Of a DNA stretch of 64,000 nt, positions 1-64,000 are shown piece by piece. The notes under the pieces are model-generated. The model did not search any database. It was not told where the DNA came from and saw only the letters and a program-made list of their open reading frames with translations. Numbering within the stretch: the first letter of the stretch is position 1; every line of letters starts with the position of its first letter. The stretch covers positions 124,001 to 188,000 of the forward strand of contig JAGWTA010000002.1 of the NCBI GenBank assembly GCA_028869185.1, written 5' to 3'. Position numbers and translations under genes: made by a program. Source of the DNA: Hyphomicrobiales bacterium (lineage in GTDB: Bacteria > Pseudomonadota > Alphaproteobacteria > Rhizobiales > Beijerinckiaceae).

Positions 1-1076
1 TGTTTTACCGCGAAGTCGGACAATTCAAGACCAATTACGCAGCCGATCAGGCGATCTTTCCCATTCGGCAGGATCGCATCGGCCTTGCGCTGATCCTGCT
101 CGTCGCCTTCATCGTCATTCCGCTATTCGGCGGCGAGTTTCTGATCGCCTCCGTGATGATCCCCTTTCTGGTGCTGGCGCTCGCCGCCATCGGCCTCAAC
201 ATCCTTGTCGGCTACACCGGCCTGATCTCGCTCGGCGCAGCCGCGTTCATGGGCGTCGGCGCCTACGCCTGTTACAAGCTCTCGACGATTTTCCCCGAAG
301 TGAACATCGTCGTCTGGATTGTCGCGTCCGGATTTGTATCGGCGGCCGTCGGCGTGCTTTTTGGCCTGCCCAGCCTGCGCATCAAGGGCTTTTACCTCGC
401 CATTGCGACGCTCGCCGCGCAATTCTTCTTGCAATGGTGTTTTCAGCGCGTGCCCTGGCTCTACAATTACAACACGTCCGGCGCCATCGAAGTGCCGACC
501 CATACGCTGTTCGGCGTGCCTGTCACGGGCGCCTCTGCGACGCCCGTGACGCGTTATTACGTCGTCCTGACGATTGTCGTGGGCATGACGTGGGTCGCCG
601 CCAATCTCGTTCACGGACGCATAGGCCGCAACTGGATGGCGGTGCGCGACATGGACATCGCCGCGCAGCTGATGGGCATCCGCCTGCTGCCTGCAAAGCT
701 TCTGGCTTTCGCTGTATCGTCCTTCTATGTCGGGGTCGCCGGCGCGCTGATGGTCTTCATGTGGCTCGGCGCCGCCGAACCGGAAGCCTTCAACATCAAT
801 CAGTCCTTCATTCTGCTGTTCATGGTCATCATCGGAGGCCTTGGCAGTCTGATCGGTTCCTTTTTGGGCGCCGCGCTCATCCATATCCTGCCGATCATCG
901 TGCGCATGGTTCCCGACGCGCTCGGCATACCCATCGGCGCAGCGACGGTCGAACATCTGACTTTCATCATCACCGGCGCGATGATTATCTTCTTTCTCGT
1001 CGTCGAGCCGCATGGACTGGCGCGGCTCTGGGCGATCGCCAAGCAGAAGCTGCGCGTCTGGCCGTTTCCATACTGA
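1..1076 (+). CDS. livM: Branched-chain amino acid-type ABC transporter permease LivM (5' end cut by window)
   Basis: Inner-membrane permease of a LIV-type (HAAT) importer. The reading frame is open from base 3; bases 1-2 are TG followed by TTT TAC CGC, so the ATG very probably starts one base before the window, giving about 358 residues, normal for LivM. The N-terminus (FYREVGQFKTNYAADQA) is typical of the family. Many hydrophobic segments follow, with the permease signature region GRIGRNWMAVRDMDIAAQLMG and the GGLGSLIGSFLGA segment near the C-terminus. It sits 24 bases before the substrate-binding protein in an evident operon; livH and livG would lie upstream, outside the window. The substrate need not be an amino acid, because this family also takes up amides, urea and aromatic acids. 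Confidence 0.95.
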   Translation, partial: FYREVGQFKTNYAADQAIFPIRQDRIGLALILLVAFIVIPLFGGEFLIASVMIPFLVLALAAIGLNILVGYTGLISLGAAAFMGVGAYACYKLSTIFPEVNIVVWIVASGFVSAAVGVLFGLPSLRIKGFYLAIATLAAQFFLQWCFQRVPWLYNYNTSGAIEVPTHTLFGVPVTGASATPVTRYYVVLTIVVGMTWVAANLVHGRIGRNWMAVRDMDIAAQLMGIRLLPAKLLAFAVSSFYVGVAGALMVFMWLGAAEPEAFNINQSFILLFMVIIGGLGSLIGSFLGAALIHILPIIVRMVPDALGIPIGAATVEHLTFIITGAMIIFFLVVEPHGLARLWAIAKQKLRVWPFPY

Positions 1077-1100
1077 AGCATTCAAGTGGGAGGAAAAACA

Positions 1101-2414
1101 ATGCTACGTAAAACCCTGTTCGCCATGCTGGCGACGACGACGCTGGCGGCGCCCGCGGCGGTCCGGGCCGAAGATTCGATCTTCGTGCCGCTGTTCACCT
1201 ATCGCACCGGCGCCTTCGGCGGCTCGGGCACGCCGATCGCCGACGGCATGCACGATTACCTCTCGATGCTGAACGAGCGCGACGGTGGCATCGGCGGCGT
1301 CAAGCTCGCAATCGAGGAATGCGAGACGGGCTACGACACCAAGAAGGGGCTCGAATGCTACGAAGCGGTGAAGCCGAAGGGCCCGGTCGTAGTGAACCCC
1401 TGGTCGACCGGCATCACGCTTTCGCTGATCCCGAAAGCGGCTGTCGATAAAATCCCGATCCTGTCGATGGCCTACGGCCTCTCGGCTTCCGCGCAGGGCG
1501 ACACGTTTCCCTGGGTCTTCAATCCGCCGGACACCTACTGGGACGGCATGTCGATGATCCTGAAATACATCGGCGCGCAGGCGGGCGGTCTCGACAAGCT
1601 CAAGGGCAAGAAGATCGGCTACATCTATCTCGACGCGGGCTTCGGCAAGGAACCGCTGCCCTTCCTCGACCAGCTCGCCAAGGATTACGGTTTCGAGACG
1701 AAACTTTATCCCGTCGCCGCTGCTGAAATGCAGAACCAGTCGGCGCAATGGCTTAATGTGCGTCGCGACCGGCCCGATTACATGATCATGTATGGGTGGG
1801 GCGCGCTGCAGCCGACCGCGATCAAGGAAGCCGTCAAGATCGGCTACCCGATGGAGAAGTTCATTTCCATCTGGTGGCCGAGCGAGGCCGACGCCAAGGG
1901 CGCCGGCGAAGGCGCGGTGGGCTTCAAGACGCTTAACTGGCACGCCGCCAACGCGGACTTCCCGGTCATCAAGGACATCCAGAAGCTCGTCGTCGAAAAG
2001 GGCAAGAGCCAGTCGCCCAAGGAAGCTGTCGGCACGGTGCTTTATAACCGCGGCGTCTATAATTCGATGCTGATCGCCGAAGCCATCCGCAACGCGCAGA
2101 AGCTGACGGGCAAGAAAGCCGTCAACGGCGAGGACGTGCGCCGCGGTTTCGAGACGATGAACGTCGACGCGGCCCGGCTGAAAGAGCTCGGCATGGACGG
2201 CTTTACGGGTGCGTTCAAGCTCACCTGCGCCGACCACAACGGCCACCGCCCGACCTTCGTGCAGCGGTTTGACGGAACGAAATACGTCAAGGTTTCGGAC
2301 TGGATCGAGCCGATGACCGACAAGGTCATGCCGCTGCTTGAGGCCGACGCGAAGGCCTATGCCGAAAAGAACGCCGGCTGGCCGAAGCGCACCGAAGCCT
2401 GCGACGCGAAATAG
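1101..2414 (+). CDS. ABC transporter periplasmic substrate-binding protein (LivK-type)
   Basis: Periplasmic ligand-binding component of the importer started by livM. The ATG at 1101 is chosen over the in-frame GTG at 1086 because GGGAGGA (1088-1094) sits at ideal spacing before it and the protein then opens directly with a Sec signal peptide (MLRKTLFAMLATTT..., cleavage after about residue 23, VRA). The mature part has the periplasmic-binding type-1 fold of the Leu/Ile/Val receptor family, 437 residues in all, a little longer than classical LivK (about 370). The family is certain. The ligand is not: the CoA ligase two genes downstream suggests an organic acid, but that is inference. Confidence 0.93.
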   Translation: MLRKTLFAMLATTTLAAPAAVRAEDSIFVPLFTYRTGAFGGSGTPIADGMHDYLSMLNERDGGIGGVKLAIEECETGYDTKKGLECYEAVKPKGPVVVNPWSTGITLSLIPKAAVDKIPILSMAYGLSASAQGDTFPWVFNPPDTYWDGMSMILKYIGAQAGGLDKLKGKKIGYIYLDAGFGKEPLPFLDQLAKDYGFETKLYPVAAAEMQNQSAQWLNVRRDRPDYMIMYGWGALQPTAIKEAVKIGYPMEKFISIWWPSEADAKGAGEGAVGFKTLNWHAANADFPVIKDIQKLVVEKGKSQSPKEAVGTVLYNRGVYNSMLIAEAIRNAQKLTGKKAVNGEDVRRGFETMNVDAARLKELGMDGFTGAFKLTCADHNGHRPTFVQRFDGTKYVKVSDWIEPMTDKVMPLLEADAKAYAEKNAGWPKRTEACDAK

Positions 2415-2502
2415 CAACCAATGCCGCAGCGCGCGCCTCGACCGGGCGCGCGCTGCAATGCGCCGAATTGAAGTGCGACACGCGCGCACCCACGGAGTTG
2501 TC

Positions 2503-3339
2503 ATGACCCAAGCCGCCGCAACGCCCGCCACAGCCCGCGATGCGATCCTCACGGTCAACAATATCGAGGTGATCTACAATCACGTCATTCTGGTCCTCAA
2601 GGGCGTGTCGCTCACGGTGCCGCAGGGCGGGATCGTCGCGCTGCTGGGCGCCAATGGCGCGGGCAAGACGACGACGCTGAAGGCGATTTCCAATCTCATT
2701 CGCGCTGAACGTGGCGAGGTGACCAAAGGCTCCATCGAATTTTCCGGCGAGCGGGTCGACAGGCTGCGCCCTGACGATCTGGTGCGGCGCGGCTGCATCC
2801 AGGTGATGGAAGGGCGCCATTGTTTTGGGCATCTGACCATCGAGGAAAATCTGATGACCGGCGCCTTCACACGGCGCGATGGTCGCAAGGCCGTGGCCAG
2901 CGATCTGGAGCAGGTTTACGCATTTTTTCCCCGTCTCAAGCAACGCCGCGCCTCGCTTGCAGGCTACACATCGGGCGGCGAGCAACAGATGTGCGCCATC
3001 GGCCGCGCGATGATGTCGCGCCCGCGCATGATCCTGCTCGACGAGCCCTCGATGGGTCTGGCGCCGCAAGTGGTTGAGGAAATTTTCGAAATCGTGCGCA
3101 ATCTCAACACGACAAGCAACGTGTCCTTCCTGCTCGCGGAGCAGAACACGAATATTGCGTTGCGATATGCGCATTACGGCTACATTCTCGAAAGCGGGCG
3201 CATCGTGCTCGACGGCGAAGCGGCGGCGCTGCGCGAGAATCAAGACGTTAAAGAATTTTACCTTGGCGTCTCCGGCGCCGAACGGAAAAGTTTCCGCGAA
3301 GTCAAACATTATAAGCGCCGCAAACGTTGGCTTGCCTGA
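2503..3339 (+). CDS. livF: ABC transporter ATP-binding protein LivF
   Basis: Cytoplasmic ATPase that energises the importer. ATG 2503 follows GGAG at 2494. Walker A GANGAGKTT lies at about residues 48-56, the signature SGGEQQM near 158 and Walker B MILLDEPS near 176-183. The GGEQQ signature and the absence of the extra LivG segments mark it as LivF rather than LivG. At 278 residues it carries a basic C-terminal tail (about 30 residues, ending KHYKRRKRWLA) that ordinary 235-240-residue LivF proteins lack. It is 88 bases behind the binding-protein gene and 66 before the CoA ligase gene, consistent with one operon. Confidence 0.93.
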   Translation: MTQAAATPATARDAILTVNNIEVIYNHVILVLKGVSLTVPQGGIVALLGANGAGKTTTLKAISNLIRAERGEVTKGSIEFSGERVDRLRPDDLVRRGCIQVMEGRHCFGHLTIEENLMTGAFTRRDGRKAVASDLEQVYAFFPRLKQRRASLAGYTSGGEQQMCAIGRAMMSRPRMILLDEPSMGLAPQVVEEIFEIVRNLNTTSNVSFLLAEQNTNIALRYAHYGYILESGRIVLDGEAAALRENQDVKEFYLGVSGAERKSFREVKHYKRRKRWLA

Positions 3340-3405
3340 AGTAAATGCGTTGACGCTACGCTGACGACATGCCAATCAACGCGCTCCAATTCTGCGGTTT
3401 TCGGC

Positions 3406-4632
3406 ATGAACCAGTTCTATGATCGTTATGAGTCCCGCGCGCCCAAGGCGCGTGAAACCGTTTTGTTTCGCGATCTGCGCGCCATTCTGAAAATCGCCAA
3501 GAACCGTGCGCCTGCGTTGCGCAAGCAGCTCAAGGGCGTCGATCTCGACGCCATCACGGACCGCAAGGCGCTCGCGCTCATTCCGCTCGTGCGCAAATCC
3601 GAACTGGCCCAGATGCAGGCCGAGACGCCGCCATTCGGCGGGCTGTCCGCCGTGCGCGCGCAAAATCTGAAGCGCCTGCTCGTTTCGCCTGGCCCTCTGT
3701 TCGAACCCGAAGGCGTGTCGAAAGACTGGTGGGGCGCAGCGCGCGCCTTTCACGCCGCCGGCATCGGCAAGGGTCAGATTGTCATCAATTGCTTTTCCTA
3801 TCATCTGACGCCGGGCGGCCACATCATGGAAAGCGGCGCACATGCGCTGGGCTGCGCCGTCATTCCCGCCGGCGTCGGCAACACCGAGCAGCAGATCGAC
3901 GCGATCCATTATCTCAAGCCCGACGCCTATTGCGGCACCCCCGATTTTTTGAAGGTCCTGCTCGACAAGGCGGTCGAGCTTGGCCGCGACGCAAGCTCGA
4001 TCAAGCGCGCGCTTGTGTCCGGCGCAGCGCTCCCCGCGAGCCTGCGCGCTGAACTTGAAAAGCGCGGCGTTGCGGTCCGCCAGTGCTATGCGACGGCGGA
4101 CCTCGGCGTCATCGCCTACGAGAGCGCGGGCGAGGGCATGATCGTCAACGAAGGCGTCATTCTCGAAATCGTCAAACCCGGCACGGGCGAACCGGTCGCG
4201 GCGGGCGAAGTCGGCGAGATCGTCGTCACTCGGCTCAATTCGGATTATCCGCTGTTGCGTTTCGCCACAGGCGATCTTTCCGCCGTCATCAAGGGCGCAT
4301 CGCCCTGCGGGCGCACCAACATGCGCATCAAGGGCTGGCTCGGCCGCGCCGATCAGACGACCAAGATCAAGGGCATGTTTGTCCATCCCGCCCAGGTCGC
4401 CGAAATCGGCAAGCGTCACCCAGATCTCGGGCGCCTTCGCCTCGTCGTCACGCGCAACGGCGAGCAGGACGTCATGACGCTGCGCGCCGAACGCAAGGGC
4501 GCAAAGCCCGACGAGACGGTCGCCGAAACGCTGCAGGCGCTGACCAAGCTGCGCGGCAAGGTCGAATTCTACGAGAAGGGCGCCTTGCCCAACGACGGCA
4601 AGATCATCGCCGACGAACGGCCGGTGGGATGA
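3406..4632 (+). CDS. Phenylacetate-CoA ligase-like AMP-dependent synthetase
   Basis: ANL-superfamily enzyme of the PaaK type, which activates a carboxylic acid to its acyl-CoA with ATP. It is 408 residues. The adenylate-binding motif is QCYATADLG (about residue 226), and the C-terminal subdomain is AMP-binding_C_2, with the acyl-adenylation lysine in NDGKIIADER near the end. The usual TSGTTG-like phosphate loop is weakly conserved (LVSPGPLFEPEGVSKD, about residues 90-106). The position behind a LIV-type importer suggests that it traps the imported acid as a CoA ester. The final TGA overlaps the thiD start (ATGA). The substrate is unknown; phenylacetate is only the family name. Confidence 0.85.
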   Translation: MNQFYDRYESRAPKARETVLFRDLRAILKIAKNRAPALRKQLKGVDLDAITDRKALALIPLVRKSELAQMQAETPPFGGLSAVRAQNLKRLLVSPGPLFEPEGVSKDWWGAARAFHAAGIGKGQIVINCFSYHLTPGGHIMESGAHALGCAVIPAGVGNTEQQIDAIHYLKPDAYCGTPDFLKVLLDKAVELGRDASSIKRALVSGAALPASLRAELEKRGVAVRQCYATADLGVIAYESAGEGMIVNEGVILEIVKPGTGEPVAAGEVGEIVVTRLNSDYPLLRFATGDLSAVIKGASPCGRTNMRIKGWLGRADQTTKIKGMFVHPAQVAEIGKRHPDLGRLRLVVTRNGEQDVMTLRAERKGAKPDETVAETLQALTKLRGKVEFYEKGALPNDGKIIADERPVG

Positions 4633-5435
4633 AGGGGCGCGTCGCCAACGCGCTCTCGATAGCCGGCTCCGATCCATCCGGCGGCGCCGGCGTGCAAGCC
4701 GATCTGAAAACTTTCGGCGCTCTTGGCTGTTACGGCATGGCCGCGATCACGGCGCTCACCGCGCAGAACACGCGCGGCGTCACAGCCATTCACACGCCCC
4801 CGCCCGAATTCGTTCTGGCGGAAGTCGACGCCGTATTCGCCGATGTGCGCGTCGACGCCGTTAAGGTCGGCATGCTGGGCAACGCCGCGATCGCGACCGG
4901 CCTTGCAGCACGCCTCGCGCGGCGCTCCGGCATCCCCATCGTGCTCGATCCGGTTCTCGTCGCCACCAGCGGCGATGCGCTCGCCGAAGAAGGCGTCGTG
5001 GAGGCGATCCTCGCCGAGCTCATGCCGCTCGCAACGATCATCACCCCCAATATCGATGAGACGGCGCGGCTGACGGGCGACGCGCCGCCCCGCACGATAG
5101 ACGAAATGTGCCGCGCCGGCGTGACGCTGCTTGCCAAAGGCGCCAAGGCGGCGCTGGTGAAAGGCGGCCATCTGTCCGGCGAGACATCCGCCGACGTTCT
5201 GCTCGCCAACGATGCAGTGCATATTTTCGAAAGCCCGCGCATCGCCACGCGCAACACGCATGGCACGGGCTGCACATTGTCCAGCGCCATCGCCGCTTTT
5301 CTGGCGCAGGGCTTTTCGCTGGAAGAAGCCGTGCGCCGCGCCAAGGATTATGTCACCGAAGCGCTGCGCGGGTCAGACCGGCTCGACGTCGGCGCCGGTC
5401 ACGGCCCGCTCAATCATTTCGCGCGCTATCTCTGA
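4629..5435 (+). CDS. thiD: Hydroxymethylpyrimidine/phosphomethylpyrimidine kinase ThiD
   Basis: Ribokinase-family enzyme that phosphorylates HMP and HMP-P to HMP-PP for thiamine synthesis. It begins at ATG 4629, inside the stop of the ligase gene (ATGA), which fits the conserved N-terminus ALSIAGSDPSGGAGVQADLK. The protein is 268 residues, the normal length. The C-terminal anion-hole/catalytic motif NTHGTGCTLSSAIAA holds the catalytic Cys and Gly residues. The partner thiC is 43 kb away under its own TPP riboswitch, so thiD is not under that switch here and seems to share the importer operon. The gene ends 5 bases before the convergent acetoacetate decarboxylase gene. Confidence 0.95.
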   Translation: MKGRVANALSIAGSDPSGGAGVQADLKTFGALGCYGMAAITALTAQNTRGVTAIHTPPPEFVLAEVDAVFADVRVDAVKVGMLGNAAIATGLAARLARRSGIPIVLDPVLVATSGDALAEEGVVEAILAELMPLATIITPNIDETARLTGDAPPRTIDEMCRAGVTLLAKGAKAALVKGGHLSGETSADVLLANDAVHIFESPRIATRNTHGTGCTLSSAIAAFLAQGFSLEEAVRRAKDYVTEALRGSDRLDVGAGHGPLNHFARYL

Positions 5436-5440
5436 CGGCG

Positions 5441-6178
5441 CTAGGCCAGATAATCGAATTCGACCGAACCGAGCCCTAGCGTGATATCCGCCTTGAAATG
5501 CAGGGCGGACACGACTTCGCGCACCGGCAGGCTCGCCACATCGCAAATGATGTGATTGTAGAGGTCGAGCGCGGCCGGGCTCGACCACGCGCCCTTCATG
5601 TGAATGTCTTCAAGACCGTAGCGCACGAGCTCGCAAACGCGCGGGCTGCCGTCGACATGCGGGATGATCTTGATGAGAAAATTCGGAATCGACAGCGCCG
5701 GAACGAGCGATTGCGCATCGAGTATCTTGTGCTTGTAGCCCATTGTCGCGAGCGCGCAGAGCGCGGAGCCGTAATGCAGCGTGCACGTGATCACATCGCT
5801 TTCATGCGTGATCTTCGGAGAGGCGAGCTTTTTGGGAAAACCCCAGATCTCGCGCCCGCCCGCGATCGGCGCCTCGTCGTCGAGATACATGGAATGTGTG
5901 TAATTGCCCGGCTTGCCCTTGTATTTGACCGGAATGACCTGCCCGGATTCGGTGTAATCTCCAAAGCCCGTCGAGTCCGGCATGCGAATGAATTCGTATT
6001 TGACCAGCGGTTCGTCCACCTCGAGCGGCTCGGGCACGACAGCGCGCAACGCCTCGATATCGGTGCGATAGGTGATGATGATGTATTCGCGATCATAGAA
6101 GCGATACGGCCCGCGCGGATAGGCCGGATTGGTCAGCGGCATCGCGAAAGCATTTTTGCGCACATCTGCAATCTTCAT
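5441..6178 (-). CDS. adc: Acetoacetate decarboxylase
   Basis: Decarboxylates acetoacetate to acetone and CO2 through a Schiff base. It is 245 residues, the normal size. The start at 6178 is fixed by AAAGGAGA eight bases upstream and by the conserved opening [15 protein letters not shown]. The Schiff-base lysine lies in EIWGFPKK (residues 110-117, K116 or K117), and the helper acid is in DYTESGQV (E77). The WD40 gene is 56 bases upstream on the same strand and may be cotranscribed. Physiological role is inferred: turnover of acetoacetate from polyhydroxybutyrate or ketone metabolism. The Adc superfamily also contains enzymes with other activities, but the motif match here is to true Adc. Confidence 0.93.
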
Positions 6179-6234
6179 AAATAATCTCCTTTGTGCGATC
6201 GGCGCGAAAAAGGCGACGCCAACCGCGGCAATCA

Positions 6235-7239
6235 TCACGGCAATTGCAACAATCCCGCGACGCCGTCCTTGGCGCCGAACAGCAGGCGTTTTCCCGGCGC
6301 ATCCCAGGCGAGCGCCGAAATGGCCTTGCCCTCCTTGGGGCCGCGGACGAAAATTTCGGCGCCGTCGAGGAGGCGGCACAGCATCAACCAGCCGTCTTCG
6401 TATCCGATGGCGGCGATCAGCGTCGTTGGGTGAAAGGCCACGCAGGACACGCGCTTGTCGCGCACGCCGCATTCGCGCGGCGCCTTGCCCATAGGCCCAT
6501 CCTTCGTCTGGAAGGGCCACACGATGCAGGCTTCCGCGCCCGAAGTCGCCAGCCAGTATCCATCATGCGACCAGGAGAGCGAGCGCGGCTTGGCCGGATA
6601 GCCGGACATGCGCATGTGTTTCTTGTCGGCCAGGCGCCAGCCATGCAGCATGTTTTCCTGCATCGACGTCACGAGGAATCGCCCGTCCGGCGAAACCGTC
6701 ACGTCGAGATGCGAGCCCTTCCATTCGAGAAACTCCGGCGCTGCGCCGGCATTGGGAAACCAGAGCGATGCGCCATTGTAATGGGCGGCCGCCACACGGT
6801 AGCCCTTGGGGAAAAATGCAAGGCCGCGCACGGAGGAAGGCGCGTCCCAATGCTTGATCGCGCCGGAGGCTTCGCGCGCCGCAACGCGCTTTCCTGCGCT
6901 CCACAGCGCGGCGCCATCGGCGCGCAACGCGAGCGCGTCGATCCATTTGCCCTTCTCGTCTCCAAATTGCGTGACGGCGCCGGAGGCGTCGGTCGCGACA
7001 ACCCGCCCGTCGTCGCCGCCTGTCAGCAGAACGCGCCCGTTCGCCGCGCTTGCGAGGATTGCAGCGTCCTCATGCGCCACGATGCGCCGCTCTTCGCCGA
7101 CATCGGCGAGCAGCACAACGCCATCCGCCAGCGCCAGCGCCGGCGTTCGCTGCAAAAAGGCGGCGCCGACGATTTCGGCTCCGGCTTCGATGGGGATGAC
7201 ATGGTCGGAAAGGGAGGTTGCGGACATGGTGTGCTGCAT
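6235..7239 (-). CDS. WD40 repeat protein
   Basis: A probable seven-bladed beta-propeller of about 334 residues made almost entirely of degenerate WD40 repeats; clear blade units include [25 protein letters not shown], and [17 protein letters not shown]. No signal peptide or membrane segment is seen, so it is probably a cytoplasmic scaffold. The ATG at 7239 is preferred because GAAGGG lies just before it; ATG 7227 is the alternative. It is divergent from the amine oxidase gene (63 bases between starts) and lies upstream of adc. WD40 proteins of this length are common in Rhizobiales, but no role is established and I infer none. Confidence 0.8.
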
Positions 7240-7302
7240 ACACCCTTCGCCCGCGCGCGAACAGGACATAGCGCTGACACGCGATTATGCGATAGTGCGC
7301 GC

Positions 7303-8544
7303 ATGTCATTTCCCACCAGCGTCGATTTCGCGATTCTCGGCGCCGGCGCCGCCGGAATTGCCGCAGGCCGCAGCTTTGCCGCCGCGCGCCGCAGCTTTAT
7401 CATGCTGGAGGCGCGTTCGCGCATTGGCGGGCGCGCGCATACGGTGACTGGCCTTGCCCCGGTCCCACTCGATCTTGGCTGCGAATGGCTGCATTCGGCC
7501 GATCGCAACGTGTTGACGGGCCTTGCGCGCCGGATGGGCTTTGTCGTCGAGGAAACCCATCCACGCTGGGGCTCGCTCAGAATGTCGCATGTCGACGAGA
7601 AAGAGCGGCGCGCGTTCCGCAAGGCGGCCACCGCCTTTTGGGAAACCGTGGACGAGGCGGCCCAAAACGGTGCGGGCGATGCGCCCGCGGCCAATTGGCT
7701 GACGCCCGGCGGCCGCTGGAACCCGCTCATAGAAGCGATCAGCACCTATTCCAACGGCGCGCCGCTCGGCCGCGTATCGATCATAGACATGCATCGCTAC
7801 GACGACTCTTATGTGAACTGGAAAATCGCGGAAGGCTATGGCGCGCTGATCGCCGCCGCTGGCGCCGGTCTGCCGGTCGCTCTCGATTGCGCGGTGAGCG
7901 CAATCGACCATTCCGGCGCATTGCTGCGCATCGAAACCGAACGGGGAACCGTGCAGGCGAAAGGCTGTATCGTCACCGCGCCGACCAATATTCTGGCGCG
8001 CGGCGCCATTCGTTTCACGCCGCCGCTGCCGGACAAGATCGAGGCGGCGGCGAACCTGCCGCTCGGCATGGCGAACAAGATTTTCTTTCGGGTGGAAGGC
8101 CGCAGCGAATTGCCGAAAAGCGCGCATATGTTCGGCGCGCTCGATCGCATGGAGGCGTTGTCCTTCGATTTGCGCCCCGGCGGCAAACCGATTGTCGAAG
8201 GCTATGCCGGCGGCGATTTCGCCCGCGCTCTGGAACGCGACGGCGCCGCCGCTTTCGAGGCCGAGGCGCGCCGCCAGATCGCCGACCAATTCGGCGCGCA
8301 CGGCCTGCGCGGCTTGCGCGCGGTCATCACCACCGCATGGGATGGCGATCCTTTCGCGCGCGGCGCCTATTCGCATGCGCTGCCCGGCCATGCCGACGCC
8401 CGAGCCCGTCTTGCCGCCCCGGTGGGCGAGCGTCTGTTCTTTGCCGGCGAGGCGACGCACGCCTCGCGGTTTTCGACCTGCCACGGCGCCTGGGAGAGCG
8501 GGGCGTCGGCGGCCGCTGCCGCCCTGGCCGCTGTAGCGGCTTGA
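7303..8544 (+). CDS. FAD-dependent amine oxidase family protein
   Basis: Flavoprotein of the monoamine-oxidase/polyamine-oxidase superfamily, 413 residues. It has the N-terminal dinucleotide fold GAGAAG (residues 13-18), an acidic ribose-binding residue in LEAR, and the GGRAHT motif that follows in this superfamily. The C-terminal flavin motif is FFAGEATHASRFSTCHGAWESG. No signal peptide is present. Substrate is unknown; polyamines or other primary or secondary amines are possible from family membership alone. The stop codon (8542-8544) is embedded in the -35 element proposed for the zinc operon that follows. Confidence 0.88.
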   Translation: MSFPTSVDFAILGAGAAGIAAGRSFAAARRSFIMLEARSRIGGRAHTVTGLAPVPLDLGCEWLHSADRNVLTGLARRMGFVVEETHPRWGSLRMSHVDEKERRAFRKAATAFWETVDEAAQNGAGDAPAANWLTPGGRWNPLIEAISTYSNGAPLGRVSIIDMHRYDDSYVNWKIAEGYGALIAAAGAGLPVALDCAVSAIDHSGALLRIETERGTVQAKGCIVTAPTNILARGAIRFTPPLPDKIEAAANLPLGMANKIFFRVEGRSELPKSAHMFGALDRMEALSFDLRPGGKPIVEGYAGGDFARALERDGAAAFEAEARRQIADQFGAHGLRGLRAVITTAWDGDPFARGAYSHALPGHADARARLAAPVGERLFFAGEATHASRFSTCHGAWESGASAAAAALAAVAA

Positions 8545-8575
8545 ACGGCGACAGATGTAACATTATAACACCTCC
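8541..8575 (+). promoter_or_regulatory. Promoter with Zur-like operator for the zinc operon; probable leaderless transcript
   Basis: A sigma70-type pair is visible: TTGAAC at 8541-8546, a 17-base spacer, and TATAAC at 8564-8569. A start site 6-7 bases further falls on the A of the ATG at 8576, and there is no Shine-Dalgarno sequence before that ATG (the bases are ACACCTCC). The -10 is covered by an imperfect palindrome TGTAACATTATAACA (8556-8570), which resembles Zur boxes of alphaproteobacteria. Repressor binding there would block the polymerase. The elements are seen in the sequence; Zur binding and leaderless initiation are inferred. Confidence 0.7.
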
Positions 8576-8800
8576 ATGAGCGAAGCCGCCCCCCTGCGCG
8601 CCGACCATGGCCACGAGCATGGCCAAGCCCCATCCCACACCCACAGTCACGCCCATTCTCACGCGCCGGCGCAGGTCCGGCGCGCTAATTTGCCCTATCG
8701 CTTCTCGCTGCTGCGCCTGTCGGCTGCGGCGCGGCTGGCGGGCGCCGGGCTTCTGTCCGCGTTGATCTGGGCGTTGGCTTTCTGGGCGATGCGCCCATGA
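8576..8800 (+). CDS. His-rich single-span small protein leading the zinc operon
   Basis: A 74-residue protein not assigned to a named family. Residues 11-29 hold eight histidines in alternating HGHEHG and HTHSHAHSH runs, suited to binding several Zn2+ ions. Residues about 50-72 form one hydrophobic helix ending in WAMRP. With no cleavable signal, it would be anchored in the inner membrane by its C-terminal helix; which side the His tail faces cannot be told (the RR/R-rich stretch before the helix favours cytoplasm). It starts the znu operon and overlaps znuC by ATGA. Inferred role: zinc buffer or hand-over site for the importer. Confidence 0.75.
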   Translation: MSEAAPLRADHGHEHGQAPSHTHSHAHSHAPAQVRRANLPYRFSLLRLSAAARLAGAGLLSALIWALAFWAMRP

Positions 8801-9567
8801 GCCAGTCCCCCGACAGCGGCGCGGCGCGCGCGAAGGGTTGCGGCGTCGCCCTGCAAAACGTGACGCTCGGCTATGACGGGCACCCGGCGGTCCACCATCT
8901 GAGCGGCGATTTCCCCGCCGGATCGATGACCGCGATTTGCGGCCCCAACGGCGCCGGCAAGTCGACGCTCGCCCGCGCGCTGGCGGGCGCGCTAAAGCCG
9001 ATCGGCGGCGCGATCCTCCGCGAAGGCCTGCCGGCGCGCGCCATCGCCTATCTGCCGCAGGCCGCCGAAATCGACCGAACCTTTCCCATGGATGTTTTCG
9101 ATATGGTCGTTTCGGGCGCCCGCGTCGGCCTGTTCGGCGCGCTTGGCGCCAGGGTGCGCGAAAGCGCTGAACGCGCCCTGGCCGCGGTCGGTTTGCAGGG
9201 TTTCGAACGCCGCCCCATCGGCGCCCTGTCCGGCGGCCAGACGCAGCGCATGCTGTTTGCGCGGCTGATGATGCAGGACGCACGGTTTCTGGTGCTGGAC
9301 GAGCCGTTCGCGGCGGTGGACGAGCGCACGACGGCCGATCTGACCGCGCTGCTTGAACGCTGGCGCGGCGAGGGCCGCACGATCGTCGCCGTGCTGCACG
9401 ACCTTGCCGAAGTGCGCGCGCATTTTCGGCGCACGTTGCTGCTCGCGCGCGAATGCGTCGCCTGGGGCCCGACATCCGACGTGCTGACAGCGGACAATCT
9501 CGCGCGCGCGCGCCGCATGTCCGAGGCGTTCGATGAATCAGCCGCCGCTTGCGAGCGGGCCGCCTGA
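8797..9567 (+). CDS. znuC: Zinc ABC transporter ATP-binding protein ZnuC
   Basis: ATPase of a metal (MZT-type) importer, 256 residues. Walker A GPNGAGKST is at 49-57, the LSGGQ signature at 145-149 and Walker B FLVLDEP at about 165-171, followed by the switch histidine in AVLHDLAEV. The gene overlaps the preceding His-rich gene (ATGA) and the following permease gene (TGATG), so the operon is translationally coupled. Assignment to zinc rather than manganese rests on the Zur-like operator, the His-rich leader protein and the downstream COG0523 gene. Confidence 0.92.
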   Translation: MSQSPDSGAARAKGCGVALQNVTLGYDGHPAVHHLSGDFPAGSMTAICGPNGAGKSTLARALAGALKPIGGAILREGLPARAIAYLPQAAEIDRTFPMDVFDMVVSGARVGLFGALGARVRESAERALAAVGLQGFERRPIGALSGGQTQRMLFARLMMQDARFLVLDEPFAAVDERTTADLTALLERWRGEGRTIVAVLHDLAEVRAHFRRTLLLARECVAWGPTSDVLTADNLARARRMSEAFDESAAACERAA

Positions 9568-10433
9568 TGCACGACCTGTTCATCGCGCCCTTCGCAGATT
9601 TCGCCTTTATGCGCCGCGCGCTGGTAGGCGCCGTTGCGCTCTCGCTGTCGGGCGCGCCGCTCGGCGTTTTTCTGATTTTGCGGCGCATGTCGCTGTCGGG
9701 CGACGCCATGGCGCACGCCATTCTGCCCGGCGCTGCGATCGGCTATCTCGTCGCGGGCCTCTCCCTGCCGGCGATGACGATCGGCGGTCTGGCGGCGGGG
9801 CTCGTGGTCGCCTTTGGCGCGGGTCTTGCCGCGCGCGCGACCTCGTTGCGCGAGGACGCTTCGCTGGCGGCCTTTTATCTCGTCTCGCTGGCGCTCGGCG
9901 TCACGCTCGTATCGCTGCGTGGATCGAATATCGACCTGCTGCATGTCCTGTTCGGCAATGTTCTGGCGCTGGACGATTCCGCGCTCATGCTGCTGTCCGC
10001 CATTGCATCGTTGACCTTGCTGGCGCTGGCGTTGCTCTATCGCCCGCTTGTGCTCGATACGGTCGATCCCGCATTTCTCGCCACGACGACGCGCGCCGGC
10101 AGCGCCACGCAAATCGCCTTTCTCGGCGTGCTGGTTCTGAACCTCGTCGCTGGATTTCACGCGCTCGGCACATTGATGTCGGTGGGCCTGATGATGCTGC
10201 CGGCCGCCAGCGCGCGCCTGTGGGCGCGCCGGCTGGAGACGACGCTCGCGCTGGCTGCGCTCTTTGCGGTTCTGGCCGCTTATATCGGTCTTGTCGCGTC
10301 CTATCGGCTGGCGACGCCGTCTGGCCCCAGCATCGTCCTTGCGGCTGGCGCCATTTATTTTCTCTCGCTGATTTTCGGCGCGAGCGGCGGCGCCTTGCGC
10401 CATTTTGCGCCGCGCCGGCATCTGGAGGCGTGA
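9567..10433 (+). CDS. znuB: Zinc ABC transporter permease ZnuB
   Basis: Inner-membrane permease of the ABC-3 family, 288 residues with about eight hydrophobic segments. The ATG at 9567 overlaps the znuC stop (TGATG) and is preferred to the TTG at 9549. Family hallmarks include LRRMSLSGDAMAHAILPG early on and the GTLMSVGLMMLPAASA stretch in the second half. It overlaps znuA in the same way at 10431-10435, so the four genes from 8576 are a single coupled unit. Confidence 0.92.
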   Translation: MHDLFIAPFADFAFMRRALVGAVALSLSGAPLGVFLILRRMSLSGDAMAHAILPGAAIGYLVAGLSLPAMTIGGLAAGLVVAFGAGLAARATSLREDASLAAFYLVSLALGVTLVSLRGSNIDLLHVLFGNVLALDDSALMLLSAIASLTLLALALLYRPLVLDTVDPAFLATTTRAGSATQIAFLGVLVLNLVAGFHALGTLMSVGLMMLPAASARLWARRLETTLALAALFAVLAAYIGLVASYRLATPSGPSIVLAAGAIYFLSLIFGASGGALRHFAPRRHLEA

Positions 10434-11326
10434 TGACGTTTCTGCTCGACCGCCGTGCAGCGCTCGCGATGTTGACGACGGTGGGCGCCGCCGCAATGGC
10501 GGCTCCTGTGCGCGCCGAGCCCACGCTGCCGGTCGTTGCGACATTCTCCATTCTTGCCGACTTCGTGCGCGTGCTCGGCGGATCGCGCGTTGCCGTCCGC
10601 TCGCTCGTCGGCCCCAACGGCGACCCTCATGTCTACGACCCCTCGCCTGCCGACGCGCAGGCGGTGAAAGGCGCTTCGCTGCTCGTCGAGAACGGCCTCG
10701 GCCTCGAAGGCTGGATGGCGCGTCTTGCCGCCTCCGCGCACAGCGCCGCGCGCGTCGTGATCGCGAGCCAGGGCGTCGCAAAGCTGACAGCCGAAGGCGG
10801 CAAGCTCGATCCGCACGCATGGCAATCGGTCGCCAACGCAGCGCTCTACGCCGCCAATATCCGCGACGGCCTGATCGGGGCCGACGCGGCCGGCCGCACA
10901 ACCTATGAAGAAAACGCCGCGCGCTATCGCGCCGAACTCGACGCGCTGGACGCAGAGGTGCGCGCGGCCATGGCGAAAATTCCGCCGGAGCGCCGGCGCA
11001 TCGTGACGACGCATGACGCCTTCGCCTACTTCGGCGCGGCCTATGGTCTGGAATTGATCGCGCCGGCCGGCGTTTCGACGGAAGGCGAAATCTCCGCGCG
11101 CGATCTTGGCGCCATCATCGCGCAAATCCGCGCCGGGCATATTCCCGCCGTCTTTCTGGAAAATATGTCCGACCCGCGCATCGCCGAACAAATCGCCCGC
11201 GAAACCGGCGCTAAAATCGGCGGCGTGCTGTACACCGACGCCCTCTCGCCGCCGGACGGTCCGGCGCCCACTTACATCGCCATGATGCGCCACAATATAA
11301 TGGAACTGACCAAGGCCCTGGCCTGA
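10433..11326 (+). CDS. znuA: Zinc ABC transporter substrate-binding protein ZnuA
   Basis: Periplasmic metal receptor (cluster A-I), 297 residues with a signal sequence ending near residue 28 (APVRA). The four expected metal ligands can be placed: H66 (GDPHVYD), H128 (LDPHAW), H194 (THDAF) and D269 (LYTDAL). The stretch between the first two ligands has no His/Asp-rich loop, which many zinc-specific ZnuA proteins carry; that kind of sequence appears instead in the separate small protein at the head of the operon. Manganese specificity cannot be excluded from the ligands alone, but the surroundings point to zinc. Confidence 0.92.
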   Translation: MTFLLDRRAALAMLTTVGAAAMAAPVRAEPTLPVVATFSILADFVRVLGGSRVAVRSLVGPNGDPHVYDPSPADAQAVKGASLLVENGLGLEGWMARLAASAHSAARVVIASQGVAKLTAEGGKLDPHAWQSVANAALYAANIRDGLIGADAAGRTTYEENAARYRAELDALDAEVRAAMAKIPPERRRIVTTHDAFAYFGAAYGLELIAPAGVSTEGEISARDLGAIIAQIRAGHIPAVFLENMSDPRIAEQIARETGAKIGGVLYTDALSPPDGPAPTYIAMMRHNIMELTKALA

Positions 11327-11337
11327 AAGCATTCAAA

Positions 11338-11670
11338 ATGAAACTGCCGCAAACGCCTTTCACGACCACAGACTGGGCGAGCATCCCGAAAACCGAGCAC
11401 AAGGGCGAAACGGGCGCGGCCTATTGGCGCACGCTCCATTTCGGCGACATGCGCGTGCGCATGGTGGAATACACGCCCAATTATCTGGCCGACCATTGGT
11501 GCGACCGGGGCCATGTGTTGCTGGTTCTGGAAGGCGAACTCGAAACAGAATTGAAAGATGGGCGCCATTTCAGACTGACCGCAGGCCAGAGCTATCAGGT
11601 TTCAGATTTCGGCGACGCCGCGCATCGTTCGGCGACCCGATCAGGCGCAAAACTTTTCATCGTCGACTGA
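11338..11670 (+). CDS. DHCW-motif cupin-fold protein
   Basis: A 110-residue single-domain cupin. The characteristic segment is ADHWCDRGHVLLVLEGELE, with His and Cys residues placed as in the family called 'DHCW motif cupin fold protein', and a second cupin strand pair around GQSYQVSDFGDAAHRS. Such residues could bind a metal. The start is 12 bases after znuA and 20 bases before the COG0523 gene, so it belongs to the zinc operon. No enzymatic function is known to me; a metal-related role is inferred from context only. Confidence 0.8.
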   Translation: MKLPQTPFTTTDWASIPKTEHKGETGAAYWRTLHFGDMRVRMVEYTPNYLADHWCDRGHVLLVLEGELETELKDGRHFRLTAGQSYQVSDFGDAAHRSATRSGAKLFIVD

Positions 11671-11690
11671 CCGCGACGCAGGAGCCATCC

Positions 11691-12767
11691 ATGTCCGATA
11701 AAATCCCCGTCACCGTTCTGACCGGCTATCTCGGCGCCGGAAAAACCACGCTGCTCAACCGCATCCTGTCGGAACCGCACGGCAAGCGATACGCCGTCAT
11801 CGTCAACGAATTCGGCGAAATCGGCATCGACAATGATCTTGTGGTCGGCGCGGACGAAGAAGTGTTCGAGATGAACAATGGCTGCATCTGCTGCACGGTG
11901 CGCGGCGATCTCATCCGCATTCTCGAAGGTCTCATGAAACGCAAGGGCAAGTTCGACGCCATCATCGTCGAGACGACAGGCCTTGCAGATCCGGCGCCTG
12001 TCGCACAGACCTTTTTCGTCGATCAGGACGTGCAGGATTCAGCCCGTCTCGACGCAGTGGTGACGGTCGCGGACGCCAAATGGCTGTCAGCCCGTCTGAA
12101 GGACGCGCCGGAGGCCAAAAGCCAGATCGCCTTCGCCGACGTCATCATCCTCAACAAGACCGATCTCGTCTCGCCGGAAGAATTGCGCGAGGTGGAAGCG
12201 CGCATTCGCGGCATCAACCCCTATGCGAAAATCCACCGCTCGGTGAAGGCCAACGTGCCGCTCGACACGGTGCTCGGCCGCAACGCTTTCGACCTCGATC
12301 GCATTCTCGAAATCGAACCGGCCTTTCTCGAAACGGGCGATCATCACGATCACGATCACGATCATGGCCACGAATGCGGCCCCGGCTGCGGCCACGATCA
12401 TCATCACCACGAACACGGGCATGGTCATGAGCACCATCACGACCACGGCGGCCTGAAGCATTATCATGACGAGGACATGCAATCCCTGTCGATCACCATC
12501 GACGGCGATGTCGACCCCGACAAGTTCCTGCCGTGGGTCAACGACCTCGTTCAGAAGGAAGGCCCGAGCATCCTGCGCTCGAAAGGCATCCTCTCTTTCA
12601 AGAACGAGCCCAAGCGTTTCGTCTTTCAGGGCGTGCACATGATTCTGGACGGCGACCTGCAGCGCGAATGGAAGCCAGGCGAAAAGCGGTTGAGCCGCAT
12701 CGTCTTCATCGGCAAGCACCTCAAGGAGCAGGAAATCCGCGACGGCTTCCTGAAATGCGCGGCCTGA
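11691..12767 (+). CDS. COG0523 (CobW/ZNG1-like) GTP-dependent metallochaperone
   Basis: G3E-family GTPase of 358 residues. The P-loop GYLGAGKTT is at 12-20, the metal-binding CxCC motif at C64-I-C66-C67, ETTGLADP forms the Walker B/switch region and NKTD confers guanine specificity. A long His/Asp loop (about residues 219-262) joins the GTPase to the C-terminal CobW_C domain. The start follows GGAG at 11681-11684. In other bacteria zinc-regulated COG0523 proteins supply zinc to priority enzymes when zinc is scarce; placement behind znuCBA and the Zur-like site fits that use. Cobalamin synthesis is unlikely because no cob genes are near. Confidence 0.9.
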   Translation: MSDKIPVTVLTGYLGAGKTTLLNRILSEPHGKRYAVIVNEFGEIGIDNDLVVGADEEVFEMNNGCICCTVRGDLIRILEGLMKRKGKFDAIIVETTGLADPAPVAQTFFVDQDVQDSARLDAVVTVADAKWLSARLKDAPEAKSQIAFADVIILNKTDLVSPEELREVEARIRGINPYAKIHRSVKANVPLDTVLGRNAFDLDRILEIEPAFLETGDHHDHDHDHGHECGPGCGHDHHHHEHGHGHEHHHDHGGLKHYHDEDMQSLSITIDGDVDPDKFLPWVNDLVQKEGPSILRSKGILSFKNEPKRFVFQGVHMILDGDLQREWKPGEKRLSRIVFIGKHLKEQEIRDGFLKCAA

Positions 12768-12783
12768 ACGCTGGCTTGCAACG

Positions 12784-12814
12784 AAAAAAGAGCCGCAGAT
12801 GCGGCTCTTTTTTT
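12784..12814. terminator. Bidirectional rho-independent terminator
   Basis: The stem GAGCCGC/GCGGCTC with a four-base loop is flanked by an A-run on the left (12784-12789) and a seven-T run on the right. It ends the zinc operon on the plus strand and can end opgD transcription from the minus strand. Confidence 0.9.
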
Positions 12815-12839
12815 GCGCGCCCTGGCAGCGCCCCGTGTT

Positions 12840-14405
12840 TCAGAACGGGTGATACTGGAACAGCCAGCTTTCCGAGATGATCTTGTCGCCGATCTTCAGA
12901 AAGCAGCGCATCTCGACGGGGTCGGCGCCTTCGGCCGTCAGATCGAATTGCGCGCGCCAATGCCCGGGCACATCGTCCGGCACCGCTTCGGTGAAAACGT
13001 AGGAGAACTGGCCGCGCGAGGCCCACAAGGCTGCTTCCGGCTTCACGCCCTTGGGCAGATCAGTCAGCGGTCCACCCATGAATTCGACCATGAATTTGCG
13101 CACGCCTTTCGGCCGCGGCTGGCCGGGAATGCCGCCATTGCCAAGCCGCGTGGCGACGCAACGCGCAAGATCGGTCGGAAACGGCTCATCGGCCTGCCAG
13201 TAGATGCGATAGGACAGATCGACCTGTTTGCCCGGTCCGGTCGGCTCGGCCGGCACCCACATTGCGACGATGTTGTCGTGAATTTCATCGTCGGTCGGAA
13301 TCTCGACGAGTTGTACGGCGCCTTTGCCCCATTGGCCTTTCGGCTCGATCCACACGCTCGGGCGCCGGTCGTAATACACGCCGTCGAGATAATGATCGAA
13401 ATTGCGGTCGCGCTGCAGAAGGCCGAAGCCTTTCGGATTGTTGTCGCCGAAAGCGGACGCCATGACGCGTGGCGGATTGTTCAACGGCCGCCACAAGCGC
13501 TCGCCGCTGCCCGTCCACATCGCAAGCCCGTCTGAATCGTGAATCTCGGGCCGCCAGTCGGCGCCCTCGACCTTGCGCGTTTCGGAGAACCAGTACATCG
13601 ACGTCAGCGGCGCCAGACCGAAGCGCAGGTAATCCTTGCGAAGGAACAGCGAGCAGTCGATGTCCATGTTGACGCCCTTGCCGCGCGTCATCACGAACCG
13701 ATAGGCGCCGGTGAGGCCTGGCCCTTCGAGCAGCGCGTGCAGCGTGACCGTGTCGCCTTCCTCCGGTCCGATCCAGAAATGTGTGAAATCGGGGAATTCC
13801 TCCTCGCGCCCGACCTGCCATGTGTCGAGCGCGACGCCGCGCGCCGAAAGTCCATACTGCCGCAGCGCGCCGATGGCGCGGAAATAAGAAGCGCCCAGAA
13901 ACGCCACCCAGTCGTTCTTGCGCCAGTCGAGTTCGCCGCCCTTGGCTTCCTGAATGCGAATGCCGGCAAAGCCCGCGCCTTTGGGAATTTTGCGCGCAGG
14001 CGAATCCGCCGGCATGTCGAAATAGGCCGGATCGTAAACGATCTCGCGCGCCTGCCCGCCCTCGACCACGCTGACCTGAATGCCTTTGCGGAAAAATTTG
14101 CCGAGGTGGAAGAATGTGATCGGAAAACGCTGCGGCCCTTGCGCATAAACGGCGCTGTCCATATCGAACTTGATCTTGCCCCACTCGTCGTAATTGAGCT
14201 GGCTGACGATATCGGGCGCAGGCTGCGCCGGCGCGCGATAGGGCTGGCCCGCCAACCGCTTTGCTTCGCTTTTCAGCCAGTCGAACGAGAAGGGCATGGC
14301 TGCGCCATATTTCAGCGGCTGCGCCGCTTGCGCCGCCCCACTCGCCAGAGCGCCTGCTCCCGCCGCCGCCGCTTTGAGAATATCGCGGCGATCAATGTTT
14401 GTCAT
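12840..14405 (-). CDS. opgD: Periplasmic glucan biosynthesis protein OpgD/MdoG family
   Basis: Periplasmic protein needed for osmoregulated periplasmic glucan assembly, 521 residues, matching the MdoG family length. The start at 14405 has GGAG eight bases upstream and gives a twin-arginine signal (MTNIDRRDILKAAAAG...), ending near AAQA. OpgD uses the Tat route while OpgG uses Sec, so the Tat signal favours OpgD. Family landmarks include FDWLKSEAKRLA, MTRGKGVNMDIDCSLFLRKD and GRKFMVEFMGG-like text near the C-terminus. No opgH/ndvB glucosyltransferase is in the window. It is 99 bases downstream of gapR. Confidence 0.9.
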   Translation of the reverse strand: MTNIDRRDILKAAAAGAGALASGAAQAAQPLKYGAAMPFSFDWLKSEAKRLAGQPYRAPAQPAPDIVSQLNYDEWGKIKFDMDSAVYAQGPQRFPITFFHLGKFFRKGIQVSVVEGGQAREIVYDPAYFDMPADSPARKIPKGAGFAGIRIQEAKGGELDWRKNDWVAFLGASYFRAIGALRQYGLSARGVALDTWQVGREEEFPDFTHFWIGPEEGDTVTLHALLEGPGLTGAYRFVMTRGKGVNMDIDCSLFLRKDYLRFGLAPLTSMYWFSETRKVEGADWRPEIHDSDGLAMWTGSGERLWRPLNNPPRVMASAFGDNNPKGFGLLQRDRNFDHYLDGVYYDRRPSVWIEPKGQWGKGAVQLVEIPTDDEIHDNIVAMWVPAEPTGPGKQVDLSYRIYWQADEPFPTDLARCVATRLGNGGIPGQPRPKGVRKFMVEFMGGPLTDLPKGVKPEAALWASRGQFSYVFTEAVPDDVPGHWRAQFDLTAEGADPVEMRCFLKIGDKIISESWLFQYHPF

Positions 14406-14504
14406 GACGGTCTCCGGCTGTGATTCGCCTTGCATCGTCACGATTTTGCGCCGCACGCGAGCGCCTCGCAAGCCGCGCGCCCGCGGCCTTGCGCCGCGCG
14501 ACGC

Positions 14505-14747
14505 TCAGCTCATGCCGAGCGCGGAGAGATAGATGTCGAGGATTTCCTCCTCCTCCTTGCGCTTGTGCCGGTCCTGGCGGCGCAACGAGACGATCTTGCG
14601 CATGATCTTGACGTCGTAGCCCGTGCCCTTGGCCTCGGCGTAGACTTCCTTGATGTCCTCTGCGAGCGCGCGCTTTTCTTCCTCAAGCCGCTCGATCCGT
14701 TCGATGAACGCCTTGAGATGGCCAGCGTCGATAGAGCCTGTGTTCAT
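14505..14747 (-). CDS. gapR: GapR family nucleoid-associated protein (DUF2312)
   Basis: A small coiled-coil DNA-binding protein of 80 residues. The conserved core [29 protein letters not shown] and the lysine-rich part that follows are diagnostic of GapR/UPF0335. In Caulobacter GapR binds overtwisted AT-rich DNA and helps the topoisomerases ahead of replication and transcription. The ATG at 14747 is chosen because the family homology begins just after it; an upstream ATG at 14798 would add 17 unconserved residues. GapR is largely limited to alphaproteobacteria and their phages. No phage genes are near, so this is taken as the chromosomal copy. Confidence 0.93.
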
Positions 14748-14839
14748 GAGTGAGACCCGCCGCGAAATGGAAAATGCGAGCGCGGACTTGGAGGCCATCG
14801 CGGCGGGCGGGTCAACCCTGCGGCCCGCAGCAATCCCCG

Positions 14840-15631
14840 CTATTTAAACCCGCCGTCGCGACCGTCGGCGCGCGAGCCGAAAAACCGGCGCTCGCCCAGC
14901 GCAGGGTCGGCCAGCAAGGGCCCGAGCAGACGCGCCAGCCGCTCGGCCCAGGCGGCCTGCCCGGCCTCCTCGCTCACCAGATCCTGCCGGATCTCGACCA
15001 GCGCATGCGCAATGCCCGCCGCCGTGCACAGGTCATACATCGTGTCGCCCTTCAGCGCGCCGTCATAGGGCTCGTTGTCGCCGCAAACGAGTCCGTCCGC
15101 GCGCAAGGCTGCGATCAGCGGCCGCGCCAGCCGGTCGTCGCGGTCCCACAGCACGCCTGCCTGCCAGGGCCGCGCGACATTGCGCCACACCGGCGTGAAT
15201 GTGTGGACCGAAACGACAACGGGAACCGCGCCGGCGGCGGCGACTGCCCGCAGTTCCGCCGCGATCGCCTCGCGATAGGGCCGCCAGAAGCGGGCGATGC
15301 GCGCGTCTGTTTCCGCAGCGTCCACGGTCGCGTTTCCGGGCACGATGGCGCCGTCGGAAATTCGCATCACCAGCGTCGGGTCGTCCGCGCCGCGGTTGGG
15401 ATCGATCAGCAGCCGCGAAAAGGTCGACAGCACAGCCGGGGCGCCCAAAAGGGCGGCAAGACGCCGCGTGACGCCCGCTGCGCCGATGTCATAGGCGATA
15501 TGGCGCGCAAATGCGGCTTGCGGCAGGCCGAGATTCCCATAGGAGGGCGGCGTGGCGCTGCTGGCGTGGTCGCAGATCAGCACGAGCGGCCCGGCTCCGG
15601 CGATGCGTTCGAAAGCGGGAAAATTCTGCAT
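14840..15631 (-). CDS. N-formylglutamate amidohydrolase family protein
   Basis: PF05013-type zinc hydrolase, 263 residues, which in characterised members removes formate from N-formyl-L-glutamate (last step of one histidine-degradation route). Seen motifs are [13 protein letters not shown] near the N-terminus, [24 protein letters not shown] and [10 protein letters not shown], with His and Asp metal and substrate ligands in place. Other hut genes are absent nearby, and stand-alone homologues in Rhizobiales are of unproved substrate, so only the family is claimed. It is divergent from the DUF1036 gene (153 bases between starts). Confidence 0.88.
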
Positions 15632-15784
15632 TGCGCCGCAATGCCGCGTTGCGCGGCCCGGAGCAAGCCGCCCGAACGGCCCATCGACATGAAATTGCAA
15701 AAAACCCGGCCAAATATGGACAAATCCGCCGCGCCATGATTTGCCTGTGCCTCGACATTGCGCCTTCCCCGAACCGTCGTCGAT

Positions 15785-16207
15785 ATGATTCGCAGCATCC
15801 TCCGTCTCGTCCCGCTTGCCGCGCTGCTGATCGCCGCGCCCGCCCGCGCGGATTTTCGCCTGTGCAACAACACAGCCGGCCGCGTCTCGGTCTCGCTTGC
15901 CTACACCGACGGCGACGCCTGGTTTTCGGAAGGCTGGTGGAACCTGAAGCCAAGCGGATGCGAAACGCTGCTGCGCGGCCCGCTCGCGGCCCAGTTCTAT
16001 TATGTTTACGCCATGGACGAGCGCGGCGGCGAATGGAAGGGCAAGGCCTTCATGTGCACGCGCGATCGCGAGTTCAAGATCGAGGGGCGGCAGGACTGCT
16101 ATGTGCGCGGCTACGACCGCACCGGCTTTTTCGAGATCGACACCGGCAAGGATGCGCGTTCGTGGACCGTGCAGCTGACCGATCCAGGCCAGACCGGGAT
16201 GCGATAA
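15785..16207 (+). CDS. Secreted DUF1036 protein
   Basis: A 140-residue exported protein with a Sec signal (MIRSILRLVPLAALLIAAPARA) and a mature domain beginning DFRLCNNTAGRVSVSLAY, the standard opening of DUF1036. Four cysteines in the mature part (C37-, C63-, about C99 and C113-like positions) could make two disulfides. The ATG at 15785 gives a clean signal peptide; a TTG at 15758 is possible but needs nine extra residues. Function of DUF1036 is unknown. It stands 18 bases before the pyruvate kinase gene and may be cotranscribed. Confidence 0.82.
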   Translation: MIRSILRLVPLAALLIAAPARADFRLCNNTAGRVSVSLAYTDGDAWFSEGWWNLKPSGCETLLRGPLAAQFYYVYAMDERGGEWKGKAFMCTRDREFKIEGRQDCYVRGYDRTGFFEIDTGKDARSWTVQLTDPGQTGMR

Positions 16208-16225
16208 CGACAGATAGGAAACCGA

Positions 16226-17653
16226 ATGAGACGTCTGCGCCGCTGTAAAATTCTGGCGACGCTCGGCCCCGCATCGGCCGACAAGAAAACGATCGCCGCG
16301 CTGCACGACGCCGGCGCCGATGTCTTTCGCATCAATATGAGCCATGCCGATCACGCGGGCATGCGCGCGCGCATCGCGATGATCCGCGAGGTCGAGAAGG
16401 AGGCCGGCCGCCCCATCGGCGTGTTGATCGACCTGCAGGGGCCCAAGCTGCGCATCGGCGAATTTGCGAGCGGCCCGGTTGCGCTGGCGCACGGCGCCTT
16501 GTTCACGCTCGACGACGATCCCACGCCCGGCGACGCAACGCGCGTTCATCTGCCGCATCCCGAAATTCTTGCCGCGCTGGAGCCTGGCCATGTCGTGCTG
16601 ATCGACGACGGCAAGGTGCGTCTGCACATTGTCGAAAAGACCGATCGCAAGGCTGTTGCGCGCGTCGATGTCGCCGGCCGCATATCGAACCGTAAGGGCG
16701 TCAGCCTGCCTGACACGGAAATTCCCGTGGCGGCGATGACGGAAAAGGACCGCGCAGATCTCGATGCGGGCCTCGAGGCGGGCGTCGACTGGGTCGCCGT
16801 CTCCTTCGTTCAGCGCCCCGAAGACGTCGCCGAGGTGAAGAAGATCGCGCGCGGCCGAGCGCTCGTTCTGGCGAAGATCGAGAAGCCGCAGGCGATTTCG
16901 CGCCTCGCCGAAATCATCGAGCAATCCGATGCTTTGATGGTTGCGCGCGGCGATCTCGGCGTCGAAATGCCGTTGGAGAAAGTTCCGGGCCTGCAAAAGC
17001 GCATCACGCGCATGACGCGCCGCGTTGGCAAGCCTGTCGTTGTCGCCACGCAGATGCTCGAATCCATGATCGTCTCGCCCGTGCCGACGCGCGCGGAAGT
17101 TTCAGACGTCGCAACCGCCGTGTTTGAAGGCGCGGATGCGGTGATGCTGTCTGCGGAGAGCGCGGCCGGACAATATCCGGTCGAAGCGGTCGCAACGATG
17201 AACCGTATCGCCGAGGAGGTCGAGACCGATTCCGTTTATCGCTCCGTCATCGCCGCCCAACGCGGCGCGGCGCCGGACCCGACAGGCGCGGATGCAATCG
17301 CCGTGGCTGCGCGCGACGTCGCTGAAACGCTCGATCTGAAGGCAATTTGCGCCTGGACCGCCTCGGGCTCTACCGCCTTGCGCATCGCGCGCGAGCGCCC
17401 GGCGCCCCCGATCGTCGCGCTCACGCCCAAGGCCGACACGGCGCGCCGTCTCGCGCTGGTCTGGGGCGTGCATGCGCTCGTGACCAAGGACGCCAGCGAC
17501 GTCGACGACATGGCGCGTCGCGCCTGCAAATTCACGAATCGCGAAGGCTTTTCGAAAGAAGGCGACCGCATCATCGTCGTCGCCGGCGTTCCTTTCGGCA
17601 CACCCGGCGCGACCAACATGATCCGCATCGCCTTCACCGGTCCTGAGAACTAA
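16226..17653 (+). CDS. pyk: Pyruvate kinase
   Basis: Converts phosphoenolpyruvate and ADP to pyruvate and ATP. It is 475 residues with the full TIM barrel: KILATLGPAS at the start, INMSHADH, DLQGPKLRIG, the active-site signature LVLAKIEKPQA (catalytic Lys), VARGDLGVEMP for Mg2+ binding and the VATQMLESM and EGADAVMLSAESAAG stretches. The C-terminal allosteric domain is present. GGA before the ATG provides a modest ribosome site. It converges on nrsF with 10 bases between the stops. Confidence 0.97.
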   Translation: MRRLRRCKILATLGPASADKKTIAALHDAGADVFRINMSHADHAGMRARIAMIREVEKEAGRPIGVLIDLQGPKLRIGEFASGPVALAHGALFTLDDDPTPGDATRVHLPHPEILAALEPGHVVLIDDGKVRLHIVEKTDRKAVARVDVAGRISNRKGVSLPDTEIPVAAMTEKDRADLDAGLEAGVDWVAVSFVQRPEDVAEVKKIARGRALVLAKIEKPQAISRLAEIIEQSDALMVARGDLGVEMPLEKVPGLQKRITRMTRRVGKPVVVATQMLESMIVSPVPTRAEVSDVATAVFEGADAVMLSAESAAGQYPVEAVATMNRIAEEVETDSVYRSVIAAQRGAAPDPTGADAIAVAARDVAETLDLKAICAWTASGSTALRIARERPAPPIVALTPKADTARRLALVWGVHALVTKDASDVDDMARRACKFTNREGFSKEGDRIIVVAGVPFGTPGATNMIRIAFTGPEN

Positions 17654-17663
17654 AAGGGCCGCC

Positions 17664-18299
17664 TCACCAGCGCAGCAACCGCCCCGCAAGCGCGCCCGCA
17701 ACGCCCATCGCCAGCGCCGCGGCGCCATACCAGGCCGCCATGAACAGCGCCGAATCCTCGGGGCAATGCAACGCATAGATCGTCGCGCCGACGCCCGCGG
17801 CGGCGAGGCCCGCAACAAAGCCCGAAAGGCGGGGATTTTCCGAAGCGCCGTTTTTGAGCCCGTGAATCAACGCGGCGAACGGCAGAACCGATAGCGCGAC
17901 GATCAGCGCGGAACAGACCGAGCTGGTGCGACCGAACAGACGCGCGCGCCAGTCGGCAAGGCCGTGAAGACCAAAATCGATACCCAGCAACAGCAGCAGC
18001 ACGGCCAGCGGCGTGAACAGCAAAAACAGCGCCAGCCCATGCGGCGCCCCCGGGCGCGCAAGGCGCAAGGCCGCAACGACGCCGAAAAAGGCCAGCGGCG
18101 CGGTGACGCAGATTTTGATCGCCGTCGAAACGGCCACCGCATGCGTCGTCAAGCCGGCGCGCAGACCAAGCGTCGCATAAAACGTCAGACCGGCGACGAC
18201 AGCCGCGCCCGCAAGGCCCAGCAGCGTCGAGCGCTCGATAACGCCGCGTTCGACCGCCTCGTCGCCGGCCAGGGCTTTGATGAAATCATCCGTCTTCAT
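17664..18299 (-). CDS. nrsF: NrsF family anti-sigma factor (DUF1109)
   Basis: An inner-membrane protein of 211 residues with six predicted membrane helices after a short cytoplasmic N-terminus ([13 protein letters not shown]). This arrangement is DUF1109/NrsF, the anti-sigma partner of SigF in Caulobacter. It overlaps the sigma gene by ATGA (18296-18299), the usual sigma/anti-sigma coupling. Two cysteines (C-V in KICVTA and CPEDSA near the C-terminus) may be relevant because NrsF signalling in Caulobacter depends on cysteines. Inferred job: hold the sigma factor at the membrane until metal or oxidant stress. Confidence 0.88.
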   Translation of the reverse strand: MKTDDFIKALAGDEAVERGVIERSTLLGLAGAAVVAGLTFYATLGLRAGLTTHAVAVSTAIKICVTAPLAFFGVVAALRLARPGAPHGLALFLLFTPLAVLLLLLGIDFGLHGLADWRARLFGRTSSVCSALIVALSVLPFAALIHGLKNGASENPRLSGFVAGLAAAGVGATIYALHCPEDSALFMAAWYGAAALAMGVAGALAGRLLRW

Positions 18300-18838
18300 A
18301 CGTCGCTGCTCCGATACAAAGCCGCCAGTTGCTTCAGCGCCCTGTGCAGGACGACGCGCACGGCGCCTTCGCTCATCTCCAGTTGCGCGCCAACCTCGCG
18401 GGCGCTTTTCCCTTCGATCGACATGCCATGCACAACCGCGCGCGCGCGCGGATTGAGCCGCTCCATCAACCGCTCGGCGTCGCCGCGTTCGCTTTCGGCG
18501 GCGGCGGGCGCAGCGAGCGCATCCGAAAAATCCTCGATGTCGACATGTGTCGCCCGGCCGCGACGGCGCAGCATGTCGATCGCCTTGTAGCGGGCCACCG
18601 CCATCGCCCAGGGCGCAAATGGCAAAGCAGGGTCCCAGGTGTGGCGCTTGACATGCACCGCGAGCAGGATTTCCTGCACTGCGTCCTCGACATCGAGCTC
18701 GCTGCGGCCTGCGCGCGCATAAATTCGCCGGACCGCGCCACGACAGGCGCCCGCGAGATCGGCCAGCAGCCTGCGGTAAGCGGCCTCGTCGCCTGCCAGC
18801 GCAGCGCGCATGTGATCGTCCCACTCGTCACGACCCAC
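18296..18838 (-). CDS. sigF: ECF sigma factor (SigF type)
   Basis: A 180-residue sigma-70 family ECF protein with region 2 ([17 protein letters not shown] ... [12 protein letters not shown]) and region 4 ([19 protein letters not shown]-like helix-turn-helix, residues about 120-175). It is the first gene of the sigF-nrsF operon and diverges from the bufferin operon. A GTAACG-N16-CGAA promoter lies directly before it, so it probably activates itself. The neighbouring anti-sigma is DUF1109, which assigns it to the SigF group known from Caulobacter, where it responds to heavy-metal stress. Confidence 0.9.
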
Positions 18839-18865
18839 GTCGGCCGCTCCACATACGATCTCTCC

Positions 18866-18891
18866 TTCGCCGCAAGCGCTTCGTTCGTTAC
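18866..18891 (-). promoter_or_regulatory. SigF-type promoter of sigF-nrsF
   Basis: Read on the minus strand, GTAACG (18891-18886), 16 bases, then CGAA (18869-18866). This is the -35/-10 layout described for Caulobacter sigF targets (GTAACC-N16-CGAA). A start near 18859 gives a leader of about 20 bases. Confidence 0.8.
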
Positions 18892-18934
18892 GCGACGCAA
18901 TACAAATTTCTTCCTAGCCGATTTCGTCGGCCCT

Positions 18935-18960
18935 GTAACGCCGGCCGCCTTTCTCCCGAA
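18935..18960 (+). promoter_or_regulatory. SigF-type promoter of the bufferin operon
   Basis: GTAACG (18935-18940), 16 bases, CGAA (18957-18960). It has the same spacing and letters as the divergent element before sigF. Expected transcription start is near 18967, about 36 bases before the bufferin start codon. Confidence 0.82.
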
Positions 18961-19002
18961 CACCGCCATGAGCCGCATGGCGCGGCCCAAAAGGAGATGA
19001 AG

Positions 19003-19287
19003 ATGGATCGTCGCACACTCTCGCTCGCGCTTGCCGCCGCGCTTGCGTCATCGCTTGCCGCCGCGGCTCCGGCCGCCGCCGCCGAAACCGAACAATGCTA
19101 CGGCGTCGCGCTGAAAGGCCACAATGATTGCAAGGCGGGCCCCGGCACGACCTGCGCCGGCACCTCGCGGATCGACTATCAGGCCGACGCCTGGAAATCC
19201 GTCCCCAAGGGCAGCTGCGAACAAATGGCCTCGAAAACGTCGCCGACCGGCCACGGCCAGCTCGCCGCCTTCAAGCCCAAGGGCTGA
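19003..19287 (+). CDS. bufA1: Bufferin-type RiPP precursor (DUF2282)
   Basis: A 94-residue exported peptide with an Ala-rich Sec signal ([14 protein letters not shown]..., cleavage near AAA-ET) followed by a DUF2282 core with exactly four cysteines: [19 protein letters not shown] and KGSCEQM. In Caulobacter, homologous bufferins are made by a DUF692 oxidase that converts cysteines to thiooxazoles, and they bind copper. The start is decided by AAGGAG (18991-18996): it abuts the ATG at 18997 but lies six bases before the ATG at 19003. The product is expected in the periplasm. Confidence 0.9.
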
Positions 19288-19293
19288 ACCGCC

Positions 19294-20196
19294 ATGATGC
19301 GCGCGCAACCCCGGCCCTTCCCCGTCTCGCGCGCCGCAGGCGCCCGCGCTTTGCCCAAAAGCGCGGGCGTCGGCCTCAAGCCGCAACACGGCGAAGCGCT
19401 GTTGCGCGAAAGACCGAAGCTCGGCTTCCTCGAAGTGCACGCGGAAAATTACTTCGGCGCCGGCGGACCGCCGCATGCGCTGCTGACCGCCCTGCGCGAC
19501 ATTTATCCGCTGTCCATACACGGCGTTGGCCTGTCGATCGGCGGCGAGGGCCCGCTCGATGAAAGTCACCTCGATGCGCTCGCCGCGCTGCTGGCGCGTT
19601 ACGAGCCTGCGCTTTTTTCCGAACATCTCGCATGGTCGACGCATGACGGCGTCTATTTCAACGACCTGCTTCCGGTCGCCTACAACAAAGCGACGCTGAC
19701 GCGCGTCTGCGCGCATATCGATCACGCGCAAAACCGTCTGAAGCGGCCGTTGCTGCTTGAAAATCCGTCAACCTATGTCGCGTTTTGCGCAAGCGACATG
19801 GACGAGGTCGACTTCATCGCCGCCGTCGCAAAAAACACTGGCTGCGGCCTGCTGCTCGATGTGAACAATGTCATGGTGAGCTGCGTCAATCACGGGCGCG
19901 ATCCTTACGCCTATATCGACGCGCTTCCAATCGACGCGGTCGCGGAAATTCATCTGGCCGGTTATGCGCAGGATCGCGATTCGCTCGGCGCCCGCCTGCT
20001 CATCGACGCCCATGGCGCGCCCGTCGCCGACGATGTATGGCGCCTTTACGCCCATGCGATTGCGCGCGCCGGCGCCATGCCGACGCTGATCGAATGGGAC
20101 AACGACGTTCCCGATCTGCCCCGCCTTCTCGATGAGGCGCAGCGCGCCGACGCCACGATGGCGGCGCGCGCGGCGCACGAAACGAGCGCGGCATGA
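19294..20196 (+). CDS. bufB: DUF692 multinuclear iron oxidase BufB
   Basis: TIM-barrel enzyme of the MNIO (DUF692/MbnB-like) family, 300 residues. Likely iron ligands are spread in the expected order: SIHGVGLS, SEHLAW, LLLENPS, LLDVNNV, AEIHLAGY, IDAHGAPV and TLIEWDNDV. These enzymes oxidise cysteines of a precursor peptide using iron and oxygen; here the substrate is the four-cysteine peptide encoded just upstream. Seven bases separate the two genes, and the stop overlaps the start of the DUF2063 partner. The protein has no export signal, so modification would happen in the cytoplasm before secretion. Confidence 0.93.
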   Translation: MMRAQPRPFPVSRAAGARALPKSAGVGLKPQHGEALLRERPKLGFLEVHAENYFGAGGPPHALLTALRDIYPLSIHGVGLSIGGEGPLDESHLDALAALLARYEPALFSEHLAWSTHDGVYFNDLLPVAYNKATLTRVCAHIDHAQNRLKRPLLLENPSTYVAFCASDMDEVDFIAAVAKNTGCGLLLDVNNVMVSCVNHGRDPYAYIDALPIDAVAEIHLAGYAQDRDSLGARLLIDAHGAPVADDVWRLYAHAIARAGAMPTLIEWDNDVPDLPRLLDEAQRADATMAARAAHETSAA

Positions 20197-20945
20197 ACGG
20201 CGCCATCGCCCGCAGCTTGCGCGAAAGCGCAGCGCCCGCCCCGCACGGCCTTGCGACATGGAACGGCTCGGCGCCAGAACAGCGTTTCGCGATTTACCGC
20301 AACAATGTCGTCGTCTCGCTCTGCGACGCGCTCGCTGCGAAATTTCCGTTGCTTCAGAAAATGGTCGGCGACGATTATTTCCGCGCGCTGGCGCGCGCCT
20401 TCATGGCGCAGACCATGCCGACCAAACCGCGCCTTGCGCTTTACGGCGACGGTTTCGCCGACTTTTTGGCGAACTTTCCGCCGCTGGAGCGCTGGCCCTA
20501 TCTCGCCGATATCGCCCGGCTCGAAGCCGCGCGCCTCGACGCCTATCACGCCGCCGACGCGCGCCCGCTCGCTGCGCACGATTTTGCCGGGATCGACGCT
20601 CTGCCGGACGCGCGTCTTCAGATGCATCCCAGCCTGCATCTCCTCAGTTCGCCCTTCGCTATTCTCACCATCGCACAAACGCTCGAAAGCGGCGGCGATT
20701 GCGCGGCGATCGATCCCTTTGAAGGTCAGCGCGTGATCGTCGTGCGTCCGCAAGGCATCGTTCGCATGTTCGCCGTAGCCCCTGCAACGCTTGCTTGCAT
20801 CGCAGCGTTGCAAGAGGGCGCAACCATCGCAAAAGCCGCCGCATGCGCGCAAAACGTCGACGTTTCCTTCGATGTCGGCGCAGCCTTTCACCTTATCGTC
20901 GCGCAAGGTCTTGCCGCGGCGATCTTTCCGGAGAAAACGCCATGA
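20193..20945 (+). CDS. bufC: DUF2063 partner protein BufC
   Basis: A 250-residue cytoplasmic protein with the N-terminal DUF2063 domain, recognised by RFAIYRNNVVVSLCDALAAKFP and by the aromatic-rich helix QKMVGDDYFRALARAF. In MNIO systems this domain accompanies the oxidase and is thought to present the precursor peptide to it. The C-terminal 100 residues form the winged part typical of longer members. It overlaps bufB by ATGA and the DoxX gene in the same way. Confidence 0.9.
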   Translation: MNGAIARSLRESAAPAPHGLATWNGSAPEQRFAIYRNNVVVSLCDALAAKFPLLQKMVGDDYFRALARAFMAQTMPTKPRLALYGDGFADFLANFPPLERWPYLADIARLEAARLDAYHAADARPLAAHDFAGIDALPDARLQMHPSLHLLSSPFAILTIAQTLESGGDCAAIDPFEGQRVIVVRPQGIVRMFAVAPATLACIAALQEGATIAKAAACAQNVDVSFDVGAAFHLIVAQGLAAAIFPEKTP

Positions 20946-21430
20946 CAGCCTTCCGTGCGCCAGGCCCGCTGGGATTGCTCGACCCCCTGCTGACGAAAGT
21001 TCCCGCCGACGCCATCGCATTGCTCGCGCGCTTTTCCATTGCGGCCGTCTTCTGGAAATCCGGCCAGACCAAAGTGACCGGCCTTGCGATCGATCTGATC
21101 GACGGAACGTTCCACCTCGGCTGGCCGCATCTTTCTCCAGGCGCGGTCGATCTGTTCCGCACCGAATACAAGCTGCCGTTGCTGTCGCCCGAAATCGCTG
21201 CGCCGCTAGCGGCGAGCGCCGAACATGTCTTCCCGATCCTGCTGCTCATCGGCCTCGCAACGCGTCTGTCCGCAGCGGCGCTTTTGTGCATGACGGCGGT
21301 CATCGAGATATTCGTTTATCCCGACGCCTACCCAACGCATGGCGTGTGGGCTGTCTGCCTGCTCTTTCTCATGAAGTATGGCGCGGGCGCCTTCTCGCTC
21401 GACAATCTGATGGGCGGCGGGCGCAATTGA
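20942..21430 (+). CDS. DoxX family membrane protein of the bufferin operon
   Basis: A 162-residue protein with four hydrophobic segments and the DoxX/SURF4-type opening LLARFSIAAVFWKSGQTKVTG. DoxX genes close many DUF2282-DUF692-DUF2063 operons. A role in peptide redox state or membrane handling is suggested in the literature only by association, and I add nothing firmer. It ends four bases before the convergent vWA/amidotransferase-like gene. Confidence 0.88.
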   Translation: MTAFRAPGPLGLLDPLLTKVPADAIALLARFSIAAVFWKSGQTKVTGLAIDLIDGTFHLGWPHLSPGAVDLFRTEYKLPLLSPEIAAPLAASAEHVFPILLLIGLATRLSAAALLCMTAVIEIFVYPDAYPTHGVWAVCLLFLMKYGAGAFSLDNLMGGGRN

Positions 21431-21434
21431 GCGC

Positions 21435-23519
21435 TTACGTCCTGCGGAAGCTTTCCACGATCCATCCGCCGAGAATGGCCGCTAGCAGCAGCACAAGCGC
21501 AAGCGCGCCAAGCGCAAGCGGCGTTGCGGCGACGCCGCGCGCGACGCTCGTCTGCGTTCGCCGGACGCCGATCCAGTCCGATCCGCCATAAATCGAGCCC
21601 GGCTGCACGGCGGCGACGCGCGGCACGGCGATTGCGCCCTGATCGCCCGCCGCGATACGGCGGATCGTGCCGCCGCTCGCCTCGGCGATGGGCGCGAGCA
21701 GATCGAGCGTCGAGACCACATTCTGAAACTCGCGGGGATTGTCGGGGCCGACATTCACCAGCACCGACAAGGCGCCGGACGACAAACGGTGCAGGCCCAT
21801 TTCCTTCGCCTGCCAATGCCCGCGATCAAGGCCAGGTTCTGCATTGGCGAGCGTAAGCTCGTCGCGCGCGCCGGACGGCGCAACGATCGTGACGGGCTCG
21901 ACCGTATCCTTCAGCGTCTGCCGCTCTACCGTCAGATCGCGCCCGCGCGCCCGCGCCCGCAGCGCTTCTTCTTCGAGATCGGGCTCTTTCATCATCCAGT
22001 GCGCAAGGCGCCGCATGAGATCGAGATAAGGCCCCCCGCCCTGATAGCCGCGCGCCCAAAGCCACATCTGGTCGGTCAGCAATTCGGCGACGCGCCCCTT
22101 GCCTTCGCGCGAGAGAACGAGCAGCGGCTTGCCGCCGGCCCCGTTCATCACCGCGACGCCGCGCGTCGTCTCCGCATTCACGAGGCGGAACCAGTCGCTC
22201 CATTGCGGCGGCTCGCTCGCCGAACCCGGCAGAGCGCGCGTCACCGGATGCTTGCGGCCTATATCCGAAACATGAGCGCGAAACGCGCGTTCGGTGAGCG
22301 AGCCTTGCGGCGCAGCGGGCGTGATCTTGCCGAGCGGCGAGTTGAAAATGCCGTCAGCGGTCGCAAAATCGGGCCCGGCCGCGATCAGCAGCGCGCCGCC
22401 GTCCTGCACATAACGAACGATATTTTCCAGATAGACGGATGGCAGAATGCTCTGGTTCGAATAGCGGTCGAAAATGATGAGATCGAAATCCTTGATCTTG
22501 CGCCCGAACAAATCGGCTGTCGGGAAAGCGATCAGCGCGAGTTCGCTGATCGGCGTTCCGTCCTGCTTTTCCGGCGGACGCAGGATCGTGAAATGCACGA
22601 GATCGACATTGGCGTCCGAGCGCAGGAGATTGCGCCAGGCGCGCTCGCCCGCATGCGGCTCTCCCGACACGAGCAGAACCTTCAGCTTGTCGCGCACGCC
22701 GTCAATCGTCAGCACGGCGCGGTTGTTCAGCGCAGTGAGTTCGCCAGGCAGCGGATCGACTTCGAGCTCGACGACATTGGGGCCGCCATGGTCGATCTTG
22801 ACGCGCACGGCGGTCTTTTCGCCGGGAATGGCGCGCAAGGTCGCGACGTCGGCGCCGTCGCGCCGCACGTGGACGAGAGCAGGCTCCGCCCCCGCGCGCG
22901 TATCGATCACCCGCGCCTCGATCACAAGCTCTTTGCCGACGATGCCGAAACGCGGCGCCTCGACCAGTTCGATGCGCCGGTCGATCTCGCCTTCGCGCCC
23001 AGTAACCAGCACATGCAGCGGCGCCCTGAAGCCGAGCTTGTCGACGCTTTCGGGAATGTCGTGCACCACGCCATCGGTCACCATCAAAACGGCGCCGAGC
23101 CTTTCGGGCGGCACATCCGCCAGTCCGCTCGCCAGCGCCGCGAACAATTTGGTTCCGTCGGAGTCAGGGCCATCGCGCGCGCTGTCGATGACGCGCAGAT
23201 CGATATCGCCAAGCGCGCCGATGCGTTTTTCAAGCTCGGCGCGCGCTGCTTCCATCTGCTTTGTGCGCTCGCCCAGCGTCTGGCTGCCGGAATGATCGAG
23301 CACGAGCGCCACAATGTCGCGCAGCGCCTCGCGATCCTCGCGCACAAGCGAAGGACCGGACAGGCCAAACAGCAGCAGCCCGAGCCCCGCCGCGCGCAGC
23401 ATGGCTCCGGGGCGGCGCGCCCAGATCGACAAGGCGACGGCGAGCGCGCCCGCGACCGCCAAGGCGATCAACGCCCAATACGGCAGGAGCGGCGCGAACG
23501 AGAGCGAATATTCGCGCAT
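21435..23519 (-). CDS. Membrane protein with vWA and class-I glutamine amidotransferase-like domains
   Basis: A 694-residue protein, last gene of the MoxR operon. Two N-terminal helices (about 13-31 and 40-58) and one at the C-terminus (about 665-688) anchor it, so the middle is periplasmic or cytoplasmic depending on topology. After the second helix comes a vWA-like region with an intact MIDAS pattern (DHSGS, about 73-77; VTDG later). Residues about 330-520 form a glutamine-amidotransferase-like fold (LIIFDRYSNQSILP, GGALLIAAGPDFA) that seems to lack a catalytic Cys-His-Glu triad. One base separates it from the preceding stop. Function unknown. Confidence 0.8.
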   Translation of the reverse strand: MREYSLSFAPLLPYWALIALAVAGALAVALSIWARRPGAMLRAAGLGLLLFGLSGPSLVREDREALRDIVALVLDHSGSQTLGERTKQMEAARAELEKRIGALGDIDLRVIDSARDGPDSDGTKLFAALASGLADVPPERLGAVLMVTDGVVHDIPESVDKLGFRAPLHVLVTGREGEIDRRIELVEAPRFGIVGKELVIEARVIDTRAGAEPALVHVRRDGADVATLRAIPGEKTAVRVKIDHGGPNVVELEVDPLPGELTALNNRAVLTIDGVRDKLKVLLVSGEPHAGERAWRNLLRSDANVDLVHFTILRPPEKQDGTPISELALIAFPTADLFGRKIKDFDLIIFDRYSNQSILPSVYLENIVRYVQDGGALLIAAGPDFATADGIFNSPLGKITPAAPQGSLTERAFRAHVSDIGRKHPVTRALPGSASEPPQWSDWFRLVNAETTRGVAVMNGAGGKPLLVLSREGKGRVAELLTDQMWLWARGYQGGGPYLDLMRRLAHWMMKEPDLEEEALRARARGRDLTVERQTLKDTVEPVTIVAPSGARDELTLANAEPGLDRGHWQAKEMGLHRLSSGALSVLVNVGPDNPREFQNVVSTLDLLAPIAEASGGTIRRIAAGDQGAIAVPRVAAVQPGSIYGGSDWIGVRRTQTSVARGVAATPLALGALALVLLLAAILGGWIVESFRRT

Positions 23520-23520
23520 C

Positions 23521-26343
23521 TCAATGCCCCAGTCGTTGCAGCAGATCCCGCACGTGCACCTGGTCGGCCTTGTAATTGCCTGTCAGCGTATACATCACGA
23601 GATTGACGCCGCCGCGCAGCGCCAGTTCGCGCTGGCGCGCTCCACCCGGTTCCAGCGGGTACATCGGCTCGCCATTGGCGTCGCTCGCCCAGGCGGCGGC
23701 CAGATCGTTGGAGACGATGATGATCGGCGAAACGCCGTCGCCGGCGCGCGCGGGGCGATTGGCCTCGCCCGGAGTCTCCGGCGGCAACGCCTCGATCCAT
23801 GTTCGCCCGGTTGTGGTGCGGCCATAAAATTCGTCGATCAGATAAAATGTCTTCGTCACGACATGATCGCGCGGCACGGGTTCGAGACCGGGAATGTCGA
23901 CGCCCTCCAGCAACTGCCGCAACCAGCGCTGCTCGGGCGTCGCAGCGCCATTGGCGCGCGCACTCTGCGCATCGCGCGTATCGAACACGACCGTTCCGCC
24001 CTGCTTCATGAAAGCGGCGATTTTCAGCGCCGCCTCGCGTGGCGGCTGAGGCCGCGAGGCGACGATTGGCCAATAGATCAGCGGATAGAACACAAGCTCG
24101 TCGCGCGCCGGATCGACGCCAACCGGCGCGCCCGGTTGCAGCGAGGTGCGCTGCGCCAGAACGCGGCTCAGCGTTTCAAGCCCGGCCTTGCTTGCGGCGT
24201 CCGCCCGCGCATCGCCCGTGACGACATAGGCGAGCCGCGTCGTCAGCGCTGCTTCAATATCGCGACGCGTCGGCTGCGCCTTTTGCGTCTGCGCGGGCGC
24301 CGCCTGCGGCGCCTTTTGCGCATGCGCATCGCGCGGGGCGACCAAAAGGAGCGCGCCGCACGCAATCACGATGGCGCTTGTCGCAGCGCGTCGCGAAAGG
24401 CGCGGCAGGGCGCCGCCAAGCCAGAGCGAGGCGAATGCGTCGATCACGAACAGCGCGAAGGCCAGCGCCAGCAAAGGCGCGCGCAAATCGATCGGCTCGG
24501 CCGCCTCCAGCGCGAGCCGCTGCGCCTTGAGGCCTGAAAAGTCCGCGCTCGTCAGCGTCGCATCGGGCGCCAGCGCATTGACGGCCATCAGCGCATCGGG
24601 CGCCCCGTAATATCCCGGCGGATGGGCGGCGTCGCCGGCCCCGGCATAGTCGGCGGCGATGGGCTTGGCGGTCGCCGAAGGACTGCCAAGCGCGCCAAAA
24701 CCGTCGAGCAGCTTTTGCGGCGCGAGCGTCTGCGCCCTTGCGCGACTTTCCTCGCCCGCGCCCGACAACGCATCCGGCGCCGCGACATTCTGCCCCGCCA
24801 TGTCGACAATCCGCCGCAACATTTCCGGAAAGAGTCCGGACAGCGGCAGGTTCGACCACGTGGTGTCCGCCGTCATGTGAAACAGCACGAGCAACCCGCG
24901 ACCGCGCCGTTCGGCTGTCACCAGCGGCGTGCTGTCGGCAAGCTGCGCCCAGGTGCGCGACGGCAATCCGGGCTCCGGCTCGGCCAGCACCTGCCGAGAA
25001 ACCGTCGCCTCGTCCGGCGTGGCGAGACCAAAAAACGGACTGGCCTTGTCGAAAGGCGCGAGTTTCTTCGGCGTTTCCCAAGAGAGCGCGCCGCCGAGCA
25101 CACGCCCGCCGCGTCGCAGACGCACCGGCGTCAGATCATCGTCGGAAGCGGCAAGCCGCGTGCCGGCGAAACGCACGATGACGCCGCCATCCTGAAGATA
25201 TTTTTCCAGCCGCTCGCGCGTCTCGCCCGGCGCAAGGCCAAGATCGGCGAGCACAAGCACATTGACGTGATCGTCGAGCAATTGTCCGATCGGATCGACG
25301 GCGTCGATACGCGGCTGACGCACGTCGGCAAAGGGCGCAATCGCTTTCACGACGTAATAATTGGGCGCAAGCAACGGCTGCGAGACGTCGGCGCTGGCGC
25401 CCGAAACAACGCCGACTGTCCGCCGTTTCCAGCGATCGTCGATCAGCGAAACGGCGCCTGCGGAGCGTTCACCCGCAATATCGAGACGCGAAACCTCGTT
25501 GCGCAACTCGACCGGCAGCTCGATGCGCGCCTTCGTTTCATTCGCAGCGCCGAAATCGAACGGCGCATCGGCCAGCGACAGGCCCTTGCGATCATATGCG
25601 CGCACGACGCCATGCTGCGCGCCGCCCGGCCCCATCCGCAACACGCGCACACTGAGCGCGCCCGCCTCGTTCTGCGCGCCCGCCAGCGCGCGCGGCGCGC
25701 GATCATCCGTCACGATATCGAGACCGCCTGCAGCATTGGCGAGCGCAGTGGCGAAATCGCGCGCGCCATTGGCTTCAAGTCCATCCGCCAGCCAGAGAAC
25801 ATGCGCATCCTTGTGCTGTCCCAGAAAGGCGCGCGCCTGATCGAGCAGCGCGGCGCGTTGCGGCAGATAGGCCTGCGGCTTCAGCGCGCGCAATTGTTCG
25901 AGCGCGGCTGCCGCGTCGGAAAGGGCGAGCGCGCGCGGCGTAGAGGCCGCCGCAAAGGCGACAGGCGCGCCGCGCCGGGCTGCGCCTTCCATGGCGCCGG
26001 CGGCGTAAGCAACGCGTTTGTCCCACGAGGAAGCGGTCGGCCAGCCATCGTCCATCAACACAAGCAACGGCCCGGCGCCGACGCCCGCAGGCGGCGGATT
26101 CCAGATCGGGCCCGCCATCGCCAGAACGGCGAGCGCGGCGATGGCGAGGCGCAACGCAATCAGCCATGGCGGCGTGCGCGCAGGCGTTTCGTCCTTGGGC
26201 GCCAGATCGCGCATCAGCCGGAACGGCGGAAAGGGAATGCGCTGCGGGCGCGGCGGCGTGATCCGCACAATCAGCCAGACGAGCGGCAGAACGACAAGGC
26301 CCGCCAGCGCCCAGGGCGCGAGAAACGCCAGCGGCAACCCCAT
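23521..26343 (-). CDS. BatA/DUF4159 membrane protein
   Basis: A 940-residue protein. Residues 1-75 are the BatA-type 'aerotolerance regulator N-terminal' domain with two helices around a PFPPFRLMRDL segment. The following vWA-like region has lost the metal site (LMDDGWPTASSW where DxSxS is expected). A third helix pair lies near residue 640-690, and the last 230 residues are DUF4159 (TTRLAYVVTGDARAD ... VFYPLIYWP ... MYTLTGNYKADQVHVRDLL). The start is ATG 26343; a GTG directly in front (26346) overlaps the DUF58 stop, so the two genes are coupled. This is the central and largest piece of the conserved alphaproteobacterial MoxR operon, whose job is unknown. Confidence 0.85.
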   Translation of the reverse strand: MGLPLAFLAPWALAGLVVLPLVWLIVRITPPRPQRIPFPPFRLMRDLAPKDETPARTPPWLIALRLAIAALAVLAMAGPIWNPPPAGVGAGPLLVLMDDGWPTASSWDKRVAYAAGAMEGAARRGAPVAFAAASTPRALALSDAAAALEQLRALKPQAYLPQRAALLDQARAFLGQHKDAHVLWLADGLEANGARDFATALANAAGGLDIVTDDRAPRALAGAQNEAGALSVRVLRMGPGGAQHGVVRAYDRKGLSLADAPFDFGAANETKARIELPVELRNEVSRLDIAGERSAGAVSLIDDRWKRRTVGVVSGASADVSQPLLAPNYYVVKAIAPFADVRQPRIDAVDPIGQLLDDHVNVLVLADLGLAPGETRERLEKYLQDGGVIVRFAGTRLAASDDDLTPVRLRRGGRVLGGALSWETPKKLAPFDKASPFFGLATPDEATVSRQVLAEPEPGLPSRTWAQLADSTPLVTAERRGRGLLVLFHMTADTTWSNLPLSGLFPEMLRRIVDMAGQNVAAPDALSGAGEESRARAQTLAPQKLLDGFGALGSPSATAKPIAADYAGAGDAAHPPGYYGAPDALMAVNALAPDATLTSADFSGLKAQRLALEAAEPIDLRAPLLALAFALFVIDAFASLWLGGALPRLSRRAATSAIVIACGALLLVAPRDAHAQKAPQAAPAQTQKAQPTRRDIEAALTTRLAYVVTGDARADAASKAGLETLSRVLAQRTSLQPGAPVGVDPARDELVFYPLIYWPIVASRPQPPREAALKIAAFMKQGGTVVFDTRDAQSARANGAATPEQRWLRQLLEGVDIPGLEPVPRDHVVTKTFYLIDEFYGRTTTGRTWIEALPPETPGEANRPARAGDGVSPIIIVSNDLAAAWASDANGEPMYPLEPGGARQRELALRGGVNLVMYTLTGNYKADQVHVRDLLQRLGH

Positions 26344-27242
26344 CACGCAGCCTCCTCAAGGCGCGTGCGCAGGGCGAGCAGCGCCTCGGACGCAGGCCGG
26401 TCTGTCCGATGCATCGCGACGTTCAAGCCATGCGCGCGCGCTGTCTCCGCAATGGCGGCGCGATGCGTCGCAAGGCGCTGCGCATAGGCCTGCCGCCAGT
26501 CTTGCGCGCGCGCGGCGCGCATGATCTGCGGCGAGTCGCTGTCGAGAAATTCGACGTGGCCGGAAAAAGGAAAGCTCTCCTCGATGGGATCGGCGACAGT
26601 GAGCAAATGCCCCGTCGCGCCCCGTCCCGTGAGCGCCGCCAGACGCTCGGCGAGCGCATCGGGCGCAACGAGAAAATCGCTGATCAGCAGACAGCGCTCG
26701 CGCGGGCCGACCGGCTGCGCTGGCGGTAGATCGCCGTCCGCGCCGCGCGCATGCAGCAAGGCCTCGGCGAGATGCTCGACAATATCGCGTGAAGCCCGTG
26801 CGCGCGTGAGGCCCAAAAGCCCGACCCTTTCGCCGCCGCGCACCAGAAGATCGGCGCAGGCAAGGCCCAACACCAGCGCACGCTCGACCTTCGATTGTTG
26901 CGCCAGATCGGAAACGAACGCCATGGACGGCGAAAGATCCATCCATATCCACACCGTATGGGCGGCCTCCCATTCGCGCTCGCGCACATAGAGGCGGTCA
27001 TCGCGCGCCGAACGGCGCCAGTCGACGCGCTGCGCGGCTTCGCCCGACATGAATTGCCGGTATTGCCAGAATGTCTCGCCAAGCCCGGCGCGCCGGCGCC
27101 CGTGCACGCCATGCACGAGCGATGCAGCGATCTGCTTTGCGGCGACGATCAGCGCGGGCGCGCGCCGCGCAAGATCGAGCGCCGCCTGGCGTCCTTCCGG
27201 CGCAGCCCGACGTTCGGCTTCTGTGAGAAAGCGCGCCGCCAT
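26343..27242 (-). CDS. DUF58 domain protein
   Basis: A 299-residue soluble protein of the DUF58 group. The hallmark is around residue 60-90, GVHGRRRAGLGETFWQYRQF followed by DWRRSARDD, and a vWA-like core with an intact metal-binding pattern in WMDLSPS. DUF58 proteins nearly always sit next to MoxR ATPases and are presumed clients or adaptors. The ATG at 27242 is taken, two bases downstream of the MoxR stop, because the family homology (MAARFLTEAERRAAPEG) begins there. Confidence 0.88.
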   Translation of the reverse strand: MAARFLTEAERRAAPEGRQAALDLARRAPALIVAAKQIAASLVHGVHGRRRAGLGETFWQYRQFMSGEAAQRVDWRRSARDDRLYVREREWEAAHTVWIWMDLSPSMAFVSDLAQQSKVERALVLGLACADLLVRGGERVGLLGLTRARASRDIVEHLAEALLHARGADGDLPPAQPVGPRERCLLISDFLVAPDALAERLAALTGRGATGHLLTVADPIEESFPFSGHVEFLDSDSPQIMRAARAQDWRQAYAQRLATHRAAIAETARAHGLNVAMHRTDRPASEALLALRTRLEEAA

Positions 27243-27243
27243 A

Positions 27244-28248
<1,005 letters not shown>

Positions 28249-28363
28249 CGCAAAATCCCGCAAAGTTTCCGCCGACTCTGGCGCGGCCGACCGCCAGATT
28301 AAACTGGGAAGGCGCAAAGTCGATTGCTACACTGCCGGGGCAGCGAATTTATGGCGAAAAAAC

Positions 28364-28960
28364 ATGGCTAACGCCCCAATCCAGAGCCTCGAGGGCCTGA
28401 CCGCCGCGGCAAGGGCCGCAGGCGGCGAGGCGCGACGGCTGCCCCCTGTGCATCTGTGGAACCCGCCCTTTTGCGGAGACATAGACATGCGCATCGCGCG
28501 CGACGGGACCTGGCATTACATGGGCTCGCCCATCGGCCGGCCGGCGCTGGTCCGGCTGTTTTCAACCATCCTGCGCAAGGATCCCGAGCAGTATGTGCTG
28601 GTGACGCCGGTCGAGCGGGTCGGCATTGTGGTCGAGGATGCGCCGTTTCTGGGCGTCGAACTGCAGCGAACGCAGGAAGATGGCGCACAGCGGCTGCGCC
28701 TGCGCACCAATGTCGACGATTGGGTCGAGATCGGCCCGGACAATCCCCTGCGTTTCGAAAAAGGCGCGGCGGACGGCCTCAAACCCTATGCGCGCGTGCG
28801 CGCCGATCTCTGGGCGTTGGTCAAGCGGGCGCTGTTTTACGATCTCGTCGCTTGGGGCGAAACGCGCGCCATCGACGGCGTCGACATGTTTGGCGTTTCT
28901 TCCGCAGGCGCATTCTTTCCGATGGCGCGCGCCGACGAGCTGGACGGAGTTGTCGGCTGA
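28364..28960 (+). CDS. DUF1285 domain protein
   Basis: A 198-residue protein with the DUF1285 core: PPVHLWNPPFCGDIDMRIARDG, WHYMGSPIGRPALVRLFSTIL and YVLVTPVERVGIVVEDAPF. DUF1285 proteins are soluble and of unknown function. The ATG at 28364 is in frame; the ATG at 28351 is not. It is divergent from the MoxR operon and followed 63 bases later by nudL. Confidence 0.87.
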   Translation: MANAPIQSLEGLTAAARAAGGEARRLPPVHLWNPPFCGDIDMRIARDGTWHYMGSPIGRPALVRLFSTILRKDPEQYVLVTPVERVGIVVEDAPFLGVELQRTQEDGAQRLRLRTNVDDWVEIGPDNPLRFEKGAADGLKPYARVRADLWALVKRALFYDLVAWGETRAIDGVDMFGVSSAGAFFPMARADELDGVVG

Positions 28961-29023
28961 AAGCTTTCCACACCCGCAGGGCTTGACCCATGCGGCGATT
29001 TTGACAATGCCGGCCGTTCGATC

Positions 29024-29653
29024 ATGTCCGATAATCCCTTCATGAGTTCCGATTTCATCGCGCGGGCCCGCGCGCGCCTCGCCGTTCCCCCGCCGGGGAC
29101 GTCGCCGGGCGATCACGTGCTCAACCCCGGGCAGATGGACATGGAGCGCGTCATGGCGGTCGCCAAACCAGCCGCCGTGCTGATTGGCCTCATCGACCGG
29201 CCCGAGGGGGCGACTGTGCTGCTGACCGAGCGCGCCTCGCACTTGCGCGATCATTCCGGGCAGATCGCCTTTCCCGGAGGACGGATCGATCCGCAGGACG
29301 CAAGCCCGCTCGCGGCCGCGCTGCGCGAGGCCGAGGAAGAAGTCGGCCTTGCGCGCGACCACGTGGCGCCATTGGGCGAACTCGACGCCTATTACACGGG
29401 CTCGGGCTATCGCATCACGCCGATCGTTGCGCAGATTGCGACGCCTTTCGCGCTGCGCCTCAATGCGGAGGAAGTGGCCGACGCTTTCGAGACGCCGCTC
29501 GCCTTTCTGATGAACGAGGCCAATCACCAGCGCCAGTCGCGCGAATGGAAGGGCCTCGAACGCCGCTTTTATGCTATGCCGTGGAACAACCGCTACATCT
29601 GGGGCGCGACGGCGGGCATTCTGCGCAACCTCTACGAGAGACTTTATCCGTGA
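29024..29653 (+). CDS. nudL: Nudix CoA pyrophosphatase
   Basis: Hydrolyses CoA and acyl-CoA to phosphopantetheine and 3',5'-ADP. It is 209 residues, normal for NudL. The Nudix box is GGRIDPQD...REAEEEVGL, preceded by the CoA-family motif LRDHSGQIAFPGG. GTG-overlapped with the next gene (GTGA), so nudL, the DUF6111 gene and cca form one translationally coupled set. That three-gene order is common in Rhizobiales. Confidence 0.92.
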   Translation: MSDNPFMSSDFIARARARLAVPPPGTSPGDHVLNPGQMDMERVMAVAKPAAVLIGLIDRPEGATVLLTERASHLRDHSGQIAFPGGRIDPQDASPLAAALREAEEEVGLARDHVAPLGELDAYYTGSGYRITPIVAQIATPFALRLNAEEVADAFETPLAFLMNEANHQRQSREWKGLERRFYAMPWNNRYIWGATAGILRNLYERLYP

Positions 29654-29910
29654 TCGTGCGTGCGCTCGAAATGCTGGCTCTTTTTCTTGCGCCGAGCGCA
29701 GTCTATCTGCTGTGGCTGATCTGGGCGCAACGCCATCCCGCTCCACCCGGCGCCTGGTCCGGCGCGCGCGCCTTCTGGCTTGTCGTCGCGGGACTGGCGG
29801 CGGCGATTTTCGGCCTGTTCGCTTTCGGGCTGTCGGCCGAGCGCCAACAAGGCGCCTATACGCCCGCCCATGTCGAAAACGGCAAACTCGTGCCGGGCCG
29901 GTTCAAATGA
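29650..29910 (+). CDS. DUF6111 small membrane protein
   Basis: An 86-residue protein with two hydrophobic helices (about 5-23 and 40-60) and a soluble tail YTPAHVENGKLVPGRFK. It matches the alphaproteobacterial DUF6111 family between nudL and cca. The start is a GTG at 29650 overlapping the nudL stop (GTGA); an ATG at 29671 is the alternative but would cut the first helix. Function is unknown. Confidence 0.8.
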   Translation: MIVRALEMLALFLAPSAVYLLWLIWAQRHPAPPGAWSGARAFWLVVAGLAAAIFGLFAFGLSAERQQGAYTPAHVENGKLVPGRFK

Positions 29911-31142
29911 ATTTCGCGCAGGCCAGAACGCTGCTCGCGGACGCCCGCGTTGCGCGCGTGCTCGCGGTGCTCAATGGCGACGGCGAGGAGACGCGCATCG
30001 TCGGCGGCGCCGTGCGCAACGCGCTGTTCGGCGTGCCCGTCGAGGATGTCGATCTTGCAACGACGGCGACGCCCGATGTCGTGACACGGCGCGCCAAGGC
30101 CGCGCACATCCGCGTGCTGCCCACGGGCGTCGAGCATGGCACGGTGGCGCTTCTGCTCGACGGCAAGGCCTTCGAAACCACGACATTGCGCGAGGATGTC
30201 GAAACCGACGGGCGTCGCGCCGTCGTTCGGTTCGGCCGCGATTTTGCAGCCGACGCGCAAAGACGCGATTTCACCGTCAATTCGCTGTCGCTGTCCCAGG
30301 ACGGCGTTGTGCACGATCCGCTGCGCGCCATCGACGATCTGATCGCGCGCCGCATCCGCTTCATCGGCGATCCGCGCCAGCGCATCGCGGAAGACTATCT
30401 GCGCATTCTGCGCTTTTTCCGCTTTTCCGCCGCCTATGGCGAGGGCCCGCTCGACCGCGCCGGGCTCGATGCGGCGTCACAATTGCGCGCCGGCCTTGCC
30501 TTTCTCTCGCGCGAGCGCATCGGCGCGGAAACGCTGAAAATGCTGTCGGCGCCGCGCGCGCCGGACGTATGCGCGCAAATTTCCGAAAGCGGCGTCGCAG
30601 CCTTCCTTTTTCCCGGCATGGTCTTTCCCGCACGCCTGAAAAATCTCGTGCGCGCGGACGCGCAGGCCGATGTTTTGCTGCGGCTCGCCGCCTTCGCCGT
30701 GCTGACGCGCGAAAACGCCGAAAACCTGCAGCCTGCGCTGCGCCTGTCCAATGCGCAGACGCGACGCCTTGTCGAAGCGGCGGTCGCGCTCGAACATCTC
30801 CATGACGCCGAGCCCCCATCGGGCGCACGCCTTGCCGAACTGCGCTTCGGCTTTCCCGGCGCAGCCGACGCGCTCGCCCTGGCGGGCGCCGAACGGGGCG
30901 AGACCGGCGGCGATTCGCAATGGACGCGCGCCCGTGCCATCATCGCGGACATGGAAACGCCACGCCTTCCCGCCTCGGGCGAGGATTTCAGGCGGCGCGG
31001 TCTCAGCGAAGGCCGCGCCATCGGGCGTGCGTTGAAGGCTTTGCAGGCACGCTGGATCCGCGCGGGATTTCCGCAAGACCCTGCGGTGGTTGCACAATTG
31101 ATCGAGGATGTCGTCGCCGAGGCGGAAGCCAGGCGCGACTGA
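29907..31142 (+). CDS. cca: CCA tRNA nucleotidyltransferase
   Basis: Adds or repairs the 3'-CCA of tRNAs. It is a 411-residue class II poly(A)/CCA polymerase. Motifs: GGAVRNALFGVPVEDVDLAT with the catalytic Asp pair, RRDFTVNSLSLS, DPLRAIDDLIARRIRFIGDP and the EDYLRILRFFRFSA flexible-loop/nucleotide-recognition motif. The C-terminal half is helical, as usual for alphaproteobacterial enzymes. It overlaps the DUF6111 gene by ATGA. Confidence 0.95.
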   Translation: MNFAQARTLLADARVARVLAVLNGDGEETRIVGGAVRNALFGVPVEDVDLATTATPDVVTRRAKAAHIRVLPTGVEHGTVALLLDGKAFETTTLREDVETDGRRAVVRFGRDFAADAQRRDFTVNSLSLSQDGVVHDPLRAIDDLIARRIRFIGDPRQRIAEDYLRILRFFRFSAAYGEGPLDRAGLDAASQLRAGLAFLSRERIGAETLKMLSAPRAPDVCAQISESGVAAFLFPGMVFPARLKNLVRADAQADVLLRLAAFAVLTRENAENLQPALRLSNAQTRRLVEAAVALEHLHDAEPPSGARLAELRFGFPGAADALALAGAERGETGGDSQWTRARAIIADMETPRLPASGEDFRRRGLSEGRAIGRALKALQARWIRAGFPQDPAVVAQLIEDVVAEAEARRD

Positions 31143-31217
31143 CAACGCGGCGCACAGCCGGCGTCGCAAATTTGTGTGATGGCGCGCGGGAGCGCCAGCA
31201 GCGTAGAAAGGCGCCCG

Positions 31218-31469
31218 ATGACGATAACGCGCCAGAAACCCGTCGATCTCGCCCGCCGCCTTTCGGCGCGCGGCAGGACGCGCGCTGCATCCGGCGGCGG
31301 CTGGCGGCGCGAAACCTATCGTTTGCCGCGCGAAGAAGCGCGCGCCAAGGCGCGCGAATGGTTCGATCTTTATCCCAAGGCCGCTTACATGACGGAGATC
31401 GAATTCTGGCGCGAATGCGCCGATGGCGAGATCGAATTCACGATCCGCCGCCTGCCGAGCGCCGACTGA
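31218..31469 (+). CDS. Conserved small protein of unknown function
   Basis: An 83-residue soluble protein. It opens MTITRQKPVDLARRLSARGR and has the core YRLPREEARAKAREWFDLYPKAAYMTEIEFWREC, which I recognise as a conserved uncharacterised protein of Rhizobiales but cannot name. GAAAGG precedes the ATG at 31218. It is basic at the N-terminus and acidic in the middle. It converges on the SDR gene with 10 bases between stops. Confidence 0.7.
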   Translation: MTITRQKPVDLARRLSARGRTRAASGGGWRRETYRLPREEARAKAREWFDLYPKAAYMTEIEFWRECADGEIEFTIRRLPSAD

Positions 31470-31479
31470 GCGGGCAGGA

Positions 31480-32241
31480 TCAGGCGCGCCCGTCCACGAC
31501 ATCGGGCGTGCGCCATCCCAGATGCTGCCCGGAATCGACAGCGATGATCTGACCGGTCACGCCGCTGGCGCGCATGAGGAACAGCACCGCATCGGCAATT
31601 TCCTGCGGCGCGACCGCGCGCCCGAGCGGCACGCCCGCCGCCTCGCGCGCAAAGCCCGCATCGCCCTCATGCTCATTGGGCAGCACGGGCCCCGGCCCGA
31701 CGGCGTTGACGCGAATCTGCGGCGCGAAAGCCTGGGCCATGGTTTTTGTCGCCGCCCACAGCCCGGCCTTGGAAATGGCGTAGCTGAAATAAAGCGGATT
31801 GGGCCGCAGCACGCGCTGGTCCACGATATTCACGACAGAGCCTCCCTTGGGCGACTGTGCGGCGAAAAATCGCGTCAGCATCAAGGGCGCGCGCAAATTG
31901 ACCACCATGTGGCGATCGAAATCCGCACGCGTGAAATCATCGGCGTGGTCGGGTTCGAAAATCGATGCATTGTTGACGAGGCCAGCGACGGGCCCGAAGG
32001 CTTCATGCGCGGCGGCCATGATCTTTTCCGCCGCCTCGTCCTCCGCCAGATCGCGCGCGACGACCGCCGCGCGCCCGCCTTGCGCTGTAACCGCGCGCAT
32101 CAGCGTCTGCGCCTCGCCGGCCGAACGCGGGCTGGCGTGAATGATGACGGGATAGCCGGCTGCAGCCAGCGTCTCGACAATTGCCTTGCCGATGCGCCGC
32201 GCGCCGCCTGTAACAAGAACCGGGCCGTTTTGAGTCGTCAT
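31480..32241 (-). CDS. SDR family oxidoreductase, pteridine-reductase-like
   Basis: Classical short-chain dehydrogenase of 253 residues. The NADP-binding motif TGGARRIGKAI and the arginine after it are typical of FolM/PTR1-type dihydropteridine reductases, and the catalytic Y-x3-K is YAISKAG. GAGGAAAC gives a good ribosome site before ATG 32241. Folate genes are not adjacent, so pteridine reduction is an inference from the N-terminal motif; a generic SDR is the safer name. Confidence 0.87.
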   Translation of the reverse strand: MTTQNGPVLVTGGARRIGKAIVETLAAAGYPVIIHASPRSAGEAQTLMRAVTAQGGRAAVVARDLAEDEAAEKIMAAAHEAFGPVAGLVNNASIFEPDHADDFTRADFDRHMVVNLRAPLMLTRFFAAQSPKGGSVVNIVDQRVLRPNPLYFSYAISKAGLWAATKTMAQAFAPQIRVNAVGPGPVLPNEHEGDAGFAREAAGVPLGRAVAPQEIADAVLFLMRASGVTGQIIAVDSGQHLGWRTPDVVDGRA

Positions 32242-32555
32242 GTTTCCTCACGCAGCCAGCGATGCCGCAAATCGCCAGATGAAATCCCCGTTTAACAAAT
32301 TTTTAGCGATTCTCCACGCTTTGCCCGCGCCCTATAGAGTCGCACATGACTCGCCGCCGCAGTAAAAGCGTCATGGTTGACCGCTCGTAAACGCAAAGAC
32401 TGCGGTTTTACTGATTCAAATCAGGAATGCCTTCCATTCGCCGCTTTTACCAATCGTTGGCGGTTAAGGTCTCGCTAACCCGATCGTTCCAATTGTAGCG
32501 GCGCACACGGGCCTCGCCCGTTTAGTTTTTGCTTGGGCGTTCAGGAGTTCCAACA
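32242..32555 (+). promoter_or_regulatory. Structured upstream region of the porin gene
   Basis: A 314-base non-coding stretch, the longest in the window. It contains three copies of a CGCTTTTAC-like element: CAGTAAAAGCG (32360-32370, reversed), CGGTTTTACTG (32403-32413) and CGCTTTTAC (32442-32450). The second copy runs into a perfect palindrome CTGATT-CA-AATCAG (32411-32424), and the third into CCAATCGTTGG (32450-32460). A hairpin with a T-run follows at 32507-32530. No clear sigma70 consensus is evident. Spaced repeats like these suggest one or more regulators of the porin. Confidence 0.6.
32507..32530 (+). terminator. Terminator-like hairpin inside the porin leader
   Basis: The stem ACGGGC/GCCCGT has a CTC loop and is followed by TTAGTTTTT, the form of an intrinsic terminator, yet it sits only 25 bases before the porin ATG on the same strand and 13 bases before its AGGAG. 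It could attenuate transcription or stabilise the mRNA 5' end. Alternatively the promoter lies within it. Confidence 0.5.
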
Positions 32556-33239
32556 ATGAAAAAGTTCGTTCGCGCCGCCATTCTGGCGATTGCCGCTTTC
32601 GCGGGCGCTGCGCAGGCCGCCGATCTGCCGCGCCGTTCCTATGCGCCGTCCTATGCGCCGGCCTCGGTTGCTCCGGTGTTCACCTGGACGGGATTTTATG
32701 TCGGCCTCAACGCCGGCTATGGCTGGAATTCGCTCTCGGGCGGCGCCAATCAGCTCTTCGGCACGCCGTCGGGCTTTTCGGGCGGCGTGACGGGCGGCTT
32801 CAACTGGCAGGCCGCGCCCAATGTCGTCGTGGGTCTCGAAGGCGACTGGGATCTGACGAGCATCAACAACAAGAACAACCTGCCCTTCTTCGGCTTCAGC
32901 GGCCAGACGAAGGTCAACAACCTAGCCACCGTGCGCGCACGCGCCGGCTATGCGGTCGACCGCGCGCTGCTCTATGTCACGGGCGGTCTTGCGATGGGTT
33001 CCGTCACGACATCCGTAACGGATCTGCGCTTCCCGTTCTTCGGCAATGAATCGAGCTTCCGCGCAGGCTTCGCGCTCGGCGCCGGCATCGAATACGCCTT
33101 CTCCGATCATGTTTCGGCCAAGGCCGAATACATGTTCACCTCGCTGAACGCGAAAGACGTGTTCGCCTATTCGCCGGACTGGACGCGCTCTGGCCACAAC
33201 ATTTCGCAGGTGCGCGTCGGCCTCAACTATCACTTCTAG
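32556..33239 (+). CDS. Outer membrane beta-barrel protein (Omp25/Omp31-like)
   Basis: A 227-residue outer-membrane protein with a Sec signal (MKKFVRAAILAIAAFAGAAQA) and then ADLPRR, the standard processing site and start of Rhizobiales Omp25-type proteins. Amphipathic beta strands follow (WTGFYVGLNAGYGWNS, GVTGGFNWQAAPNVVVGLEGDW), ending in VRVGLNYHF with the C-terminal Phe needed for barrel insertion. AGGAG eight bases before ATG 32556 fixes the start. It probably folds as an eight-stranded barrel that stabilises the envelope rather than a large pore. Confidence 0.92.
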   Translation: MKKFVRAAILAIAAFAGAAQAADLPRRSYAPSYAPASVAPVFTWTGFYVGLNAGYGWNSLSGGANQLFGTPSGFSGGVTGGFNWQAAPNVVVGLEGDWDLTSINNKNNLPFFGFSGQTKVNNLATVRARAGYAVDRALLYVTGGLAMGSVTTSVTDLRFPFFGNESSFRAGFALGAGIEYAFSDHVSAKAEYMFTSLNAKDVFAYSPDWTRSGHNISQVRVGLNYHF

Positions 33240-33266
33240 TCGCCCGCAAAGGACGCGCACAATCGC

Positions 33267-33292
33267 AAGGCCCGGCGGCGACGCCGGGCCTT
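33267..33292 (+). terminator. Rho-independent terminator after the porin gene
   Basis: Ten-base stem AAGGCCCGGC/GCCGGGCCTT with a six-base loop, then TTGTCTGTCTG. It also faces the 3' end of rlmJ on the other strand. Confidence 0.8.
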
Positions 33293-33311
33293 TGTCTGTC
33301 TGCGCGGGGGC

Positions 33312-34148
33312 TTAGAGCGGCTCGATGAGCGCAACGCCCTGCCCCGCCGCGCGCTCCATCAGCCGCGCCAGCGCAGGCAGGAGCGTGCGCGCTTCTTCTT
33401 CCAGCACGTATGGGGGATTGAGAACCAAAAGGCCCGTGCGCGTCAGACCGCCCGCCCGAGGCCCGTCGACGGCGATTTCGAGCCGCAGCGCCGGGCCATC
33501 GCAATCCGCGCGCATCGTCGCGATGAAATGTTCGACCGCGCGCGCATCCTTGACCGGATACCAGAAGGCGAACACGCCCGTGCGCCATTTGGAAAACGCT
33601 TTCGCGCCGGCGCGGGCCATCTGCGCAAATTCATCCCGCTGCTCGAACGGCGGATCGATGAGAACAAGGCCGCGGCGTTCGGGCGGCGGCGTAAAGGCCG
33701 AAAGCCCCTGCCAGCCGTCCATCGCAAATGTTTTCACGCGACGGTCGCGCGCAAAACGCGTTTGCAGCGCTGCGTAAGCCCTGGGATGCATTTCGCAGAA
33801 CAGCGCGCGATCCTGCGCGCGCAAAAGCTGCGCGGCGATGAGCGGCGAACCGGGATAGAGCGCGGGCCGACCTGCGGCGTCGCAAGCGCCGAGACAGTCG
33901 AGATAAGGCTGCAGCAGCGCGCGCGCGGCATTGTCGGCGAGCGCCGGCAGCAGGCCAACGCCGCCGCGCCATTCGCCGCTGCGCGCCGCCTCCTCACGCG
34001 TCAGGTCATAGGCGCCCTCGCCCGCATGCGTGTCGATGACGCGCAACGGCGCATCCTTGCGCATGAGGTAAACAAGGATGCGCGCCAGCAGCGCGTGCTT
34101 GAACACGTCGGCGAAATTGCCGGCGTGAAAGACATGCGCGTAATTCAC
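33312..34148 (-). CDS. rlmJ: 23S rRNA (adenine-2030-N6)-methyltransferase RlmJ
   Basis: SAM-dependent enzyme that methylates A2030 of 23S rRNA, 278 residues. The N-terminus NYAHVFHAGNFADVFKHALL is diagnostic; the SAM region is VIDTHAGEGAYDL and the catalytic motif is DPPFE. The start is a GTG at 34148, immediately before the conserved NYAHVFHAG. It begins four bases after the RNase T2 stop, so it is the third gene of that operon. Confidence 0.93.
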   Translation of the reverse strand: MNYAHVFHAGNFADVFKHALLARILVYLMRKDAPLRVIDTHAGEGAYDLTREEAARSGEWRGGVGLLPALADNAARALLQPYLDCLGACDAAGRPALYPGSPLIAAQLLRAQDRALFCEMHPRAYAALQTRFARDRRVKTFAMDGWQGLSAFTPPPERRGLVLIDPPFEQRDEFAQMARAGAKAFSKWRTGVFAFWYPVKDARAVEHFIATMRADCDGPALRLEIAVDGPRAGGLTRTGLLVLNPPYVLEEEARTLLPALARLMERAAGQGVALIEPL

Positions 34149-34152
34149 GAAT

Positions 34153-34950
34153 TCAAAGCGGCGCCGGAATGGCGACCTGCGGCGCGCGGCACGATTGCTG
34201 CACCACTTCCGGACAGGGCCGGAAATCGCGCAAATCTTTCGTCATGCAGAAGCGCACTTCCTGTAAAACGCCGCGCTGGCAGCCAACCGCCGCCATGCCG
34301 GGCCGCAGGCGCGGATTGGCGCTCTCGAAAGCGCGCAGGATTTCCGCTGGCGACACGCGCGCATCGCCGCGCGCCTGCGAAAATTGCGGCGGCACGACGA
34401 TGCTGTCGCGCGCGCGACGCACATCGGCGAAATAATCAGCCGGCGCCTTGCCTGAACAGGTTCCGTGCTTGCGCCACTCGTAGCGCGCAAGGCCCTGGTC
34501 GGGGAACAGCCCCTCGGCCTGACGCATGGCGATGAAGGAGGGCGAGCCGCCGCGGCAGTCCTGCGGGAAACCGCGTTCGTATTGCGGCCACAGGCCATGC
34601 ACGACAAAGCCGAGATGCGAGCCGGGCGCGCATTGCGCTTTGCCTTTTTCGGCGCCGCCCGTCGCACAAAATCCGGACGACCAGGACAGCGAAAAGACAT
34701 AGAAATCGAAATCGCCCGGCGTGCTCGGTCCGCGCGGGCGCGCACGTTGTCCGCCGCCATAGTCGCGCCGCTGATCATAGCGCCGATCGCTGTCGCGCCC
34801 GTAACCGCGTTGCTGGTAGCGGTCCTGCTGCTCGATGGGCGAAGCGCGACGGTCCGCGCAATTGTCGAGGATGCAGCCCTGTTCGGCGCGCGCGGCGGCG
34901 CCGATGAGACAGAAGGCGGCGCCAAGCGCCAGACGCGTGATGACATGCAT
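34153..34950 (-). CDS. Exported ribonuclease T2 family protein
   Basis: A 265-residue RNase T2 with a Sec signal (MHVITRLALGAAFCLIGAAARA). Both catalytic boxes are intact: CAS1 in VVHGLWPQY and CAS2 in YEWRKHGTCSG, so all catalytic His, Glu and Lys residues are present. Between signal and enzyme lies a low-complexity Arg/Asp/Gln/Tyr/Gly linker of about 50 residues. Numerous cysteines imply disulfides and thus periplasmic or secreted activity on RNA. It sits between a secreted cysteine protein (14 bases upstream) and rlmJ (4 bases downstream). Confidence 0.9.
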   Translation of the reverse strand: MHVITRLALGAAFCLIGAAARAEQGCILDNCADRRASPIEQQDRYQQRGYGRDSDRRYDQRRDYGGGQRARPRGPSTPGDFDFYVFSLSWSSGFCATGGAEKGKAQCAPGSHLGFVVHGLWPQYERGFPQDCRGGSPSFIAMRQAEGLFPDQGLARYEWRKHGTCSGKAPADYFADVRRARDSIVVPPQFSQARGDARVSPAEILRAFESANPRLRPGMAAVGCQRGVLQEVRFCMTKDLRDFRPCPEVVQQSCRAPQVAIPAPL

Positions 34951-34964
34951 GGCGGGTTTTCCGT

Positions 34965-35417
34965 TCAGGGTCGCAGCGCGCGGCAATGGCCGCCGTAAAC
35001 ATGGCTTGCGTCGAGGCCGACGACGCACCACTCGACGCTGTCGGACAGCACGCCGAGCCAACCCATGCTGTCGCCGAGCACATAGACGACTTCGCGCCGT
35101 CTGCCATCGTTGAACAGCGCGCGCGCCGTGCAGTAGCGCCGCGGCACAAGGTCGCGTCCACGCGTGCGATAACCCGTCTCGCGCATGCTCTCGATAAGAT
35201 CCATCTGCACGCCTGGCGCGACATAATCAGGCGCGCGCTCGTTGAATTTGGAAATGATTCGCGTCAGAGCGCCGGGATCGGCGCAGGGCGTCCTCACGCC
35301 CTCGAAAGACATGTCGCGCTGCTCGGCGGGCGTGGTGAAGGGCCGCCCGAGCGCAGGCGAAGCGGCAGCCAGCAGCAGGGTCAGAACGGCGGCCGGACGG
35401 ATGGAAAAAACGGACAT
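34965..35417 (-). CDS. Secreted cysteine-containing protein paired with RNase T2
   Basis: A 150-residue exported protein with a signal ending near ALG-RPF. The mature part has four cysteines (RTPCADPG, RRYCTARA, VEWCVVGL and GGHCRALRP), suggesting two disulfides. ATG 35417 is preferred to a TTG two codons earlier. No family is recognised. It is first in the operon with RNase T2 and rlmJ, with 14 bases to the RNase gene. Its export, disulfides and pairing suggest a partner or regulator of the RNase, but that is only inference. Confidence 0.75.
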   Translation of the reverse strand: MSVFSIRPAAVLTLLLAAASPALGRPFTTPAEQRDMSFEGVRTPCADPGALTRIISKFNERAPDYVAPGVQMDLIESMRETGYRTRGRDLVPRRYCTARALFNDGRRREVVYVLGDSMGWLGVLSDSVEWCVVGLDASHVYGGHCRALRP

Positions 35418-35486
35418 CGGCAAAACCTCGCAAGTCTGGGGACGATGCTGTGCGCTCTCGCATGCGTCAAGTCGCCGATGATCGGA

Positions 35487-36413
35487 TCACAGATAATAAA
35501 GCACCGCGGAAACGGTGAAAAAGGAGAGCGCCGTTGTGGCCAGCAACGCCGCCGAGGCGCTGCGCCCCTCGCCATAGGCCTGCGCGATCAGCGGATAGAT
35601 CGTGACCATCGGCGCGGCGGCGAAAATCATCATCGTGCGTTGCAGGATGGGATCGATGCCATGGACATAATGCAGACCGATCCATATCAGCGCGGGCATG
35701 ATCAGCAGTTTGCACACGGCAATCAGCGCGACATCGGCGCCAAGACCGCGCGCGCTGAGCCCGACCAGCGCCCCGCCGATGGAGAAAAGCGCGGCCCCGC
35801 CGGCCGCATTGGCCAGCATGTCGACCGCGCGCTCGATCGCGCGCGGCAGCGTCAGCCCTGAGGCCGCCATCGCCGCGCCGATGACGATCGCAATCAAAAG
35901 AGGATGGCGCGCCAGCCGGCGCGCGGTCGTCGCCGTGGTCGCCGCAAAGCCCGTTCCCCGCCCCGCCGCCGCTTCTGCAATAGCGAGCGAAAGCGGGATC
36001 AGCAGCACATTCTCGAAGGCCATGTTCAGGGCCATCGCGAGCCCGGCTGTCGGGCCGACGGCCAGCGTGGCGATCTGATAGGCGATCAGACCCGAATTGG
36101 AGATCGATCCGCCGAGCGCGATCATGGACGCAGCGCCCTGCGGCCGTCGCAACGCGAGACGCGCAACTGCATAGCCGAAGGCGAAGACCACAAGCGAAAC
36201 GCCGCCGTAGAGCGCAAGATAGCGCAGATTGGCGAGCTCCGAAAAAGGCCGTTGCGACAATGCGCGGATGATGAGCGCCGGCAGGGCGACATTGATGACG
36301 AAGGCGCCGAGCGCGCGCGCCTGGTCCTGCGCGAAAAATCCGAGCCGCACAGCCGCGTAGCCAAGACCGATCAGCAGAAAAATGGGCGTCGTGACGGCGA
36401 GGATATCGGTCAT
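35487..36413 (-). CDS. AEC family transporter
   Basis: A 308-residue inner-membrane carrier of the auxin-efflux-carrier superfamily with about ten helices in two five-helix repeats. Motifs such as FLLIGLGYAAVRLGFF, FVINVALPALIIRAL and SISNSGLIAYQIATL match the family. Bacterial members carry malate, malonate or other organic acids; the substrate here is unknown. It overlaps the upstream Wzz-like gene by ATGA. Confidence 0.9.
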   Translation of the reverse strand: MTDILAVTTPIFLLIGLGYAAVRLGFFAQDQARALGAFVINVALPALIIRALSQRPFSELANLRYLALYGGVSLVVFAFGYAVARLALRRPQGAASMIALGGSISNSGLIAYQIATLAVGPTAGLAMALNMAFENVLLIPLSLAIAEAAAGRGTGFAATTATTARRLARHPLLIAIVIGAAMAASGLTLPRAIERAVDMLANAAGGAALFSIGGALVGLSARGLGADVALIAVCKLLIMPALIWIGLHYVHGIDPILQRTMMIFAAAPMVTIYPLIAQAYGEGRSASAALLATTALSFFTVSAVLYYL

Positions 36414-37066
36414 GCAGGATCCGGATGCGCCAGCTTAACACGCGCCGGCCGAAGACGCGCGGCGGCGATGGCCAGCGCGGCGAGCCAGCCTGCGCCAAGC
36501 GCGCCGAGAAAGGCTGGACTGCGAGGCTCCGGCGCCGGCGCGCTGCGGGCCGCCTCCTCAAGGCGCGCGGCAGGCGCGCCCAGCGCATCCGCCCGCAAGG
36601 CGGCCGCCGTCCATTCAGCGCGCACGGCGTCGGAAAAGGCGCCTGCCAGCGCGTCAGCGCCGGCTGCATCGGCTGCACGCGCCCGCACACGCAGCGCGCC
36701 GCCTTCGCCGTCGAAGCCAAGGCCCGACGCGACAGCAGCCATCGCCGCCTCGAGCCGATCGTCGGCGTGGCGCGAGGCGCCGTAAACATAGGAAATTCGT
36801 CCTGACAACGCGGCGCGCTCGCGCAGGCCCGCAAGACGCGGATCGAGCGCGGCGCGGCGCAAAACCGGCTCGCTCGCACTGAGACGGACGAAGCGCAAAC
36901 CCGCCTCGCCGGGGGCAAACGGTGAACCCTGTGTCTGAAAAACAATAGTAACCACAGAATCACGCGGCAAAAGCGCCACAGACCCTGTGCCAAAAAGGAG
37001 CAAGACCCCACATAATGCCGTAAGGATAGCGCGATGGCGCGACAAGACCGCCTCTCGGGTTCGCAA
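36410..37066 (-). CDS. Bitopic membrane protein, possibly a small Wzz-like co-polymerase
   Basis: About 218 residues with one helix near the N-terminus (about 13-33, ALCGVLLLFGTGSVALL) and one near the C-terminus (about 184-204, LGALGAGWLAALAIAAARL), and a periplasmic middle rich in Ala and Arg. That N-helix/loop/C-helix layout and the beta-start VTIVFQTQGS resemble chain-length determinants, but the segment is shorter and no signature is definite. The start is uncertain; a TTG at 37066 is the earliest. It lies divergent to the exopolysaccharide sugar transferase and overlaps the AEC gene. Shown: topology. Inferred: role. Confidence 0.55.
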   Translation of the reverse strand: MRTREAVLSRHRAILTALCGVLLLFGTGSVALLPRDSVVTIVFQTQGSPFAPGEAGLRFVRLSASEPVLRRAALDPRLAGLRERAALSGRISYVYGASRHADDRLEAAMAAVASGLGFDGEGGALRVRARAADAAGADALAGAFSDAVRAEWTAAALRADALGAPAARLEEAARSAPAPEPRSPAFLGALGAGWLAALAIAAARLRPARVKLAHPDPA

Positions 37067-37210
37067 AGAGACGGCCAGTCTAGCGTCGGGCGGTTACCGA
37101 ACATTAACGCTGACCGGCGGCGGCGCGCTGGTTGCATTGAAAAACCATCGGGACGGTCCACCCCGCATTTTGCGTCATTGCGGGCCGTTCCCTGTATCGA
37201 AATGGGTCAC

Positions 37211-38680
37211 ATGTCGCCGTTCAAGCGTTCCAAACGACCTCAGGGCGCAGCCGCCGCGTCCCTCGCCCGCTTCGACTGGGCGTCGGGCCTGCCGCGCGCC
37301 AATTCCGGCATGCTGCGTGGCGGTTTCGCCACTGTTGCCGCAACGCTCGACATTGTTGCGATTGTGGCCGGCGTCTTCATGACGGGCGAGCCCTACATGC
37401 GCGCCGTCCACGGCGGCGGCGCCGACTGGATGGACTATCTCGAGACGGGCCTCTTCATCGCATTGCTGTTTGTCTTCGGCAGCATCATCCGCAACGAATA
37501 CGTCATTCCGAAATATCTCTCGCCTCAGGGCCAGTTCGGGCGCTTTTTCTCGCTCTGGAATCTCGTTCTCGTCACCTGCCTCGCTTTCGCCTTCCTCACC
37601 AAGACGACGGCGCATTTCTCGCGCGGCACGATCATTCTGTTCTATTTTGTCGGCGGCTGGAATATTCTGGCGCTGCGCTGGCTGCTCGCGCGCCTTGTTC
37701 GCACCGGCGCGGAAGCCGGCGTGATTTCCTCGCGCCGCGCCTTCATCGTCGGCTTCGAACGCGATGTCGAAACTTTTCTCGAGCGCCATGAAGACGATCC
37801 GGCCGAAATGCGCATTGTCGCGGCGTCCGTGCTGCGCGGCATGGAAACGCTGTCGGACGATCTCGCGCTCGCGGCCGCTTCGGCGCGCATGGTGCGCCCG
37901 GACGATGTCTACATCCTCGTGCCATGGTCTCACAGCGCGGTCATCGACTCCTGCGTCGATGTATTCCTGCGCGTGCCGGCCTCGATTCATCTTGGGCCGG
38001 AAAAGGTTCTCGACCGCTTTCTGGATGCGCGCATCTCGAAGGTTGGCGTCATATCGAGCCTGCACATCGTTCGCCAGCCGCTCAGCGCCTCCGATGTTGC
38101 GCTGAAGCGCCTTGTCGACATCATCGGCGCGCTTGGCGGACTGATCCTGCTCTCGCCCGTTTTCCTGATCGGCGCGCTGGCGATCCGTCTCGAAAGCAAG
38201 GGCCCCGCCTTCTTCTTGCAGCGGCGCTACGGGTTCAATCAGGAACCGTTTCGTATTGTGAAATTCCGCTCGATGCGCACGATGGAAGAAGGCTCGGCGG
38301 TCGTGCAGGCGACGAAGGGCGATGCGCGCATCACGCGCGTCGGCCGCTTCATGCGACGCACCAACATCGACGAATTGCCGCAATTGCTGAACGTTCTGTC
38401 CGGCGACATGTCGCTGGTCGGCCCCCGGCCGCATCCGCAGGTGCTCGACCAGAAATACGCGCAGGTGATCGCTTATTACGCCCGACGCCACAACGTGAAG
38501 CCAGGCATCACCGGCTGGGCGCAGGTCAACGGCTATCGCGGCGAAACCGAGACGGAAGACAAGATGCGCGGGCGCATCGAATACGACCTGCACTACATCG
38601 ACAATTGGTCGATGTGGCTTGATTTGCGCATCATCTGGCTGACGATTTTCTCGCGCAAGGCCTACAACAACGCGGGTTGA
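37211..38680 (+). CDS. Exopolysaccharide polyprenyl-phosphate sugar-1-phosphate transferase (WcaJ-like)
   Basis: A 489-residue polyisoprenyl-phosphate hexose-1-phosphate transferase that loads the first sugar onto undecaprenyl phosphate. Four N-terminal helices and a CoA-binding-like domain precede the catalytic C-terminus (from about 300): KRLVDIIGALGGLILLSP, FKIVKFRSMR-type text (RIVKFRSMRTMEEG), TNIDELPQLLNVLSGDMSLVGPRPHP and KPGITGWAQVNGYRGET. No strong ribosome site is seen; ATG 37211 or 37202 are equally possible. It has the ManC gene convergent 12 bases downstream. Confidence 0.9.
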   Translation: MSPFKRSKRPQGAAAASLARFDWASGLPRANSGMLRGGFATVAATLDIVAIVAGVFMTGEPYMRAVHGGGADWMDYLETGLFIALLFVFGSIIRNEYVIPKYLSPQGQFGRFFSLWNLVLVTCLAFAFLTKTTAHFSRGTIILFYFVGGWNILALRWLLARLVRTGAEAGVISSRRAFIVGFERDVETFLERHEDDPAEMRIVAASVLRGMETLSDDLALAAASARMVRPDDVYILVPWSHSAVIDSCVDVFLRVPASIHLGPEKVLDRFLDARISKVGVISSLHIVRQPLSASDVALKRLVDIIGALGGLILLSPVFLIGALAIRLESKGPAFFLQRRYGFNQEPFRIVKFRSMRTMEEGSAVVQATKGDARITRVGRFMRRTNIDELPQLLNVLSGDMSLVGPRPHPQVLDQKYAQVIAYYARRHNVKPGITGWAQVNGYRGETETEDKMRGRIEYDLHYIDNWSMWLDLRIIWLTIFSRKAYNNAG

Positions 38681-38692
38681 AACGCTGCGCGC

Positions 38693-40102
38693 CTACCCGC
38701 GATTGTATACGTCCTCGATCCGCACAATGTCGTCTTCGCCAAGATACGAGCCCGTCTGGACCTCGATCAGTTCAAGATCGATCTTGCCGGGATTGCCCAG
38801 GCGATGGATGCAGCCGATCGGCAGATAGATCGACTCATTCTCGTGCACGAGAATCCGTTCGCCGTCGCGGTCGACTTCCGCCGTGCCTTTCACGACGATC
38901 CAGTGTTCGGCGCGATGGAAATGCTTTTGCAACGACAATCGGTCGCCCGGCTTCACGACAATCCGCTTGACCTGATAACGCGCGCCATTGTCGATCGACT
39001 GGTAGTAGCCCCATGGGCGGAAGATGCGCTTGTGCTCGGACGCCTCGCGACGGTTCGTCGTCTTGAGATGGTCGACCAGCGCCTTGACCTTGTCCGAATG
39101 CTGCCGGTTCAGAACGAGCACGGCGTCCTGCGTCGTCACGACGATGACATCGTCGACGCCAACCACGGCCGTCAGATGCTCGTCGGAACGCACATGAACG
39201 TTATGCCCATCGAGCACGACTCCATTGCCGCGCACTGAATTGCCTTCGCTGTCGCGGTCCGACAATTCCCAAACGGCTTGCCATGTGCCGACATCCGACC
39301 AGCCGATATTGGCGGGCGTCAGCGCCACGCGGTCCGACTTTTCGATAACGGCGTAATCGATCGACTTTTTGGGCGAGCGGCCGAATGCATCGGCGTCGAG
39401 CACGAGAAATTGCAGATCGGCGGACGAACTGTCGACGGCAAGGCGCGCAGCCTCCGCCATCGCTGGCTCGAAACGCGCAATCTCGGCCTGCATCACATCG
39501 GCGCGGAAAACGAAATAGCCGCAATTCCAGTAATAGCCGGACGCGACATATTTCTCCGCCGTCGCGCGGTCGGGCTTTTCGACGAACGCCTCGACCTTGC
39601 GCACGACGCCGCCCGCATGCAGCGGCGCGCCTGCGCGAATATAGCCATAGCCCGTCGCAGGCTCCGTCGGCGTAATGCCCAGCGTGACAATCGCCCCTTC
39701 CTTCGCCGCTTCGGCCGAAAGGCGGCACAGCCGGATCAGTTCCTTGCGGTCGCGCACCACATGATCGGCGGCGAACACGACGACGACCGTATCGGGCTTG
39801 CGCCGCGCCGCGATCTCGGCGGCCACCGCAACCGCAGGACCGGAGTCGCGCCGCACCGGCTCGAGCACGATATCGGCTTCAACGCCGATGTCGCGGAGCT
39901 GGTCGACGACGAGAAAACGATAATCGACATTCGACAGGACAAGCGGCCGCTCGAACAGCGGGTCGCGCAGCATTTCCATCAGCATCTGGAAGGTCGAATG
40001 TTCGCCGACCAGCGGAATGAACTGCTTCGGCAGCGACTCCCGCGATTCCGGCCACACGCGTGTCCCCGAACCGCCGCACATCACTACGGGAAGAATTTTC
40101 AT
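38693..40102 (-). CDS. manC: Mannose-1-phosphate guanylyltransferase / mannose-6-phosphate isomerase
   Basis: A bifunctional 469-residue enzyme that makes GDP-mannose. The N-terminal nucleotidyltransferase has GGSGTRVWP (10-18), LPKQFIPL and the FVEKPD active-site stretch; the C-terminal cupin (about 345-469) is the type II phosphomannose isomerase with PWGYY, GDRLSLQKHFHRAEHW and the metal-binding histidines. It supplies GDP-mannose for the GDP-rhamnose genes at 61.9-63.9 kb and for exopolysaccharide mannose. It lies 37 bases upstream of the end of prfC on the same strand. Confidence 0.94.
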   Translation of the reverse strand: MKILPVVMCGGSGTRVWPESRESLPKQFIPLVGEHSTFQMLMEMLRDPLFERPLVLSNVDYRFLVVDQLRDIGVEADIVLEPVRRDSGPAVAVAAEIAARRKPDTVVVVFAADHVVRDRKELIRLCRLSAEAAKEGAIVTLGITPTEPATGYGYIRAGAPLHAGGVVRKVEAFVEKPDRATAEKYVASGYYWNCGYFVFRADVMQAEIARFEPAMAEAARLAVDSSSADLQFLVLDADAFGRSPKKSIDYAVIEKSDRVALTPANIGWSDVGTWQAVWELSDRDSEGNSVRGNGVVLDGHNVHVRSDEHLTAVVGVDDVIVVTTQDAVLVLNRQHSDKVKALVDHLKTTNRREASEHKRIFRPWGYYQSIDNGARYQVKRIVVKPGDRLSLQKHFHRAEHWIVVKGTAEVDRDGERILVHENESIYLPIGCIHRLGNPGKIDLELIEVQTGSYLGEDDIVRIEDVYNRG

Positions 40103-40139
40103 CAGGGGCGTTCCGTCTCGCGGCCGCCGGGGCCGCGTC

Positions 40140-41738
40140 TCAAGTCGAAAGCGCCTGATAATCCTTCACGTCCGAAAAGACAATGTCCGGCCAGCGCTCC
40201 TCTTCGTAGCGCAGGTTGAAGGCGGAGGTGGCCATGAAAACCGGCGCTCCATCGAGATCGGCCGCCATGGCGGACGGATAGGCGCGCTGGAAACGGTCGA
40301 GTTCGCCCGGCTCGCGCGCCGAAACCCAGCGGCAGATTTCGAAGCGGCTTTGCTCGAAGCCCGCATCGAGGCCGTATTCGGCCTTGAGGCGCTCGGCCAG
40401 AACGTCGAGTTGCAGGGCGCCGACGACGCCCACCAGCACGCCCGAACCGTCTTGCGGCGTGAACACCTGTACGACGCCCTCTTCGCCCATCTGCTGCAGC
40501 GCCTCGCGCAATTTCTTGGCCTTCATCGCATCGCCGATGCGCACGCGCCGCAGGATTTCCGGCGCAAAGCTCGGCACGCCGCGAAAGATCAGCTCCTCGC
40601 CCTCCGTCAGCGTATCGCCGATGCGCAATGTGCCGTGATTGGGTATGCCGACGACATCGCCGGCAAAGGCCTCGTCGGCGACCGAGCGGTCCTGCGCGAA
40701 AAAGAACTGCGGCGCATTGAGCGCGATATTCTTGCCTGTGCGGATCAGCTTGGCCTTCATGCCGCGCTGCAATTTGCCCGATGTGACGCGCAGGAAGGCG
40801 ATGCGGTCCCGATGGTTGGGGTCCATATTCGCCTGAATCTTGAAGACGAAGCCCGTCATCTTGGGCTCGCGCGGATCGACATGTCGAGACGCAGTGTCGA
40901 GCCCGCGCGGCGTCGGCGCAAATTCGGCCATGCCGTCGATGAGGTCGCGCACGCCGAAATTGCGCAGCGCCGAGCCGAAAAACACCGGCGTCAAATGTCC
41001 TTCGAGAAAGGCCGCGCGGTCGAAGGGCTTGCTCGCCCCGCGCGCAAGCTCGATTTCGCCAGCCGTATGCGCGGCAAGATCCTCGCCGGCGAGCTTTGCA
41101 ATCTGCGCGTCTTCGGGGCCGCTCACCTGCATGACCGGCGCATCGGGATCGGCGTCGAGGCGGCGCACGACATTGCGGCGCAGATCGTAGGTGCCGCAGA
41201 ATGCCCGGCCGGAACCGATGGGCCAGGTCAAAGGCGTGGTGTCCAGCGCCAGCGTCTTTTCGATTTCGTCCAGCGTCTCGAACGGATCGCGCGCCTCGCG
41301 GTCGAGCTTGTTGACGAACGTGACGATGGGAATGTCGCGCAGGCGGCAAACCTCGAACAATTTGCGCGTGCGCGCCTCGATGCCTTTGGCCGCATCGATC
41401 ACCATGACGGCGGCGTCGACGGCAGTAAGCGTGCGATAAGTGTCTTCGGAAAAGTCTTCGTGGCCCGGCGTGTCGAGCAGATTGAAGACGCAATCGCCAT
41501 ATTCGAACGTCATCACCGACGTGACGACGGAAATGCCGCGCTCGCGTTCGATGCCCATCCAGTCCGAACGCGTCTGGCGACGGTTCTGCTTGGCCCGCAC
41601 TTCGCCTGCAAGCTGAATGGCGCCGCCGAAAAGCAGAAGCTTTTCGGTGAGCGTCGTCTTGCCGGCGTCAGGATGCGAAATGATCGCGAAAGTGCGGCGG
41701 CGCGAAACCGGGTCGGCCTTGGGCGCAGGTGCGTTCAC
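40140..41738 (-). CDS. prfC: Peptide chain release factor 3
   Basis: GTPase that recycles RF1 and RF2 from the ribosome; 532 residues, standard length. G1 is SHPDAGKTT, G3 DTPGHEDF and G4 NKLDRE, with the RF3-specific domain III at the C-terminus (MGEEGVVQVFTPQDGSGVLVG). The start is a GTG at 41738 with GAGGGA in front; that ribosome site overlaps the stop of the RND permease gene 10 bases upstream. Confidence 0.94.
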   Translation of the reverse strand: MNAPAPKADPVSRRRTFAIISHPDAGKTTLTEKLLLFGGAIQLAGEVRAKQNRRQTRSDWMGIERERGISVVTSVMTFEYGDCVFNLLDTPGHEDFSEDTYRTLTAVDAAVMVIDAAKGIEARTRKLFEVCRLRDIPIVTFVNKLDREARDPFETLDEIEKTLALDTTPLTWPIGSGRAFCGTYDLRRNVVRRLDADPDAPVMQVSGPEDAQIAKLAGEDLAAHTAGEIELARGASKPFDRAAFLEGHLTPVFFGSALRNFGVRDLIDGMAEFAPTPRGLDTASRHVDPREPKMTGFVFKIQANMDPNHRDRIAFLRVTSGKLQRGMKAKLIRTGKNIALNAPQFFFAQDRSVADEAFAGDVVGIPNHGTLRIGDTLTEGEELIFRGVPSFAPEILRRVRIGDAMKAKKLREALQQMGEEGVVQVFTPQDGSGVLVGVVGALQLDVLAERLKAEYGLDAGFEQSRFEICRWVSAREPGELDRFQRAYPSAMAADLDGAPVFMATSAFNLRYEEERWPDIVFSDVKDYQALST

Positions 41739-41748
41739 AAAAATTCCC

Positions 41749-44700
41749 TCAGATGTGGCCGGCCGGCTGCGCCTCGCCCCTCTCGGACGGCGGTGTGTGC
41801 TGGCCCGCATCGGCGCGGTGGTCGCGCGCGATGAATGTATAGATGGCGGGCGTGACGAACAGCGTGAACAGCGTGCCGATTGCAACGCCGAACGCGATGA
41901 CGAGACCGATCGCGATACGGCTCTGCGCGCCCGCGCCGGTGGCCAGGATCAGCGGGACCATGCCGACCACCATCGCGGCCGTCGTCATGAGGATCGGCCG
42001 CAGGCGAACGCCCGCTGCGTGCACGATCGCATCGCGGCGGCTCATGCCGTTTTCTTCCTGCATGCGGTTGGCGAATTCAGTCATCAGGATGCCGTGCTTG
42101 GAAATCAGCCCGATGAGCGTGACGAGGCCGATCTGCGAATAGATGTTCAGGCTCGCCATGCCCATGACGCCCAAAATGTTGAGCGGCAGCAAGGCGCCGA
42201 ACATCGATGTCGGCAGCGCAATCAGGATGATGAACGGATCGCGGAAGCTCTCGAATTGCGCCGCCAGCACAAGAAAGATGACAATCAGCGCGAAGATGAA
42301 CGTCGTCGTCAGCGCATTGCCTTCCTGCACATATTGCCGCGCATCGCCCTGGAAGTCGTAGGTGAAGCCCTCGGGGAAGATTTCTTTCGATTTGCCGACG
42401 AGGAAATCAACGGCCTCTCCCAGCGTGCGGCCGGGGAACGGCACGCCCGACAACGTCGCCGAATTGAGCTGCTGGAACTCGGTCAACGCATTGGGCTGCA
42501 CGCTCTGCGAAACGGTGACGATGGTCGAGAGCGGCACGAGCTGCCCCGAGCCTGTGCGCACCTGATATTGCTCAAGCCATTCGCGCGAATCGCGATAGAT
42601 GCGCGGCGCCTGCGGAATGACCTGATAGGACCGGCCATAAAGGTTGAAGCGATTGACGTAATTGCCGCCGAGCATCGTCGCCAGCGAACCGCCGACATCC
42701 TGCATGGTGACGCCGAGCTGATTGGCCTTCAGCGCATCGATCTTCACCTCGACCTGCGGCGTGTCGAAACGCAGGTCAATATCGGTAAAGATGAACATGC
42801 CGCTCTTTTTCGCTTCAGCCTGCACACGGTCGATCACTTCGGCGAGTTGCCGGTAATCGCCCAGCGTGCGCACGACGAACTGCAACGGCGGGCCGCCCGT
42901 CGAGCCTGGCAGGGCGGGCGGCGAAAAGGCGAAAACCGAGCCGCCGGCAACGCCGGCGAGCTTGGGTCCAAGCTCCTGCATGATCTGCTTTTGCGTGCGC
43001 TTGCGCTCATCCCACGGCTTCAGGAGAATGCCGGCGAAACCCATATGCACGCCGCCCGAGCCATTAATGACGAACAGATGGCTCTTCTCCGGAATCGTGT
43101 CGGTGATTTCCTTGATCTTCGCGGTGGTCGTCTCGAGGTAATCGAGATTGGCGTATTGCGGCGTCTTCACGATGGACAGAAGAATGCCCTGATCCTCCTC
43201 CGGCGCCAGCTCCTTCGGCGTCGAGGCGTACATGATCGCGGTCAGCACGAGCACGCCCACAAGCACAAGCAAGGTCATCGCGCGGAAGTTCAGCGTCTTC
43301 GAAAGGCGTCCCTCGTAACGCTGGCGCAGGCGTTCGAACGTCCGGTCGATGAACTTCATGAAACCGCCGGTTCCTTCCGGCAGCGGTTTCAGCAATTTCG
43401 AACACATCATCGGCGAGAGGGTCAGCGCGATGATTCCCGAAACGACGACCGAACCCGCCAGCGTGAAGGCGAATTCGCGAAACAGCGCGCCGGTGAGGCC
43501 GGTGACAAAGCCGATCGGCGCATAGACCGCCGCCAGCGTGATCGTCATGGAAATGACCGGCAGCGCGATTTCGCGCGCGCCCTGCAGCGAGGCGTCGAAC
43601 GGCGACATGCCATCCTCGATATGGCGCCAGATATTCTCCACAACGACAATCGCATCGTCGACGACGAGGCCGATGGCGAGCACCAGCGCCAGCAACGTCA
43701 GCAGATTGATCGAATATCCCATCGCCAGCAGGAAGATCATCACGCCGACGAGCGAAAGCGGAATCGTGACGACTGGAACGATGGTCGCGCGGAAATTCCC
43801 GAGAAACAGGAAGATCACGACGATGACGATCATAGCCGCTTCCGCCAGTGTTTTCACGACCTCCCAGATCGAGGCGCGAATGAAATTCGTCGCATCATAG
43901 GCAATCGTCGATTTGATGCCCGGCGGCAATTCGGCCTGGATGCCCGGCGCCGCCTTGCGCACACGGTCGATCACATCGAGCGGGTTGGCGGTGGGCGTAG
44001 CGTAAATGCCGATGAACACCGCTTTCAACCCGTCGAAAACGGACGAAGAATCGACGGCCTCGGGGCCAAGCTCGACCTTGGAAATATCGGCGAGCCGCAC
44101 GAGCGCGTCGCCTTTCGCACGCACGACGAGCTGGGAGAAAGCCTGCGCGCTCTCCAGCGACGTCTTGGCGTTGATGCTCGTCTGGATATATTCGCCCTTG
44201 ATCTGGCCGGCGGCGGACGTGAAATTGTTGGCCGCCAGCGCATTGCGCACATCGATGGCCGTCACGCCGCGCGCGGCCATGCGCGTCGGGTCGAGCCATA
44301 TGCGCATGGCGAAAGTCTGACCGCCGAGGATCTGCGCATTCGCCACGCCGTCGATCGTCTGCAGGCGCGGCTGCACGACGCGCGAAAGATAATCGGTAAT
44401 CTGCGCCGCCGTCAGCGTGTCGGAGTTGAACGACATATAGAGCAGCGCATAGCCCTGTCCTGTCTGCTTGACGACGGACGGGTCCACGGCGTCGCGCGGC
44501 AGCACGCTTTTCACCTGCTGGATTTTCGACAGAACATCCGCCACCGCGCGATCGGGATTGGCGTTGAGCAGCATGTTCAAGGTTATGGTCGAGACATTCT
44601 GCTGCGAGTTGGAGACGATCGTGTCGAGCCCTTCCGTACTCGCGACCGCCTGCTCGAGCGGTGTGGTGATGAAGCCTTTCACGACATCGGCATTGGCGCC

Positions 44701-44856
44701 GGGATAAACGGTCGTGATGGTGATCGTCGTTTGCGACAGCTCCGGATATTGACGGATCTGCAGTTTGAACGCCGCCTGCAAGCCGACGAGCAGGATGAGC
44801 AGGCTGATGACAGTGGCCAGAACCGGACGGCGGATGAAGATGTCGGTGAAATTCAT
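41749..44856 (-). CDS. RND multidrug efflux permease (HAE1 family)
   Basis: A 1035-residue inner-membrane proton-driven exporter with the twelve-helix RND layout and two large periplasmic loops. The proton-relay motif in TM4 is GLVVDDAIVVVEN with the double Asp. The opening NFTDIFIRRPVLATVISLLI and the porter sequences fit the MexF/MdtB-like side of the HAE1 group. The adaptor gene is 7 bases upstream. No outer-membrane factor gene or local regulator is in the cluster, so it probably shares a TolC elsewhere. Confidence 0.94.
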   Translation of the reverse strand: MNFTDIFIRRPVLATVISLLILLVGLQAAFKLQIRQYPELSQTTITITTVYPGANADVVKGFITTPLEQAVASTEGLDTIVSNSQQNVSTITLNMLLNANPDRAVADVLSKIQQVKSVLPRDAVDPSVVKQTGQGYALLYMSFNSDTLTAAQITDYLSRVVQPRLQTIDGVANAQILGGQTFAMRIWLDPTRMAARGVTAIDVRNALAANNFTSAAGQIKGEYIQTSINAKTSLESAQAFSQLVVRAKGDALVRLADISKVELGPEAVDSSSVFDGLKAVFIGIYATPTANPLDVIDRVRKAAPGIQAELPPGIKSTIAYDATNFIRASIWEVVKTLAEAAMIVIVVIFLFLGNFRATIVPVVTIPLSLVGVMIFLLAMGYSINLLTLLALVLAIGLVVDDAIVVVENIWRHIEDGMSPFDASLQGAREIALPVISMTITLAAVYAPIGFVTGLTGALFREFAFTLAGSVVVSGIIALTLSPMMCSKLLKPLPEGTGGFMKFIDRTFERLRQRYEGRLSKTLNFRAMTLLVLVGVLVLTAIMYASTPKELAPEEDQGILLSIVKTPQYANLDYLETTTAKIKEITDTIPEKSHLFVINGSGGVHMGFAGILLKPWDERKRTQKQIMQELGPKLAGVAGGSVFAFSPPALPGSTGGPPLQFVVRTLGDYRQLAEVIDRVQAEAKKSGMFIFTDIDLRFDTPQVEVKIDALKANQLGVTMQDVGGSLATMLGGNYVNRFNLYGRSYQVIPQAPRIYRDSREWLEQYQVRTGSGQLVPLSTIVTVSQSVQPNALTEFQQLNSATLSGVPFPGRTLGEAVDFLVGKSKEIFPEGFTYDFQGDARQYVQEGNALTTTFIFALIVIFLVLAAQFESFRDPFIILIALPTSMFGALLPLNILGVMGMASLNIYSQIGLVTLIGLISKHGILMTEFANRMQEENGMSRRDAIVHAAGVRLRPILMTTAAMVVGMVPLILATGAGAQSRIAIGLVIAFGVAIGTLFTLFVTPAIYTFIARDHRADAGQHTPPSERGEAQPAGHI

Positions 44857-44863
44857 CGCTGCG

Positions 44864-45985
44864 TCATTCCTTCGGCAGCGGCTTCAGCGGCGGCAATCCG
44901 GCGTTGGGATCGACCTTCACCTTCATGCCCGGTTGCAGCTTGTTCTGGCCTTCGGAGACGACGAAATCGCCAGCCGCAACGCCATCCTCGATCACGACGA
45001 GCGAACCCTGCGTCTCGCCAACCTTCACCGCATGACGCTCCAGCGTGGCGGCGCCCGATTTGTCGTCCACCATCTTGGCGACGAAAATGCTGTCGCCATA
45101 GAGCGAATAGGTCACCGCCGTGCGCGGCACTACGACAGCCTCCCGCGGCGCGCCAGCCGCGACATCCACATTGGCGAACATGCCCGGCAGCAATTTTCGA
45201 TCGGGATTGGGAATTTCCGCGCGCACCAGAAAGTTGCGCGTATCATTGGCGATTCGCGCATCGAGATATTTGATCTTGCCGTCGAATGTGCGCTTGAGCG
45301 CATCGACGCCCGCATGCACGGTCTGGCCGACGCGCAGATTGGCGATCTGCTGTTCGGGCGCCTGAAAGTCGACGAAAATCGGATCGAGTTGCTGCAGCGA
45401 GACGAGCGCCGCGCCAGGCCCCACATATTGCCCAAGATCGATGCGGCGAATGCCGAGCCGCCCCGCAAACGGCGCGACGATGGTTTTTTGCGCGATCACG
45501 GCCTTGATGCGCTCGACCGCAGCCTGCGCCTGATCGCGCGCAGAAACTGCGGTGTCGAGATTGGCGCGCGCGCCGGCGCCTGTGTAGTTCAGTTGCGCCT
45601 GCCGTTCGTAGGTTTGCTGCGCGTTGCGCAATTGGGCCTGCGCGGATTTCAGGTCGGCCTGCTCGGTCGAATCGTCGAGTTCGACAAGCGGCGCGCCCTT
45701 CTGCACATCCTGCGCAGAATCGAAGCGAATCGCGCGGATCACCCCGCCGACCTGCGGCGCAATGTCCACGCCCTGCACGGCACGCACCGTGCCGATGGCG
45801 GAAAATTGCGGCGTCCAGGTCTGCGTCTTCGCCTCGGCGACCGCCACTGTTTGCGTCGGCTGACCGGCGGCGGCGATGAAGCCTTTCACCATTTCCGGCT
45901 TCACGCGAAACTGAAACCAGTAAAGTCCGAACGCCGCTGCGGCGAAAAGGGCGAAAACGATCAAAAAAGCAAATGCGCGTCTCAT
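44864..45985 (-). CDS. RND periplasmic adaptor (membrane fusion protein)
   Basis: A 373-residue HlyD-family adaptor with an N-terminal anchor helix (RRAFAFLIVFALFAAAAFGLY). It has the lipoyl halves (GTVRAVQGVDIAPQVGGVIR and TIVAPFAGRLGIRRIDLGQYV), a short alpha-hairpin between them and a beta-barrel and membrane-proximal domain. It is first in the efflux operon, upstream of the permease gene. Confidence 0.93.
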   Translation of the reverse strand: MRRAFAFLIVFALFAAAAFGLYWFQFRVKPEMVKGFIAAAGQPTQTVAVAEAKTQTWTPQFSAIGTVRAVQGVDIAPQVGGVIRAIRFDSAQDVQKGAPLVELDDSTEQADLKSAQAQLRNAQQTYERQAQLNYTGAGARANLDTAVSARDQAQAAVERIKAVIAQKTIVAPFAGRLGIRRIDLGQYVGPGAALVSLQQLDPIFVDFQAPEQQIANLRVGQTVHAGVDALKRTFDGKIKYLDARIANDTRNFLVRAEIPNPDRKLLPGMFANVDVAAGAPREAVVVPRTAVTYSLYGDSIFVAKMVDDKSGAATLERHAVKVGETQGSLVVIEDGVAAGDFVVSEGQNKLQPGMKVKVDPNAGLPPLKPLPKE

Positions 45986-46031
45986 GACGCGCTTTTACCG
46001 CTTGTCGGCCCGCATGGCCAGCGGCCGCTTG

Positions 46032-46946
46032 TCACCCAAGCTTGACGCCTTTGGCCTTGGCCGCCTTTCCGACGAATTTCGTCGTCTGCGCAAAGGCGCC
46101 AGGCAGAGCCTCCTGCCCGGCCGGATTGGAAATGGCGTCGAATTGCGCGGCGACTTTCTCGGGCGTCGGCGCGTCGATATAGACGCCGTCCGTCTCGTAG
46201 ACATAGGCCCGCGCAAAGGCGCCGGCGCCGGCGCCCAGAATGCAGCGGTTGGGCGCATCCTCGCTCACGAGATAGAGAACGCCCGGCGTGATCAGCTCCG
46301 GTTGCATGAGCGCAAGCGCAGCTGGCGGCAGCAGTTCCTCGGTCATCCGCGTCGCGGCCGTTGGCGCAAGCGTATTCACGCGCAAGTCGTTCTTCTGGCC
46401 CTCCTGCGACAGAACATTCATCAAACCGACCATGGCCATTTTCGCAGCGCCGTAATTGGCCTGTCCGAAATTGCCGTAAAGGCCGGACGACGAGGAGGTG
46501 AGCACGATGCGCCCGTAATTTTGCGCGCGCATGATATCCCACACCGCCTTGGTGCAGATGACCGAGCCCATCAGATGCACATCGAGCACGGTGCGGAAAT
46601 CGGCGACATCCATTTTCGTGAATGTCTTGTCGCGCAGGATGCCGGCGTTATTGATGAGAATGTCGATGCGTCCCCAGGCGTTCATGGCGGCGTCCACCAT
46701 CGCCTTCACGCCGGCCTCGTCGGTCACGCTGCAAGCGGCCGCCATCGCCTGGCCGCCAAGCGCCTTGATCTCGGCCACCACCTTGTCGGCCGCTTCGGAC
46801 GAACCGCCCGTACCATCGCGCGCGCCGCCAAAATCATTGACGACGACCTTGGCGCCGCGTTCGGCAAGACCCAGCGCATGGCAGCGCCCAAGCCCATTGC
46901 CGGCGCCTGTAACGATGGCGACGCGATTGTCGAAACGAATGCTCAT
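46032..46946 (-). CDS. SDR dehydrogenase of the HSD17B4/(3R)-hydroxyacyl-CoA type
   Basis: A 304-residue short-chain dehydrogenase. TGAGNGLGR is the cofactor loop, NNAGILRDKTFTKM is followed by the catalytic Ser in SSSSGLYG and YGAAK (Y-x3-K). The segment VVVNDFGGARDGTGGSSEAAD and the extended C-terminus are those of peroxisomal multifunctional-enzyme-like (3R)-hydroxyacyl-CoA dehydrogenases, longer than FabG. Its upstream neighbour is a MaoC-type hydratase, which in such pathways makes the (3R)-hydroxyacyl-CoA. Confidence 0.9.
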   Translation of the reverse strand: MSIRFDNRVAIVTGAGNGLGRCHALGLAERGAKVVVNDFGGARDGTGGSSEAADKVVAEIKALGGQAMAAACSVTDEAGVKAMVDAAMNAWGRIDILINNAGILRDKTFTKMDVADFRTVLDVHLMGSVICTKAVWDIMRAQNYGRIVLTSSSSGLYGNFGQANYGAAKMAMVGLMNVLSQEGQKNDLRVNTLAPTAATRMTEELLPPAALALMQPELITPGVLYLVSEDAPNRCILGAGAGAFARAYVYETDGVYIDAPTPEKVAAQFDAISNPAGQEALPGAFAQTTKFVGKAAKAKGVKLG

Positions 46947-46979
46947 TGTGCCAATCCCCGCTGCGGCATGTGAAAAAAC

Positions 46980-47465
46980 TCAGTCGAAAAAGCCGATCGA
47001 CAGCCACTCGGCGGCGAGCGCCGGCTTTTCTTTGCCCTCGATTTCGACGCTTACGGCGTAACGCGCGACGAGCTCGCGCGGGCTTTTGGCCTGCGCGGCG
47101 GCCAGCGTGAAACGCGCGCGGATGCGCGAGCCGACCGGCACAGGCGAGATGAAGCGGATTTTTTCAAACCCGTAATTCATGCCCATCGTGCGCCCTTCGA
47201 CCTCCGGCAGCGCGTCATAAGCCATGGCCGAGAGCATCGAGAGCGTCAGAAAGCCATGCGCGATCGTGCCGCCAAACGGCGTCTCGCGCTTGGCCCGCTC
47301 GGGATCGGTGTGGATGAAATAGGGATCTTCCGTCGTCGCGGCGAAGGCGTCGATCCGCTTCTGGTCGATCAGGAACCAGCGCGAAACGCCCATTTCCTGG
47401 CCGACGCTGGCGAGAATCTTTTCGCGATTCGTTTTGGGGAGGGTTTGGTTGAACAGGCTGGCCAT
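46980..47465 (-). CDS. MaoC family dehydratase
   Basis: A 161-residue single hot-dog-fold R-specific enoyl-CoA hydratase-like protein. The active-site region reads TTEDPYFIHTDPERA ... FGGTIAHGFLTLS, with Asp and His of hydratase 2. GGAGG lies before ATG 47465. With the SDR gene 33 bases downstream it forms a hydratase/dehydrogenase pair of a (3R)-specific acyl-CoA route. Substrate chain length cannot be read from the sequence. Confidence 0.9.
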   Translation of the reverse strand: MASLFNQTLPKTNREKILASVGQEMGVSRWFLIDQKRIDAFAATTEDPYFIHTDPERAKRETPFGGTIAHGFLTLSMLSAMAYDALPEVEGRTMGMNYGFEKIRFISPVPVGSRIRARFTLAAAQAKSPRELVARYAVSVEIEGKEKPALAAEWLSIGFFD

Positions 47466-47533
47466 GGAACCTCCGGCGTCAGATTGTCCGACATAATCAT
47501 CATATCGTCTTGAGGGAAAGCCCGCTTGTGGGC

Positions 47534-48571
47534 TCAGACGACGGAATCGGGCGCGAGCGCGCATACTGTCGTGCGGTCGACCTCGATCTGGATGGTCGGA
47601 TGGTCGATCTCGAAGCGGCTCTTCAGTTCGGCCGCCAGATCGCTGAGGAACCGGTCGCCTGGATGCCCTGCGCCCGTCACCAGATGAACGGTGAGAGCCG
47701 TCTCGGTCGTGCTCATCGCCCATATGTGCAAATCATGAAGGCTGTCGACGCCCGGACAGGCGCCCAGGAACGCGCGCACGGCCGCCGGATCGATGTGCGG
47801 CGGCGTCGCCGCCATGGAAAGAACGGCCGAATCCCGCAGCAATCCCCACGCGCCTGCAAAAATAACTATACAAATCAAGAGGCTGACAACTGGATCGAGC
47901 CAACTCCAGCCCGTCGCCATCATCACGAGCGCAGCGATCACCACCCCGGCCGAAACCGCCGCATCCGCGAGCATGTGCAGAAAGGCGCCGCGAACATTGA
48001 GATCGCGCCCGCCGCCAGAAAACAGCCAGGCGGTGACGCCATTGACCACGATGCCCGCGCTCGCCACCGCAATCACCGTGCGGCCGGCCACCGCCTCGGG
48101 CGCGTTCAGGCGGTGGATCGCCTCCCAGGCCAGCACGCCAACCGTCGCCATCAGGAACAGGCCGTTGAACAGCGCCGCCAGAATGGACGAGGAACGCCAG
48201 CCATAGGAAAAACGCGCCGTAGGCGCGCGATGCGCCAGCAAGCTCGCGCCCCAGGCGAGCACCAGACCGAGCACGTCGCCCAGATTATGCCCAGCGTCCG
48301 CCAGCAGCGCGACGGAATTGGCCAGATAGCCGAAGACCACCTCGACGACGACGAACCCCGTGTTGAGAATCGTGCCAATGGCGAAAGCCCGGCCGAAATC
48401 TTTCGGCGCATGCGAATGGCCATGCCCGTGGCTGTGACCGTGCCCGTGACCGTGGCCGCGCCCCTGCCGATGCCCCTGCCCATGGGCGTGATCATGCCCG
48501 TGATCGTGGTCCTGGTGATCGTGATGGTGATCGTCGTGATCGTGGTGATCGCGGTGGTCGTGGTCGTGCAT
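47534..48571 (-). CDS. Zinc cation diffusion facilitator
   Basis: A 345-residue CDF exporter with six helices. The first 60 residues are almost wholly His, Asp and Gly, a metal-collecting tail. The transport site has HxxxD in TM2 (HNLGD) and TM5 (HMLAD), the zinc-selective form, and the cytoplasmic domain has HDLHIWAMS. ATG 48571 follows AGG. It exports zinc (possibly cobalt or cadmium), balancing the importer at 8.6 kb. It is divergent from thiC, with the TPP switch between. Confidence 0.92.
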   Translation of the reverse strand: MHDHDHRDHHDHDDHHHDHQDHDHGHDHAHGQGHRQGRGHGHGHGHSHGHGHSHAPKDFGRAFAIGTILNTGFVVVEVVFGYLANSVALLADAGHNLGDVLGLVLAWGASLLAHRAPTARFSYGWRSSSILAALFNGLFLMATVGVLAWEAIHRLNAPEAVAGRTVIAVASAGIVVNGVTAWLFSGGGRDLNVRGAFLHMLADAAVSAGVVIAALVMMATGWSWLDPVVSLLICIVIFAGAWGLLRDSAVLSMAATPPHIDPAAVRAFLGACPGVDSLHDLHIWAMSTTETALTVHLVTGAGHPGDRFLSDLAAELKSRFEIDHPTIQIEVDRTTVCALAPDSVV

Positions 48572-48629
48572 CAAAAACCTCTGCCGCGAAAATGCGCTTT
48601 CAGCTGCAAGGGCGCAAGCAAGCCAAGCC

Positions 48630-48658
48630 TTGATGCGCGGGGCGCGCACGTCTATCTT
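48630..48658 (+). promoter_or_regulatory. Sigma70-type promoter of thiC
   Basis: TTGATG (48630-48635), a 17-base spacer and TATCTT (48653-48658). A start at about 48665 places the whole riboswitch in the leader. Confidence 0.65.
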
Positions 48659-48671
48659 GATCGCTCAAGCC

Positions 48672-52184
<3,513 letters not shown>

Positions 52185-52317
52185 TTCCAGGCCGAAGGAG
52201 CTTTATACGCGACGTTTCCATCCACCCGCACGACCGTGCGTCCGGTCATCTGCCGATCATTTGGCTAGACGAGCGCCGCTGTATCTGTATGTCAATATCG
52301 CCTTGAGGAGCTGCGCC

Positions 52318-52863
52318 ATGACCGAGACCCCCCGCCCCGCAATCATTGGCGTCGTCACCGCCTCCGACCGCGCGAGCGCCGGCGTTTACGAGGATATTTC
52401 GGGCCCCGCCATCGCGGCTTATTTCGCGCGCGTCGTCACCACGCCTTTCCGCATCGAGCGGCGCGTCATCCCCGACGGATTCGAGAGCGTGCGCGATACG
52501 ATTATCGAGCTGGTCGATGCCATCGGCTGCGATCTGGTTCTCACGACCGGCGGCACGGGACCGAGCCCGCGCGATTTGACGCCCGAGGCGACACTCGCCG
52601 CCGCCCCGCGCGAATTTCCCGGTTTTGGCGAGAAAATGCGCGCCGCCTCGCTGGCGCAGACGCCGACCGCGATCCTTTCGCGTCAGCTCGCCGCCCAGCG
52701 CGGCAAATGCCTCGTCGTCAATCTGCCTGGCAGTCCGCGTTCGATCGATCTGTGTCTCGATGCGGTGATGGCGGCGATCCCTTACTGTCTCGATCTCATG
52801 GGCGCGGCGCGGATCGAAACCGATCCGCGCTTCATCAAGGCCTTCAGGCCGCAGAAAGGCTGA
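52318..52863 (+). CDS. mog: Molybdopterin adenylyltransferase
   Basis: Adenylylates molybdopterin before molybdate insertion. It has 181 residues with IIGVVTASDRASAGVYEDISGPA and the TTGGTGPSPRDLTPEAT binding motif of MogA. GAGGAG at 52305-52310 fixes the ATG at 52318. It overlaps the 3' end of the convergent ABC permease by 20 bases. No other moa/moe genes are in the window. Confidence 0.93.
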   Translation: MTETPRPAIIGVVTASDRASAGVYEDISGPAIAAYFARVVTTPFRIERRVIPDGFESVRDTIIELVDAIGCDLVLTTGGTGPSPRDLTPEATLAAAPREFPGFGEKMRAASLAQTPTAILSRQLAAQRGKCLVVNLPGSPRSIDLCLDAVMAAIPYCLDLMGAARIETDPRFIKAFRPQKG

Positions 52864-54379
52864 ATGGAGCGCCGGCCCGTTTCGGTCGGTTCAACCACAG
52901 CGTCAGCAGCGCGAGCGCCACCGGCGCCAGCGCCCACCAGGACCATACCGCCGCCAGCGCGAGCCCCATCGCCCAGAGCAGCGACAGGAGATGCTCGATC
53001 ATAGCGACGACTTTGGACTGGCTGTGCCGGCGCAGAAGATCGCCGCGCTTGCCGGGCGAAGGCTGCCACAGGTTGACGAGCGCCGCCGACAGCGCCGCGC
53101 AGGAGGCAAAGAACAGCGTCATGTAGGCGCCCCTGGCCGCAGCCAGCCACAGCAGAAACAGCGGAACTGAGAACAGCAACGCCAGCGGTCCGACGATCGC
53201 CTCGAGCTTGGCGCGCTCGATCGCGCCGCGCGTCACGGGCGCCGTGGCCAGAAAATCGGGCGCATCCTCGCTGGAGATGGTGAGCCAGGCGAGCGAGGCG
53301 GAAATATGCGCGGCAACCACCACCATCGCGGGCGCGATAGCGAGCGCGACTGAGCCGTTCGGGCCCTGCGCGCGCCACAGCACGACCGAAACCGGCATCG
53401 TGTAAACAACCTGCAGCAGGATTTGCGAGGCGAGATAGGGATCGCGCGTGATCAGGCGCCATTCCTTGCGTCGCAAGCTGGCGCCGGCGCCGCCGCGGAA
53501 CGCGCGTTGAGACCGCGCGGGACGCGCGTCCGCGCCGCTGGCGCCGACCGTCGAAATCGCGCCATGGGCGAAAAGATCGGCCATCGTGAAACAGACCAGC
53601 GCAAAAAGCGCGAGCGCAATGAAGGCAAAAATCGCCAGCGCCGTCGGATCGCCCGCTGCAGCGCGCACGGGGATCCACCATGGCCCATCGATATCGAAGG
53701 CGCCGCCGTCATGGGCCACGCCAAGCCGCGCGGCGATCATCGCTCGCAGATGCGCGGGCGCGACATTGGCGCCCTGCAGGCCGAGCGCAAAGCCGGCGCC
53801 GATGAGCGTGGCGAGAATTTGCGCGACCAGCCGCGTGCGGCGCGGCCCGAACAGGCGGAATAGCGCCATCGTGAGCAAAAGACCGAGCGCTGCGCCCAGC
53901 AGCCCCGAAAAGAACAGCGCCGGATAAACGCCAAGCCAGTTCAGCCCGAAACGCCAGGCCATCATGTCGGCGACCGGCAGAAGGAAGATCGCCACCGACA
54001 CGATGGATTCCATCGCGATGGCGAAGCCGCGCGCAGCGAAGACCGTGCGCGCCGAAACAGGCGAGGCGAGAATGATATCGAGATCGCCGCGCGAATAAAG
54101 CGCGCGCGTTGCATTGGTGAGCGCCTGCGAGACGATCCACGGCAGGATGAAGGCGAAGACCATCGCGACCTGCGGATAGATCTGCCTGATGTCGCCGCCC
54201 GTCTCCTCGAAAACAGCGCGCGCCGCGCCATAGCCAAGACCGTGAAAGGCCGCCAGCGCCGCAACGAGAATGAGCGCAATTTTGAGCGGGCTGGACTTTC
54301 CGAAAAAAGCCCGGATGCGGCGCAGCGCCAGACGCAGGTCATGCGCGGCGAACCAGAGGAAGGAGCCCGGCGCGCTCAC
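52844..54379 (-). CDS. ABC-2 type exporter permease
   Basis: A 511-residue protein with about twelve hydrophobic segments. A central stretch (around 280-300) is soluble, and the phrase RRKEWRLITRDPYLASQILLQ is typical of ABC-2 permeases. The start is a GTG at 54379 overlapping the ATPase stop (GTGA). The exported substrate is unknown. The ATPase lies upstream in the same operon. Confidence 0.85.
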   Translation of the reverse strand: MSAPGSFLWFAAHDLRLALRRIRAFFGKSSPLKIALILVAALAAFHGLGYGAARAVFEETGGDIRQIYPQVAMVFAFILPWIVSQALTNATRALYSRGDLDIILASPVSARTVFAARGFAIAMESIVSVAIFLLPVADMMAWRFGLNWLGVYPALFFSGLLGAALGLLLTMALFRLFGPRRTRLVAQILATLIGAGFALGLQGANVAPAHLRAMIAARLGVAHDGGAFDIDGPWWIPVRAAAGDPTALAIFAFIALALFALVCFTMADLFAHGAISTVGASGADARPARSQRAFRGGAGASLRRKEWRLITRDPYLASQILLQVVYTMPVSVVLWRAQGPNGSVALAIAPAMVVVAAHISASLAWLTISSEDAPDFLATAPVTRGAIERAKLEAIVGPLALLFSVPLFLLWLAAARGAYMTLFFASCAALSAALVNLWQPSPGKRGDLLRRHSQSKVVAMIEHLLSLLWAMGLALAAVWSWWALAPVALALLTLWLNRPKRAGAPFSLSAA

Positions 54380-55161
54380 GCAGCTTTTGCCCCGCTTTGC
54401 GCCTGGCGCCAGTCGGCGCCGGCGTTCTCTTGCGTCAGATGCAGGAACAGGTCTTCAAGGCTCGCATCCGCGCGCCCGGCGCGTCCGCGCAATTGCGCCA
54501 GATCCCCTTCCGCGCACAGGCGGCCATGCTGAATGATGCCGATGCGATCGGCGAGTCGTTCGGCGACTTCGAGAATATGCGTCGTCAGAATGACCGAACA
54601 ACCAGCCTGTGTGCGCGCGCGCAAAATGTCCTTCACCTGCCGCGCGGCCGAAGCGTCGAGCCCGGTCAGCGGCTCGTCCAGCATCAGCAGCTTTGGCTCA
54701 TGGATCAGCGCGCCGGCGAGCGCCACTTTCTGCTTCATGCCGCGGGAGAAGCCTTCGCACCGCTGCCGCGCCTGCGCGCCAAGGCCCAACATGTCGAGCA
54801 ACTCGTTCGCGCGGGACTGCGCCAGGCGGGGCTCGACGCCCCAGAGGCCGGCGACGAATTCCAGATATTCGAGCGGCGTCAGCTTGTCGTACAGCATCGG
54901 CTCGTCCGGCAGCCAGGCCGTGATGCGCTTGGCCCCGATGGGGTCGCGCCGCGCATCCACGCCGAAAATGGCGATCTCGCCGGCGTCCGGCGGCATGAGC
55001 CCGGCCACCATGCGTAAGGTCGTGGTCTTGCCCGCGCCGTTGGGCCCCAGCAACGCATAGAATTCGCCGGGCCGGATCGTCAGATCCAGCGCATCGACGG
55101 CGGGACGGTCGAAGGATTTGGCGAGGCCGCGCAAAAGCAGGGCCGGTTGATTTTCATGCAT
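54376..55161 (-). CDS. ABC exporter ATP-binding protein
   Basis: A 261-residue ATPase. Walker A GPNGAGKTT is at about 39-47, the signature is FSRGMKQKV, Walker B is LLMLDEPLTGLD and the switch His is in TTHILEVAERL. The FSRGM signature and the partner permease mark a two-component ABC-2 exporter of the CcmA/NatA type. It diverges from the coiled-coil/OmpA/GTPase operon with 159 bases between. Confidence 0.92.
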   Translation of the reverse strand: MHENQPALLLRGLAKSFDRPAVDALDLTIRPGEFYALLGPNGAGKTTTLRMVAGLMPPDAGEIAIFGVDARRDPIGAKRITAWLPDEPMLYDKLTPLEYLEFVAGLWGVEPRLAQSRANELLDMLGLGAQARQRCEGFSRGMKQKVALAGALIHEPKLLMLDEPLTGLDASAARQVKDILRARTQAGCSVILTTHILEVAERLADRIGIIQHGRLCAEGDLAQLRGRAGRADASLEDLFLHLTQENAGADWRQAQSGAKAA

Positions 55162-55282
55162 AGGGCGGGGCCTGACGGGACTAGACCCTCGAAAATTAAC
55201 TGTATCGGCGTTTCGCAGGCGTTAAACCGCAGTCCCATCGCATTTTTCGCGGGCGCGATGGTTAAAAATGGCTTATCGTCCG

Positions 55283-55309
55283 CCCACTGGCTTGTCGCCA
55301 GCAGTGGGG
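55283..55309 (+). promoter_or_regulatory. Hairpin overlapping the ribosome site of the coiled-coil gene
   Basis: CCCACTGGC (55283-55291) can pair with GCCAGCAGTGGG (55297-55308) with a three-base bulge. The right arm contains the GTGGGGA that is the only purine-rich ribosome site before ATG 55321. It could hide the site; this is a possibility only. Confidence 0.4.
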
Positions 55310-55320
55310 AAAATTGTTCC

Positions 55321-55638
55321 ATGCAAAACGGTAAAGCCGCCGCCAAAGCGCCTGTCGCGCTCACGCCCGAGAACGCCGGGGCGATGGATCAGGTGCGCGA
55401 ATTGCTGTTTGGCGAGGCCAAACGCACAACCGAAGCCCGCCTCGACGACATTGATCGCAAGATCGAAATGCTGCGCGACGATCTCGCCGCCCGTTTCGCC
55501 TCGCTCGAAGCGCGCCTTTCCGATCAGGGCAAGGACACCGATCGCAAGCATGCGCAATCGATCGACGATATCGGCCACGCGATCGCGCAACTCGGCGAGA
55601 CGATCAAAGGTCTTGGCCAGGGCGCCGGTCGGCGCTGA
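55321..55638 (+). CDS. Small coiled-coil protein of the OmpA/GTPase operon
   Basis: A 105-residue soluble helical protein. From about residue 23, MDQVRELLFGEAKR leads into a heptad-type helix (ARLDDIDRKIEMLRDDLAARF ... DDIGHAIAQL), a likely coiled coil. The MDxxRELL text also occurs near the N-terminus of the OmpA-like protein encoded 10 bases downstream, so the two may share a docking segment. No named family is recognised with confidence. Confidence 0.7.
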   Translation: MQNGKAAAKAPVALTPENAGAMDQVRELLFGEAKRTTEARLDDIDRKIEMLRDDLAARFASLEARLSDQGKDTDRKHAQSIDDIGHAIAQLGETIKGLGQGAGRR

Positions 55639-55648
55639 GGACTGAACG

Positions 55649-57343
55649 ATGAATCGGCCGCCCGGCCAGTCCGCGTTCGAAATGGACCGGCTGCGCGAGC
55701 TTCTGCTCCAGCCGGAAGCGGACAGGCTTGCCGGTCTCGAAGGCAAGGTCGATGCGCTCGGCGCCTATGTCGGCGCGCCGGACCGGCTGGAGGCGGCGAC
55801 AGCCGGCGTTCTGGTGGAAGCCTTCCGCCGCGCCGAGATCGACCGTCATCAGGAATTGGCCAACGCCGTCGCGCCAGTCGTTGTCGCAGCAATCAAACAC
55901 GAGATCGTCAATTCGAAGGACATGATGATCGAGGCGCTCTATCCCATCACGGGCCGTCTCGTGGCCGCCGCCGTGGCCGCCGCATTCCGCGATCTCGTCG
56001 CCGACCTCAATCAGCGGCTCGATTCAACCTTTTCCGCCCGCCGCTGGAAATACCGGCTGCAGTCCATCCGCACGGGCCGCCCGGTGAGCGAGCTTGCGCT
56101 GGCCGACGCGCAATCGCCTGACCTGCGCCGCCTGTTGCTGCTCGAGCGCGGCGGCGGGCGCCCGCTCGCTCTTTGGCAGAAGGACCAGACGCAGAGCGAT
56201 GAGGAGCGCGCCGAACTGACAAGCGGCCTCATCGCCGCCCTGTCCGACTTCGCCTCCACCGTCTACGGCGAGCAGAGCGAATTGCGCGCGCTCGATCTTG
56301 GCGGCTCGCGCGTCTATCTGCGCGCCGCGCCGATTTACATCGTCGCCGCCGAATGTTCCGGCGTGGTCAAGCCGGAACACGAGCATGAGCTGGACACTCG
56401 CTTTCTCGCACTCGTATCGACGCTCGATCGCACGCCGCGCGACGCGCAGCCCGCAATCGAAACGATGGCCGGCGAATTGTTTCGGCCAAAGGCGCCTGCC
56501 AAACGGAAAAAGCCGAAAGCGCTGATCGCCATCGCAGCCGCTCTTGGCGCCGCGGCTTTGTTTTTCGCCGGCTCCTGGGCTCTGCGCGCCTATCGCACGC
56601 AGGCGATCAAGACAGCGTTCGAAACCGCGCGCGCAGCTCGACCGCAACTGCAAGGCTGGCCGGTGCATGTCAGCGTCGACGCCGCCGCCGGCAAGGCCAT
56701 CGTCACCGGCCTCGTGCCTGCGCAATCCGAAAGCGACGCGCTGGCGGCCGCCGTGCGCGCAGCAGCCCCCTATGTGGTCGAACAGGCGACAACGACGCTG
56801 GACGATTCCAGTCAAGCCGCACGCCTCGACAAGGCGGCCGAACGCGCAGCGCTGGCCGCCCGCACGCAAGGCGACGTCAATGCGCAACTTGCCGCAAGGC
56901 AGGATACGCTCGCCGCCGAACTCGCCGCCGCGCGCCAGAGCATTGCAACGTTGCAGCAGCGTTTGGCCGACCCTCATGCGGAACTCGACGCCTTGCTGCG
57001 CCACAGCGCCATATTCTTCACGCGCGACGATACGATCGCCGATGAAGCTGCGGCCAATGCGCGTCTGGACCGCATAGCCGCTGCGGTGAAGAAGGACGGC
57101 GGCGCTTTGCGCGTCGTCGGCCATGCCGATCTTTCCGGCATCGAGGCAAGCAACGCTGCGCTTGCGCGCAAACGCGCCGAGACGGTCGCCGCCATGCTCG
57201 TTGCGCGTGGCGTACCGCAAAGCCGCATCACGACGGTTGGCCGCTCGACAGCCGAACCGATCGCCACGAGCGCCCAACCCAGCGACGTGCGCAATCGACG
57301 CGTGACGTTCGAGCCTCTGTTCGACGGCGAGGTTCAACCGTGA
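55649..57343 (+). CDS. Bitopic OmpA-like envelope protein with large cytoplasmic domain
   Basis: A 564-residue protein. Residues 1-285 are cytoplasmic: MDRLRELLLQPEADRL, a helical segment with ALYPITGRLVAAAVAAAF, and a part with RRWKYRLQSIRTGRPVSELA; this looks like the N-terminal domain found in cyanobacterial OmpA proteins linked to small GTPases. One helix (about 290-312) crosses the membrane. Outside are a BON-like module (about 325-380), a coiled coil (about 395-440) and an OmpA-C peptidoglycan-binding domain (VVGHADLSG, RKRAETVAAML, NRRVTF). GTPase gene overlaps its stop. Inferred: wall-anchored receptor for the GTPase. Confidence 0.8.
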   Translation: MNRPPGQSAFEMDRLRELLLQPEADRLAGLEGKVDALGAYVGAPDRLEAATAGVLVEAFRRAEIDRHQELANAVAPVVVAAIKHEIVNSKDMMIEALYPITGRLVAAAVAAAFRDLVADLNQRLDSTFSARRWKYRLQSIRTGRPVSELALADAQSPDLRRLLLLERGGGRPLALWQKDQTQSDEERAELTSGLIAALSDFASTVYGEQSELRALDLGGSRVYLRAAPIYIVAAECSGVVKPEHEHELDTRFLALVSTLDRTPRDAQPAIETMAGELFRPKAPAKRKKPKALIAIAAALGAAALFFAGSWALRAYRTQAIKTAFETARAARPQLQGWPVHVSVDAAAGKAIVTGLVPAQSESDALAAAVRAAAPYVVEQATTTLDDSSQAARLDKAAERAALAARTQGDVNAQLAARQDTLAAELAAARQSIATLQQRLADPHAELDALLRHSAIFFTRDDTIADEAAANARLDRIAAAVKKDGGALRVVGHADLSGIEASNAALARKRAETVAAMLVARGVPQSRITTVGRSTAEPIATSAQPSDVRNRRVTFEPLFDGEVQP

Positions 57344-57837
57344 TCCGCAGCGCCAAGATCATGCTGCTGGGCTCCATCGGCGTCGGCAAGACGTCTCTGG
57401 CGCGCCGCTTCGTCTTCGACAAATTCGAGGGCGAATACAAATCGACGATCGGCGTCGATATTCACACCCATGACGTGTCGGTGGAGGGCGCGCCGATGCG
57501 GCTGATCCTCTGGGATACGGACGGAGACTTCGGCTCGCGCATTTTCGCCACCGCTTACGTGCGCGGCGCAGCCGGCGCTGTAATCGTGTCCGACGCCACC
57601 CGACCGGCGACGCTCACGCGCGCCGCCGAACTTGCGCGCGCATTCAGCGAACATTTCCCGGGCCGCCCCGTGCGCATCGTCGTCAACAAGATCGACGCCG
57701 CCACGCTCGAGCCGGAAGCGTTCGCAGGAACCGGCCTTGCCGCAACCGACGTTTTACGCGTCAGCGCGCGCACCGGCGAGGGCGTTCCAAAATTGTTCGA
57801 AGGGATTGGCGCCGAAGTTCTGCGCCGCAATCTCTAG
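57340..57837 (+). CDS. Ras-like small GTPase coupled to the OmpA-like protein
   Basis: A 165-residue single-domain small GTPase. G1 is GSIGVGKTS (11-19), a switch I Thr lies in KSTIGVD (T36), G3 reads DTDGD (59-63) where Ras-like proteins have DTAGQ, G4 is NKID and G5 is SARTGEG. Without the switch II Gln it may hydrolyse GTP slowly or need an activator. It starts at a GTG overlapping the OmpA gene stop (GTGA). Closest idea by context: an MglA/Rab-like switch at the envelope. No roadblock protein gene is adjacent. Confidence 0.85.
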   Translation: MIRSAKIMLLGSIGVGKTSLARRFVFDKFEGEYKSTIGVDIHTHDVSVEGAPMRLILWDTDGDFGSRIFATAYVRGAAGAVIVSDATRPATLTRAAELARAFSEHFPGRPVRIVVNKIDAATLEPEAFAGTGLAATDVLRVSARTGEGVPKLFEGIGAEVLRRNL

Positions 57838-57861
57838 TCGGCGCGCGCTCTAGTCGGCGCG
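57832..57861. repeat. 16-base-period tandem duplication carrying both stop codons
   Basis: CTCTAGTCGGCGCG occurs at 57832-57845 and again at 57848-57861. The first copy gives TAG to the GTPase gene (57835-57837), and the second gives the reverse-strand TAG (57850-57852) to the convergent gene. Confidence 0.85.
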
Positions 57862-58341
57862 TGTGTGCGCCGGCAATATGAGCAGCAGGTGCCGGGCGAG
57901 CGGCGACGTCGACAGCGTTGCGTAACAGCCAAGCGATTCCAGCCCGGCGAGCGCGGCGAAATATTCGCCATCGACGCCTTCAGCCATGCGCAGATGCGTC
58001 GCCCCGTCCGGGCGCGCCAGCGTCACCATCGCCATGCGCACATCGCTCAGCGAACGCCAGACGATCAATTCGACGCGCTGGCCGGCGTCCTCACGCGCAA
58101 AGGCGGCGCCGAGAAAACGCGACATCGCCGAATAAAGCGCATTCGGCTCTGCTCCGACCTCCGTGCGTTCGGGCGGTGGGGAAAACAGCACCGTCAGGTT
58201 TCTGGCGGAAATATTGCCCTCGAGCCCGCGCAGCGCATTGGCGACGCAACAGCGGAAGTCCGGCGCGTTTTCGGGTTCCGAGCAGCATCCCGCGTTCTGG
58301 CGCGGGTTGACGGTGAGATCGTCTTGGACAGCAGCTAACAT
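57850..58341 (-). CDS. Uncharacterised protein, possible degenerate HATPase fold
   Basis: A 163-residue soluble protein with five cysteines in the first third. The stretch VGAEPNALYSAMSRFLGAAFA ... VELIVWRSLSDVRMAMVTL resembles the N-box helix and strand order of histidine-kinase ATPase domains, but the Asn and Gly motifs needed for ATP are absent. The start at 58341 has no clear ribosome site. It stands 70 bases downstream of the response regulator gene on the same strand and faces the GTPase operon. I do not recognise a family; real coding status is likely from frame and composition. Confidence 0.55.
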   Translation of the reverse strand: MLAAVQDDLTVNPRQNAGCCSEPENAPDFRCCVANALRGLEGNISARNLTVLFSPPPERTEVGAEPNALYSAMSRFLGAAFAREDAGQRVELIVWRSLSDVRMAMVTLARPDGATHLRMAEGVDGEYFAALAGLESLGCYATLSTSPLARHLLLILPAHTRAD

Positions 58342-58411
58342 GACGCATCGAGAATCGGCATTTTTGGCCGACCTTCATGTGCCGCATGTCATCCGCCCTC
58401 CCTGCCAAACG

Positions 58412-59065
58412 TCATTTTTTACCCGATTTGACCACTTTCACGGCCAGTTCCGTGCGGCTGCGCACACCGAGCTTTTCCATGAGGCGGCTGACGTAATTCT
58501 TCACCGTGCCTTCGGCCAGGTGCAACGCGCCGGCAATCTCCTTGTTCGATTTGCCATTGGCGACGAGCGACAGGATTTCATGTTCACGCTCTGTGAGCGG
58601 CTCGTCGGGACCGTCTGAGCCGGTCGGCGACTGCAAGGGTCGCGTGCGGCGCAATTCGCCAAGCACCTTTTCGGCAATCGACGGCGAAAGCCGCGCCTGC
58701 CCGCGGATCGTGGCGAGGATCTCGCGCTCCTCCGCATCCTTCAGGAGATAGGCCGCAGCGCCGGCGGAAATCGCGTCGAACACCAGGGAATCCTCGTCGA
58801 AAGTCGTCAGCACGACGACACGCGTCTGCGGCCGGTCGGCCAGAATTTGCCGCGTCGCGGCGACGCCGCCAAGGCGCGGCATGTTGAGATCCATCAGCAC
58901 GACGTCCGGATGCACGATGCGCGCGAGCCGCACCGCTTCGTGCCCGTCCGGCGCCTCGGCCACGACGTCGATGTCGGGCTCCAGCGAAAGCATCGTCTTG
59001 AAAGCGCGGCGGATCAGTTGCTGATCCTCTGCGATCAGAATGCGGATTTTGGGCGCTGCGCTCAT
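58412..59065 (-). CDS. NarL/FixJ-type response regulator
   Basis: A 217-residue two-domain regulator. The receiver (1-120) has ILIAEDQQ, phospho-acceptor Asp in VVLMDLNMP and the Lys of LLKDAEE. The LuxR-type helix-turn-helix (about 150-215) reads LTEREHEILSLVANGKSNKEIA ... EGTVKNYVSRLMEKL. It overlaps the histidine kinase gene by ATGA, so the two form an operon with kinase first. Confidence 0.94.
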   Translation of the reverse strand: MSAAPKIRILIAEDQQLIRRAFKTMLSLEPDIDVVAEAPDGHEAVRLARIVHPDVVLMDLNMPRLGGVAATRQILADRPQTRVVVLTTFDEDSLVFDAISAGAAAYLLKDAEEREILATIRGQARLSPSIAEKVLGELRRTRPLQSPTGSDGPDEPLTEREHEILSLVANGKSNKEIAGALHLAEGTVKNYVSRLMEKLGVRSRTELAVKVVKSGKK

Positions 59066-60468
59066 GACTTCTTTTCCTGTTGCGCCTGCGGGGCGCGCAC
59101 GATCGTGCGCACGCCCTGCCCAGGCGTTGATTGAATGACGACAGACCCGCCGATCATGCGCGCCTGTTCGTCCATGCCGATGAGTCCGTAATGGCCGGGA
59201 TGTTTGGCCTGCGTATCGAAGCCGCGCCCGTTGTCGGTCAGCACGACTTCAATTTCGCCGCCCGAAGAACGCGCGACGAGTTGCGCGCGCGCGGCGCCCG
59301 AATGCGCCTCGATATTGCGCAACGCTTCCTCGATGATGCGATAGACGACTTCCGCCCGCTCGCCGAAAACGCCGTTCAGCAGCGGATCGACATCGGCTTC
59401 GACGGCGATGCCGGTGCGCTCCTGCAGGCGCCGGCAGGCGCGCGTCAGCGCCGGGCCAAGCCCGTCGAGCCCCGCGCGCTCGAAACGCACCTGACCCACC
59501 GCCTCGCGCGTGCGCGCAAGACCGTCGCGCACCGCATCCTCGGCGCGCGCAAGCTCGGGCTCCACCATGTCGGGCGCGCGCTCTTGCATCTTGCGAACGA
59601 GACGCAATTGCGCAGAGACGGCGACGAGGGAATGAACGATAGAATCATGCAGGTCGTGTGCAATTTTCAGCCGCTCGCGCATGACCAGCGCATGGCGCGC
59701 CTCGGCATTGGCGCGCTCGACATCGGCCCGCAGATTGCGCAGCAGCGTGACGTCCCGCCCCACCGCCTGAAATTCCTGCGGCCCTCCGCCGGCGCCGAGC
59801 CACGTCACGCGCCACCACACCCAGATGACGTCGCCGCGCGGCGTGCGCAGGCGCTGCTCGAAAGACGCTTCAGGACCGTCGGCGCGAATGGAGCCCCACG
59901 CCCCGCCCTCGCCGGCGAGCTGCGCGCCCGCGCGCGCGCCGACAATCGGTCCGCATTGATCGAGCCCGCGCCGGTTGGCGAAGACGACGACGCCATCGCC
60001 GTTGAGACGCAGCACGAGATCGACATCGCGCTCGACGATGTCGCGATAATAGGCCTCGCTGACGCGCGCACGCTTCTGCGCGGCGGCGGCCTGCTCCTCG
60101 GCCAGTTGCTGCGCCCGTCTCTCGCCGACGAGGAGGGATTCAAGCTGTGCGGCGCCATGGTCGGGCATGGTGAGCGCGAAGAAACAATTCTCGGCGACGC
60201 TCCAGACAATGGCGATGAGGAGGCGCTGCTCGCCCGCGAGCCTGACGCCCGGCAACGCCAGCGCTTCGCCGGGATGAGCGCGCAGATGCGCAAAATCGGC
60301 TTCCATGCCGGCAAGCGTTGGCGCCTCGAAACAGGAATGGCCAACCGGCGGCAGCCAGTCAGGCGCCCGCCCCGCGCGCTCGAGCACGACGCCATCGGCG
60401 CCGATGCGCGACAGCGAGGCGCCCAGTTGCGCAAAGGGCGCCTGCAAGGCGCGAAGACTTTCGCCCAT
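59062..60468 (-). CDS. Soluble NarX/DesK-class sensor histidine kinase with PAS domain
   Basis: A 468-residue kinase without membrane helices. The N-terminal part (1-130) is of unknown type, followed by a coiled coil and a PAS domain (about 150-250, DLVLRLNGDGVVVFANRRGLDQ). HisKA_3 has the phospho-acceptor in KIAHDLHDSIVHSL and the HATPase has EEALRNIEAHSG, DNGRGFD and GLIGM. ATG 60468 is preferred (AGG upstream) to a TTG at 60486. Its cytosolic PAS suggests a redox, gas or metabolite signal; no haem or FAD ligand can be assigned. Confidence 0.9.
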   Translation of the reverse strand: MGESLRALQAPFAQLGASLSRIGADGVVLERAGRAPDWLPPVGHSCFEAPTLAGMEADFAHLRAHPGEALALPGVRLAGEQRLLIAIVWSVAENCFFALTMPDHGAAQLESLLVGERRAQQLAEEQAAAAQKRARVSEAYYRDIVERDVDLVLRLNGDGVVVFANRRGLDQCGPIVGARAGAQLAGEGGAWGSIRADGPEASFEQRLRTPRGDVIWVWWRVTWLGAGGGPQEFQAVGRDVTLLRNLRADVERANAEARHALVMRERLKIAHDLHDSIVHSLVAVSAQLRLVRKMQERAPDMVEPELARAEDAVRDGLARTREAVGQVRFERAGLDGLGPALTRACRRLQERTGIAVEADVDPLLNGVFGERAEVVYRIIEEALRNIEAHSGAARAQLVARSSGGEIEVVLTDNGRGFDTQAKHPGHYGLIGMDEQARMIGGSVVIQSTPGQGVRTIVRAPQAQQEKKS

Positions 60469-60539
60469 ATCGACCTGTGCGCGCAAAATTTCCCCTTGGC
60501 GGCATTCTGGCCAAACTTTGCGCCGGACGCCAGCCCGGC

Positions 60540-61919
60540 CTAACCAGGCGCCGCGCGCATCGCCTCTGCGGCCAGTTGGCGCGCCGCCTGCGCCCAGCGC
60601 GGCCGAATGACGCGCGAGGGATCGCCCTTCAGGCGTCCCTGCGCAAAATCGCGCACGGTGCGCGCGAGCGCGTCGGCGTCGTTTACGGCAAAATAAAGCG
60701 CGCCATCGCGTCCGATCTCGCGGAAAACCGGAATGTCGCTGCAGATCGCGGTCTTGCCGAAAGCGGCCGCTTCGGCCACCGACAGACCGAACCCCTCCGC
60801 ATAGGAAGGCGCGAGCACCGCCGCGCAGCGATCATAGGCATAGGACAAATCCTCGTCGCCCGCATGGTCGAACCAGAACAATCTGCGCCCCATTTCGGGA
60901 TGGGCGCGCAGACGCGTCAGAAAGGCGTCGAGATTCCAGCCGGGCCTGCCGATGAAAACCAGTTTTCCGGCAAAGCTGTCCGCCCAGAGCTTTTCGAAAG
61001 CGGCCAAAGCGACGGCATGCCCCTTGCGCGGCTCGAGCGTGCTGACGATGAGATAGGCGGGCGCGTCGGCGAAAGCGCGCGCAACCGCTTGCGAAGGATT
61101 GGACCTGGCGTCGTCTGGCGCAAAATCCGAGCCGCAATGGAACCAGCCGATGCGCAGGCCCGGCCGCACCGCCATGCCGCGCTGCGCGACAAAGGCCCGC
61201 AACTCGTCGGCCACTGTCTGCGAAATCGCGACCATCGCGTCGCTTTCGGACAGCGACGCCGCAAGCCAGCGACCGTGATCGCGCGGCGTGTCGCCAACGC
61301 AAGCGCCAGGATAAAGCTGCGGGATGAGGTCATAGATCACGCTCGCAATTCGCCCGCCCGCCGCCCGCACGGCACCGAAGACCGGCGCAAAGCGCGCGAA
61401 ATCCTTCCAGGAACTGTCGAGCATCAGCAACACGTCGCCAGCGCAGGGCGCGATCGGCGCATCGGGTCCGCGCGGCGCGCGTTGGCCAAGCGCGGCCCCG
61501 TAAGACTCGCACGCCACGAGGCGCTCGCCCGCAAGACGCACCGCGAGCGGATAGACGCCCGGCGGATTGTCGGCGTAAAGCGCGCCGACCACCTTTTTGA
61601 CGACGCGCTGAATGCCGGTGCGATCGTCATGGCCGACAATCGCAGTCACATCGATCAGCAGACGCGCCGTTCCCGCCGCCGGATCGAATGCCCGCGTCGG
61701 CGCCGCAGCGCTTTCAATCTGCGAGGCCGCTGCGCGAGCATCGCTCCGGCGCAAGCTGCGGCGCAGCGCATTCTCGATGGTGCGCACTGGCCAGGCGAAA
61801 CGCCAGGCCGCGCTGTAAACGGTCTCGTCGCGCCATTTGCGCAAAGCTTCAAGCTCGCCGCGCAACTGGTCGATCTGGAATTCGAGGATCTTGCGATGCT
61901 GGTCGTCCGGGCCGCTCAT
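60540..61919 (-). CDS. Glycosyltransferase family 4-type protein
   Basis: A 459-residue GT-B glycosyltransferase. A coiled N-terminus (KILEFQIDQLRGELEAL) and linker precede the catalytic part, which has VSTLEPRKGH (the phosphate-binding region), GRPGWNLDAF and the donor-site motif PSYAEGFGLSVAEAAAFGK with the EX7E-type glutamates. It overlaps rmd by ATGA and lies in the gmd-rmd operon, so D-rhamnose (or mannose) transfer is plausible. Confidence 0.88.
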   Translation of the reverse strand: MSGPDDQHRKILEFQIDQLRGELEALRKWRDETVYSAAWRFAWPVRTIENALRRSLRRSDARAAASQIESAAAPTRAFDPAAGTARLLIDVTAIVGHDDRTGIQRVVKKVVGALYADNPPGVYPLAVRLAGERLVACESYGAALGQRAPRGPDAPIAPCAGDVLLMLDSSWKDFARFAPVFGAVRAAGGRIASVIYDLIPQLYPGACVGDTPRDHGRWLAASLSESDAMVAISQTVADELRAFVAQRGMAVRPGLRIGWFHCGSDFAPDDARSNPSQAVARAFADAPAYLIVSTLEPRKGHAVALAAFEKLWADSFAGKLVFIGRPGWNLDAFLTRLRAHPEMGRRLFWFDHAGDEDLSYAYDRCAAVLAPSYAEGFGLSVAEAAAFGKTAICSDIPVFREIGRDGALYFAVNDADALARTVRDFAQGRLKGDPSRVIRPRWAQAARQLAAEAMRAAPG

Positions 61920-62911
61920 GCGCCGGCCTTGATGCGCGCGCGCATGTCGTCCAGCAGGTCGCGCAACGTCTGTTCGAGGGCGATCTGCGGCGCCCAGCCC
62001 GTCGAGGCGCGCAATCTTTGCGCATCGCCGGCGATAACCGGAATATCGTTGGGGCGCAGTCGCGCCGGATCGACCTCGACAGCAAACTGCGCCGCCGTTT
62101 CCGCGCGCAGAATATCGAGCAGATCGCCTATGCGGCGCGGTGCGCCCGAGGCGATGTTGAAAACATTGTCGCCATCCTCGCCGATCGTGGTCATCTGCGG
62201 CGCGGCGCGCAGCAGCGCGACATAGGCTGCGGCGACGTCGCGCACGTCGAGAAAATCGCGGCGCGCCTCGATATTGCCGACAATCATGCGCGGCGCGATC
62301 AGCCCCGCCTCGATCTCCGCAGCCTGTCGGGCGAACGAGGGCATGACGAAGCGCGTATCCTGCCCGGGCCCCGTGTGATTGAACGGGCGCGCGACAATCA
62401 GCGTCGCATGCGCGCCGAGCGCTTCCGGCAGCCCGCGCTCGGCGTCCGCCTTTGTTTGCGCATAGACGTTGTTGGGCGCCAGCGGCGTCGTCTCTCGCGC
62501 TGGCCCGTCGCGGAAATGATCGCCATAAACTTCGCCGGTGCTGACGAAGAAGAACACGCAGGCGGGATCGGCCTGCGCTGCGGCGCGCGCCAGCGTCAGG
62601 GCGCCATCGCGATTGACGCGTCGTGTCTCTTCTGGCGCGGTCGCGGCGACCGCGGCGGATGCCTGCGCTGCGAAATGCAGAACGAGATCAGGCCGCATAT
62701 CCGCGACGAAAGCTTCGACAGCGCCGGCGTCGCCAAGGTCAATTTCGTGTTGCGACCAGCCCGGCCGCTCTGCCCGTTCGCCCGGTCGCGTCAGAATTGC
62801 GCGTTCGCTGTGCGGAAAGGCCTCCGCGACCATCGGCGCGAGATAACCGCCGACGAAGCCAGCGCCGCCTGTGAAGAGAATGCGCCGGAACGGCGCTGCG
62901 GCGCCGGCCAT
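61916..62911 (-). CDS. rmd: GDP-6-deoxy-D-mannose reductase
   Basis: Extended-SDR enzyme that reduces GDP-4-keto-6-deoxymannose to GDP-D-rhamnose, 331 residues. TGGAGFVG is the NAD-binding loop, YAQTK the catalytic Y-x3-K and the RPFNHTGPGQDTRFV signature is typical of RMD. One base separates it from gmd, so the pathway pair is coupled. Confidence 0.92.
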   Translation of the reverse strand: MAGAAAPFRRILFTGGAGFVGGYLAPMVAEAFPHSERAILTRPGERAERPGWSQHEIDLGDAGAVEAFVADMRPDLVLHFAAQASAAVAATAPEETRRVNRDGALTLARAAAQADPACVFFFVSTGEVYGDHFRDGPARETTPLAPNNVYAQTKADAERGLPEALGAHATLIVARPFNHTGPGQDTRFVMPSFARQAAEIEAGLIAPRMIVGNIEARRDFLDVRDVAAAYVALLRAAPQMTTIGEDGDNVFNIASGAPRRIGDLLDILRAETAAQFAVEVDPARLRPNDIPVIAGDAQRLRASTGWAPQIALEQTLRDLLDDMRARIKAGA

Positions 62912-62912
62912 G

Positions 62913-63941
<1,029 letters not shown>

Positions 63942-64000
63942 TTAGCAAATAGGGCCCGCCGCTGGCAAGGTCCGGGGTCAGCCCTCAGTGAAGCGGGGCG

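Follow-up and report, generated by a model that had tools for sequence, protein, structure and literature searches.

A wall-anchored receptor with a predicted longin-like domain beside a Ras-like GTPase in a variant Group 1 Rup gene cluster of a Hyphomicrobiales bacterium

Why is a small Ras-like GTPase encoded side by side with a protein that carries a cell-wall-binding domain? The question is raised by a locus on a Hyphomicrobiales contig, of which we analysed a stretch of 64,000 nucleotides (the window); the genome assembly comprises 2.9 Mb, and the nearest records to its GTPase bear the names Methylocystaceae and Rhodoblastus. Three genes, for a coiled-coil-type protein, an OmpA-type receptor and the GTPase, form one tight run on the plus strand, with the GTPase reading frame starting at a GTG and overlapping the stop of the receptor gene (Table 1). 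An earlier note had proposed this trio as a candidate envelope switch that might be undescribed. Our analysis confirmed its open reading frames and agrees with its interpretation as far as the topology and the GTPase coupling are concerned. Its parts list was incomplete, since it contained three of four parts and left out the kinase/regulator pair on the minus strand, and the system is not undescribed: the trio plus a fourth, output gene had already been reported in 2014, in the account of the Group 1 Rup GTPases (PMC4316618). The suggested cyanobacterial resemblance is consistent with the same account, which lists Cyanobacteria in Group 1.

Table 1. Features of the gene cluster, with positions in the window
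Feature	Position	Strand	Basis
105-aa protein of coiled-coil type, encoded first in the run	55321..55638	+	Translation, no hydrophobic segment
Conserved MDQVRELLFG motif in the coiled-coil protein	55384..55413	+	Resembles the receptor's LRELLL motif
Receptor, 564 aa: helical region, longin-like domain, single membrane helix, periplasmic linker, OmpA domain	55649..57343	+	
Predicted longin/roadblock-like domain, receptor residues 156-280	56114..56488	+	AlphaFold2 model, Foldseek, VIA-align
Single membrane helix, about receptor residues 288-312	56510..56584	+	Kyte-Doolittle maximum 2.14 at residue 291, sole such peak
OmpA-type peptidoglycan-binding domain, receptor residues 466-550	57044..57298	+	Pfam PF00691 E 9e-15; D494, R509
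Ras-like small GTPase, 165 aa	57340..57837	+	Pfam, G motifs, PDB relatives
Small ORF between the GTPase and regulator genes	57850..58341	-	
NarL/LuxR-type response regulator	58412..59065	-	Pfam Response_reg + GerE; D59 present (motif)
Soluble HisKA_3 histidine kinase	59062..60486	-	Pfam, motifs
Predicted PAS-like N-terminal domain of the kinase, residues 1-110	60157..60486	-	Model pLDDT 91, fold matches

We considered the small ORF downstream of the GTPase gene as a further core component. It gave no Pfam or NCBIfam match, and its homologues, with 28-33% identity, are confined to close relatives, where they too are sited between the GTPase and the regulator; it is therefore probably not part of the core. 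On the other side of the run, ABC transporter permease and ATPase genes (52844-55161, minus strand) diverge from the coiled-coil gene, and several close relatives (loci L006, L007, L009, L035 and L037) also have the ATPase gene in the vicinity of the trio. Elsewhere in the window, a cation diffusion facilitator-like transporter (47534-48649, minus strand) carries long His/Asp/Gly-rich repeats near its start, as judged by eye. No Rfam RNA was detected across 50000-62000, promoter and terminator scans performed no better than on shuffles, and a search of a plasmid collection returned no match.

The GTPase belongs to the Ras family (Pfam PF00071, E 5e-24) and its best PDB relatives are Rab proteins. 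It contains the motifs G1 (GSIGVGKT), switch I (T36) and G4 (NKID), while its G3 motif, DTDGD, is without the catalytic glutamine. This glutamine is absent from every GTPase that we tabulated, the commonest G3 form being DTDGD; the GTPases of loci L087 and L100 have VEIEGD/VEVEGD in place of WDTDGD in the G3 region. The 105-residue soluble product of the first gene has no membrane segment by hydrophobicity and is labelled a coiled coil on the basis of its composition and of weak matches to coil families in Pfam. When the coiled-coil and receptor families were compared by hhalign, 23 columns aligned with a probability of 84% in a single comparison. The short LLFG-type motif that the two sequences have in common hints that the coiled-coil protein and the receptor probably assemble together.

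How the GTPase might be connected to the wall is suggested by the cytoplasmic part of the receptor. About 287 residues precede its sole hydrophobic segment, and the proposed topology, with a cytoplasmic region, one helix and a terminal OmpA domain, is thus upheld. A Pfam search of the receptor sequence, with E values up to 1, gave no longin or roadblock profile match. We modelled receptor residues 1-328 with AlphaFold2 using 40 sequences (overall pTM 0.55). The model has long N-terminal helices of modest confidence, followed by a compact β-β-α-β-β-β-α-α domain at residues 158-276 (DSSP), for which the pLDDT is mostly 87-96. Structural searches, which covered mainly residues 156-282, returned Ragulator MP1-p14, Mon1-Ccz1 with Ypt7, AP2 sigma, TRAPP and MglB when Foldseek was run against the PDB (best E 4e-4). 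The top match by VIA-align was a TRAPP subunit (Z 12.7, 117 residues, rmsd 2.5 Å), and Mon1-Ccz1, Sec22b, Vamp7, Fuzzy-Inturned, an archaeal longin and MglB scored at Z 10-12. Several of the matching structures contain a small GTPase as well. The model thus predicts that the cytoplasmic domain contains a longin/roadblock fold, the usual platform for small GTPases, which acts mainly as a GEF and occasionally as a GAP (PMC10933270).

Invariant or near-invariant positions across the 40 receptor sequences include L97, P99, G170, A197 and F201, and R136 and G238 are kept in 39 and 38 of them, respectively; one may speculate that R136 is a contact or catalytic arginine. Two variants of the receptor-domain architecture were seen in passing. 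A Chloroflexota protein (L196:6096-7181, minus strand) ends after the longin-like domain, having neither a membrane helix nor a wall module, and is possibly a soluble version, and in loci L197 and L200 the receptor-domain proteins occur as tandem pairs.

At the wall-facing end of the receptor, the binding-site aspartate and arginine of the OmpA domain are conserved in 41 and 44 of 46 aligned rows, respectively. Receptors from Chloroflexota keep this cytoplasmic domain and helix but continue with a Thr/Pro-rich linker and, in place of OmpA, an SH3_3-like region; the latter scores above the Pfam cut-off in L187 and below it in L191 and L195. Such a swap of wall modules, OmpA in Pseudomonadota for SH3_3-like in Chloroflexota, fits a receptor that holds the wall.

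To follow the linkage of these genes, we scanned with the GTPase and obtained 80 loci, mostly from Hyphomicrobiales. Where the sequence extends far enough, nearly all of them have the coiled-coil and receptor genes alongside, and many loci from Bradyrhizobium, Mesorhizobium and Beijerinckiaceae also carry the regulator/kinase pair, either upstream or downstream of the trio. Since this sample had been selected by the GTPase, we assembled a second set of loci selected by the receptor cytoplasmic domain alone. Receptor-domain matches were obtained in 50 of 398 sampled Pseudomonadota genomes, in 9 of 385 in a class sample and in 11 of 251 in a Chloroflexi-centred sample. The GTPase adjoins the receptor in 34 of the 36 fully read loci that were selected solely by the receptor domain, from Pseudomonadota and Chloroflexota. 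Both genes are present in 103 of all 113 loci examined, and 102 of these 103 also contain a coiled-coil homologue. The earlier note would have given up its GTPase coupling if the linkage did not recur in other genomes; these counts clearly show that it does. Distant bacteria thus share these genes together with their domains and linkage, and recurrence in multiple phyla rules out chance adjacency. Most Chloroflexota loci start with the GTPase gene, followed by those for the coiled coil, receptor and output; elsewhere the GTPase gene comes third, after coiled coil and receptor and before the output. Receptor and GTPase distances are correlated (r 0.96), which shows co-inheritance only. Loci L156 and L197 contain a receptor without a GTPase, with none in the 17 kb read for L197. 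In L085 and L086, which encode close relatives of the GTPase, no adjoining coiled-coil or receptor gene was found, and each has a 773-residue ORF next. Fusions of GTPase and receptor would have been direct evidence of their coupling, but the candidates were rejected: the long ORF of L092 is a stop-to-stop artefact, and in L106 the genes are separate.

The fourth gene offers a possible destination for a signal. The window's kinase consists of the PAS-like N-terminal domain, a second weak PAS match, HisKA_3 (DLHD, with H280 assigned by motif) and HATPase. Its hydrophobicity profile gives no clear membrane helix, the peak of 1.83 at residue 89 falling on the PAS strands of the model, and such a kinase would need a membrane partner for envelope sensing. 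The model of its N-terminal region has a PAS fold and then a long helix, and matches photoactive yellow protein and other PAS domains. Directly behind the GTPase, distant loci encode a HisKA kinase, a GGDEF-EAL protein or a class III cyclase, and the classes of fourth gene that we distinguish are a HisKA_3 kinase plus regulator, a HisKA kinase, a GGDEF-EAL protein and a class III nucleotidyl cyclase. The N-terminal 110-140 residues of the distant outputs align with the N-terminal region of the window's kinase, and several output enzyme classes are predicted to have one N-terminal PAS-like domain in common. Over the receptor plus GTPase tree the output class changed about five times, a count that is approximate because L087 and L100, whose nearby kinases are without a clear shared N-terminal domain, are labelled HisKA_3. 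The recurrence of the PAS-like domain, combined with the changing output class, suggests a constant core coupled to exchangeable enzymes via one adaptor domain. Since the kinase/regulator pair lies on the opposite strand in the window's branch and upstream in other genera, it is not always co-transcribed with the trio.

The output proteins also bear on how GTP would be hydrolysed. It was proposed in 2014, in the description of Group 1, that an invariant glutamine of the output protein serves the GTPase, which is itself without one (Wuichet & Sogaard-Andersen, PMC4316618). In our alignment of outputs this glutamine is present in 18 of 18 HisKA and cyclase rows versus 0 of 12 HisKA_3 rows, and it is also present at the site in the Chloroflexota outputs that we inspected. 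The HisKA_3 rows carry G, R, A, S or T instead; in the window's kinase the residue is Gly121, just behind the PAS-like domain. A comparison of GTPase columns between partners of glutamine-lacking and glutamine-bearing outputs revealed weak differences only and no compensating glutamine. Since the HisKA_3 outputs lack the residue and the GTPase has none of its own, catalysis by a glutamine in trans cannot be general, and the proposal cannot hold for the window's branch unless another residue substitutes.

We lean towards an explanation in which a wall-tethered small-GTPase platform relays the state of the wall to the kinase. The OmpA protein would be fixed in the peptidoglycan outside and span the inner membrane once, and the GTPase would be seated on the receptor's helical region and longin-like domain. 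By analogy with other longin/roadblock platforms, the receptor would set the nucleotide state of the GTPase as a GEF, a GAP or both, so that a change in the wall would alter the geometry of the platform and, through it, the nucleotide state. The GTPase or the platform would then act on the PAS-like N-terminal domain of the kinase, and the kinase would phosphorylate the NarL-type regulator to change transcription. Formation of this complex, GEF or GAP activity and a wall-to-cytoplasm direction are what we infer from the parts, the last being favoured by the kinase output. More specifically, the wall-bound part might alter exchange or hydrolysis on the longin domain, so that the GTPase cycle would report peptidoglycan tension or integrity to whichever of the interchangeable outputs is present (kinase, cyclase or c-di-GMP enzyme), a version that we put forward tentatively.

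The same parts could be read from the inside out: the GTPase cycle would control the clustering, position or peptidoglycan grip of the wall-anchored protein in the service of polarity or envelope stiffness, with the kinase reporting or setting the state of the GTPase. The conserved wall-binding residues of OmpA would suit such a tether, as would the precedent of Myxococcus MglA/MglB, in which a GTPase and its roadblock partner drive polarity and of which MglB is among our structural matches. However, wherever the fourth gene is readable it is an enzymatic output (kinase, GGDEF-EAL or cyclase), which is better suited by flow from receptor to output, and we regard the reversed direction as unlikely. 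A different objection concerns the platform itself. SNAREs and adaptor subunits, for example, contain longin domains without regulating GTPases, and the presence of both among the structural matches of the receptor domain counts against the platform reading. The longin-like domain might merely be an assembly or dimerisation module, with control of the GTPase falling to the coiled-coil protein or to the N-terminal region of the output. The output glutamine would lend itself to the latter, since it accompanies GTPases without a G3 glutamine in all 18 aligned non-HisKA_3 outputs and in the inspected Chloroflexota ones; its absence from all 12 outputs of the window's branch, where the GTPase also lacks its own, argues against such control, and this alternative as a whole appears improbable to us. 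Finally, the kinase pair is apart or on the other strand in some relatives, as it might be if these were co-inherited envelope and signalling genes that share no complex, but that the four parts stay together across phyla despite changed order and swapped modules makes this a very remote prospect.

If the wall-tethered platform is real, a longin-type platform in a wall-anchored receptor beside its GTPase would supply a mechanism for the family that can be tested. The predicted platform is of a kind known from the vesicle traffic of animals and yeast, and the pairing of a Rab-like GTPase with a longin domain would be used in bacterial signalling. Ordinary bacteria of soil and plants, for example Bradyrhizobium and Mesorhizobium, would also possess a route from the wall to the cytoplasm whose outputs can be swapped.

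Among known systems, the FtsZ-like/vWA/GTPase/OmpA systems (Makarova & Koonin 2010, PMC2875224) were set aside because their gene set differs. In MglA-MglB of Myxococcus and Thermus, too, a small Ras-like GTPase has a partner of the roadblock/longin type. Unlike the free roadblock protein MglB, however, the window's platform-like domain lies within a wall-anchored membrane receptor, the window's GTPase is Rab-like by sequence, and a Pfam search for a separate MglB gene gave no roadblock-family match among the six genes of 55321-60486. The actinobacterial conservons (CvnA-D) similarly include a histidine kinase, a roadblock-type protein and a small GTPase; they differ in having no OmpA receptor, an MglA-type GTPase and a separate MglB homologue, and their set is without a response regulator, whereas the window has one. 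TRAPP, Mon1-Ccz1, Fuzzy-Inturned and Ragulator resemble the predicted fold of receptor residues 156-280, but these are eukaryotic endomembrane complexes with about 7-16% identity to the receptor domain in structural alignments.

The closest likeness is to the Group 1 Rup neighbourhoods, which were listed in 2014 without experiments (Wuichet & Sogaard-Andersen, PMC4316618). As described there, these contain a gene for a cytoplasmic coiled-coil protein, one for an unknown domain, in many cases with a membrane helix and OmpA domain behind it, and a signalling gene, for a c-di-GMP enzyme or a histidine kinase, whose product has an N-terminal region with the invariant glutamine. The window's GTPase agrees with this description in being single-domain, with Ras-like G motifs and no G3 glutamine, as do the adjoining coiled-coil gene and the gene for an unknown domain, membrane helix and OmpA, and the fourth gene, a kinase with a conserved N-terminal region. 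The window differs in that its kinase is of the HisKA_3 type, is paired with a separate NarL-type regulator, lies on the opposite strand and is without the glutamine described as invariant, and because of this last difference we file it as a variant of the Group 1 Rup systems and not as an ordinary member. The paper's description of Group 1 mentions neither class III cyclase outputs nor SH3-like wall modules and gives the receptor domain no fold, and our literature search found no paper joining a longin fold with a cluster of this type. The gene plan is thus already known, and what we add to it is the missing glutamine, the wider range of outputs, the swap of wall modules and the predicted fold of the receptor.
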